Below are positions 1 through 40,391 of a stretch of DNA of 40,391 nucleotides, in pieces. This DNA comes from Nitrospira sp. (GTDB taxonomy: Bacteria > Nitrospirota > Nitrospiria > Nitrospirales > Nitrospiraceae). The number at the start of each line of letters is the position of its first letter. Positions within the stretch are counted from its first letter, which is position 1. The notes below the pieces were generated by a model, which was not told the DNA's origin, searched no databases, and saw nothing but the letters and a program-made list of their open reading frames with translations. The stretch spans positions 1-40,391 of the forward strand of contig JAMXAU010000004.1 of assembly GCA_024281365.1 (NCBI GenBank), written 5' to 3'. The position numbers and the translations under genes are program-made.

Positions 1-1
1 G

Positions 2-406
2 AGGGCTGGTTCGCTTCGATCTCCGGTGTGGCGTCATGGTGGTAGTGTGTTTGGGCCAAAGCCGAGAAGCTATGCCTACTCGATGCCGAAGAAGAAATAT
101 CGTGCTGCCCTTCAAAGTGCCTTGTCTGCAAAGGTGGCAGGTGGAAATTTGTTTGTCGTTGCCGATCTTTCACTGGAGCAGCCCAAGACCAAGTTTCTGG
201 CGCAGGCATTGACTGGCTTTGGTGGAGGTGCGGAGGTGCTCTTGGTTGCGGGGAAGAGTCAGTCTGGCATCATTCAGGCCGCGGGGAATTTGGCGTCCGT
301 GAAGGTGCTTGGTGCGGATCAACTGAATGTCTATGACGTTGTTCGTGCTCAAGTTGTTGTGGTTTCTGAGCATGAATTGGCTGCGATAAACGAGGTCTGG
401 TCATGA
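2..406 (+). CDS. rplD: 50S ribosomal protein L4 (5' end cut by window)
   Basis: C-terminal part of L4, a large-subunit protein whose loop lines the exit tunnel and which can act as an S10-operon autoregulator in some bacteria. The frame is open from base 2 and begins with RAGSLRSPVWRHGGSVFGPK, the conserved L4 loop, followed by the globular domain ending in the AQVVVVSEHELAAINEVW region. The upstream part, together with rpsJ and rplC, lies outside the window. Its stop overlaps the rplW start in an ATGA arrangement, so the two are translationally coupled. Product assignment is firm; only the N-terminus is missing. Confidence 0.95.
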   Translation, partial: RAGSLRSPVWRHGGSVFGPKPRSYAYSMPKKKYRAALQSALSAKVAGGNLFVVADLSLEQPKTKFLAQALTGFGGGAEVLLVAGKSQSGIIQAAGNLASVKVLGADQLNVYDVVRAQVVVVSEHELAAINEVWS

Positions 407-696
407 ATGTAGGTATGCACTGGATACTGGTTCAACCACTGTTGACGGAAAAGATTACAGGCCTTCGCGAAAAAAGCAACACGGTTGGCTTTGTGGTTCA
501 TCCTGAGGCAAATCGTGTCCAGGTGAAGCAGGCAGTCGAGTCGTTGTTGAAGGTCAAGGTTGAGAAAGTGAATTTGATGAACGTGCGCGGGAAAATGAAG
601 CGTCTTGGCCGATTTGCTGGCAGGCGTTCGGACTGGAAGAAGGCATTTGTCACACTCAAGGAAGGCGAGAAGCTTGAGATGTACGAAAGCGCTTAG
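403..696 (+). CDS. rplW: 50S ribosomal protein L23
   Basis: L23 binds 23S rRNA at the tunnel exit and docks trigger factor and SRP. The 97-residue product has the typical length and the family signature near the N-terminus (ILVQPLLTEK) and the NTVGFVVHPEANRVQVKQAV strand-helix. The ATG overlaps the rplD stop by four bases. An in-frame ATG at 415 (MHWILVQP) is a possible alternative start, since most L23 proteins have only a few residues before the LLTEK motif. Confidence 0.95.
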   Translation: MNVGMHWILVQPLLTEKITGLREKSNTVGFVVHPEANRVQVKQAVESLLKVKVEKVNLMNVRGKMKRLGRFAGRRSDWKKAFVTLKEGEKLEMYESA

Positions 697-751
697 TCGG
701 TGTCCGTTTCGCTGGTAGTTATTTGAAGGTGAAAATCTAGGAGTCGTCTTC

Positions 752-1594
752 ATGGGAATAAAAGTGTATCGTCCCACCTCCCCTGGTCGTCGGGGGATGA
801 CCGCAGTGGGAACCGAAGAATTGACCAGTAAGAGACCTGAAAAGTCATTGACCTCTTTTCATCTGCGGACCGGCGGGCGCAATAATGATGGGCGGACGAC
901 TGTTCGGTTCCGTGGGGCTGGCCACAAGCGACTCTATCGAATTATTGATTTTCGTCGAGATAAAGTAGGTGTGCCGGCGAAAGTCACTGCAATAGAGTAT
1001 GATCCGAATCGCTCTGCGAGGATCGCTCTCCTTAAGTACCGAGATGGAGAAAAGCGTTATATTTTAGCCCCAGTTGGGCTTGCCATTAATGATGAAGTGC
1101 AATCAGGTCCACAGGCAGAAATTAGACCTGGGAATGCCTTACCGTTGGTGAATATGCCGCTCGGCACCACGATTCATAACATTGAGCTCAAGGCTGGTAA
1201 GGGTGGTCAACTCATACGGAGTGCCGGAGGATTCGCGCAGGTTATGGGCCGTGATGGTGAATATGTACAGGTTCGGCTCAAGTCTGGAGAGATGCGAAGA
1301 GTTTTGGGTCACTGTATGGCCACTGTTGGGCAAGTTGGGAATGTGGATCATGAAAATATCAGTGTAGGGAAGGCGGGTAGGAACCGTTGGAAGGGAAAAA
1401 GGCCACATGTTCGAGGCGTGGTCATGAATCCTGTTGACCATCCACATGGCGGTGGAGAAGGGAAATCCGGACAAGGTAATCCACATCCGGTTTCTCCATG
1501 GGGGCTTCCCACTAAGGGCTATAAGACGAGACAAAATAAGAAGACCGATAAGTTCATAATTGCCCGACGTAAGTCAGGAGTGCGCAATGCCTAG
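752..1594 (+). CDS. rplB: 50S ribosomal protein L2
   Basis: L2 is needed for subunit association and sits near the peptidyl transferase centre. The product is 280 residues, near the usual 275. It starts [15 protein letters not shown] and has the [17 protein letters not shown] region, the central SH3-like domain, and the C-terminal [17 protein letters not shown] loop with the conserved histidine. The start is the first ATG after a 55-base gap from rplW. The stop overlaps rpsS by eight bases, indicating coupling. Confidence 0.97.
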
Positions 1595-1874
1595 ATCAGT
1601 TAGTAAGGGGGCGTTTGTTGACGGCCATCTTCTAAAAAAAGTCGAGCAGATGAATCAGACGAAGGATCGAAAGCTGATCAAGACATGGTCAAGGCGATCA
1701 ACTGTGGTGCCTGATATGATCGGCCATACGTTTGCGGTGCATAATGGAAAGAAATTCATCCCGGTTTTTGTAACCGAGAATATGGTTGGGCATAAACTCG
1801 GTGAATTTGCGCCAACTCGTTTTTTCAAGGGCCACGGTCAAGCAAAGACCGAGAAGGCCGTCGCGCTGAAGTAG
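1587..1874 (+). CDS. rpsS: 30S ribosomal protein S19
   Basis: S19 is a head protein of the small subunit that contacts the A-site finger and S13. The start is placed at ATG 1587 ([16 protein letters not shown]), giving 95 residues, the usual size; a longer in-frame opening runs upstream into rplB but has no family homology. Signature region [17 protein letters not shown] is present. The gene overlaps the end of rplB by eight bases. Confidence 0.96.
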
Positions 1875-1959
1875 TCTCTGGGGCGGGTGTGATCGGTGTG
1901 TTGGGTGATGGGATCTGACTATTTGACTTCGGAACGCTGAAGGGTGACGGGATTGTACG

Positions 1960-2316
1960 ATGAGTGAAGCACATGCCATATTAAGGTTTGTCCGTGTTGC
2001 GCCACGAAAGGCTAAGCCGGTAATAGATATGATTCGGGGTCAGCAAGTTCCGATGGCGTTGGCCATGCTGAAGCATACTCCTCGTCACGCGGCACGCGTG
2101 GTTGAGAAGCTTCTACGTTCTGCTGTGGCTAATGCGGAATTGAAGGAGTTGGGTGATAGTGAATCGATGGTGGTCTCGAGGGCTTTTGTTAACTGTGGGC
2201 CTACGTACAAGCGTGTGAGGGCTAGGTCCATGGGGAGAGCCAATGCGATTCAGAAGCGCACCAGTCACATTACGGTAGCGGTCGCGGCATCCGATGGTCG
2301 GGGGCAAGAGAAGTAG
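1960..2316 (+). CDS. rplV: 50S ribosomal protein L22
   Basis: L22 contacts all 23S domains and its beta-hairpin narrows the exit tunnel with L4. The product is 118 residues, starting MSEAHAILRFVRVAPRKAK and containing the hairpin region near residues 70-105 (FVNCGPTYKRVRARSMGRAN). It lies 85 bases after rpsS, one of the longer gaps in this block; I see no convincing promoter or hairpin there. Confidence 0.96.
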   Translation: MSEAHAILRFVRVAPRKAKPVIDMIRGQQVPMALAMLKHTPRHAARVVEKLLRSAVANAELKELGDSESMVVSRAFVNCGPTYKRVRARSMGRANAIQKRTSHITVAVAASDGRGQEK

Positions 2317-2347
2317 GCTGATTTTAATTTATTGAGGCATAGCGAGC

Positions 2348-3019
2348 ATGGGTCAGAAAACACATCCAATTGGTTATCGGCTTGGTTATAACTACACCTG
2401 GAGCTCTCGTTGGTACGCTGGGAAAGATTATGCCAAGTTGCTTCATCAAGACGTGAAAATTAGAAAAGTCGTGAAGGCTCGGCTTTATCATGCGGGGGTT
2501 GCAAAGGTAGAAATTGAGCGTTCGGGCGATCAAACAAGAGTTATTATCCATACTGCTCGACCCGGCATCATCATTGGTCGAAAAGGTGCGGAGGTCGATA
2601 AGCTGAAGGCCGATCTTGAGAAGCAGTATGGAGGGCAGGTTTACGTTACGGTAAAAGAAATCAAGAAGCCGGAACTTGATGCGCAGCTAGTCAGCGAAAA
2701 TGTCGCGACGCAGCTCGAAAAGCGAGTCGCATTCCGGAGGGCGATGAAGCGCAGCGTGCAGTCAGCGCTACGGCTCGGAGCGCAAGGGATTAAGATCATG
2801 GTAGCTGGGCGCTTGGGTGGTGCTGAAATCGCTAGGACTGAGTGGTATCGGGAGGGGCGGGTGCCCCTGCATACGCTTCGAGCTGAAATTGATTATGGCT
2901 TTGCAGAAGCCCATACAACCATGGGACAGATCGGGGTGAAGACGTGGATCTATAAAGGCGAGCTTCTTCCAGTGCAACCCATGAAGGCGGAATCAACTTT
3001 GGATAGACGATTTGGGTGA
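2348..3019 (+). CDS. rpsC: 30S ribosomal protein S3
   Basis: S3 lies at the mRNA entry channel and contributes to the ribosome helicase activity. The product is 223 residues. It starts [14 protein letters not shown], has the type-2 KH domain with the [15 protein letters not shown] motif at about residues 74-89, and the C-terminal half with [21 protein letters not shown] recognisable in two pieces. It is 12 bases from rplP. Confidence 0.97.
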
Positions 3020-3031
3020 GGAGATTGAGCT

Positions 3032-3448
3032 GTGTTAGCCCCTAAGAAAGTCAAATTTAGAAAGATGCAAAAAGGCCGCATGAATGGGAAGGCCTATCGT
3101 GGCGGTCAGATTACCCTTGGTGAATTTGGACTCAAGGCGTTGGAGCCGGGATGGGTGACGAGCCGTCAAATAGAGGCTGCACGTATTGCTATTACGCGAT
3201 ATGTGAAACGAGGTGGACAGGTTTGGACCAGAATTTTTCCGGACAAGCCCATTACAAAAAAGCCGGCTGAAACTCGAATGGGAAAAGGGAAAGGCAATCC
3301 AGAGTACTGGGTGGCGGTCGTGAAGCCGGGTCGGATCTTGTACGAAATGGATGGAGTTACTCCAGAAACTGCCAAGGAGGCGTTCCGGCTCGCCTCTCAC
3401 AAGTTGCCGGTCGCGACGAAGTTGGTCGTCCGCGGTGAGTTTGGGTAA
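3032..3448 (+). CDS. rplP: 50S ribosomal protein L16
   Basis: L16 organises the A-site tRNA elbow contact on the large subunit. The start is GTG 3032, giving [17 protein letters not shown], the standard L16 N-terminus, and 138 residues. The [20 protein letters not shown] and [15 protein letters not shown] segments are typical. GTG is preferred because no in-frame ATG would keep the conserved N-terminus. Confidence 0.96.
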
Positions 3449-3490
3449 AAAGGTAACACGTCAACTTGGGATGGGAGTTGGAGAGCTGAT

Positions 3491-3706
3491 ATGGCGCTAG
3501 ATGTGAAAGAGCTGAGAGGGATGGCTGCGGCTGAGCTCCAAGAGAAGGAGCAGCAGCTCGTACAGGAACTGTTTACGCTCCGTTTTCAGTTCGGGACGGG
3601 TCGCCTTGAGAATCCAATGCAAATTCGAAAGACGAAGCGTGATATCGCGCGAGTGAAGACCATCCTTAATCAGGTTCGGAGCCAAACGGACGAGTCGAAA
3701 AGGTAA
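3491..3706 (+). CDS. rpmC: 50S ribosomal protein L29
   Basis: L29 is a small helical-hairpin protein at the tunnel exit next to L23. The product is 71 residues, slightly longer than average, with an N-terminal MALDVKELRGMAAAELQEK helix and the family motif LRFQFGTGRLENPMQIRKTK. It sits between rplP and rpsQ in the canonical order, 8 bases before rpsQ. Confidence 0.95.
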   Translation: MALDVKELRGMAAAELQEKEQQLVQELFTLRFQFGTGRLENPMQIRKTKRDIARVKTILNQVRSQTDESKR

Positions 3707-3714
3707 GGAATGCT

Positions 3715-3981
3715 ATGACTGAGGTGGTAAAGCGGCGTCATTGGTACGGTGATGTCGTCAGTAACAAGATGCAGAAGACTGTTGTCGTCGTGGTGTCTCG
3801 ATCCGTTGTTCATCCTGTCTACAAGAAAGTCCTTAGACGGGTGACAAGGTTAAAGGCTCATGATGAAAGTGGCATGTGTAAGATCGGCGATCGGGTGAAG
3901 CTGGTTCAAACCCGTCCGTTGAGCAAAGAAAAGAACTGGCGCGTCGTTCAGGTTATGGAAAAAGGGCAGCCTGAAAAATAG
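3715..3981 (+). CDS. rpsQ: 30S ribosomal protein S17
   Basis: S17 is an OB-fold protein that binds 16S helix 11 early in assembly. The product is 88 residues and contains GDVVSNKMQKTVVVVVSRSV and the C-terminal KIGDRVKLVQTRPLSKEKNW motif. It follows rpmC by 8 bases; the order L16-L29-S17 is conserved in bacteria. Confidence 0.96.
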   Translation: MTEVVKRRHWYGDVVSNKMQKTVVVVVSRSVVHPVYKKVLRRVTRLKAHDESGMCKIGDRVKLVQTRPLSKEKNWRVVQVMEKGQPEK

Positions 3982-4031
3982 AAACGTTCTTTTGACGCCG
4001 TTCGACATTTGAGATTCGTAGGAATATATCA

Positions 4032-4400
4032 ATGATTCAGAACTATACATACATGGACGTAGCGGATAACTCCGGGGCCAAACAAGCCATGTGCTTTCAT
4101 GTCTTCGGGGGGACGCGTCGTCGCTATGCGTCCTTAGGTGATGTCGTTGTGGTGGCTGTTAAAGAGGCTATCCCTCAGGCGAGTGTAAAGAAGGGAGATG
4201 TGAGCCGGGCAGTTATTGTGCGAACCACGAAGGAAGTTCGTCGAGAGGACGGCTCTTACATAAAGTTTGATCGTAACGCATGTGTTCTCATTAATAAGGA
4301 CGGCGAGCCAATTGGCACACGTATCTTTGGTCCCGTCGCGCGAGAACTGCGTTGGAAGAAATTCATGAAGATTATCTCATTGGCACCAGAAGTTTTATAG
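4032..4400 (+). CDS. rplN: 50S ribosomal protein L14
   Basis: L14 forms part of the intersubunit bridge and is the docking site for RsfS. The product is 122 residues, exactly the usual length, and starts [17 protein letters not shown] with the conserved DNSGAK turn. It ends with [11 protein letters not shown] followed by a typical C-terminal helix. It begins the classical spc operon section. Confidence 0.97.
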
Positions 4401-4422
4401 GGTCGAACGAGCGAGGGGCGTT

Positions 4423-4752
4423 GTGCAAGTACTCTCAAAAAGCAGAATTAGAAAAGGCGATACGGTGATTGTCATTTCCGGTCGTGAGCGTGGTAAGACA
4501 GGGAAAGTCATGTCGGTAGACCTTCGGGCGGGAAAAGTGGTCGTGGAAAAGCTGAATATTATTAAACGACACACTAAACCTAATCAGAAGGCAAAGCAGG
4601 GCGGTATCCTGGAGAGAGAGGCGCCGCTTCAAATGTCTAATGTGATGTTTTTCTGTCCGGTCACGCAGAAGCCGACGCGGGTAGGGATACGAACTCAAGC
4701 CGATGGGCGACGAGTGCGCTTCAGTAAGAAATCTAACGAGATTCTGGAATAG
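4423..4752 (+). CDS. rplX: 50S ribosomal protein L24
   Basis: L24 is an assembly initiator for the large subunit. The start is GTG 4423; the 109-residue product carries a KOW motif at about residues 9-28 ([20 protein letters not shown]), followed by the [20 protein letters not shown] segment. No ATG is available ahead of the KOW motif. It is followed closely by rplE. Confidence 0.96.
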
Positions 4753-4760
4753 GGTTGGCA

Positions 4761-5405
4761 ATGGCTAAGGAACCAAAAAGCAAAGCGACAAGTAAACCCA
4801 CTGAGCGAAAATCAGCAAAGAAAGAGGCGCCCCAGCTTGATCAGGGAAGTGCCGAGTCCAAGTTTCGGCCAAGACTTCGAGATGTCTATGAGCAGCAAGT
4901 CGTGCCAGCTTTAATGAAGGAGTTTGGCTATAAGAACGTCATGCAGGTTCCCAAGCTTGAGCGGGTTGTATTGAACGTCGGCATGGGTGAGGCAATCCAA
5001 AATGTAAAGCTTCTGGAAAGTGCTGTGACTGAATTAGGCATGATTACGGGGCAGAAGCCGGTTGTGACGCGCGCGAAAAAGGCCATTGCCGGATTCAAGC
5101 TTAGGCAGGGTCTACCAATCGGAGCAAAGGTTACGCTCCGTAGTCGACGGATGTACGAGTTTTTTGATCGATTGGTGACGTTAGCGCTTCCTCGGATACG
5201 AGATTTTCGAGGCATATCTCCGAAGGCATTTGATGGTCGGGGAAATTATACCCTCGGGCTGAAGGAACAGCTGATCTTCCCGGAGATTAAGTATGACGAG
5301 GTGGCCTCAATTCACGGTATGGACATCACGGTTGTCACCACCGCAAAAACGAACGATGAAGGAAAAGCTTTGTTAAAGCACCTCGGGATGCCGTTCAGGA
5401 CATAA
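4761..5405 (+). CDS. rplE: 50S ribosomal protein L5 with N-terminal extension
   Basis: L5 binds 5S rRNA in the central protuberance. The core from about residue 35 is typical ([54 protein letters not shown]). The start is put at ATG 4761, nine bases after rplX; a TTG at 4755 is in frame but less likely. The 214-residue product is about 35 residues longer than usual because of a lysine-, serine- and glutamate-rich, probably disordered head. The head is in frame with no break, so it is not a frameshift artefact. Confidence 0.95.
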
Positions 5406-5450
5406 GAAACGGCAGAAGTCTCGGATGTTGGTTGGACGGAAGGAGTTCCT

Positions 5451-5636
5451 GTGTCACGTTTAGCATTGAGAAATAAGGCTGCGGCGAAACCAAAGTTTTC
5501 AACGCGCGAGTATCATCGATGCGGTGTGTGTGGGAGGGTGCGGGGGTATTTGCGTCGGTTTCGAATGTGTCGAATCTGCTTTCGCATATTGACGCTCAAG
5601 GGGGAGATCCCCGAAGTGAGAAAGTCAAGTTGGTAG
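5451..5636 (+). CDS. rpsN: 30S ribosomal protein S14, zinc-binding (type Z)
   Basis: S14 is a small-subunit head protein. This is the short 61-residue zinc form: Cys24, Cys27, Cys40 and Cys43 make a CxxC-x12-CxxC ribbon. The start is GTG 5451 ([16 protein letters not shown]), with AAGGAG about six bases upstream. The C-terminus [11 protein letters not shown] matches the family. Confidence 0.96.
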
Positions 5637-5699
5637 CCAGAGTTCATGGGTAGATGGCAGTCAACAAAAGAATAGCACTGAGGGGTAGAAGGACATAGC

Positions 5700-6095
5700 A
5701 TGGTTACCGATCCAATCGGCGATCTTCTGGTTAGATTAAAAAATGGCGCCCAACGGCGTTTTGAAACAGTGACGGTTCCAACCTCAAAGCTCAAGCGAGC
5801 GATCCTCGAGATTTTGAAGCGGGAGGGTTACGTTGAGGGGATTGAAGACAGCACCGAGGATGGACATCCCGTTCTACATGTGCGTCTTCGCTATCTTGGG
5901 GAAGGACAGCCAATGATCACCGGGCTTGAGCGTGTCAGCAGGCCGGGCCGTCGGGTATACGTTGGCAGTCAGGATATTCGAAAAGTTCGAAATGGGATTG
6001 GTGTATCTATCCTTTCGACATCCAAGGGAATCATGACGGATCTAGAATCTCGCAAAAGTCATCTCGGGGGCGAGGTTCTCTGCTCGGTGTGGTAA
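5700..6095 (+). CDS. rpsH: 30S ribosomal protein S8
   Basis: S8 binds the central domain of 16S rRNA and in some bacteria represses the spc operon. The 131-residue product starts MVTDPIGDLLVRLKNG (the DPI start motif) and ends with the conserved STSKGIMTDLESRKSHLGGE and a final VW. Spacing of 63 bases from rpsN. Confidence 0.96.
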   Translation: MVTDPIGDLLVRLKNGAQRRFETVTVPTSKLKRAILEILKREGYVEGIEDSTEDGHPVLHVRLRYLGEGQPMITGLERVSRPGRRVYVGSQDIRKVRNGIGVSILSTSKGIMTDLESRKSHLGGEVLCSVW

Positions 6096-6138
6096 GGATA
6101 TCGGTTGTTCTGACCTCGGGTGAAGGGTGTAGAAAATC

Positions 6139-6675
6139 ATGTCGCGTATTGGAAAAAAGCCGATCACCATTCCAGCTGGAGTGGAAGTAAAAGCTGTCGG
6201 GTCAACTGTGACAGTGAAGGGACCCTTGGGGAAATTAGAATGGCCAATGGTGCAGGGGCTTGATGTGGCCATTAAGAACGGCCAGGTTCTTATCGGGCGA
6301 TCCAGCGATGATCGTAAGATAAGAGCCTTGCACGGTCTCACTCGTGCCGAGTTGAGCAATATGGTTCAGGGGGTGACGAAGGGGTATGAGCGATCTCTGG
6401 AGATTACCGGTGTTGGCTACAAGACGCAACTTCAGGGGCGAACCTTGAGCTTTAATGTCGGGTATATCAATCCAGTTCTCTATCAAGTCCCAACCGGAAT
6501 TGATGTGAAGGTCGATAAACAAACTCTCATCAATGTCAAAGGGGTTGATAAGCGATTGGTTGGTCAGGTTGCGGCTGATCTACGAGCCATTAAACCCCCG
6601 GATGTGTACAAACAAAAGGGTGTTCGTTATGCGGGTGAGACCTTGCGCAAAAAAGAAGGCAAAACTGGGAAGTAG
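6139..6675 (+). CDS. rplF: 50S ribosomal protein L6
   Basis: L6 sits near the sarcin-ricin loop and the factor-binding site. The product is 178 residues, the normal length, with a duplicated fold: the first half begins MSRIGKKPITIPAGVEV, and the second half carries the C-terminal motif RAIKPPDVYKQKGVRYAGE. Nine bases separate it from rplR. Confidence 0.97.
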   Translation: MSRIGKKPITIPAGVEVKAVGSTVTVKGPLGKLEWPMVQGLDVAIKNGQVLIGRSSDDRKIRALHGLTRAELSNMVQGVTKGYERSLEITGVGYKTQLQGRTLSFNVGYINPVLYQVPTGIDVKVDKQTLINVKGVDKRLVGQVAADLRAIKPPDVYKQKGVRYAGETLRKKEGKTGK

Positions 6676-6684
6676 GAACTGACA

Positions 6685-7050
6685 ATGAATGCTGCAGATA
6701 AATTTCGACAGCTAGAACGGCGGCGCAAGCGTGTGCGCCAGGCAATCCTTGGTACAACTGAGCGTCCTCGTCTGAATGTTTTTAGGAGTACGGCTCATAT
6801 CTATGCGCAGGTGATCGATGATATCCGGGGAGCCACTCTTGCTGCGGCGTCATCTCTTGATAAGTCGATTCGCACAACGGTCAAGTCGACCGGTGGAATT
6901 GAGGCGGCCAAGGCGGTCGGGAAGTTGATTGCTGATCGAGCGAAAGCCGTGAAGGTGACAGCGGTCGTCTTTGATCGAGGTGGTCGGATGTACCATGGCC
7001 GCATCAAGGCATTGGCTGATGCATCTCGTGAAGGTGGCTTGAAATTTTAG
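6685..7050 (+). CDS. rplR: 50S ribosomal protein L18
   Basis: L18 binds 5S rRNA together with L5. The 121-residue product has the basic N-terminus ([10 protein letters not shown]), [20 protein letters not shown], and the C-terminal [20 protein letters not shown] region. The 89 bases to rpsE hold only a nine-codon reading frame directly after the stop, which I do not count as a gene. Confidence 0.96.
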
Positions 7051-7139
7051 ATGAAGACCTGGAGTGGCATGGGCAAGTAGGGTCAGTGGCAATTCTCTAT
7101 TCCAGAATTTAACTGAACGTTGGACTGAGGGGTGAGAGC

Positions 7140-7649
7140 GTGCGAGTCAATCCCGATGAACTGAGCCTAAAAGATAAAGTGGTGTTTATCAACCGAGTAG
7201 CCAAAGTTGTCAAAGGTGGAAAACGATTTAATTTTTGCGCGCTCGTGGTTGTCGGTGATGGTCATGGATGGGTTGGGATTGGTAAGGGTAAGGCTGCTGA
7301 GGTGCCTGTTGCGATTTCAAAGGCCGTGGAGCAGGCCAAGAAGCATCTTGTCCATGTTCCACTCAAGGGTGGGACGATTCCGCATGAAGTTCATGGGCTC
7401 TTTGGAGCAGAGCATGTGCTCTTAAAGCCGGCTGTCGATGGGACGGGGATTATTGCAGGAGGAGCGGTTCGTGCGGTGGTGGAATTGGTTGGTGCCCACA
7501 ATGTTATTGCTAAGACCTTGGGGCGTGGGAATCCGTTCAATGCGGTTCGTGCTACACTCGATGGCCTCACTCAACTGAGAAATATAGAGGATGTGCTTCG
7601 TCACCGTCGGCAGCCGGCGGTTGAAGGGCATGAAAGGGCGACGGTCTAA
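7140..7649 (+). CDS. rpsE: 30S ribosomal protein S5
   Basis: S5 affects decoding accuracy and mRNA unwinding. The product is 169 residues from a GTG start ([20 protein letters not shown]). It has the double-stranded-RNA-like S5 N-domain with [20 protein letters not shown] and the C-terminal domain with [14 protein letters not shown]. Its TAA stop overlaps the rpmD ATG by one base. Confidence 0.96.
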
Positions 7650-7867
7650 TGGGAACGACAGCGGCAAAAAAAAAGGCAGCCCCTGAGGGGCAGCGTGTTC
7701 AGGTGACGTTACGGCGTAGTCCGATTGGTACACCACAAAGTCATAGACTTGTTCTGCGCGGATTAGGCCTCCGGCATATTCGTCAGACGGTGATACGTCC
7801 GGACACGCCCCAAGTTCAAGGGATGATTCGAAAAGTTGGCTATCTGCTCGAGGTTGGACGTCCATGA
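7649..7867 (+). CDS. rpmD: 50S ribosomal protein L30
   Basis: L30 is a small large-subunit protein found in many but not all bacteria. The core [20 protein letters not shown] and [20 protein letters not shown] is typical. At 72 residues it is about a dozen longer than usual, owing to a basic alanine/lysine N-terminal tail ([12 protein letters not shown]). Its start overlaps the rpsE stop by one base and its stop overlaps the rplO start by four. Confidence 0.94.
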
Positions 7868-8313
7868 ATCTTCATAATTTGGCTCCAGCACCAGGATCAA
7901 AAAAACGTCGAAAACGGATTGGGCGAGGACCGGGCTCTGGTCATGGAAAGACCGCGACCAAAGGACATAAGGGAATATTGGCACGGTCTGGTGGAGGGAA
8001 GCGCCCTGGGTTTGAGGGTGGTCAAATGCCATTGGTTAGGAGGCTGCCCAAGTTTGGTTTCGCAAATCCCTCGCGGATTGAGTATTCCATTATCAATTTG
8101 AAGAGCTTTGAGCAGTGGGCGGGGGAGGGGACGGTTACTCCTCAGGCGATGGTTGATGCTGGGCTGATCAAGCGGAAACGGTTGCCGATCAAAATCCTCG
8201 GCGTTGGTGAGTTGAGGAAGCCATTGGTCGTTCAGGCGCACAAGTTTAGTAAATCGGCAGAAGCGAAGATTCAAGCGGCTGGCGGGAGAGTTGAGGTTAT
8301 CGGCGGTGCTTGA
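7864..8313 (+). CDS. rplO: 50S ribosomal protein L15
   Basis: L15 is a late-assembly large-subunit protein. The product is 149 residues, starting [18 protein letters not shown] and containing the glycine-rich [20 protein letters not shown] segment typical of the family. It overlaps rpmD (ATGA) at its start. Its end overlaps the start of secY. Confidence 0.96.
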
Positions 8314-9625
8314 ACGTCTTCTGACTAGTTTTCAGAATATCTTTAAGATCCCCGAGCTGCGTACTCGAGTTTTGTTCACGCTCGGTATGTTGGTAGTGTA
8401 TCGGATCGGATCCCACATTCCAACGCCCGGGATCAACGGTGAAGCTCTCTCCGACTTCCTCCAAAAGCAAGGAGGATCATTACTTGGGTTCCTTGATATT
8501 TTTTCTGGTGGGTCGCTGTCTCGGTTGACGATCTTTGCGCTCGGTATCATGCCGTATATCAGCGCATCGATTATTCTTCAGCTACTCACGGTCGTCATCC
8601 CTCATTTAACGAAGCTCGCAAAAGAAGGGGAGCGGGGTCGTAAGAAAATTATTCAATATACGCGATTCGGGACGATCGGCATTGCATTGATTCAGGGGTT
8701 TGGGATTGCTATCGGACTTGAGCAGATGAATCAGGGGGCTTTCGTCCTGAACGCAGGCTGGGGTTTCCGTCTGATGACAGTGATTACCCTCACCGCTGGT
8801 ACGGGATTTTTGATGTGGTTGGGTGAGCAAATCACTGAGCGGGGGATTGGTAACGGCATATCCTTGATCATTTTTGCTGGGATCGTGGCTCGTTTACCTG
8901 CGGCAGTGGCTCAGACTTACAATCTCTACGAAATCGGTCAGCTCAATGCATTTTTGCTTGTTGGCCTGGCGCTCTTGATGGTTGCCGTGGTTGCTGCGAT
9001 TGTGTTTCTGGAAAGTGGTCGCAGGAAAATACCGGTCCAATACGCAAAGCGTGTGATCGGGCGACGTGTCTATGGGGGCCAAAGCACGCATATCCCTCTG
9101 AAGATCAACACTGCGGGTGTGATTCCTCCAATATTTGCCTCGTCGATCATAGCCTTTCCTGCAACGATCGCAGGTTTTTTCGAGACGCCTTGGGTTCAAG
9201 CCATTGGCGCCCAGTTGGCACCGGGATCACTTCTATACACGCTGATGTACGTTGGCTTGATCGTGTTCTTCTGTTTTTTCTATACCGCAGTTGTTCTCAA
9301 TCCCGTCGACATGGCCGATAATATGAAAAAGTATGGTGGATTTATTCCAGGTATTCGGCCAGGTCAACGAACCTCTGACTATATCTATAGCGTATTGACG
9401 AAAATTACCTTTGCGGGAGCCATGTACCTCGCCATTGTGTGCGTGATCCCGGAGCTTTTAATCTACAAACTGAACGTGCCGTTTTATTTTGGTGGTACGT
9501 CGCTGCTGATTGTTATTGGAGTTGGTTTGGATACAGCCCAACAAATTGAGTCTCATATGCTTATGCGCAATTACGAGGGGTTTCTCGGAAAGGGCATGGC
9601 TCCACTCAGAGGGAGAAGTAGTTAG
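8306..9625 (+). CDS. secY: Preprotein translocase subunit SecY
   Basis: SecY is the channel-forming inner-membrane subunit of the Sec translocon. The chosen start is GTG 8306 ([19 protein letters not shown]), preceded by GAGG at 8293-8296; this gives 439 residues, the usual size. An in-frame TTG at 8291 is an alternative. Ten hydrophobic segments are expected and many are plain; conserved SecY motifs include ERGIGNGISLIIFAGIV, the GGQSTHIPLKINTAGVIPPI loop, and NPVDMADNMKKYGGFIPGIR. It overlaps rplO by eight bases and precedes adk by two, the classical SecY-Adk pairing. Confidence 0.96.
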   Translation: MLERLLTSFQNIFKIPELRTRVLFTLGMLVVYRIGSHIPTPGINGEALSDFLQKQGGSLLGFLDIFSGGSLSRLTIFALGIMPYISASIILQLLTVVIPHLTKLAKEGERGRKKIIQYTRFGTIGIALIQGFGIAIGLEQMNQGAFVLNAGWGFRLMTVITLTAGTGFLMWLGEQITERGIGNGISLIIFAGIVARLPAAVAQTYNLYEIGQLNAFLLVGLALLMVAVVAAIVFLESGRRKIPVQYAKRVIGRRVYGGQSTHIPLKINTAGVIPPIFASSIIAFPATIAGFFETPWVQAIGAQLAPGSLLYTLMYVGLIVFFCFFYTAVVLNPVDMADNMKKYGGFIPGIRPGQRTSDYIYSVLTKITFAGAMYLAIVCVIPELLIYKLNVPFYFGGTSLLIVIGVGLDTAQQIESHMLMRNYEGFLGKGMAPLRGRSS

Positions 9626-9627
9626 TT

Positions 9628-10284
9628 ATGCGGGTAGTCTTTCTTGGGGCTCCCGGCGTTGGGAAGGGTACACAGGCAGATAAAATCGCAGCCCAGTATC
9701 ACATCGCCAAGATTTCGACAGGGGATTTGCTCCGAGCAGCTGTTCGCAATAAAACCACGCTTGGATTGGAAGCTAAAGAGCACATGGATCAGGGCCGCCT
9801 CGTTCCTGATTCAGTGGTTATCGGATTGGTAAAGGAAAAACTGACAGAATTAACACAGCCGAAGAAGTTCATCCTTGATGGGTTTCCGAGAACCGTTCCT
9901 CAGGCAGAAGCTCTAGCAGCTGTTTTGGATGGCCAGGAAATCAAGCTTGATCGGGTAATTAACTTTAGAGTTTCGAGGGATGAGATCATTAAGCGATTGA
10001 GTGGACGGCGAAGTTGTCAAAAGTGTCAAGCCACTTATCATGTGGATTTTGCTCCATCAAAGAACGGCACGGCTTGCGATCGCTGTGGTGAGTTGTTAGT
10101 TCAACGAAGTGACGATCAGCGAGAGGCAGTTGAGACGCGTCTCAAGGTGTATGAAGAGCAGACTGCCCCATTGATCCATTTTTATGAGCAGCGGCAATTG
10201 TTGTCCCATCTGAATGGCGCTGAACCGGTCGAGGTAGTCTATCAAGAGCTTGTACGGACCCTCTCGGCATATCAGACGGCATGA
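9628..10284 (+). CDS. adk: Adenylate kinase, zinc-LID form
   Basis: Cytosolic enzyme converting ATP + AMP to 2 ADP. The P-loop is GAPGVGKGT at residues 7-15, the AMP-binding region STGDLLRAAV follows at about 30-39, and DGFPRTVPQA is at about 84-93. The LID carries four cysteines (130, 133, 150, 153), the pattern of structural zinc sites in Gram-positive and many deep-branching bacterial enzymes. Length is 218 residues. Its stop overlaps map in ATGA, so the pair is coupled. Confidence 0.97.
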   Translation: MRVVFLGAPGVGKGTQADKIAAQYHIAKISTGDLLRAAVRNKTTLGLEAKEHMDQGRLVPDSVVIGLVKEKLTELTQPKKFILDGFPRTVPQAEALAAVLDGQEIKLDRVINFRVSRDEIIKRLSGRRSCQKCQATYHVDFAPSKNGTACDRCGELLVQRSDDQREAVETRLKVYEEQTAPLIHFYEQRQLLSHLNGAEPVEVVYQELVRTLSAYQTA

Positions 10285-11039
10285 TCATTCTGAAAACGCC
10301 AGCCGAAATCGAAGTTATGGCGGCGGCTTCCCGAGTGGTTGCTGAGGCGTTGGAGATCGTGAAGGAGGCTGTCCGGTCTGGTGTTAGTACAGACGAACTC
10401 GATTTGATCGCTGAAAGGGAAATTAGAGCGCGCGGTGCAATTCCAGCATTTAAAGGGTATAGGAACTACCCGAAAACGCTCTGTGCCTCTATTAATGAGC
10501 AGGTTGTTCATGGGATTCCATCGAAACGTAAGTTGAAGGATGGAGATATTATCGGGTTGGATCTTGGAGCGATTGTGGGGGGATTCTATGGCGATTCTGC
10601 CGTGACGGTTGCAGTTGGTCGAATCGCTCAAGAAACAGAGAAGTTGGTACAGGTAACAAGGGAAGCGCTTTACCTTGGGATCAGGCAAGCGGTTGTTGGG
10701 AATCGGTTGACGGATATCTCACACGCAGTGCAGGCCCATGTAGAGGCCGCTGGGTTTTCAGTCGTCACGGAGTTTGTAGGCCACGGCATTGGGAGGCAAT
10801 TACACGAAGAGCCTCAAGTCCCTAACTACGGGAAGTCTGGACAAGGGCCTCGACTACAGTCGGGGATGGTTTTGGCGATTGAACCAATGGTGAATATGGG
10901 GCGGAGTGCTGTTCGTGTTCTTGATGATCGGTGGACGGCGGTCACTGTGGATGGGAGCTTATCCGCACACTTTGAACATACCATTGCCATACAGCCAACG
11001 GGCGCACCTCGTATCTTGAGTGAGTTAGAGAAGCATTAG
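10281..11039 (+). CDS. map: Methionine aminopeptidase, type I
   Basis: Removes the N-terminal methionine from nascent proteins. The 252-residue product has the pita-bread fold motifs. Predicted dimetal ligands are Asp94, Asp105, His168, Glu201 and Glu232, and His79 (VVHGIP) lies in the substrate pocket. It lacks the N-terminal zinc-finger extension of longer enzymes. Context between adk and infA is the usual one. Confidence 0.97.
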   Translation: MIILKTPAEIEVMAAASRVVAEALEIVKEAVRSGVSTDELDLIAEREIRARGAIPAFKGYRNYPKTLCASINEQVVHGIPSKRKLKDGDIIGLDLGAIVGGFYGDSAVTVAVGRIAQETEKLVQVTREALYLGIRQAVVGNRLTDISHAVQAHVEAAGFSVVTEFVGHGIGRQLHEEPQVPNYGKSGQGPRLQSGMVLAIEPMVNMGRSAVRVLDDRWTAVTVDGSLSAHFEHTIAIQPTGAPRILSELEKH

Positions 11040-11071
11040 ACTACCGTTAGCAAGAGGGTACAGCCACCGAT

Positions 11072-11290
11072 ATGGCAAAAGAAGATATCATTGAGGTTCA
11101 AGGTTCAGTTGCCGAGACGCTTCCCAATGCTATGTTCCGCGTCAAACTTGAAAATGGCCATATCATATTGGCTCATATCTCTGGGAAAATGCGTATGCAT
11201 TTCATTCGCATTTTGCCAGGTGATAAGGTCACGGTGGAGATGTCTCCGTACGATTTGACCAGAGGTCGAATCACCTATCGATTTAAGTAA
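11072..11290 (+). CDS. infA: Translation initiation factor IF-1
   Basis: IF-1 blocks the A site during 30S initiation. The 72-residue product is exactly the standard length and an S1-type OB fold: [20 protein letters not shown] at the start, [20 protein letters not shown] in the middle, and [13 protein letters not shown] at the end. The gene follows map and precedes rpmJ by 18 bases, as in many bacteria. Confidence 0.97.
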
Positions 11291-11308
11291 CGGGAGTTGA
11301 GGATTGCC

Positions 11309-11422
11309 ATGAAGGTCAAGTCGTCAGTGAAGCCTATTTGCGCGAAGTGCAAGGTCGTTCGCCGTCGTGGTGTCGTACGGATCCTCTGTAAGAATCCGCG
11401 ACATAAGCAGCGCCAAGGATAG
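11309..11422 (+). CDS. rpmJ: 50S ribosomal protein L36, zinc-binding
   Basis: A 37-codon gene. The product begins [20 protein letters not shown] and ends [10 protein letters not shown]. Cys11, Cys14, Cys27 and His32 form the C+ zinc ribbon. A good ribosome binding site (GGGAGTTGAGG) lies just before the ATG. Position between infA and rpsM is the conserved one, so the call is secure despite the small size. Confidence 0.95.
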
Positions 11423-11520
11423 CCATGGAGTGGTGGCATGGGTGATGCTGAGTTCTGAACATGTAGAGTCAGGAGAGCGGTGCAGCTGGCTCGCACCTGA
11501 TGCTCGTATCTGGAGGAAGA

Positions 11521-11919
11521 ATGGCACGTATTGCTGGTGTCGATTTACCAAGAAATAAACGAACGGACATCGGGTTGACGTACATCTACGGAATTGGGCG
11601 AGCCTCGGCTCAGCAGATTCTCGCTGAAGCCGGTGTTGATGGAGCTGTTCGTATTAAAGATTTAAGCGAAGACAAGATTGTAAAATTACGTGAAATTATT
11701 GAACGTGATTACCGAGTCGAAGGCGATCTTCGGAAAGAGGTGTCACTCAATATCAAGCGTCTGGTAGACTCCGGCACTTATCGGGGTCTCCGGCATCGAA
11801 AAGGATTGCCTGTTCGAGGTCAACGGACAAAAACAAATGCAAGAACCCGTAAAGGACGTCGTGCCGGTGTGAGTAGTAAACCAAGGCCGACCGCAGTCAA
11901 GCCAGGGGCTCGTCCGTAG
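11521..11919 (+). CDS. rpsM: 30S ribosomal protein S13
   Basis: S13 contacts the P-site tRNA and the large subunit across the head. The start is placed at ATG 11521 ([14 protein letters not shown]), directly after a strong GGAGGA; an in-frame upstream opening has no family homology. The 132-residue product has [15 protein letters not shown] (helix-hairpin-helix) and the basic C-terminal [20 protein letters not shown]. This begins the alpha-operon segment. Confidence 0.97.
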
Positions 11920-11946
11920 TCTACTCCACCATCGAGAGGAGCAAGT

Positions 11947-12330
11947 ATGAGTGTGAAAAAAGGCAAGAAGAAAGAGCGCCGGATCGTTCAGAGTGGAGTG
12001 GCTCACGTTCAGGCGTCTTTCAATAATACCATTGTGACCATCACCGACATGAGCGGTAATACGGTGGTCTGGGCAAGTGCCGGGAATCAGGGGTTTAAAG
12101 GTTCACGCAAGAGTACACCCTTTGCGGCTCAGCGCGCTGGAGAGGCCGCAGCGAGAAAAGCAATGGAAAGTGGAATGCGTCAGATTGATGTGTACGTGAA
12201 TGGGCCTGGATCGGGACGAGAGTCGGCGATTCGGTCTCTGCAGGGAGCAGGGTTGCGGATCAATCTGATTCGTGATGTCACGCCAATTCCACATAATGGG
12301 TGCCGTCCACCCAAGCGACGTCGAGTCTAA
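11947..12330 (+). CDS. rpsK: 30S ribosomal protein S11
   Basis: S11 lies on the platform near the E site and the Shine-Dalgarno duplex. The product is 127 residues, with [20 protein letters not shown], the [14 protein letters not shown] loop and the invariant C-terminal [18 protein letters not shown]. It is 27 bases after rpsM. Confidence 0.97.
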
Positions 12331-12419
12331 TTCATGCGAGCGAATGAGTCGTAGAGGTTCGGGGTTCTATGTGACGGGGTAGTCAACGACTCGGGCAGCT
12401 CTTTTCCGAGGAGGCATCA

Positions 12420-13046
12420 GTGGCAAAGTATCGTGGTCCTGTCTGTCGGTTGTGTCGGCGCGAAGGTGAAAAGCTCTTTTTGAAGGGCACGCGCTGCATG
12501 ACGGAAAAATGTGCGATCGAACGCCGGAGCTATCCCCCTGGGCAACATGGACAGGGGCGCCAAAGGACATCCGACTATAGCCTGCAGCTTCGGGAGAAGC
12601 AAAAGCTCCGTCGGATTTATGGCCTTCAGGAGTGTCAGTTTCGGGGGGTATTCGAACGTGCCGAACGGCAGACTGGAGTCACGGGAGATGCACTATTGCG
12701 TCTTCTTGAATGTCGTTTGGACAATGTCGCCTATCGCCTGGGATTTGGGGCTTCGCGTAAGCAAGCTCGCCAGCTTGTCAGTCACGGGCATTTCACGTTG
12801 AATGGCAAAAAGATTACAGTGGCCGGTGCCTTAGTAAAGCCGGGTGATGTTATTGAGATCCGAGAGCGAAGTCGAGATCTAGTCGCGATTCTGGCGGCCT
12901 TGGAGTCGGTTGATAGTCGAGGAATTCCAGAATGGCTTGAGCTTGATCGTGGAGCATTCAAAGGGATTGTCCGGGCGCTTCCTGCCAAGGACCAAATTAC
13001 GTTACCAGTGAACGAACAGATGGTGGTGGAATTATACTCTCGATAG
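12420..13046 (+). CDS. rpsD: 30S ribosomal protein S4, zinc-binding
   Basis: S4 nucleates 16S 5'-domain assembly and represses the alpha operon in E. coli. The start is GTG 12420, preceded by GAGGAGG, giving MAKYRGPVCRLCRREGEK and 208 residues. Cys9, Cys12, Cys26 and Cys31 make an N-terminal zinc site. An S4-type RNA-binding domain runs from about residue 96 (LECRLDNVAYRLGFGASRKQ). Confidence 0.97.
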   Translation: MAKYRGPVCRLCRREGEKLFLKGTRCMTEKCAIERRSYPPGQHGQGRQRTSDYSLQLREKQKLRRIYGLQECQFRGVFERAERQTGVTGDALLRLLECRLDNVAYRLGFGASRKQARQLVSHGHFTLNGKKITVAGALVKPGDVIEIRERSRDLVAILAALESVDSRGIPEWLELDRGAFKGIVRALPAKDQITLPVNEQMVVELYSR

Positions 13047-13122
13047 CCCACTGGTCTGGTTGTTATTCGGTCAGGTGTAAGCCGTCAATGTGTTTGTCAC
13101 TCGATGGTATGGAGGGTGGGTC

Positions 13123-14127
13123 ATGATCAAAGCGATGAAGGACTTTCAGATCCCCATGCGGGTGGAAGTCGACAAGGATACGCAGTCCCCCACGTTCGGT
13201 CGCTTCACGACCGAAGCGTTTGAACGGGGGTTCGGTACTACGATTGGTAACGCCCTTCGCCGCATTTTGTTGTCGTCGCTTACAGGTGCTGCGGTGACCA
13301 CTGTAAAGATCGAGGGGGTTGTTCATGAGTTTTCAACTATCTCCGGCGTAACAGAAGATGTCACGGCAATCATTCTCAATATTAAGAGCCTACGCTTGGC
13401 ACTCCATACGGATAAACCCAAGACCATTCGGTTGAAAAAGAAGGGGCCTGGCGAGGCGAAGGGTTCAGATGTTCTTCACGATGCCGAGGTGACCATTCTC
13501 ACCCCCGATTTGCATATCGCGACCCTCGACAAGGATGCCACGTTGGATATTGAGATGACGGTCAAACATGGGCGTGGGTATGTCCCGGCGGAACGCAACA
13601 AGGAAGAAGGATTGCCGATTGGTGTGATTGCCATTGACTCAGTGTTTTCTCCGATCAAACGGGTAAATTTTCATGTCGAAAATGCCCGCGTGGGGCGTAT
13701 GACTGACTATGACAAACTAGCGATGGAGATCTGGACCGACGGCACGATCAGTCCAAGAGATGCCCTTTCCAATGCCGCCGGGATTTTGCGCGAGCATTTG
13801 GATATCTTCATCAATCCAGAAGAACGCAGCGAGGGGAAGAGCGAGGCTGGGTATGAGGAATCTCATCGGGAAGTGAACAAGAACCTTTCGCGTAGTGTGA
13901 ATGAGTTAGAGTTGTCTGTTCGGGCTGCCAATTGTCTGAAAAATGCGAATATCAAGACGATTGCCGACCTCGTCCAAAAATCTGAAGGGGAGATGCTGAG
14001 GACGAAGAATTTTGGTAAGAAGTCTCTCAATGAAATTAAAGAAATTCTCACTGAAATGGGTCTTTCATTAGGAACGAAGGTTGAGGCGGCGTCGTCTCCA
14101 CACAACGGGAGTCCGAAATCGGAATGA
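13123..14127 (+). CDS. rpoA: RNA polymerase alpha subunit
   Basis: Alpha dimerises to start RNA polymerase assembly and its C-terminal domain binds UP elements and activators. The start is taken at ATG 13123, after GGAGGGTGGG; a GTG at 13090 is in frame but without family homology. The 334-residue protein has the N-terminal domain ([20 protein letters not shown] near residue 33) and the C-terminal domain ([20 protein letters not shown], then [12 protein letters not shown]). It lies between rpsD and rplQ as expected. Confidence 0.97.
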
Positions 14128-14151
14128 TGATTCTTAGCCAAGGGGAACACC

Positions 14152-14583
14152 GTGCGACATAGAAAAAAAGGACGACAGCTTGGTCGCCAGACCAAACACA
14201 GAGGGGCCCTGTTTAGAAACCTCGTCACGTCGTTGTTGGATCACGAACGTATTGAAACGACGGAAGCGAAAGCCAAAGAAATCAGAGGATTTACTGATCG
14301 TATGATCACACTCGGGAAGGAAGGGACGCTTCCTGCTCGACGGCGGGCCTTGGGATTCCTTCGAAGTAAGTCCGTGGTCTCAAAGCTTTTTGACGACGTT
14401 GCCGCGCGATTTAAGGATCGGCCTGGCGGGTACACCAGAATCATTAAGACTCGTCGTCGTGTCGGAGATGCTGCGGAAATGGTGGCCATCGAGCTGGTGG
14501 CTCGTCAAGACACAACGGTCCAGAAGAAGTCTGGTGCAAGCCAAGAGCAGACTTCACCGGCAGCGGCGACCCCGTCTACATAA
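14152..14583 (+). CDS. rplQ: 50S ribosomal protein L17
   Basis: L17 surrounds the tunnel exit. The start is GTG 14152 ([17 protein letters not shown]). The core is typical ([20 protein letters not shown]). At 143 residues the protein has a C-terminal tail of about 20 serine-, alanine-, threonine- and glutamine-rich residues beyond the usual end. It is the last gene of the ribosomal block; a strong hairpin follows 28 bases later. Confidence 0.96.
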
Positions 14584-14610
14584 TTTTCTGTCAGACAACA
14601 CGGTCTAATA

Positions 14611-14650
14611 TGAAAAGACTCCCTCGCCGTAAGGGGTGGGAGTCTTTTCA
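14611..14650 (+). terminator. Hairpin ending the ribosomal operon
   Basis: TGAAAAGACTCCC at 14611-14623 pairs perfectly with GGGAGTCTTTTCA at 14638-14650, a 13-bp stem with a 14-base loop. The A-rich left arm and T-rich right arm make it potentially bidirectional. There is only a short T-run after the stem, so the U-tract is supplied by the arm itself. Confidence 0.8.
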
Positions 14651-14664
14651 TTTCTAGGGAGACG

Positions 14665-14693
14665 TTTACTTGATTGATTGCACATGCTAAGAT
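14665..14693 (+). promoter_or_regulatory. Candidate sigma-70 promoter for lptC
   Basis: TTTACT at 14665-14670 and TAAGAT at 14688-14693 are separated by 17 bases, between the ribosomal terminator and the lptC ATG at 14748. Both hexamers are partial matches, so this is a reasonable but unproven promoter for the lpt-rpoN cluster. Confidence 0.4.
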
Positions 14694-14747
14694 CGTGCCA
14701 GATACAGGCCAGGGTTTAGTATCTTATGCCCGGAGAATCATTCACAA

Positions 14748-15320
14748 ATGTGGGAAATTTTCGCCCGCCGAGCCCTTCTTTCCTTGAGTGTCCTTCTGAT
14801 GGTATTTCTTGGTTATCTTCTCTTCAGAAATGCTGAGTCTTCTTCTAGTAGCGGACCCATCTCCTTGAATGCAATTGAAAAGGCGGATGCGAAACTGGGG
14901 GAGTTTACCTTTACCCAGTCGAAGGGGGAGACTGTGGAATGGCAGGTACGAGCCAAGCAGGCACGCCTCTTTGAACAAGAAAAGCGGGCAGTACTGCAGG
15001 AGGTCGTCCTGACTTTTTATGGGGGATCCGGAGACGAAGTGACCGTCCATGGTGAAGAGGGTACCTTTAATACGGCGACCAAGGATTTTGTGTTGGCCAA
15101 TCAAGAAGCTCCTATCGTCGTGCAAACCAGAAGTGGGTACACCATCTATACCACCCGGCTGGAATGGGTAGAGGCGGTGAAGGAGATCCGGACGACAGCT
15201 CCGGTTCGGATCGTCGGCCATGGGCTGGAGATTCAGGGGCAAGGGCTGATGGGGCGAATACCATCCGAAGAGTTTGAGATACTCCAAGATGTCCATGTGG
15301 ATCTGGTGTCTGCTTTTTAG
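14748..15320 (+). CDS. lptC: LPS export system periplasmic protein LptC
   Basis: LptC is the bitopic inner-membrane protein that passes LPS from LptB2FG to LptA. The 190-residue product has an N-terminal membrane anchor at about residues 9-26 (LLSLSVLLMVFLGYLLF) followed by a periplasmic beta-jellyroll. Typical features are ETVEWQVRAKQARLFEQEKR and the repeated motif of a gene-disruption-type strand, VTVHGEEGTFNTATKDFVLA. Its end overlaps lptA by 32 bases, and lptB follows, so identity rests on both sequence and context. Confidence 0.88.
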   Translation: MWEIFARRALLSLSVLLMVFLGYLLFRNAESSSSSGPISLNAIEKADAKLGEFTFTQSKGETVEWQVRAKQARLFEQEKRAVLQEVVLTFYGGSGDEVTVHGEEGTFNTATKDFVLANQEAPIVVQTRSGYTIYTTRLEWVEAVKEIRTTAPVRIVGHGLEIQGQGLMGRIPSEEFEILQDVHVDLVSAF

Positions 15321-15900
15321 TGTCACATTATCAGGATCTTCGGCTGCCTCTCCCACATCTGACTCCGGGAGTCTGAAGCGGAGCGTAGAGGCACCTGGTG
15401 TTCCAACAACCATCACTTCCAATCGCATGACGGTGCGGAATCAGGATAGCCAGGCTGTTTTCGAGGGGACAGTGGTGCTCACTCGAGGCTCCTTGATCGT
15501 GCATTCTGATAAGATGGTGGTATCGTTCCAGCCGAAGAATTCTCATGGTGGGGCGACAGCACGGAAGGGAGACGAGCCACATGATTCCGGTCAGGCCTCA
15601 TCCATCTCTCCGGCAGGGCATCCAGGGTCAACGATGTCGAGCCGTTCGGTGAATCGTGTTGAAGCGATCGGAGAGGCGCATCAGGTCAAAATCAAATATG
15701 AAAATGGCAATGCGATCTGCCAAAAGGCTGTGTATTTTGCAGAGGGTGAGAAAATCGTGTTGACCGGCGATCCAGTGGCTTGGGAAAAGGGGACGCGTGT
15801 CAGTGGTAAACAGATTATTCTCTATCTAGCCGAAGAACGCAGCGTGGTCGAAGGAGGATCGCATATCCGGATTGAAGGCGAAGGGCAACATGGGCAATGA
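15289..15900 (+). CDS. lptA: LPS transport periplasmic protein LptA
   Basis: LptA forms the periplasmic bridge for LPS. The start is placed at ATG 15289 (MSMWIWCLLFSVTLSGSSA), which gives a signal peptide; TTG 15274 and ATG 15295 are also in frame. The 203-residue product has the OstA/LptA fold with ITSNRMTVRNQDSQAVFEGT and VVLTRGSLIVHSDKMVVSF. A serine/histidine/glycine-rich insertion of about 40 residues follows near residues 88-125, longer than in E. coli LptA. The C-terminal half resumes the repeat pattern (KIVLTGDPVAWEKGTRVSGK). It overlaps lptC and lptB. Confidence 0.88.
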   Translation: MSMWIWCLLFSVTLSGSSAASPTSDSGSLKRSVEAPGVPTTITSNRMTVRNQDSQAVFEGTVVLTRGSLIVHSDKMVVSFQPKNSHGGATARKGDEPHDSGQASSISPAGHPGSTMSSRSVNRVEAIGEAHQVKIKYENGNAICQKAVYFAEGEKIVLTGDPVAWEKGTRVSGKQIILYLAEERSVVEGGSHIRIEGEGQHGQ

Positions 15901-16679
15901 CTCCAAGCATTGAGGAAGAACCGAAGATGCTGGCGGAGAGCGTGGCACTAGCAAGTGGTACATCACTGCGGGCGAACGGATTAATGAAAAGCTTTCGTGG
16001 CCGAAAGGTCGTGAAAGGTGTGGCAATCGAAGTCTTTGCAGGTGAAGTCGTGGGCCTTCTCGGACCGAATGGAGCTGGGAAGACGACGATCTTCGACATG
16101 ATGGTCGGGTTATGCCAGCCGGATGCAGGAGAGATCACCTTCAAAGGCGAATCCGTGACGAACCTTCCCATGTACAAACGAGCGCGTAAAGGTATCGGGT
16201 ATCTGCCACAGGAGTCGTCCGTGTTTCGCCGCCTCTCCGTGGAAGATAATGTTCTGGCCATTCTGGAAATGCTGGGATATGCTCGTCAGGATCGAAATGA
16301 GCGGGTCGATGCCTTGCTCAAAGAGTTGGACCTTGGACATATTCGAAAAAGCATGGCCTACGCCCTTTCCGGCGGCGAGCGGCGGCGATTGGAGATCACG
16401 CGTGCGCTGGCGGCCACCCCATCCTTTATGCTGCTGGATGAGCCATTTGCTGGAATTGATCCGATTGCGGTGGCAGATATTCAACAGATCATTATGCGGC
16501 TGAAAGGGAAAGGGATCGGCATCTTAATTACCGATCATAATGTCCAGGAGACGCTCTCCATCGTTGATCGAGCGTACATCATTAATGAAGGGGTGATCTT
16601 AGAATCAGGCCCTCCTGGCGTGATTGTTCAGAGCGAAACAGCCAGAGCGGTCTATCTTGGAGAACAGTTTAGATTGTAG
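15897..16679 (+). CDS. lptB: LPS export ABC transporter ATP-binding protein LptB
   Basis: LptB powers LPS extraction from the inner membrane with LptF and LptG, which are not in this window. The 260-residue protein has Walker A (GPNGAGKTT), the Q-loop region (GYLPQESSVFRRLSV, an LptB hallmark), signature LSGGERRRLE, Walker B (FMLLDEPFAGIDP) and the switch histidine (ITDHNV). About 20 residues precede the usual N-terminus. It overlaps lptA by four bases and is followed by rpoN. Confidence 0.95.
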   Translation: MTPSIEEEPKMLAESVALASGTSLRANGLMKSFRGRKVVKGVAIEVFAGEVVGLLGPNGAGKTTIFDMMVGLCQPDAGEITFKGESVTNLPMYKRARKGIGYLPQESSVFRRLSVEDNVLAILEMLGYARQDRNERVDALLKELDLGHIRKSMAYALSGGERRRLEITRALAATPSFMLLDEPFAGIDPIAVADIQQIIMRLKGKGIGILITDHNVQETLSIVDRAYIINEGVILESGPPGVIVQSETARAVYLGEQFRL

Positions 16680-16697
16680 GAAAGTAAACGGTCGGCC

Positions 16698-18203
16698 ATG
16701 AAACTGCGTCTTGATCTGAAGCTGAGCCAAAAACTAATCATGACGCCACAACTGCAGCAGGCGATTAAGCTGTTGCAGTTGTCGCGACTTGAATTGCAAC
16801 AGAGCCTGACACAACACCTCTTGGAGAATCCACTGCTTGACGAAGTCCAATCCGACGTGGAAGAGGGTGAATCATCGGTCGCTGAGGGGAAGGCTGAAGA
16901 AGTCACGGTATTGGCCGGGCAGGAACAGATCGTTCAGGATGAATCGCGAGAAGAACAAGGATCGCCGGAAGAATTTTCAGCCTCAGGTTGGGAAGAGTAT
17001 TTTGGAAGAGATCGGCGAGGCGGGGATTCTGAACATGCCTCTGCTCAGGATGATCTGCCTTCATACGAACAGACTGTGGCCAAGCCCACCTCTCTGGAGG
17101 AACATCTGCTCTGGCAGTTGTCTCTATCGACACTTACGGATCGAGAGAAAACAGTCGGCCGTTTGATTATTGGGAATTTAGACGACGACGGCTATCTGCG
17201 AATTTCGTTAGCTGAGGTGATCGCTGGAACGGCCTTTGCCGAGTCGGAGGCGGAATCCGTCCTGAAGGATATTCAAACTTTTGATCCAACAGGGGTGGCT
17301 GCCAGGGATCTTCCGGAGTGTCTTCTCTTGCAATTGCGGCATTTAGGTCGTAATCCATTCGGGTCGCTCGGGGCACCTCCTGGGGCGCTCAAGGCATCAG
17401 TTATTGAAGCCATTGTACTCCACCATTTGAAAGATCTGGAGCGGAGACAATACGCAAAGGTTGCTAAGGCGCTGAATGTTACCGTAGAAGACGTTTTTCA
17501 GGCAACCAAAGTTATTGGGGAGCTTGAGCCAAAACCTGGCCGACCGTTTATCAATACTCAGAACTACGTGATCGTGCCGGATGTGTTTGTCGTCAAGAAT
17601 GAAGGGGAGTGGGTTGTGTTGCTAAATGATGACGGGCTGCCACGCATGAGAATCAGTCCGTATTACAAACAGCTCATTTCGTCGGGGCAGAGTGGTACGC
17701 CCGAGACGAAGGCCTATATGGACGAAAAGATGAGAGCTGCGCAGTGGGTGATTCGAAGCATCGAGCAGCGTAATAGAACCATCGTGAAGGTGGTCTCGAG
17801 CATCGTCAAATTTCAAGAAGAGTTTTTTGAGCATGGCGTGCAGTATCTGAAGCCCTTAGTCTTGAAACAGGTGGCTGAAGATATTGGAATGCATGAATCC
17901 ACGATCAGTCGAGTGACAGCCAATAAATACATGTACTGTCCGCAAGGTATGTTAGAGCTTAAGTTTTTCTTCAATGCCGGGCTTCAGCGGGCGGACGAAC
18001 CGTCCGGTATGCACTCTTCGGTATCGGTGCGGGATATGATCAAAATAATGGTGGCTGAGGAGGATGCCAAACGACCATTGAAAGACGAAGAGATTGCGGC
18101 CAGGCTCTTTACCCAAGGTGTGCGCATTGCGAGGAGGACGGTAGCCAAGTATCGGGCAGAGTTGAATATTGCTTCCGCAAGTCAGCGGAAACAGTTTTTT
18201 TGA
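16698..18203 (+). CDS. rpoN: RNA polymerase sigma-54 factor
   Basis: RpoN directs transcription from -24/-12 promoters and needs enhancer-binding activators. The 501-residue product has the glutamine/leucine-rich region I at residues 1-50 (LKLSQKLIMTPQLQQAIKLL), an acidic region II at about 55-115, the core-binding domain, the HTH region (HESTISRVTANKYMYCPQG), and the RpoN box ARRTVAKYR near residue 483. It is 18 bases after lptB and precedes hpf, an arrangement common in Gram-negative bacteria. Confidence 0.97.
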   Translation: MKLRLDLKLSQKLIMTPQLQQAIKLLQLSRLELQQSLTQHLLENPLLDEVQSDVEEGESSVAEGKAEEVTVLAGQEQIVQDESREEQGSPEEFSASGWEEYFGRDRRGGDSEHASAQDDLPSYEQTVAKPTSLEEHLLWQLSLSTLTDREKTVGRLIIGNLDDDGYLRISLAEVIAGTAFAESEAESVLKDIQTFDPTGVAARDLPECLLLQLRHLGRNPFGSLGAPPGALKASVIEAIVLHHLKDLERRQYAKVAKALNVTVEDVFQATKVIGELEPKPGRPFINTQNYVIVPDVFVVKNEGEWVVLLNDDGLPRMRISPYYKQLISSGQSGTPETKAYMDEKMRAAQWVIRSIEQRNRTIVKVVSSIVKFQEEFFEHGVQYLKPLVLKQVAEDIGMHESTISRVTANKYMYCPQGMLELKFFFNAGLQRADEPSGMHSSVSVRDMIKIMVAEEDAKRPLKDEEIAARLFTQGVRIARRTVAKYRAELNIASASQRKQFF

Positions 18204-18246
18204 TGAGAATGGCATCGCATCAGGCTGGAATAAATTGGAGGTAGGC

Positions 18247-18570
18247 ATGACATTAAAAATCACAGGCCGCCACATGGACGTGACGCCAGCGCTGAGAAGT
18301 TATGTGGAGACCCGATTGAGCCGGCTGGATCGTTATGGGTTAAAGGTTGGATCCCTACAGGTCATATTGGGAGTTGAAAAGCTTCAACATAAAGCAGAAG
18401 TTACTGGTATTGTAAGCGGCAAGCGTGTGCAAGCTAAGATTACAACGCCGGAGATGTATGCCACCATTGATGCGCTCGTTGACCGTGTAGATGCGCAGTT
18501 TCGTAAATTGAAGGAGCGTCTTGTGAGCCACAAGCCGGACAAGCCAAAGAAGCGAACAGTAGCTTCTTAA
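18247..18570 (+). CDS. hpf: Ribosome hibernation promoting factor, short form
   Basis: HPF binds the 30S decoding region and inactivates idle ribosomes. The start is ATG 18247 (MTLKITGRHMDVTPALRSYV) with TTGGAGG upstream; a longer frame overlaps rpoN without homology. The 107-residue product is the short type, lacking the C-terminal dimerisation domain of long HPF, and ends in a lysine/proline-rich tail. The gap to rpoN is 43 bases. Confidence 0.93.
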   Translation: MTLKITGRHMDVTPALRSYVETRLSRLDRYGLKVGSLQVILGVEKLQHKAEVTGIVSGKRVQAKITTPEMYATIDALVDRVDAQFRKLKERLVSHKPDKPKKRTVAS

Positions 18571-18755
18571 GCGGGACGACTCGGGAGAGGTGGAGTGGAG
18601 AGTCTGGCCCCATTGGCTTGTAAGGTCTGTCGGGTTGGCGTAAGTGCTGTATAGGGAAGGACTTATAGGGAGCTTCTCCTCGACAGAGACTATGATTTGG
18701 GGTGTCGTCGTCCGTGGATTGCCATCCGGGGATTCATGAAGACGAGTGGAGTCTC

Positions 18756-19622
18756 ATGGCGCAACTCAATCTGGTCATCATTAGTGGACTGTCGGGATCC
18801 GGGAAATCTTATGCGTTAAAGGCATTCGAGGATGCCGGGTATTTCTGTATTGATAACCTTCCTCCTGCCCTCCTTCCAACCTTCGTTGATCTCTGTCACC
18901 AACAACATAGTGAAATCGCAAACGTCGCGCTCGGTGTTGATGTACGAGAGCGAGGATTTTTTGCGGATTTTGTAGGGATTCTTGAGCGTATCAAAGCACT
19001 TGGCCATACCGTGCAGGTACTCTTTCTTGAAGCTAGGGAGGAGGTGCTCATCCGACGCTTTTCAGAATCTCGGCGACCTCATCCGCTCTTGCCACATCGA
19101 CCCGTTGTGGAGGGGATTCGGTTCGAAAAGGAACGGATCGCTGAGTTGCGACGACAGGCGGATCGGATCATTGATACCTCGGATCTCACGGTGCATGAGC
19201 TCGGTGATCTGCTGGGGAAGGAGTTTTTGCAGAACTCATCTGATCGACGCCTCACCATCTCCCTGTTGGCATTCGGGTATAAGTTCGGAGTCCCGTATGA
19301 TATTGATCTGTTGTTCGATGTACGCTTTCTGAAGAACCCTTTCTTTGTGCCCGATCTCAAGCCGCTGTCTGGCAAGGACGACCTGGTTCGTACGTTCGTG
19401 CTGGCGGACCCTGAGGCGATTGCATTAATTGAACATGTCGAAGGGCTTCTCAAGTTTCTCCTCCCGCTGTACCAGCGTGAGCGGCGTAGTTATCTCACCA
19501 TTGCAATCGGATGTACCGGTGGGCGGCACCGCTCAGTGGTGATTGCCGGACATCTCTGTGAGCGGCTTGCGGCGCTGGGGTACCAAGTAGGCCTTAAATA
19601 TAGAGATATTGATAAATCCTAG
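18756..19622 (+). CDS. rapZ: RNase adapter / nucleotide-binding protein RapZ
   Basis: RapZ-type protein. In E. coli it regulates GlmZ/GlmS through RNase E; the role in this lineage is not known. The start is ATG 18756, eight residues before the P-loop and with TGGAG upstream; a GTG at 18702 is in frame. The 288-residue protein has Walker A GLSGSGKS at 11-18, DNLPPALLP at about 33, and the C-terminal RapZ-specific region with IGCTGGRHRSV. ptsN, often between hpf and rapZ, is missing; the 185-base gap before it contains no gene. Confidence 0.93.
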   Translation: MAQLNLVIISGLSGSGKSYALKAFEDAGYFCIDNLPPALLPTFVDLCHQQHSEIANVALGVDVRERGFFADFVGILERIKALGHTVQVLFLEAREEVLIRRFSESRRPHPLLPHRPVVEGIRFEKERIAELRRQADRIIDTSDLTVHELGDLLGKEFLQNSSDRRLTISLLAFGYKFGVPYDIDLLFDVRFLKNPFFVPDLKPLSGKDDLVRTFVLADPEAIALIEHVEGLLKFLLPLYQRERRSYLTIAIGCTGGRHRSVVIAGHLCERLAALGYQVGLKYRDIDKS

Positions 19623-19683
19623 GTCATTGTTGGCCTCGGATCGATTGGCTTCCCGCCTCCGGACGTCACTTCCCGGTGTTTCC

Positions 19684-19711
19684 TTGACAGGTCGAGCATA
19701 TTGACTATACT
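19684..19711 (+). promoter_or_regulatory. Sigma-70 promoter for the pilus operon
   Basis: TTGACA at 19684-19689 and TATACT at 19706-19711 with a 16-base spacer. The -35 is a perfect consensus and the -10 has five of six matches. It lies 30 bases before the first gene of the merR-like-pilMNOPQ operon, giving a short leader. Confidence 0.75.
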
Positions 19712-19740
19712 TGCCTTTGTGAGTAGTTACGGGTGGTGTA

Positions 19741-19971
19741 TTGGGTGTAAATACTAAAGTGAAAAAGCGTACCATTGATAATGGAGATGAAGGAATTAAG
19801 GCGAATCAGGTCTGTCAATTATTCGACATTTCCAAGGCCACACTGTTTCGATGGGAGCGAGAAGGAGTTATTGCACGACCCGCACGTGATTGGAGGAATT
19901 GGCGACTCTATACGCCAAAGAATGTGGATGAAATAGAGAAAGTCATTTGTGCCAGGAAACGTGTCGTGTAG
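19741..19971 (+). CDS. Small MerR-type HTH regulator
   Basis: A 76-residue protein consisting almost only of a winged helix-turn-helix of the MerR class: QVCQLFDISKATLFRWEREG at about residues 24-43, then RLYTPKNVDEIEKVI. It lacks the long dimerisation helix and effector domain of full MerR proteins, so it resembles excisionase-like or minimal regulators. The start is uncertain: TTG 19741 or GTG 19759. It lies 14 bases before pilM and behind a strong promoter, so it is probably co-transcribed with the pilus genes and may regulate them; its target is not known. Confidence 0.8.
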   Translation: MGVNTKVKKRTIDNGDEGIKANQVCQLFDISKATLFRWEREGVIARPARDWRNWRLYTPKNVDEIEKVICARKRVV

Positions 19972-19985
19972 AGTTCAGGTGACAC

Positions 19986-21092
19986 ATGCTGAGTTCATTA
20001 AAAAAGCTTGTTGAAACGGATGTTATCTCAATGCTGACCCCTCGTCGTCAGCTGGTGGGACTTGATATTGGATCAAGTGCAATTAAGGTCGCACAACTCA
20101 AGGAAAGTAAAGGCCGGTACTTTCTTCAGAAGTTTGGGGTGAAGCCTCTTGAACCAGAAGTGATTGTGGATGGGACCGTGATGGATGAAGGGCGTGTGGT
20201 CTCGGCCATTCAGGAACTGTTTGAGGAAACGAACATCAAGAATAAGCACGTCGCCGTTTCTATCTCGGGGCATGCCGTAATCGTAAAAAAGATAAGCCTC
20301 CCCCCAATGCCAGATGAAGAACTTGAAAGTCAAGTGAAACTGGCAGCTGAGCAATACATTCCTTTCGATATCAATGAAGTCAACATCGATTTCCATGTAT
20401 TGCCTCCTGACCCATCAAGCGACGGCCAGGGGGATATGGCGGTGATTCTTGTCGCCGCTAAGAAGGACAAGATCAATGAGCTAACGGAGCTTGTGAAGAC
20501 TGCCAGGCTCATTCCGATGGTGATGGACGTCGATGCGTTTGCCATCGAAAACATGCATGGGATCAACTATCCATTGGCACAGGAAGAAACAACCGCCTTG
20601 GTCAATCTAGGCGCCAGTGTGATGAATGTGAACATTACACGTGCCGGCTCATCGCTATTTACCCGAGATATTCCGCTGGGTGGAAATCGATACACGGAAG
20701 CGATTCAGCGAGAAATGGGGCTCTCGTTCGAGGAAGCGGAAGAAAGTAAGAAGAAGGAGGGAAGTGGAGAATCCGCTGGGGTGTCGGTCGGTAACGTCTT
20801 GGACAGTGTGAATGCCGAAGTGGCTTCCGAGATTGCCAGAACGGTGGATTACTTCAAAACCTCTGGTGCCAACGCCGACCTCAACCGCGTACTAGTCTGC
20901 GGTGGTGTTGCCAGGGCGAAAGGGCTGATTCAGCAGTTGAGTGATCGAATGCAAGTCCCGGTGGAAATGGCTGACCCCTTCGCTGAGATCGATACCACAG
21001 GGTGTGAGATGGACCCTGATCTTCTTGCGGAGCTCGCACCCGCAGCAGCCGTTGGGGTCGGGTTAGCCCTACGGGCAGTGGGTGACCGATGA
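19986..21092 (+). CDS. pilM: Type IV pilus assembly protein PilM
   Basis: PilM is a cytoplasmic actin-like ATPase that forms a ring bound to the PilN N-terminus. The 368-residue protein has the phosphate 1 motif LVGLDIGSSAIKVAQLKE at about residue 23, the AAEQYIPFDINEV motif typical of PilM, and a C-terminal adenosine motif VLVCGGVARAKGL. Its stop overlaps pilN (ATGA). Confidence 0.95.
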   Translation: MLSSLKKLVETDVISMLTPRRQLVGLDIGSSAIKVAQLKESKGRYFLQKFGVKPLEPEVIVDGTVMDEGRVVSAIQELFEETNIKNKHVAVSISGHAVIVKKISLPPMPDEELESQVKLAAEQYIPFDINEVNIDFHVLPPDPSSDGQGDMAVILVAAKKDKINELTELVKTARLIPMVMDVDAFAIENMHGINYPLAQEETTALVNLGASVMNVNITRAGSSLFTRDIPLGGNRYTEAIQREMGLSFEEAEESKKKEGSGESAGVSVGNVLDSVNAEVASEIARTVDYFKTSGANADLNRVLVCGGVARAKGLIQQLSDRMQVPVEMADPFAEIDTTGCEMDPDLLAELAPAAAVGVGLALRAVGDR

Positions 21093-21643
21093 TACGGATT
21101 AACCTTCTTCCAGGCGGTTCAAAGGGGCGACAGGCAAAGCCGCAGTATGATGTACGGGCCCAAGCAATCCTTGGTGTAGGGGTCGTCGTGGTTACACTGG
21201 CCGGTTGTTGGTGGTATTCCGCTGCATTGGACAGCGAGCTGGAAGCGAGGCAGGAGGAGAAGCAGACGAAGGAAAAGCAAGTGGCTCAGCTGAAAGAGCA
21301 GGTCAAACAAGTTCAGGACTTTGAGCAAAAGAAGAAACTGCTTGAGGATAAGAATCGGATCATTGATCAGCTTGAACAGTCAAGAATGGGGCCAGTGAAG
21401 GTGCTCGACCATGTCAGCCAGAGCCTAGAACCACTCAAGGTGTGGCTGACCAAGCTGGGTGTGGCTTCAGAAACAGTCGAGTTGGAAGGAAAGGCATTAA
21501 CCAACGACGACGTGGTGGAATTCGTGAACAACTTGCGTCGAACGGACTACTTTACCGGTATTAATCTGCAGGAAAGTAAGGCTGCGGTGGAGAATAAGAT
21601 CAATCTCTATCAATTTCGGTTGGCGTTTCGCCTAAAGGGATAA
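21089..21643 (+). CDS. pilN: Type IV pilus assembly protein PilN
   Basis: PilN is an inner-membrane component of the alignment complex. The protein starts MIRINLLPGGSKGRQ, containing the INLLP motif by which PilM is bound. One transmembrane segment lies at about residues 27-45 (ILGVGVVVVTLAGCWWYSA), followed by a charged coiled coil at about 48-100 and a ferredoxin-like periplasmic domain. Length 184. Two bases separate it from pilO. Confidence 0.94.
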   Translation: MIRINLLPGGSKGRQAKPQYDVRAQAILGVGVVVVTLAGCWWYSAALDSELEARQEEKQTKEKQVAQLKEQVKQVQDFEQKKKLLEDKNRIIDQLEQSRMGPVKVLDHVSQSLEPLKVWLTKLGVASETVELEGKALTNDDVVEFVNNLRRTDYFTGINLQESKAAVENKINLYQFRLAFRLKG

Positions 21644-21645
21644 AC

Positions 21646-22290
21646 ATGGCGTTGCCTCAACTTAACCTTGACGCACTCCGCAGTGTGCCGGCTTCTCAAA
21701 AGGTGGCCCTCTTACTGCTCCTGGTCGGCGGCATGATTGCCGGTTTCTATTTCTACATTGCGGAACCCAAGTCCGAAAGCATTGCGGCCCTCGAGGCAGA
21801 GAACACCAAACTCGAAAGCGAAATTCAAACGTTAACGATTAAGGTGAAACATCTCGATGAGTTAGTCGCGGCAAATAAGCAGCTCGAAATCGAATTGGCC
21901 AAGAAAAAAGAACGCCTTCCCCCGGAAGAAGAGGCCATCATGTTGCTCAAGCAGGTTTCGGATCTCGGGGTGCGTCTCGGATTGGACATCAAGTTATGGC
22001 GTCCTGGGGCACAGGCTGAAGATCCGTCGAAGCTGTTTGTGAAAATGCCGGTTAGTGTGGAAGTGGCGGGAGTGTATCACACTGCTGCGTTGTTTTTTGA
22101 CCGGATCAATCGACTGCCAAGAATCATCACGGTGTCGGGGCTTAAGATGGGGTCTCCTCGAATGGAGCAGGGACGATTTATTTCGCAAACAACCTTCGAT
22201 CTCATTGCCTATGCAGCACCACAGGAGAAACCAGTTTCCGGAACAGCGCAACCGGTGCCTGCTTCAAAAGTGGCGCAAGCTGGCAAATAG
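21646..22290 (+). CDS. pilO: Type IV pilus assembly protein PilO
   Basis: PilO partners PilN in the inner-membrane alignment complex. The 214-residue protein has a transmembrane segment at about residues 20-38 (LLLLVGGMIAGFYFYIAE), a coiled coil at about 44-86, and a periplasmic ferredoxin-like domain with the PilO-type VEVAGVYHTAALFFDRINRL. The C-terminal tail is alanine/proline-rich. Confidence 0.94.
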   Translation: MALPQLNLDALRSVPASQKVALLLLLVGGMIAGFYFYIAEPKSESIAALEAENTKLESEIQTLTIKVKHLDELVAANKQLEIELAKKKERLPPEEEAIMLLKQVSDLGVRLGLDIKLWRPGAQAEDPSKLFVKMPVSVEVAGVYHTAALFFDRINRLPRIITVSGLKMGSPRMEQGRFISQTTFDLIAYAAPQEKPVSGTAQPVPASKVAQAGK

Positions 22291-22304
22291 AGGATGCTGA
22301 ACCG

Positions 22305-22934
22305 ATGTATTTTTTAGAGATGGAGCCAGGTCAGGGGAGGCTGTGGTGGTATGCGCGGTGTGTCGGTGTCTGTGCTGCCTGTTGGTGGGGTGTTCTCTTT
22401 GGGAGTGAGTATGTCCAAGCCGAACCCTCCCCTATTCCTGGACAGATTGCGCCAATGAGGCATGACTCTATCAAGATGTCTCCCGTGCCGGAAGTACCAC
22501 CTCCGGCTCCTCCCGCGCTGGAAACGTTGCCGGCTGGAAATAGTCAGGACTCATCCCAATTGCCGCTCGTCGAGGGAATGGCTGGGTTGGGGTACGACCC
22601 TTCTGGACGTCGAGATCCCTTCGCCCCTATTGTTCAGGAGCTTCAGGTAGGGAAAACAGATAGTACGCTGCCTCCGTTACAACGTGTGACGCTGACGGAA
22701 CTCAATCTGATTGCCATCGTATGGGGGGCCTACGGGTACACGGCAATGGTGCAGACCCCTGAAGGCCATGGGTATACCGTTCGGCGGGGTACGCGAATTG
22801 GTCAGAACAACGGGGTGGTCAGTGCGGTGACCGAGCGCGGCATCATCGTTCAAGAGCGATTTACTGACGTGTATGGAAAGAAGCAGGAACGGGAGCACGT
22901 GAAGCTCCTACATCCCAAAGAGGGTGCAGAATGA
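22305..22934 (+). CDS. pilP: Type IV pilus assembly lipoprotein-like PilP
   Basis: PilP connects PilN/PilO to the PilQ secretin. The 209-residue product has an N-terminal hydrophobic segment with cysteines at about residues 15-33 (GVCAACWWGVLFG), a long proline-rich linker at about 40-95, and the family motif GYDPSGRRDPFAPI at about 100. A folded C-terminal beta domain with VWGAYGYTAMVQTPEGHGYT follows. It is probably a lipoprotein or a signal-anchored protein; the lipobox is not clean. Stop overlaps pilQ (ATGA). ATG 22320 is an alternative start. Confidence 0.9.
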   Translation: MYFLEMEPGQGRLWWYARCVGVCAACWWGVLFGSEYVQAEPSPIPGQIAPMRHDSIKMSPVPEVPPPAPPALETLPAGNSQDSSQLPLVEGMAGLGYDPSGRRDPFAPIVQELQVGKTDSTLPPLQRVTLTELNLIAIVWGAYGYTAMVQTPEGHGYTVRRGTRIGQNNGVVSAVTERGIIVQERFTDVYGKKQEREHVKLLHPKEGAE

Positions 22935-24910
22935 AATCATTATTCTCCGGCATCAATAGGATCCTGGCGGCGAGACGTTTTCTTATGCCCTGCGGGCTGG
23001 CCGTTGCTGGCTGGATTGCGGCCGGGGAGATACCTGCTCTGGCAGACGAGATGAACGGGGTCAAGCCAAAGGATGTGACGCCGGCGGAAAGTCCTTCCAT
23101 GCGATATTTGGCACAGACCCTGACTTCGATCGAGGTTCGCCCGGAGTCGGACCTGGTTACGATTGTCATTGCTGGGGATGGCCAACTGTTCCCGGAAACC
23201 AACTTTTTGGATGAATCGAGGCTTATTATTGATATTCCGGCTGTGTCCTCTACCCTTCGGCGGTCCGTGGTGCAGGCCGATCATTATCTACTCAAGAAGA
23301 TCCGGGTGGGGCATCATGCCGACAAGGTGAGACTGGTATTCGATGTGCCGGAACGTCCGATCTATTCTGTGACTCGTGATGAGAACAAGGTGTTCATTAC
23401 CTTGAAGCCGAGTGAGCGGCGAGCCCATGCTATGGTCGCGGGATCGTTTGAGAAGAAAGGACCGTCGGTCGTTGCTCTGAAAAGTCGAAAGGGCTTGTAT
23501 GAGCCGGCAGATCGTTTAGTGAAGCGGACGGCGCGCATCATAAGTCCAACGCACACTCAATTCAAAATACAACGAGTGCAAATGGGAGGGGAAGCGGTCA
23601 CTCCTGAAAAAGACGAACGATCCGATGATCTTGTGGTCGGGCAAACCAGATATGTAGGGCGTCGTATTTCTCTCGATTTTCAACAGGCGGATATCACCAA
23701 TATCCTCCGATTGATCGCGGAGGTCAGCGGGTTCAATATCGTGGTTGGCGAAGGGGTCAAGTCGAAAGTCACCATGAAGTTGGTCAGCGTGCCATGGGAT
23801 CAAGCGCTGGAGATGCTCTTAAAGATGAATGGACTTGGCATGATTCGACAGGGGAGTATCGTGTGGGTCGATTCATTGGCCAATATTGCGAAGCAGCAGG
23901 ATGAAGAGGCACGGGCGAAGGACTCGAAGACCAAGGCTGAGGAATTAGTCGACCGAGTCTTTTATATCAGAAACCTTCAGGCACAAGAGTTGATGACCTC
24001 GCTGCGGCAGAACTTGAGTCCACGCGGCCTCATGCAGTTCAATGCCGGGAGCAATGCGTTGATCGTGCGTGACACAGAGACCAAGCTGGGGATCATTAGA
24101 CAGCTTGTCGAAGGGCTTGATCTTGAGGTGCCGCAAGTCCAGATTGAGGCGCGCATTGTTCAGGCTGATACGGTTTATGCTCGTGGGTTGGGGATTCAGT
24201 GGGGGTTTCAGGCTGGGAACCGGACACCCACGGATTTCTTCGCCCTCTCGAATCTGACTGGTCCGTTTAGTCAGATTGCTGGAACGGGAAGCAGTACGAT
24301 TGATCGAAACTTCTTGGTCAACTTGCCGGCTCAGGTCGGTGGGTTGCCGGCCGTTCCATCGATTGGATGGACTTTTGGAAAACTTGGTGGAGACTTCGCT
24401 CTGGATATGCGGCTATCGGCCGGGGAGTTGTTGGGATTAAGCAAGGTGATCGCGGCACCCAAAATCACCACATTGGATAAGCGGGAAGCCAAGATCTCCC
24501 AGGGGGAATCGATTCCTTTCCAAACCACGTCATTGCAGGGGACTCAAACGACGTTTGTCGATGCAAATTTGGAATTGAATGTTACCCCGCAAATTACGTC
24601 GCGAGATCCGAAGGAGGAATCGAAGCGAATCCTAATGCGTGTGCGCGCGACTCGCAATGCCGTCGGTGCGAGGAGTAATCCCGCTGGCCCAAGCATTGAC
24701 CGGCGAGAAGCGACGACGCAGGTGATCGTCAGAGATGGGGAAACCATGGTGATCGGTGGCGTCTTTGTTGATACGCAGGGGAACAACGTGCAGGGGGTTC
24801 CCTATTTGTCCCGAATGCCGGTGTTGGGCTGGTTGTTCAAGAATAAGTCTGAGACAGTGTCTAAGCAAGAGCTGCTCATTTTCCTCACGCCGAGCATTAT
24901 CAAGACGTAG
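22931..24910 (+). CDS. pilQ: Type IV pilus secretin PilQ
   Basis: PilQ is the outer-membrane channel of the pilus. The 659-residue product has an N-terminal signal region (residues 1-38, ending AGEIPALA), one AMIN domain at about 55-160, a secretin/TonB short N-terminal domain at about 245-310 (ISLDFQQADITNILRLIAEV), a secretin N1 domain and the C-terminal secretin barrel with SKVIAAPKITTLDKREAKIS and GGVFVDTQGNNVQGVPYLSR. Only one AMIN domain is evident, fewer than in some PilQ proteins. It is the last gene of the operon and is followed by a strong terminator. Confidence 0.95.
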   Translation: MKSLFSGINRILAARRFLMPCGLAVAGWIAAGEIPALADEMNGVKPKDVTPAESPSMRYLAQTLTSIEVRPESDLVTIVIAGDGQLFPETNFLDESRLIIDIPAVSSTLRRSVVQADHYLLKKIRVGHHADKVRLVFDVPERPIYSVTRDENKVFITLKPSERRAHAMVAGSFEKKGPSVVALKSRKGLYEPADRLVKRTARIISPTHTQFKIQRVQMGGEAVTPEKDERSDDLVVGQTRYVGRRISLDFQQADITNILRLIAEVSGFNIVVGEGVKSKVTMKLVSVPWDQALEMLLKMNGLGMIRQGSIVWVDSLANIAKQQDEEARAKDSKTKAEELVDRVFYIRNLQAQELMTSLRQNLSPRGLMQFNAGSNALIVRDTETKLGIIRQLVEGLDLEVPQVQIEARIVQADTVYARGLGIQWGFQAGNRTPTDFFALSNLTGPFSQIAGTGSSTIDRNFLVNLPAQVGGLPAVPSIGWTFGKLGGDFALDMRLSAGELLGLSKVIAAPKITTLDKREAKISQGESIPFQTTSLQGTQTTFVDANLELNVTPQITSRDPKEESKRILMRVRATRNAVGARSNPAGPSIDRREATTQVIVRDGETMVIGGVFVDTQGNNVQGVPYLSRMPVLGWLFKNKSETVSKQELLIFLTPSIIKT

Positions 24911-24932
24911 TTCTGACTCCATATCCGTGATC

Positions 24933-24976
24933 AGCAAAGGCCTGCCGATGCGACAACGCATCGGCAGGCCTTTGCT
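24933..24976 (+). terminator. Rho-independent terminator after pilQ
   Basis: AGCAAAGGCCTGCCGATGCG at 24933-24952 pairs perfectly with 24957-24976 across an ACAA loop, a 20-bp stem. The right arm ends in TTTGCT and TTCG follows. Very stable; it ends the pil operon. Confidence 0.9.
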
Positions 24977-24996
24977 TTCGTAGAACGACGTCAGGA

Positions 24997-25044
24997 CGTT
25001 CCATCCATGAGTTGGCACTCGGGATGGAACGCGCCTGCCTTTTT
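24997..25044 (+). terminator. Second hairpin with T-run upstream of aroB
   Basis: CGTTCCATCC at 24997-25006 pairs perfectly with GGATGGAACG at 25022-25031. Within the loop GAGT (25009-25012) pairs with ACTC (25017-25020). A five-T run follows at 25040-25044, eight bases after the stem. It may be a backup terminator for pilQ; being upstream of the aroB -10, it is unlikely to be an aroB attenuator. Confidence 0.55.
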
Positions 25045-25081
25045 AGTTCGACGAGGCTGTGTTACCATGCCTCCTCAATCG

Positions 25082-25118
25082 CTGCGTCACGCAGTGTGTT
25101 GGGGTAAAACACTATAAT
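25082..25118 (+). promoter_or_regulatory. Candidate aroB promoter with adjacent palindrome
   Basis: TATAAT at 25113-25118 is a perfect -10, 33 bases before the aroB ATG. No good -35 hexamer lies 16-18 bases upstream. Instead a palindrome, CTGCGT-C-ACGCAG at 25082-25094, covers that position, as an activator or repressor site would. The factor is unknown. Confidence 0.45.
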
Positions 25119-25151
25119 TTTCTTTGGTGTTACGATCAGTGAGGTTGCCAT

Positions 25152-26270
25152 ATGACTTCCGGGTCAACCGTTGCCGTTTCTCTGGCTGACAGAAGCTACG
25201 AGATTACCATCCGAGCTGGGCTTTTGGAGAAACTCGGCAGGCAAATGAAGCGCTGCGGCCTGAAGGGGAAGATTGGAATTGTCACAGACAGGCATGTTGC
25301 GCAGCATTACCTGAAAAAGATTGTCGAGTCCGCGAAGCGGTCTGGGCTTGAACCGGTCTCGATCATCCTTGCGCCTGGTGAACGGTCTAAGACGTTACAA
25401 ACGGTGGAACGCATTCTTAATGTGTTGGCTCGACACCGGTTTGAACGGTCGTCGCATCTTTTGGCCTTGGGAGGTGGAGTGGTCGGGGATCTGGCCGGGT
25501 TTGCAGCCTCGATCTACCAACGTGGGATTCCATATATCCAAGTACCAACGACCCTTGTGGCACAAGTGGATTCCAGCGTCGGAGGAAAGACCGGTGTCGA
25601 TCATCAACTAGGGAAGAACCTGATCGGGTCCTTCTATCAGCCGCGTGCAGTTTGGATCGATCCTCTGACCCTGCGTACGTTGCCCAGGCGCGAGTGGGTC
25701 GCCGGTCTTGCCGAGGTAATTAAGTATGGGATCATTGCAGATGAAGCATTTTTTGGGTATCTGGAACGAAAGATGCCTGCGCTGCAAAAACAGATCCCCC
25801 AGGTCGTGGCCAGTGTGGTGAAACGGTCTTGCGAAATCAAAGCCGAGGTCGTGGCGGCGGATGAGCGGGAATCCGATCGGAGGAGAATTCTCAACTACGG
25901 CCATACGATCGGACATGCGCTAGAGGCGTTGGGAGGGTACACATCACTTGTGCATGGGGAGGCCGTCGGTATCGGGTTGGTACAGGAGGCTGATCTTGCA
26001 TGTTTTCAAGGTTTCTGTACCCACAAGGTTGTCGAAGCCATTCGACGGATGGTCACTGAGGCAGGGCTAAGCGATCGTATGCCACAGGCGACGCCGACAA
26101 AGATTTGGAAGGCCATGCTTCACGACAAAAAGGTGTCGGCCGGACAGGTAATTGGCGTGTGGCCGATACGCATTGGAGAGGTTTGCATGGCTCCGCTCGG
26201 CAAAAAGGTGTTTGATCGGTGGGTTGCTGAGTCACGATCCGCCTCGACCAACGTATCAGCTCTGTCGTGA
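25152..26270 (+). CDS. aroB: 3-dehydroquinate synthase
   Basis: AroB converts DAHP to 3-dehydroquinate, the second step of the shikimate pathway, using NAD and a divalent metal. The 372-residue protein has the NAD-binding GGGVVGDLAGFAASIYQRG and VPTTLVAQVDSSVGGKTGVD, then GLAEVIKYG (metal glutamate), NYGHTIGHALE and HGEAVGIG (metal histidines). It is followed by nadE after a gap of 95 bases. Confidence 0.97.
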   Translation: MTSGSTVAVSLADRSYEITIRAGLLEKLGRQMKRCGLKGKIGIVTDRHVAQHYLKKIVESAKRSGLEPVSIILAPGERSKTLQTVERILNVLARHRFERSSHLLALGGGVVGDLAGFAASIYQRGIPYIQVPTTLVAQVDSSVGGKTGVDHQLGKNLIGSFYQPRAVWIDPLTLRTLPRREWVAGLAEVIKYGIIADEAFFGYLERKMPALQKQIPQVVASVVKRSCEIKAEVVAADERESDRRRILNYGHTIGHALEALGGYTSLVHGEAVGIGLVQEADLACFQGFCTHKVVEAIRRMVTEAGLSDRMPQATPTKIWKAMLHDKKVSAGQVIGVWPIRIGEVCMAPLGKKVFDRWVAESRSASTNVSALS

Positions 26271-26365
26271 CGGCCTGATCGAGTGAGTCCCTGACCATGG
26301 CGGGATTTCTCCGTTTACCCGTCAGCGAAGTGTTCCCTCACCAGTGTCGGCTGACTTGGAGTGTG

Positions 26366-28135
26366 ATGAAGATCCTACGAATTGCTATGGCACAGATGAA
26401 TCCGACGGTTGGAGATCTGAACGGGAATGTTCGTCAGATCCTGAGTTGGGTTCGTGAAGCAAGAAAAGCCAAGGTCGACCTTGTGGCGTTTCCCGAACTG
26501 GCGATTACGGGATGTCCCCCGGAAGACCTTCTGCTGAAGCCCTGGTTTGTGAGTGAAAATAGACGGGCCTTGCAAGAGATCATTCCGGCCTGTCGTGGGC
26601 TGGTGGCCATCGTGGGCTATGTGGGGCAAGATCTGAAGCGCAACCCAAGGTCCTCGAACAGCGGGGCAGGTGGCTCCGTGCTCTATAACGCGGCGGCGTT
26701 GATTGCTGATCGTAGGTTACTCGGGAACTATCACAAGCGGTCGTTGGTGAACCATGGGGTCTTCGACGACAGTCGATATTTTCAACCAGGTCAACGACTG
26801 TCATTGCTCCGAGTTCGTGGAGTCGTGATCGGTGTGACGCTCTGTGAAGATCTTGAGTGTTCGAAAGGCCTGATTCGTCGGCAGGCTGCAGTTGGGGCTG
26901 AGATCATCGTCAATATCAGCGCATCACCCTTTCATCGTGGGAAAAGCCGCACGAGAGAGCAGTTGCTGGCCGCTCGCGCGCGCGAAAATGGGGTAATCGT
27001 TACGTATACCAACATGGTCGGTGGTCAGGATGAGCTGGTGTTCGATGGGAACAGCGTGATCCTTGATAGAGCCGGTGGAGTGCTGGCTCGTGGTGGTGCG
27101 TTTCAAGAAGAGTTGGTGGTGGCTGATGTAGGCATGGATGCGGTTCCGTCTGGACGTCTGACTCAGAGGAGGAAGACCCGGGTGGCCGAGACCATAGGTG
27201 CGGATCTTGATCGCTATTCGGTGAAAATGCCGGCCATAGAGAAGATGCGGCTTCCGATCGGATCGACCGTGACTGAACCGATTGAGGACCTTGAGGAGAT
27301 CTATCGGGCCTTGGTGCTAGCGGTCAAGGATTATGTGAAGAAGAATGGTTTTGCGCGGGTGGCGATTGGGCTGAGTGGTGGAGTTGATTCAGCATTAACG
27401 GCGGTGGTCGCGGTGGATGCGCTCGGAGCTGATCGAGTGCGGGGGGTCTTTCTACCGTCTCCCTACACCTCACAGGAAAGTGAGGCGGATGTGTCGGAGC
27501 TTGTGGGACGTCTGGGTATTGACTTAAGCGTAATTTCGATTACCCCTACGTTTGAATCCTATTGTCGCTCGCTGGCCCCGACGTTTGGCGATCGGCAGGT
27601 CGATGCGACAGAGGAAAATCTCCAGGCGCGCATTCGCGGGACTCTGCTCATGGCGGTGTCGAACAAATTTGGAGACCTGGTGTTGACGACTGGAAACAAG
27701 AGCGAGTTAAGCGTCGGGTATGCCACGCTCTATGGTGATATGGCCGGCGGTTTTGCCGTCATCAAGGATGTGCCGAAGACGATGGTCTACGCGTTGGCAA
27801 TGTTTCGGAATGGCTGTGGCCCCTTGCCGGTGATCCCAGAGCGGACGCTGGATCGGCCTCCAAGTGCCGAGTTGCGTCCAGGTCAAAAAGATGAAGATTC
27901 GTTACCCCCCTATTCTGTCCTCGATCTGATTCTTCAGGCATATGTTGAAGAGGATCGCTCTCCTGACGAAATCATCAAATCCGGATTCGATCGCGCTACA
28001 GTTGATCGGGTTGTGACGATGGTCGATCGCAGTGAGTTCAAGCGCCATCAGGCACCCATTGGCGTCAAAATCACGCCTCGCGCGCTCGGGAAGGATCGAC
28101 GGATGCCTATTACCAACGGATATCGGGGGTTGTAG
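26366..28135 (+). CDS. nadE: Glutamine-dependent NAD+ synthetase
   Basis: Makes NAD+ from deamido-NAD+, ATP and glutamine. The start is ATG 26366 (MKILRIAMAQMNPTVGDLNG) with TTGGAG upstream; an ATG at 26297 is in frame without homology. The 589-residue protein has an N-terminal nitrilase-type glutaminase with the Glu44-Lys124-Cys160 triad (FPELAITG, YHKRSLVNHG, GVTLCEDLE). The C-terminal synthetase domain carries the ATP P-loop SGGVDSA at 337-343. The glnB-glnA pair lies downstream, a thematic link through glutamine. Confidence 0.96.
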   Translation: MKILRIAMAQMNPTVGDLNGNVRQILSWVREARKAKVDLVAFPELAITGCPPEDLLLKPWFVSENRRALQEIIPACRGLVAIVGYVGQDLKRNPRSSNSGAGGSVLYNAAALIADRRLLGNYHKRSLVNHGVFDDSRYFQPGQRLSLLRVRGVVIGVTLCEDLECSKGLIRRQAAVGAEIIVNISASPFHRGKSRTREQLLAARARENGVIVTYTNMVGGQDELVFDGNSVILDRAGGVLARGGAFQEELVVADVGMDAVPSGRLTQRRKTRVAETIGADLDRYSVKMPAIEKMRLPIGSTVTEPIEDLEEIYRALVLAVKDYVKKNGFARVAIGLSGGVDSALTAVVAVDALGADRVRGVFLPSPYTSQESEADVSELVGRLGIDLSVISITPTFESYCRSLAPTFGDRQVDATEENLQARIRGTLLMAVSNKFGDLVLTTGNKSELSVGYATLYGDMAGGFAVIKDVPKTMVYALAMFRNGCGPLPVIPERTLDRPPSAELRPGQKDEDSLPPYSVLDLILQAYVEEDRSPDEIIKSGFDRATVDRVVTMVDRSEFKRHQAPIGVKITPRALGKDRRMPITNGYRGL

Positions 28136-28808
<673 letters not shown>

Positions 28809-28867
28809 GGGGAACGAGACTTGAGTGGTGAACAGTCATCGCTGAGGATCTCCAAAGGAGGATGGCA

Positions 28868-30277
28868 ATGAACGTGCGTGAGGTCTTGGAGTTCGCGAAG
28901 AAGCACAGAGTGCAGATGGTGGACTTGAAATTCATCGATCTGCCGGGTGTGTGGCAGCATATGACCATCCCTGTGAGCGAACTGACGGAAACCTTGTTCA
29001 AGGACGGCTCCGGCCTGGACGGATCGTCGATTCGTGGCTGGAAGGCGATTAACAACAGCGATTTGTTGGTGGTTCCTGATCCGGCGACGGCTTTCTTGGA
29101 TCCGTTTACGGCGGTGCCCACCCTCAGCTTAACCGGCAATGTCGTGGATCCGATTTCCCGTGAAAATTATGAGCGGGATCCACGGTTTATCGCACAAAAG
29201 GCAGAACGCTATCTCCAAAGCACCAAGATCGGCGACAACTCGTTCTGGGGACCGGAAGCAGAGTTCTTTATTTTCGATCATGCGCGCTATGATCAGACGA
29301 GCCACAGCGGCTTCTATTATCTCGATTCGGAAGAAGGCGCTTGGAACATGGGGCAAGAGGGAATCAACCTCGGGGGAAAGCTTCGGCATAAGCAGGGGTA
29401 TTTCCCCGTCGCGCCGGCCGATACCCAGCAAGATATCCGGAGTGAAATGGTCCTGGAAATGGAAAAGATCGGCATCGAGGTGGAAAAGCACCACCACGAG
29501 ACCGCCACTGCCGGCCAAGCCGAGATCGATATTCGATTTGATACGCTCCTGCGTACGGCGGACAAGATGATGATGTACAAGTACATCGTCAAGAATGTGG
29601 CTCGTCGTCATGGGAAAACGGTGACCTTCATGCCCAAGCCGCTCTTCGGCGATGCAGGATCTGGGATGCACACGCACCAGAGCATTTGGAAGGAGGGGAA
29701 GCCTCTCTTTGCCGGGAAAGACTACGCAGGAATTTCGCAGCTCTGCCTGTATTATATCGGCGGGATTCTCAAGCACGCGCCGGCCTTGGCGGCCTTTACG
29801 AATCCAACGACAAACTCCTACAAACGCATTACCCCTGGATTCGAAGCGCCAGTGCTGTTGGCCTACTCCAGTCGGAACCGATCTGCGGGCGTCCGTATTC
29901 CCATGTATTCGCCGAGCCCCAAAGCGAAGCGAATCGAAGTGCGATTTCCAGATCCATCCTGCAATCCCTATTTGGCATTTTCGGCGATGCTTATGGCGGG
30001 GCTTGATGGGATCCAGAACAAGATCAACCCAGGTGAGCCGGCTGAAAAGGACCTGTACGATCTTGATCCGAAGGAAGCGGCCAGCATTCCCACCATGCCT
30101 GGAAGCTTGGATGAGGCCATAAACAGTTTGGAGAGAGACTATCAGTTCCTTCTCAAAGGAGAGGTGTTTACGGAAGATCTGATCGAAGCCTGGATCGGCT
30201 ATAAGCGGAGCAAGGAGATTGATCCGATGCGCCTGCGCCCGCATCCGTACGAATTTTTCATGTATTACGACGTCTAG
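28868..30277 (+). CDS. glnA: Glutamine synthetase type I
   Basis: Converts glutamate, ammonia and ATP to glutamine. AAAGGAGG at 28854-28861 places the start at ATG 28868 rather than 28862, and gives 469 residues, matching E. coli. Signatures: [22 protein letters not shown] (ATP site), [18 protein letters not shown] and [10 protein letters not shown]. Tyr397 (in DLYDL) is the adenylylation residue, so control through an adenylyltransferase is likely, although glnE is not here. With glnB it forms a nitrogen assimilation pair. Confidence 0.97.
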
Positions 30278-30299
30278 TGCATGTCACTCATCGGCATGG

Positions 30300-30338
30300 G
30301 CGGGAAGCTTGGAGCGGTCACGCGTCAAGACTTCCCGC
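30300..30338. terminator. Candidate bidirectional terminator after glnA
   Basis: GCGGGAAG at 30300-30307 pairs with CTTCCCGC at 30331-30338; the stem extends inward by CTTG (30308-30311) and CAAG (30326-30329) with one bulged base. It sits between glnA and the convergent minus-strand gene, running into the end of the latter. There is no T-run. Confidence 0.4.
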
Positions 30339-30735
30339 AGGCCGCCTTCGAAAGTGCGTGATCAACACCTTGGGTGCCGATCGCCTGCCAGTTGCCATTT
30401 TCAATGTAGCCAGAGCGTGACCGGCCAGTGCCCATCTGGCGGGAAAACTCGATTACTTGGAGCGTTCGTACTCGTGAGTTCGCACAGTCGAATTCCTTGT
30501 GCGTTTTCAACGACAGGAAGCGCGTGGTGTTGTTCCACTTGAGATCCGTGAGCTGCCAAAGGGTCGCACGAGTGTCTGTTCGCTGAATCTGCTCGGGATC
30601 AACATAGATCGTCTCAAGCCCAGCCGGTTGGTACTCTTTCTCGATCGCAATCCATCCCGCAAAAACTGGGTTAGCCCAGACAATCAGGACTACAGACAGA
30701 AGGCATAATGGACTGGGAATGATCCGGTTTGACAT
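30325..30735 (-). CDS. Secreted surface-adhesin E-like protein
   Basis: A 136-residue product from ATG 30735 with an N-terminal signal peptide (SPLCLLSVVLIVWANPVFAG), cleaved near residue 26. The mature part starts GWIAIEKEYQPAGLETIYVD and includes ATLWQLTDLKWN. This pattern resembles the surface-adhesin protein E-like family, small single-domain secreted proteins common in environmental bacteria, function largely unknown. Two cysteines (CANSRVRT and the C-terminal AACGKS) could form a disulfide. A longer start at 30774 is in frame. It runs convergent to glnA. Confidence 0.75.
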   Translation of the reverse strand: MSNRIIPSPLCLLSVVLIVWANPVFAGWIAIEKEYQPAGLETIYVDPEQIQRTDTRATLWQLTDLKWNNTTRFLSLKTHKEFDCANSRVRTLQVIEFSRQMGTGRSRSGYIENGNWQAIGTQGVDHALSKAACGKS

Positions 30736-30850
30736 CGAATGCCTGGTTAAGTAAATACTGGACGGAATGGACATACGGGGTCCCAGGCAGAAAAATCAAG
30801 CGGGAATTTATGGGATCAGTCAGTGGGCTTCTTCCTCCATCAGGGATAGC

Positions 30851-30879
30851 TTGAGCAGCGTCATCGCATAGGGTATTCT
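30851..30879 (+). promoter_or_regulatory. Candidate sigma-70 promoter for the CBS gene
   Basis: TTGAGC at 30851-30856 and TATTCT at 30874-30879 with a 17-base spacer, ending 26 bases before the ATG at 30906. The -35 is identical to that proposed for glnB. Confidence 0.55.
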
Positions 30880-30905
30880 CTCGTTCACAACAGAGGAGGG
30901 CGCCG

Positions 30906-31667
30906 ATGCCGAAACGAGTCCGCACAGGGTTGACCCGGAGTGATATTCTCGACCGGTATGTCGATCGGTTTAAACAGCAGCTCGTAAAATTCCAGCCCTT
31001 TCTTTCACGCAGGCGGACATCACTTTCCCTGGAAGAGTTTGATGAGTCGGCTGAAGAGCTGATCGGGCAGGTGTTCGGTGCCGCATCAGATGAATCCGAA
31101 GCCTACTTCTTCGCAAAGTCCGGTGAATCAGCACTGTTGCCGGAAGAAGCGCAGGAGAGCGGGACGCACAATGTAGAGCGTGAAAGCCTCCACCAGCGTC
31201 GGCAAGTGCTGGAAAGTTGTCTGGCGGATCTTGAATTGCGTCGCCGTCTGCAGGCGACGAGGAAAGGCAAGGGACTCGACCAGGCGCCTGTCGAAGACTA
31301 TATGTCGCATGATGTACGGAGTATCCATAAAGACGCCACGATCAAACAAGCAGGGCAGCTGTTGCAGAAGTATAAGGTGGGATCGCTCATTGTGGACGAT
31401 GGCTCACGGTATATCGGCATTGTGACTGATTCAGATCTGACGAGAAAGGCGGTTGCCAAAGGGCTTGATCCGAACACGACGACAGTGGCAACCTGCATGA
31501 GCCGTTCCATCGTCACGATTGAAGAGGATGAGTCTTTGTCCGAAGCGAGGGCACTCATGAAGAGGCAGGGGATCCGACATCTTCCTGTGACGGCTGATGC
31601 CACCATTATTGGTGTACTTTCCGTTTCCGATCTCCTCCGAGCCTTTGAAGAGTTGAAACCGTCCTAA
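30906..31667 (+). CDS. CBS-pair domain protein
   Basis: A 253-residue cytosolic protein. Residues about 1-125 are charged and rich in glutamate and arginine, probably helical, and match no family that I recognise. Two CBS domains follow at about 128-190 (VEDYMSHDVRSIHKDATIKQ, then VGSLIVDDGSRYIGIVTDSD) and about 195-250 (GIRHLPVTADATIIGVLSVS). CBS pairs bind adenine nucleotides and usually regulate a partner. A strong ribosome binding site (GAGGAGGG) precedes the ATG. The neighbour is an ABC-F gene 128 bases downstream. The target is unknown. Confidence 0.85.
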   Translation: MPKRVRTGLTRSDILDRYVDRFKQQLVKFQPFLSRRRTSLSLEEFDESAEELIGQVFGAASDESEAYFFAKSGESALLPEEAQESGTHNVERESLHQRRQVLESCLADLELRRRLQATRKGKGLDQAPVEDYMSHDVRSIHKDATIKQAGQLLQKYKVGSLIVDDGSRYIGIVTDSDLTRKAVAKGLDPNTTTVATCMSRSIVTIEEDESLSEARALMKRQGIRHLPVTADATIIGVLSVSDLLRAFEELKPS

Positions 31668-31795
31668 CAATCCAATCTGGTTGCAAGACCATCCTACAGT
31701 GCTTCAGCCTGTTCAAGAAGGTGGTGGACCATGTCCTTGGGAAGGTACGTGCACTGGACTAACACGGTTACCATGGAATTAGGTCATCGCTAATT

Positions 31796-33649
31796 ATGCC
31801 GCCTGCCATCCTGCTCAGTTGTGAGTCTCTTGGGAAAAGTTATGGGGTGAAACCGTTGTTCACCGACCTGTCGCTCGGATTGAGCGAGGGGGATCATGTC
31901 GGCCTCATTGGGCCGAACGGGTCTGGGAAATCGACGTTGCTCAAAATTCTCGCCGGATTTGAGGAACCAGACAGCGGTACTCGTTCTGTGCGACGACAGC
32001 TCAGGATCGGCTATGTACCGCAGGAACCGTCGTTTGCCGAACAGCACTCAGTCGAAGATGCGCTGGTTCAAGTACTTTTCGACGAGGGGCTGGACCCCCA
32101 TGAGCAGGGTGGACGCATCGCCAGAGCCCTGAGCCTCGGCGGGTTTGTCCGCACTGATCAAACCGTCTCGACTTTGTCCGGCGGATGGAAGAAGCGACTG
32201 GCGATTGCACGGTCGCTGATGTTGGAGCCGGATGTGCTGCTTCTGGACGAGCCGACCAACCATCTGGACGTCGAGGGTATTCTCTGGCTCGAAGGCCTCC
32301 TGAAAGCCGAGCCCCATGCCTTCATCGTGATCAGTCACGACCGGCGCTTTTTGGAAGCGGTCACTACCAGGATTTGGGAACTGAACCGCCAATACCCCAA
32401 TGGCCTCTTTGAGGCCAAGGGTCGATACAGCGAGTTTTTGGAGCAGCGCGATGCGGCGTTGCAGGCCCAGGCCGACTATCAGGCCTCGTTGGCCAACAGA
32501 GTTCGGCGAGAGGTGGAATGGCTGCGGAGAGGTCCCAAAGCCAGGACGACCAAAGCCAAGGCTCGGATCGACCAGGCCGGTCGGATGATCAGTGAGCTAA
32601 CAGATATCGAGTCTCGGCAATCCAAGGGGTCGGCCGGTATCGACTTCACCGCCTCAGGACGACGGTCCAAGAAACTGATCGAGATGGTCGGTCTGGAGAA
32701 GACGCTGGGTGCGCAACCGATTGTGAACAATCTTGATCTGCAGGTAGGGCCGGGTGAGCGGATTGGGCTGCTCGGACCGAATGGGAGCGGCAAGTCCACA
32801 CTGCTCAAACTGCTGGCCGGCAGCTTGACGCCTGATGCTGGTACGATTACTCGCGCCGATCGATTGCGTATTGTCACCTTCGAGCAACATCGAGAGTCCC
32901 TGGATCAGCAGGCCTCATTGCGGCGAGCCCTCGCTCCAGCCGGTGGCGATGCCGTCGTGTATCAGGACCGGTCCGTCCATCTGGTTTCATGGGCCAAGCG
33001 CTTTCTGTTCCGCCCGGAACAGTTGGATCTCCCGGTTTCTCGCTTGTCCGGTGGGGAACAGGCTAGATTGTTGATTGCCCGGCTCATGCTTCAACCTGCG
33101 GATCTCTTGATCCTCGATGAACCGACGAATGACTTGGATATTCCCACGCTCGATGTGCTGGAAGACAGCCTGCTGGAATTTACCGGAGCACTAGTTCTTG
33201 TGACCCACGACCGATGGCTACTGGACCGTGTCTCCACCAGGCTGCTGGCACTGGATGGAGCAGGCCGTGCCGAATGGTTTGCCGACTATGCCCAATGGGA
33301 AGCGGTGCAGGAAAGGAAAGCAACCGAGGAGAGAAGCGTTCGGATTTCAGAGGAACGCTCCGCCTTGGGCAAACCATTAAAACGGAAAGGTTTGTCGTAC
33401 AAAGAGCAGAAGGAATGGGACCAGATCGAAACAAGGATCCTGAAAGCTGAAGAACGGGTTGCCACCTGCCAAGCCGCCGCCGATGATCCGTCCATCGCGT
33501 CATCAGCTGTTGATTTACAAGAGCGACATACTGCGCTCCATGCCGCTCAGGAGGAAGTTGAGCGCCTGTATGCTCGCTGGACTGAGTTAGAGGAAAAGCG
33601 ACTCAGGCGGTCTAACGCAGACCTTCATAACCTGCGAAGAGCGGAGTGA
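31796..33649 (+). CDS. ABC-F family ATPase, Uup-like
   Basis: A 617-residue soluble protein with two ABC domains and no membrane segment, as in ABC-F translation factors. Domain 1 has GPNGSGKST at about 40, LSGGWKKR at about 127 and LLLDEPTNHLD. An arginine/lysine-rich linker with RRGPKARTTKAKARID follows at about 245-265. Domain 2 has GPNGSGKST at about 325, LSGGEQAR and LILDEPTNDLD. A C-terminal coiled coil at about 545-610 matches the Uup type. Proteins of this type bind ribosomes or branched DNA; antibiotic resistance is not implied. Confidence 0.9.
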   Translation: MPPAILLSCESLGKSYGVKPLFTDLSLGLSEGDHVGLIGPNGSGKSTLLKILAGFEEPDSGTRSVRRQLRIGYVPQEPSFAEQHSVEDALVQVLFDEGLDPHEQGGRIARALSLGGFVRTDQTVSTLSGGWKKRLAIARSLMLEPDVLLLDEPTNHLDVEGILWLEGLLKAEPHAFIVISHDRRFLEAVTTRIWELNRQYPNGLFEAKGRYSEFLEQRDAALQAQADYQASLANRVRREVEWLRRGPKARTTKAKARIDQAGRMISELTDIESRQSKGSAGIDFTASGRRSKKLIEMVGLEKTLGAQPIVNNLDLQVGPGERIGLLGPNGSGKSTLLKLLAGSLTPDAGTITRADRLRIVTFEQHRESLDQQASLRRALAPAGGDAVVYQDRSVHLVSWAKRFLFRPEQLDLPVSRLSGGEQARLLIARLMLQPADLLILDEPTNDLDIPTLDVLEDSLLEFTGALVLVTHDRWLLDRVSTRLLALDGAGRAEWFADYAQWEAVQERKATEERSVRISEERSALGKPLKRKGLSYKEQKEWDQIETRILKAEERVATCQAAADDPSIASSAVDLQERHTALHAAQEEVERLYARWTELEEKRLRRSNADLHNLRRAE

Positions 33650-33754
33650 TCAGATGAGCCATCCTGGCGCCTGCCAGTTGGCTTCGCAGCCGTTACCGAA
33701 TTATCCTAACCCTACCGGGCGTTCTCGGTCAAGTCGTGGTCAGTTGAGCACTAC

Positions 33755-33779
33755 AGTTCGGTCTACGCTTAACCGATAG
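33755..33779 (+). promoter_or_regulatory. Conserved leader element, HDOD gene 1
   Basis: AGTT at 33755-33758, 14 bases, then CCGATAG at 33773-33779. The same pair with the same spacing occurs before the paralogue at 36747-36771. CCGATA resembles the sigma-28 -10 (GCCGATAA), but spacing is one base longer than in E. coli. It may be a promoter or simply conserved through gene duplication. Confidence 0.35.
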
Positions 33780-33840
33780 AGAAGGTGAGGGCACATCTAC
33801 ATCAACAGAGAGAGACGCCCAACGGCGAGGAGTCGCCACC

Positions 33841-33917
33841 ATGCCAACGGCACAAGAACTGGTGCAGTCCTGTACCTCCATTTTACCTTACCGGAGATCT
33901 ATTTCCGCGTACGGGAA
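33841..33917 (+). pseudogene. Out-of-frame 5' end of HDOD gene 1
   Basis: ATG 33841 has a strong GAGGAG eight bases upstream and encodes MPTAQELVQSCTSI, which matches the start of the paralogue at 36823 (MPLASELVQACTTV). The match then continues in the frame one base back (TLPEIYFRVREVVED). One base seems to be missing around the T-run at 33881-33884; restoring a T gives a product aligned without gaps to the paralogue. It is either a real lesion or a sequencing error. Confidence 0.75.
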
Positions 33918-34697
33918 GTGGTCGAAGACTCCAATTCGACCATGGGGGATCTTGCCGAGGTTTTGAAGCTGGATCCGGCCATCTCAGCGAGACTTCTTCG
34001 CATTCTCAACAGTCCCATCTATGGGTTTCCAAAACAGATTGATACGATTTCCCGTGCCGTCAGTCTGCTTGGAACGCAGGCGACCATCGACCTTGTGACA
34101 GCGACGACGATCGGCAAGACCTTTGCCGGAGTGCCGATTCAACTGATGGATGTGTCGAAGTTCTGGCATCGGAGTGTACTCTGCGCGTTGCTGGCCGGAA
34201 AGCTTGCGAAGTCCTGTGGGATTAAGGACAGTGAACGGTTTTTCGTGGAAGGCCTGCTGAGAGATCTTGGTCACTATGTCCTCTATCAATATGCACCGGA
34301 GCGGGCGCAGTCTGCACTCATCGAAGCGGGCTACCTCGGGTCCTCTCTGGCTGAAGTGGAACAGTCCAATATTGGGTGTGACTTTGCTGAGGTGGGGGCT
34401 GAACTCATCCACTCCTGGGGGATGCCCGTGCGGATTGAACAGGCTATCCGGCATCAACTTCGCCCGAACGAAGCCGGTGACTATGTTCAGCATGCGTCCA
34501 TTGTGCATCTGGCTGGAGAGGTCGTCGATTTTGAGGAGCGTGACCCGAAGTGGCGACTCGCCGAAGTGCCGTGTAGTCCGCAGGCCCTGGGGGCGACAGG
34601 CTTTGTGCTGGCCAACCTACCTGAACTGATGACGGATGCTCAGGCCCAGCTGAAGGAGACGCTTGCGCTGGTTTATCCGCAGGCCGTCGCCGCGTAA
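33918..34697 (+). CDS. HDOD-domain protein (paralogue 1, frameshifted at 5' end)
   Basis: The main intact reading frame, 259 residues from GTG 33918, belongs to the HDOD family, non-catalytic relatives of HD phosphohydrolases found in signalling. Seen: LDPAISARLLRILNSPIYGF, LLGTQATIDLVTATTIG, FWHRSVLCALLAGKLAKSCG and LRDLGHYVLYQYAPERAQSA. The GTG has only a weak ribosome binding site; the natural start appears to be 33841, lost by a frameshift, so this product would lack the first helix of the domain. The paralogue at 36823 shares long identical stretches, including LAEVEQSNIGCDFAEVGAEL. Confidence 0.8.
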   Translation: MVEDSNSTMGDLAEVLKLDPAISARLLRILNSPIYGFPKQIDTISRAVSLLGTQATIDLVTATTIGKTFAGVPIQLMDVSKFWHRSVLCALLAGKLAKSCGIKDSERFFVEGLLRDLGHYVLYQYAPERAQSALIEAGYLGSSLAEVEQSNIGCDFAEVGAELIHSWGMPVRIEQAIRHQLRPNEAGDYVQHASIVHLAGEVVDFEERDPKWRLAEVPCSPQALGATGFVLANLPELMTDAQAQLKETLALVYPQAVAA

Positions 34698-34849
34698 GCA
34701 GATTGAAATCAATCGGAGCGCGGAACCCAACCCAGCCTCGATCACGGTGTGTGTAGCCTAGCAGTCCGGTGGTATCGACGTGTCTGTGCCATCGTTCGAT
34801 CTTCCTGAGAAGGAAGCTCTCTGTCCTCTTCCTCCGCTTTGTTTCCAGG

Positions 34850-36625
34850 CTAGAGTATGCCGGCTAAACGATTCATTCCCAATGTCGTCTGAGCAAAAAA
34901 TAACTGAAAAGCCTGATAGTCCTGAGGTTGCATTGGCGGGCGGCCTGGTCCTCGATCACAGTAGACAAGGCCAATGGGTCTCACTCCCACTCGTAATGGG
35001 GCGAGGATTGCCGATGTAGGGTGCCAAACATCAAGAAATTCCTGTTTCATGGACCCAGTCGGCTGGTCTGAAAGATTTGGAACCAGGAGTGGCTCGACCC
35101 GTTTAAGAATCGAGAGGAAGAAGGAATGTTCTCGGCTGAGTGAACCAGAAAGAGAGGAGAGATAGGGTGCCAGAGGAGTGACGCCCAGCGCCAACTTTCC
35201 GATCAGAAGATCACTATCATTTGGATTGAGAAGTGTCAGCCCGACACGGCCCAATCCCGCGTCCCGCTGGAGCGATTGGATAAACATTCCAAGGAGGCTA
35301 TTCAGATCGATCGCACCTTGTAACGAGTTCTGGAAGACCTGAAGTGTTTCAAATGGGTTGTTCCGAATGGGGGCTGGGGGCTCATCCTGGTTGAGAGAAA
35401 TTTTCGCCGGGGCGGGTACATGGTCTTCACTGGGTATGCTGTTAGTCGAGGATTGTAGTGCAGGTGCCTCCGTGGCGTGGTGCCCGTTCAACGGCATCAG
35501 AGAGTTGTGAAGTGGATCGACCGCCAGTCCCATCGAACGGGTGAGCTGGCGGCCTCGGTCCATGGCTTGGTTCATCAAATCCGAAAACCGTCGTGAAGAT
35601 AGTCCGCTTCCGAGCTGAAGTGTCCGTTTCGTTTCCTCAACGGCCGTGGAGGAAGCGGAATGCGTGATCGCCTCCACAAGCCGGATTGAGCCAACCACCA
35701 GACCTCGGTACGTCTGTGGTGTGCTCTGCCAACGTCCGATCGGCAACTCTTCGACCGTGTCAAAGAGATCGATGAGATAGTCGGGTAGCTTCCACAGTCG
35801 AGCCAAGGCTTGGGTCAAGGTCAATCGGGGAACACCGATAAGCCTGGTTTCCTGACTGACACGGTCGGCTGGGTGCTTCGCTTTCCGGAAGGCTGACTGG
35901 AGTGCTTCAAAAAGATCCGGATCCTGGTAGGCAATGGCTAAATCTCCGATCGAGTACAGGAGCGCTGCGGTAAATAATTGACTCGGCTGCGGGTAGTTGA
36001 TTGCCGTTCCAAGCTCATTCGCGTAAGTGGCGGCGACAAGGGACTTGGCGATCAAGGTTCGGAGTTCTTGCTGGCGCGTCGGCCAATGGTGCAACTGCTC
36101 GACCAGATGTGCGGCGGCGACGAGAGCGCGAACGGTATCGAGTCCAAGCCAGCTCACGGCATGAGGGATGGCGCTGATCGTTTGCCGTGGGCTGTACGCG
36201 ATGCTGTTGGCGACTTGCAAGACTTTGCAGGTGAGCCCATGGTCTCGGCTGATCACTTGCGTCAGATTGTCGGGAGTGGACTGTGGGTCCGCATCATTCA
36301 GGATTTGCTGACAAGTGAATTGAAGGATCGGCAGGCACCGTCCGGACTCATCGAACAGAGGCTTCAGTTTTGGACGTAGTCGAGGACGGATTGAGTCGAT
36401 GAGGGTTGATTCCGTCGCCGAAGGCATAGGGGGTCCCCGATAGAAGCCAGAGACTGTATCGGTGAGAATCCCTTCCCGCTTGAGAAGTCGGTACTGAGAA
36501 GGGGCGATGAGCGGGACTCTGTAAGAAGGCACGTGGGATCGGGCAGTGGTCGGCAGGTTGGCCAACCGTAGGGGTGATAGTCTCCAGCAGTGCTTCAGTT
36601 GGCGATCTTCGTGTGGTCTCTCCAT
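34850..36625 (-). CDS. HDOD-domain protein with C-terminal GAF-like region
   Basis: A 591-residue protein from ATG 36625 (TTG 36664 is in frame but less likely). An N-terminal basic stretch is followed by an HDOD domain at about 95-310 (VISRDHGLTCKVLQVANSIA, HAVSWLGLDTVRALVAAAHL, FTAALLYSIGDLAIAYQDPD). A proline/serine-rich linker follows at about 375-430. The C-terminal part at about 435-590 (LNSLLGMFIQSLQRDAGLGR, ILAPLRVGVRPIGLVYCDRG) resembles a GAF sensor. It lies between the two short HDOD genes, convergent with the first and divergent from the second. Confidence 0.85.
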   Translation of the reverse strand: MERPHEDRQLKHCWRLSPLRLANLPTTARSHVPSYRVPLIAPSQYRLLKREGILTDTVSGFYRGPPMPSATESTLIDSIRPRLRPKLKPLFDESGRCLPILQFTCQQILNDADPQSTPDNLTQVISRDHGLTCKVLQVANSIAYSPRQTISAIPHAVSWLGLDTVRALVAAAHLVEQLHHWPTRQQELRTLIAKSLVAATYANELGTAINYPQPSQLFTAALLYSIGDLAIAYQDPDLFEALQSAFRKAKHPADRVSQETRLIGVPRLTLTQALARLWKLPDYLIDLFDTVEELPIGRWQSTPQTYRGLVVGSIRLVEAITHSASSTAVEETKRTLQLGSGLSSRRFSDLMNQAMDRGRQLTRSMGLAVDPLHNSLMPLNGHHATEAPALQSSTNSIPSEDHVPAPAKISLNQDEPPAPIRNNPFETLQVFQNSLQGAIDLNSLLGMFIQSLQRDAGLGRVGLTLLNPNDSDLLIGKLALGVTPLAPYLSSLSGSLSREHSFFLSILKRVEPLLVPNLSDQPTGSMKQEFLDVWHPTSAILAPLRVGVRPIGLVYCDRGPGRPPMQPQDYQAFQLFFAQTTLGMNRLAGIL

Positions 36626-36746
36626 ATCGTTCCCGTAGGAATCGTTGCATGCAAAGAATTGCAATCTGATGGTCGATTCAGCCCATCAGGACTAGAATTC
36701 AGTGTGATGACGGAACGCCATCAGGCTTGTCACCTGCCTCCACGAT

Positions 36747-36771
36747 AGTTTTGCCCATTCCTAACCGATAG
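36747..36771 (+). promoter_or_regulatory. Conserved leader element, HDOD gene 2
   Basis: AGTT at 36747-36750, 14 bases, then CCGATAG at 36765-36771, followed by AGAAG as in the copy at 33755-33779. It lies 51 bases before the ATG and may be a sigma-28-like promoter. Confidence 0.35.
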
Positions 36772-36822
36772 AGAAGATGGAGAGCCGGTCTGCATCGACA
36801 GGCAAGAAGGAGGGGCTCCACC

Positions 36823-37680
36823 ATGCCATTGGCGAGTGAATTGGTCCAAGCGTGCACCACGGTGTCGACATTATCCGAAGTGTATTGTCGTGTGCGGGAT
36901 GTGGTGGACGATCCCAACGCAACTATGGGAGATCGAGTCAAGGCTCTTCAGCTCGATCCGGTGATCGCAGCCAGGCTGCTTCGCATGGCCAACAACTCAC
37001 CCTATGGACCGTCGAGGCAGGTCGACACCGTGACCGGCGCAGTCCAACTCCTTGGGAAGCAAGTCATCAACGATTTCGTCGCGACGACGACCGTCGGTCA
37101 AACCTTCGCGGGGATGCCGGTTCATCTGATGGATCTATCCAAGTTTTGGAAGAAAAGTCTTTTTTGCGGACTGTTGGCTCGAGCAATCGCGAAGTCTTGT
37201 GGTGTCGATGACCAGGAACAGTCGTATCTGGCAGGCCTCTTGCGCGATATCGGTCACTGTGTCTTGTACCAGACTGTTCCACAGCGGGCCCAGTCGGCAC
37301 TGATTGAAGCGGGGTATCTGGAAGCGTCCCTGGCCGAAGTGGAGCAGTCCAATATCGGCTGTGACTTTGCGGAAGTCGGAGCGGAACTTCTCCGATCCTG
37401 GGGCTTGCCTGTACAGATCGAACAGGCGGTCCGTTGCCAACTGAGTCCGAAAGATGCCGGTGAATTCATCGTGTTGGCATCTATCGTCCATCTGGCCGGT
37501 GTTATTGCCGATTACGAGGAACTCGATTCCAGTCGGCGCCCTGCAACTGCGCCGTTCAGCCCCCAGGCCATCGCTGCCACAGGGTTTGTGCCGGCCAATC
37601 TCCCAACACACCTTGCGGAAGCCCGAGCCCAGCTGCAAGAGGCTCTGGCAATTGTGCAGCCCTACACGATGGCTGCATAG
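36823..37680 (+). CDS. HDOD-domain protein (paralogue 2, intact)
   Basis: A 285-residue HDOD protein, starting MPLASELVQACTTVSTLSEV after a strong AAGGAGGGG. The HDOD domain runs from about residue 15 to 215 (ALQLDPVIAARLLRMANNSP, AVQLLGKQVINDFVATTTVG, LARAIAKSCGVDDQEQSYLA, LLRDIGHCVLYQTVPQRAQS). The position of the catalytic HD pair is occupied by RD, fitting a non-catalytic role. A C-terminal helical tail follows. Such proteins act in signal transduction, often linked to c-di-GMP or chemotaxis; the partner is unknown. Confidence 0.9.
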   Translation: MPLASELVQACTTVSTLSEVYCRVRDVVDDPNATMGDRVKALQLDPVIAARLLRMANNSPYGPSRQVDTVTGAVQLLGKQVINDFVATTTVGQTFAGMPVHLMDLSKFWKKSLFCGLLARAIAKSCGVDDQEQSYLAGLLRDIGHCVLYQTVPQRAQSALIEAGYLEASLAEVEQSNIGCDFAEVGAELLRSWGLPVQIEQAVRCQLSPKDAGEFIVLASIVHLAGVIADYEELDSSRRPATAPFSPQAIAATGFVPANLPTHLAEARAQLQEALAIVQPYTMAA

Positions 37681-37693
37681 AAAGAGTGTTCTG

Positions 37694-37719
37694 GTAGGGA
37701 CGGAGTCTCGAGACCCTAC
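37694..37719. terminator. Weak hairpin between convergent genes
   Basis: GTAGGG at 37694-37699 pairs with CCCTAC at 37714-37719, with a TCTCGAGA palindrome at 37706-37713 in the loop. It lies in the 44-base gap between the HDOD gene and the convergent lipoprotein operon. Short stem and no T-run. Confidence 0.3.
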
Positions 37720-37724
37720 GCGTA

Positions 37725-38342
37725 CTATTCCACGGAGTGGCCTTCCAGGAAGACGGATTGCTCCAGCGTGCGAAAGAATTGCTGGTAGGGCGCGGGATCC
37801 TCGACGGCACGGAGGTAAAACTGGGCGCTGGCTCGCACCACAAGTTGCGCCTCGTTGCGCTTGCGGACGGTGACGGTCAAGCGGACAAGATTACTCCGGT
37901 GAGTAAACGGACCCCATGTCCGGTCGTGACGGTTGAGAACCAGTAATGTGTCTGGTTGATACAGCAGGTAGCTCAAATCGAGGCCATAGATCTGCTCATT
38001 CTCGACATACTTCTTCCCGGAGACGAGCCCCAGCTCTTCATCGAGTACTTCCACTTTGAAATCCAAGTCCTGCAGGGTGGACACGATCGTCGCCAGCATC
38101 TTGCGCCGATCCGCGGTATCGAACACACGCGATTGAGCCGTGCGAATCTTCACTTGGCTTTCTTCGGAGAGCCAGATTTGCTCACGGGAATCCCATTGGC
38201 TGACATGCCGTAGCTCGTAGGGTGTTGGGCATCCCTGCAACAACAGGCAGAAGCCGACGAGGAGCCAGCGGTTCAGCCACCCAGCTCCTACGGGAAGCCG
38301 GGTGAATTGGGCAAGCATCCTTTGGTGAGAGACCAGGTTCAT
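37725..38342 (-). CDS. Lipoprotein C of a three-paralogue set
   Basis: A 205-residue protein from ATG 38342, whose start overlaps the stop of the preceding gene by one base; ATG 38318 is an alternative. A signal peptide of lipoprotein type ends LLVGFCLLLQGC. The mature part shares a scaffold with the two upstream genes: QVKIRTAQSRVFDTADRRKM, then LQDLDFKVEV and EELGLVSGKKY. After a central insert (GLDLSYLLYQPDTLLVLNRH), VRLTVTVRKRNEAQLVVRAS is followed by DPAPYQQFFRTLEQSVFLEG. I recognise no named family. Probably an envelope lipoprotein of unknown function. Confidence 0.8.
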   Translation of the reverse strand: MNLVSHQRMLAQFTRLPVGAGWLNRWLLVGFCLLLQGCPTPYELRHVSQWDSREQIWLSEESQVKIRTAQSRVFDTADRRKMLATIVSTLQDLDFKVEVLDEELGLVSGKKYVENEQIYGLDLSYLLYQPDTLLVLNRHDRTWGPFTHRSNLVRLTVTVRKRNEAQLVVRASAQFYLRAVEDPAPYQQFFRTLEQSVFLEGHSVE

Positions 38343-38776
38343 CAATTCTTGTTGACAAAGAGAGCGCGTTCCAGTGTGGCAAAGAAGTTTTGGTAGACCT
38401 TGGGATCTTCGATAGGCTTGTTGTTGTAGATGGCGTTGGCGCGAATCATCATGCGGCCCTCGGCTTCCGAGCGCACCGTGACAGTCACACCGACGACATC
38501 ATAGAAGTTCGGCTCGGCGAACCGTGCTGCCGTCACCAGCCCCAAGGGCTCATTAGCTCGCTCGATGATGAAACCTAAGTCCTGCAGCGCTGCAATGACG
38601 CCACGCATGGCTAGTTGGCGATCCTTGAGGTCGAAGGATCGAGTTTGTGCGCTCCGAATCTTCATCTGCGCCTCAGTCGGGACCAACAGGTCCGGGCTGG
38701 GCTGCGGCGCGGCGCAGCCTTGCATGATGACAAGGACGACGACCGCGATGATTCCTCCCACGTTCTCCAGCTTCAT
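38342..38776 (-). CDS. Lipoprotein B of a three-paralogue set
   Basis: A 144-residue protein. The start is ATG 38776, with GAGG five bases upstream; ATG 38779 is adjacent and in frame. Lipoprotein signal ends VVVLVIMQGC. It is the shortest version of the shared scaffold: AQMKIRSAQTRSFDLKDRQL, VIAALQDLGFIIERANEPLG, GVTVTVRSEAEGRMMIRANA and DPKVYQNFFATLERALFVNK. It overlaps lipoprotein C and lies 13 bases after lipoprotein A. Function unknown. Confidence 0.82.
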   Translation of the reverse strand: MKLENVGGIIAVVVLVIMQGCAAPQPSPDLLVPTEAQMKIRSAQTRSFDLKDRQLAMRGVIAALQDLGFIIERANEPLGLVTAARFAEPNFYDVVGVTVTVRSEAEGRMMIRANAIYNNKPIEDPKVYQNFFATLERALFVNKN

Positions 38777-38789
38777 CATCACCTCGTGC

Positions 38790-39428
38790 TCAGAGGGCGA
38801 ATGGTTCCAGAAACACAGCCTTTGACAATTTCGCAAAGAAGGTCTGGTATATGGCTGGGTCGCGCAGCATCTCCATCCGTTGTTCGCCCGGTGGAATGCC
38901 TTGGCGGCCAGCCGACCCCTCCCCCTTCCACACAACCCGGTAGAACACGACCCTGACTTCCTGACGTGTGACGTCTGGACTCACTGGCCTGGTGACCAGC
39001 GTGGCGGCGATTTTTTGATGCAGGTCCACCGGCATCACGATCGGAGGCTGTTGGACCAGCACCAGCGGGGTGCTCAGGAGAAAGACGAAAAAACGAGCGA
39101 GGTCCTGGCCGTATTCCCGAGCGCTTCGTTCTTTCGTTGCTCTCAAAAATCCAACTTCGCGCACGCTTTCTTCGACCTGGAAACCAAGATCCTGCAGGAC
39201 AGCGGCGGAGGCGGAGAGTAACTCCGTTCCATCCTTAGTTTCGAAGAGGCGGGTTTGCATGGCACGATTGGCGGCGCTCTCCGGCCTCAGCTGAAATAAT
39301 TCATCAGGCTGTGTGTGCGCGACACATCCGATGAACGGGCTCGCTATGGCAAGGCACGCCACGGCCAGAAGCGCTCTCCGAACTTCGGAACCGTTGTTCC
39401 TGTTAGAACTGCGTAGCGTTGTACGCAA
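38790..39428 (-). CDS. Lipoprotein A of a three-paralogue set
   Basis: A 212-residue protein if it starts at TTG 39428, which has AGAAGG nine bases upstream; ATG 39455 is in frame but lacks a ribosome binding site, so the start is uncertain. The signal region is VRRALLAVACLAIASPFIGC. The scaffold is shared with B and C: RAMQTRLFETKDGTELLSAS, AVLQDLGFQVEESVREVGFL and, at the end, DPAIYQTFFAKLSKAVFLEP. A hydrophobic insert (FFVFLLSTPLVLVQQPPIVM) takes the place of the insert in C. It overlaps the BamE-like gene. Confidence 0.8.
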   Translation of the reverse strand: MRTTLRSSNRNNGSEVRRALLAVACLAIASPFIGCVAHTQPDELFQLRPESAANRAMQTRLFETKDGTELLSASAAVLQDLGFQVEESVREVGFLRATKERSAREYGQDLARFFVFLLSTPLVLVQQPPIVMPVDLHQKIAATLVTRPVSPDVTRQEVRVVFYRVVWKGEGSAGRQGIPPGEQRMEMLRDPAIYQTFFAKLSKAVFLEPFAL

Positions 39429-39795
39429 AGTCGCGGACCTTCTTCTCTTCGTCATACTTGATGATGATCGTGAGCGTCCGTTGGCGCTGTGAGCTGGAAC
39501 TGTCGCGGGATGCTGCACCGAGAATGATAATACCCGCGAAGGATGAGCTGGACGTATCCACGCGATCGGTCGACACCTTGTCATAGATCCAGACCTCGCG
39601 GCGTTTGTCGTCGGTGGTCACAATATTGGGGCTTCCCAGGAGTTCGGCCACCTGGGCGGCGGACATGCCGACTTTGATTTCTCCTTGCACCTTACCGACG
39701 GTCAGGCGGTCTTCCTTGATTTCAGCACGGTTGCCGGCGCAGCCTGCTGCGACGAGGCACAGGCACAGACACAATGCGTTCCATCGAGAGATCAT
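39403..39795 (-). CDS. BamE/SmpA-like lipoprotein
   Basis: A 130-residue lipoprotein from ATG 39795 (AAAGGA upstream; ATG 39813 is in frame). The signal ends CLCLCLVAAGC. The mature domain has GKVQGEIKVGMSAAQVAELL and GSPNIVTTDDKRREVWIYDK, the pattern of the SmpA/OmlA (BamE-type) fold: a GMS-type helix followed by an LGSP turn and a W-Y strand. The middle holds a serine-rich loop. Family membership is likely; that it is the true BamE of the Bam complex is not shown. First gene of the operon. Confidence 0.82.
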   Translation of the reverse strand: MISRWNALCLCLCLVAAGCAGNRAEIKEDRLTVGKVQGEIKVGMSAAQVAELLGSPNIVTTDDKRREVWIYDKVSTDRVDTSSSSFAGIIILGAASRDSSSSQRQRTLTIIIKYDEEKKVRDFAYNATQF

Positions 39796-39846
39796 CGTGG
39801 GTTTCCTTTCCATTCACAAGTTCGGTTCGGGGTATGACATGGGGAT

Positions 39847-39875
39847 AGGCTACTGCCCATGAGGGGGTCTGTCAA
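39847..39875 (-). promoter_or_regulatory. Sigma-70 promoter for the lipoprotein operon
   Basis: On the minus strand TTGACA (plus 39870-39875) and TAGCCT (plus 39847-39852) are 17 bases apart. The -35 is perfect and the -10 partial. It lies about 50 bases upstream of the BamE-like start. Confidence 0.6.
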
Positions 39876-40022
39876 CAAGGGTGACCGGAAAAGCTGGTAA
39901 TAGAACGCAGCCCATCATCACTTCCTTGTCACAATGGAATAAAGTGCATGGCCCGTTGGGGGAACCAAGCTCAGCCTGGGAAAGCTCTCTACGGGTCCTT
40001 TCAAGCATCGCAGGTCATGAAT

Positions 40023-40391
40023 TCAGAGCAAGCGCTCCGGATAGTCAGAAATGATGCCGTCGACGCCCATGGCCTTGGCTGTTTGAATGTCAGCCGGGTC
40101 GTTGACGGTGTAGACGAAGACTCGAAGTGCGCGGTCGTGAAGGGCCTTGAGAAATGACGGTGTGAGGGTTTCGAATGCCACGCCGACATGGGTGGCCTGC
40201 GCGTCTGTTGCGAAGGCCGTTCGATTGATGGGCACTGCTTCGATGAGGGCCATGGTCTGCGCTTTAGGATGTTCACGCCGGATAGCCAACAATTCATCGT
40301 GGAAGAAGGAGGCGTAGATGACGGGTCCACTAAACTGGACCTCTTGGACGGTGCGGGAGATCTGTCTGGCGGTGCCTTCTGCTTTGATCTC
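40023..40391 (-). CDS. Glycerophosphodiester phosphodiesterase (5' end cut by window)
   Basis: C-terminal 122 codons of a GDPD-family enzyme, which hydrolyses glycerophosphodiesters to glycerol-3-phosphate and an alcohol. The frame is open to the window edge and starts with EIKAEGTARQISRTVQE, containing the EIK motif whose glutamate is a metal ligand. It continues with VIYASFFHDELLAIRREHP, and ends with VFVYTVNDPADIQTAKAMGV and DGIISDYPERLL, the classic barrel-closing motif. The N-terminal catalytic histidines are outside. Likely UgpQ/GlpQ type; I cannot say which. Confidence 0.9.
   Translation of the reverse strand, partial: EIKAEGTARQISRTVQEVQFSGPVIYASFFHDELLAIRREHPKAQTMALIEAVPINRTAFATDAQATHVGVAFETLTPSFLKALHDRALRVFVYTVNDPADIQTAKAMGVDGIISDYPERLL

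Follow-up and report, generated by a model that had tools for sequence, protein, structure and literature searches.

A widespread, apparently undescribed lipoprotein gene module of Nitrospira and other diderm bacteria, built from known folds

The gene cluster in Nitrospira sp.

The window analysed here is a stretch of 40,391 nt of Nitrospira sp. contig JAMXAU010000004.1, to which all coordinates refer. It contains a set of four genes on the minus strand at 37725-39795, named E, A, B and C in reading order. The features are as follows.

39870..39875, minus strand: TTGACA hexamer, read in the sequence; a promoter function is not supported by a consensus scan
39403..39795, minus strand: E, BamE-domain lipoprotein of 130 aa (PF04355 match; model against BamE, Z 9.8)
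38790..39428, minus strand: A, lipoprotein of an uncatalogued, predicted helix-grip family, 'position 1' clade (homology; tree support 100/99)
38342..38779, minus strand: B, minimal family member of 145 aa with one predicted helix-grip domain, 'position 2' type (model pLDDT 90.5; tree)
37725..38342, minus strand: C, second 'position 2' type lipoprotein with a mid-protein insert, in a separate Nitrospiraceae clade (homology; tree)

The initial annotation had described four overlapping or nearly touching minus-strand genes, all of them with lipoprotein signal peptides, and both statements hold. E and A overlap by 26 bases (A has no ATG and likely starts at the TTG at 39428), A and B are separated by 10 bases, and B and C overlap by 1 base (TGATG). 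Judging from this spacing, the four genes likely share one transcript. The end of a glycerophosphodiester phosphodiesterase gene lies on the 5′ side and HDOD-domain genes lie on the 3′ side, the nearest of them on the opposite strand; hence E-A-B-C is a closed unit. A single TTGACA promoter had also been proposed. The hexamer does exist at 39875-39870, but the consensus scan for sigma-70-like promoter pairs returned 0 against 1.2 expected in shuffles, and a single TTGACA promoter for the set is therefore unsupported. As regards the neighbourhood, three HDOD genes are located beside the module at 33918-34697 (plus), 34850-36664 (minus) and 36823-37680 (plus); the two plus-strand copies look like close paralogues, and the middle gene has a GAF domain.

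In all four products a lipobox-like (G)C ends the hydrophobic N-terminus (E, VAAG/C; A, FIG/C; B, MQG/C; C, LQG/C), and none of them has Asp at position +2. Asp was likewise found at +2 in 0 of about 265 detected lipoboxes, so that sorting of the products to the outer membrane is expected under the E. coli rule. The 144 of 217 sequences recognised by a strict lipobox script are a lower bound: the script missed A and C of Nitrospira sp., in which the lipoboxes are plain by eye.

Families and predicted folds of the four lipoproteins

The earlier assignment of E as BamE-like is borne out by its sequence and by its model. E matches PF04355 (BamE, SmpA) with 25.8 bits, above the curated cut-off of 23.2 bits; 63 of 65 E-family members match the same family at 0.001, and the E-family profile retrieves solved BamE structures (best 1.3e-4). 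An AlphaFold2 model of E (pLDDT 73.5 overall, above 90 in the core) has an alpha-alpha-beta-beta-beta fold and aligns with BamE 5d0o_E at Z 9.8 (75 residues, 3.0 Å, 21% identity), with OsmE 4dm5 at Z 8.9 and with BtiO, a T6SS immunity protein of Bacteroides, at Z 8.7. Like BamE, E is a lipoprotein, and the two are similar in size. However, the Pfam match spans the core of E only, no clear similarity to E. coli BamE was seen beyond the core motif, and E does not reach the level of a canonical BamE equivalog (NCBIfam PRK11548, 12.2 bits against a cut-off of 93). Further differences are a fixed pairing with an A/B/C lipoprotein, a coexistence with true BamE in gammaproteobacteria (see below), and a hydrophobic loop, rich in Ser and Gly, that joins strands 2 and 3; this segment comprises 32-56 residues in E proteins, with a short hydrophobic run in 104 of 115. 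OsmE, also an optional lipoprotein, has the same fold, but E is far below the cut-off of the NCBIfam OsmE model (14.9 bits against 65), and no pairing of OsmE with a helix-grip lipoprotein is known. E also matches the phage family PHROG 3135 at 4.8e-10. Phages may carry a BamE-like lipoprotein, although a tblastn search with a gammaproteobacterial relative of E found no match in 50,697 phage records; on the latter result, a phage origin of the module was rejected.

A, B and C are homologous and belong to one family that is absent from Pfam and NCBIfam. The common scaffold noted earlier by eye is evident in a three-way alignment with 25 invariant columns, A being 28% identical to B and 28% to C. 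A search of the Nitrospira sp. genome with B retrieves C at E = 8e-10 and A at 4e-5, and profile-profile alignment of the A-type, B-type and single-partner families yields 99.7-99.9% probability. None of the three proteins matched a Pfam or NCBIfam family. Scanning 93 relatives singly gave no consistent family in these databases, only stray matches (TIM21, nitrile hydratase and others), which were rejected since each concerned one family member. PF06804 (BamC) is absent from A, B, C and all 93 relatives. When PDB sequences were searched with a profile of the family, retroviral RNase H was matched (best E 0.004); this was dismissed as chance, as the match covers a partial span and has no lipoprotein context. 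The three proteins are thus neither unrelated to one another nor members of one well-described family.

While the initial annotation had not recognised this family, and Pfam and NCBIfam indeed hold no entry for it, its fold is recognisable as a predicted helix-grip fold of the BamC type. The fold was modelled for B only (AlphaFold2), and A and C are assigned to it by homology. In the B model (pLDDT 90.5), a strand, a helix, four strands and a long C-terminal helix form a single domain that fills the 124-residue mature protein. The twelve best Foldseek matches of this model in the PDB are all E. coli BamC (E 5.8e-7 to 5.6e-5; top probability 1.00). In VIA-align comparisons the BamC N-domain (Z 9.8, 101 residues, 3.5 Å) is tied by Z with Flpp3 of Francisella (Z 10.7, the highest value; 93 residues, 2.7 Å) and KA1 domains (Z 10.4), which argues that the helix-grip fold is not BamC's alone. 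Flpp3 is a helix-grip lipoprotein too, related to B by fold only (6-8% identity in the alignments).

Alignment of A/B/C profiles with 35 BamC sequences by hhalign gave P values of 0.002-0.06 and probabilities of at most 14%, partly in register with the domain; in the same comparison, the N- and C-domains of BamC found each other at 85% probability. As this profile-profile kinship is weak and the fold is common, we claim for A, B and C a predicted BamC-type fold, but not membership in BamC, to which sequence kinship is not established. BamC (NlpB, PF06804) resembles these proteins as an outer-membrane lipoprotein with a helix-grip domain. It differs in having two such domains, where B has one, and in its long N-terminal lasso that binds BamD, in place of which the A/B/C family has a linker of about 20 residues between the lipidated Cys and the domain (median 21 residues and at most 31 among proteins with a detected lipobox). 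The family moreover lacks PF06804, extends far beyond beta- and gammaproteobacteria, and coexists with true BamC.

Distribution, linkage and history of the module

E was used as the only query in a scan of 84,980 genomes, which returned at least 563 relatives. Among the 80 best loci, drawn from more than 10 phyla, a gene of the A/B/C family adjoins E in all 80. Most have the layout E-Lip, 17 have E-Lip-Lip, and five have Lip-E (L089, L126, L134, L137, L145). Linkage of E with a lipoprotein of this family is near-obligate across phyla, and E plus one lipoprotein is the core unit of the module. Organism names for these 80 loci come from single contigs, mostly metagenomic, and may sometimes be wrong; L096, labelled Bradyrhizobiaceae, has an ignavibacterial neighbourhood, for instance.

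In 198 genomes of Nitrospirota, E was found in 36 and the B-type lipoprotein in 35, with 35 genomes common to both. Conservation of the four-gene order E-A-B-C in this phylum had been named as a check. The order is kept in the Nitrospiraceae (27 of 27 loci read), whereas loci outside this family consist of E followed by one lipoprotein. Within the genus Nitrospira the module occurs patchily, in 12 of 20 genomes. Patchiness even within a genus suggests that its job is dispensable. A decayed copy was also observed (G014, L053:5330-6253), in which an in-frame TAG interrupts E and the lipoprotein gene is frameshifted.

Among 185 gammaproteobacterial genomes, a strong E was found in six and the lipoprotein in eight, and the lipoprotein adjoins E in six of six. 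Tandem pairs of A/B/C-family genes with no detectable E are present in two gammaproteobacterial MAGs (G324, L178:894-1894; G294, L177:1331-2338). Plasmid-borne copies, annotated as hypothetical or unannotated, were found in Azospirillum brasilense (E-A-B on a megaplasmid), in Vibrio and on an 8-kb plasmid of Acinetobacter baumannii. The latter (CP061710.1, L160:4892-6277), from a paper mill, has E-A-B beside a RelE/ParE toxin-antitoxin pair, with all three genes annotated as hypothetical.

A tree of 83 lipoprotein sequences separates single partners (90/85), first-position proteins together with Nitrospiraceae A (100/99), and second-position proteins together with Nitrospiraceae B and C (95/88). 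The labels change five times on this tree, as few as possible. Since A and B fall in position-specific clades that recur across many phyla, their split predates Nitrospirota, and C of the Nitrospiraceae is an extra copy of the B type. Of the proposed tandem duplication with subsequent divergence, the homology of the three genes stands, but the event was not local: many phyla have genes of the A and B clades, arranged in the same order. The tree of E tracks the type of partner (3 changes against 17 in shuffles), and in it the forms with two or three lipoproteins do not make up one clade (AU p 0.04).

Neighbour clustering and a Pfam scan revealed no constant third partner of the E-lipoprotein pair outside Ignavibacteria and Kapabacteria, and none of the bam, lol or lpt genes is a constant neighbour. 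In these two groups an outer-membrane beta-barrel gene (PF13505) directly precedes the pair at 15 loci. E might be a helper by which BAM threads or docks A, B and C into a beta-barrel, comparable to the role of BamE for RcsF in porins or to the plugging of LptD by LptE; A, B and C would then be clients or surface-exposed effectors. BamE coordinates BamA and BamD in the assembly of RcsF/OMP complexes and is specifically needed for them (PMC6529637). We nevertheless consider such a role unlikely, as other lineages have no linked barrel gene, and the linkage may reflect only the synteny of close relatives, given that several other neighbours are common to the same loci. At Ignavibacteria/Kapabacteria loci an ankyrin-repeat gene is also seen after the pair, with barrel, pair and ankyrin gene on the same strand and nearly touching (L096, L102, L104, L106, L109, L116, L117, L119, L130, L132, L138, L144 and others).

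BamE-like immunity proteins directed against envelope-targeting polymorphic toxins have been described (PMC12419801); they have a membrane-anchored BamE-like fold, as E does. If E, A, B and C were immunity or inhibitor proteins of this kind, the presence of BtiO among the top matches of the E model, the PHROG 3135 match and the small Acinetobacter plasmid with E-A-B would find an explanation. Tandem duplication of lipoproteins is typical of polymorphic-toxin immunity loci. However, such immunity proteins evolve fast and are linked to toxins, while conservation within the four-gene set is highest for E (median 83% against 65-74%), which retains its motifs GSPNIVT and WxYDK across phyla. No recurring toxin family is among the 25 commonest neighbour families of the module (a further 55 are rarer), and a fixed pairing of E with a lipoprotein is not expected of immunity genes. 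An immunity function thus appears highly improbable. PADLOC gave no match for the module, and a role as a defence system was rejected on that basis.

Proposed role in the outer membrane

BamC, the least understood of the BAM lipoproteins, has been reported only in beta- and gammaproteobacteria, and the published origin of BamB, BamC and BamE lies within the proteobacteria (PMC3359395, PMC13067283). A stabilising effect on BamA-BamD is attributed to BamC and BamE, and in some reports BamC touches BamE and POTRA-1 (PMC13067283). All six gamma- and betaproteobacterial carriers of the module that were tested have canonical BamE and BamC elsewhere in the genome. As these carriers retain both, the module is additional to them. 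The Nitrospira sp. genome encodes a BamD homologue. As for a second BamE, which the initial annotation had considered, no further BamE domain was found in this genome (76.5% complete); elsewhere in the genus, an additional BamE-like gene occurs in a few genomes.

We hypothesize that the module encodes a set of outer-membrane lipoproteins which most likely form one complex facing the periplasm. E would contribute a BamE-type domain, and in each of A, B and C a short linker would tether a single BamC-type helix-grip domain to the lipid anchor. The products would bind one another, arrive at the outer membrane and take part in the assembly of barrels or lipoproteins, the target of the complex being either the barrel assembly machinery or one specific client in the outer membrane. 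Tentatively, our first choice is that it functions as BamC and BamE do as accessory subunits, and that it serves BAM or one particular client, either a barrel or a lipoprotein. In favour of this we count the BamE domain of E by Pfam and fold, BamC as top Foldseek match of the B model, the linkage of E and lipoprotein, the E tree that follows the partner type, the lack of Asp at +2, and the BamD homologue. Against it we count the common nature of the helix-grip fold, the weak profile similarity to BamC, the lack of a lasso and of a second domain, the dissimilarity of E and BamE beyond the core, the lack of a constant bam, lol or lpt neighbour, the patchiness, and the lipoproteins without E in two MAGs. 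With lasso and second domain absent from A, B and C, docking would have to differ from that in E. coli.

Lipids or hydrophobic ligands are often bound by helix-grip domains such as those of the KA1 and Bet v 1 folds. It is nearly as likely that the module has these folds in common with BamC and BamE but does another job: an outer-membrane lipoprotein complex off BAM, for instance one whose helix-grip domain binds a lipid or other hydrophobic ligand and which, like OsmE rather than BamE, helps to maintain the envelope or to resist stress. The B model is matched by KA1 and Bet v 1 folds at Z 8-10, OsmE and BamE are tied as matches of the E model, and deltaproteobacterial 'BamE' matches were scored OsmE-like in 2012 (PMC3359395). 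Canonical BamC and BamE are kept alongside in gammaproteobacteria, and the module is optional and found in unrelated neighbourhoods. However, Foldseek places BamC first by E-value, and BamC and BamE folds together in one gene pair would then be a coincidence.

The earlier view of the locus as a candidate for an undescribed system has held so far: open-licence literature yielded no description of such a gene pair of BamE-fold and helix-grip lipoproteins, and the lipoprotein family is uncatalogued. The module is real and widespread, apparently undescribed, and built from known folds. With somewhat less than even odds, it may represent a second, optional outer-membrane lipoprotein machine in which one subunit of BamE fold is combined with one to three of BamC fold. 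Such a machine would occur in more than 10 diderm phyla, would be mobile by way of plasmids, and would either run parallel to canonical BamC/BamE or be independent of them. Coupling of a BamE fold with a predicted BamC-type fold across more than 10 phyla points to an older origin of the pairing or to its reinvention, and the helix-grip lipoprotein family may serve as an outgroup for dating the origin of BamC. An uncatalogued lipoprotein family thereby gains a testable role, and the module, being compact, optional and sometimes plasmid-borne, offers, through deletion or transplantation, a probe of BamC- and BamE-type domains outside the E. coli machine.

Nitrospiraceae also have a second, different family of BamC-like lipoproteins. 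A small lipoprotein with weak DUF3576 and BamC (PF06804) matches is encoded near 16063-16248 of contig C207 of the same Nitrospira sp. genome (L155:1381-1836). Its gene directly follows one for a porin-like outer-membrane protein and precedes a gene for a secreted protein, and the same trio is present in a second genome (G149, L154).
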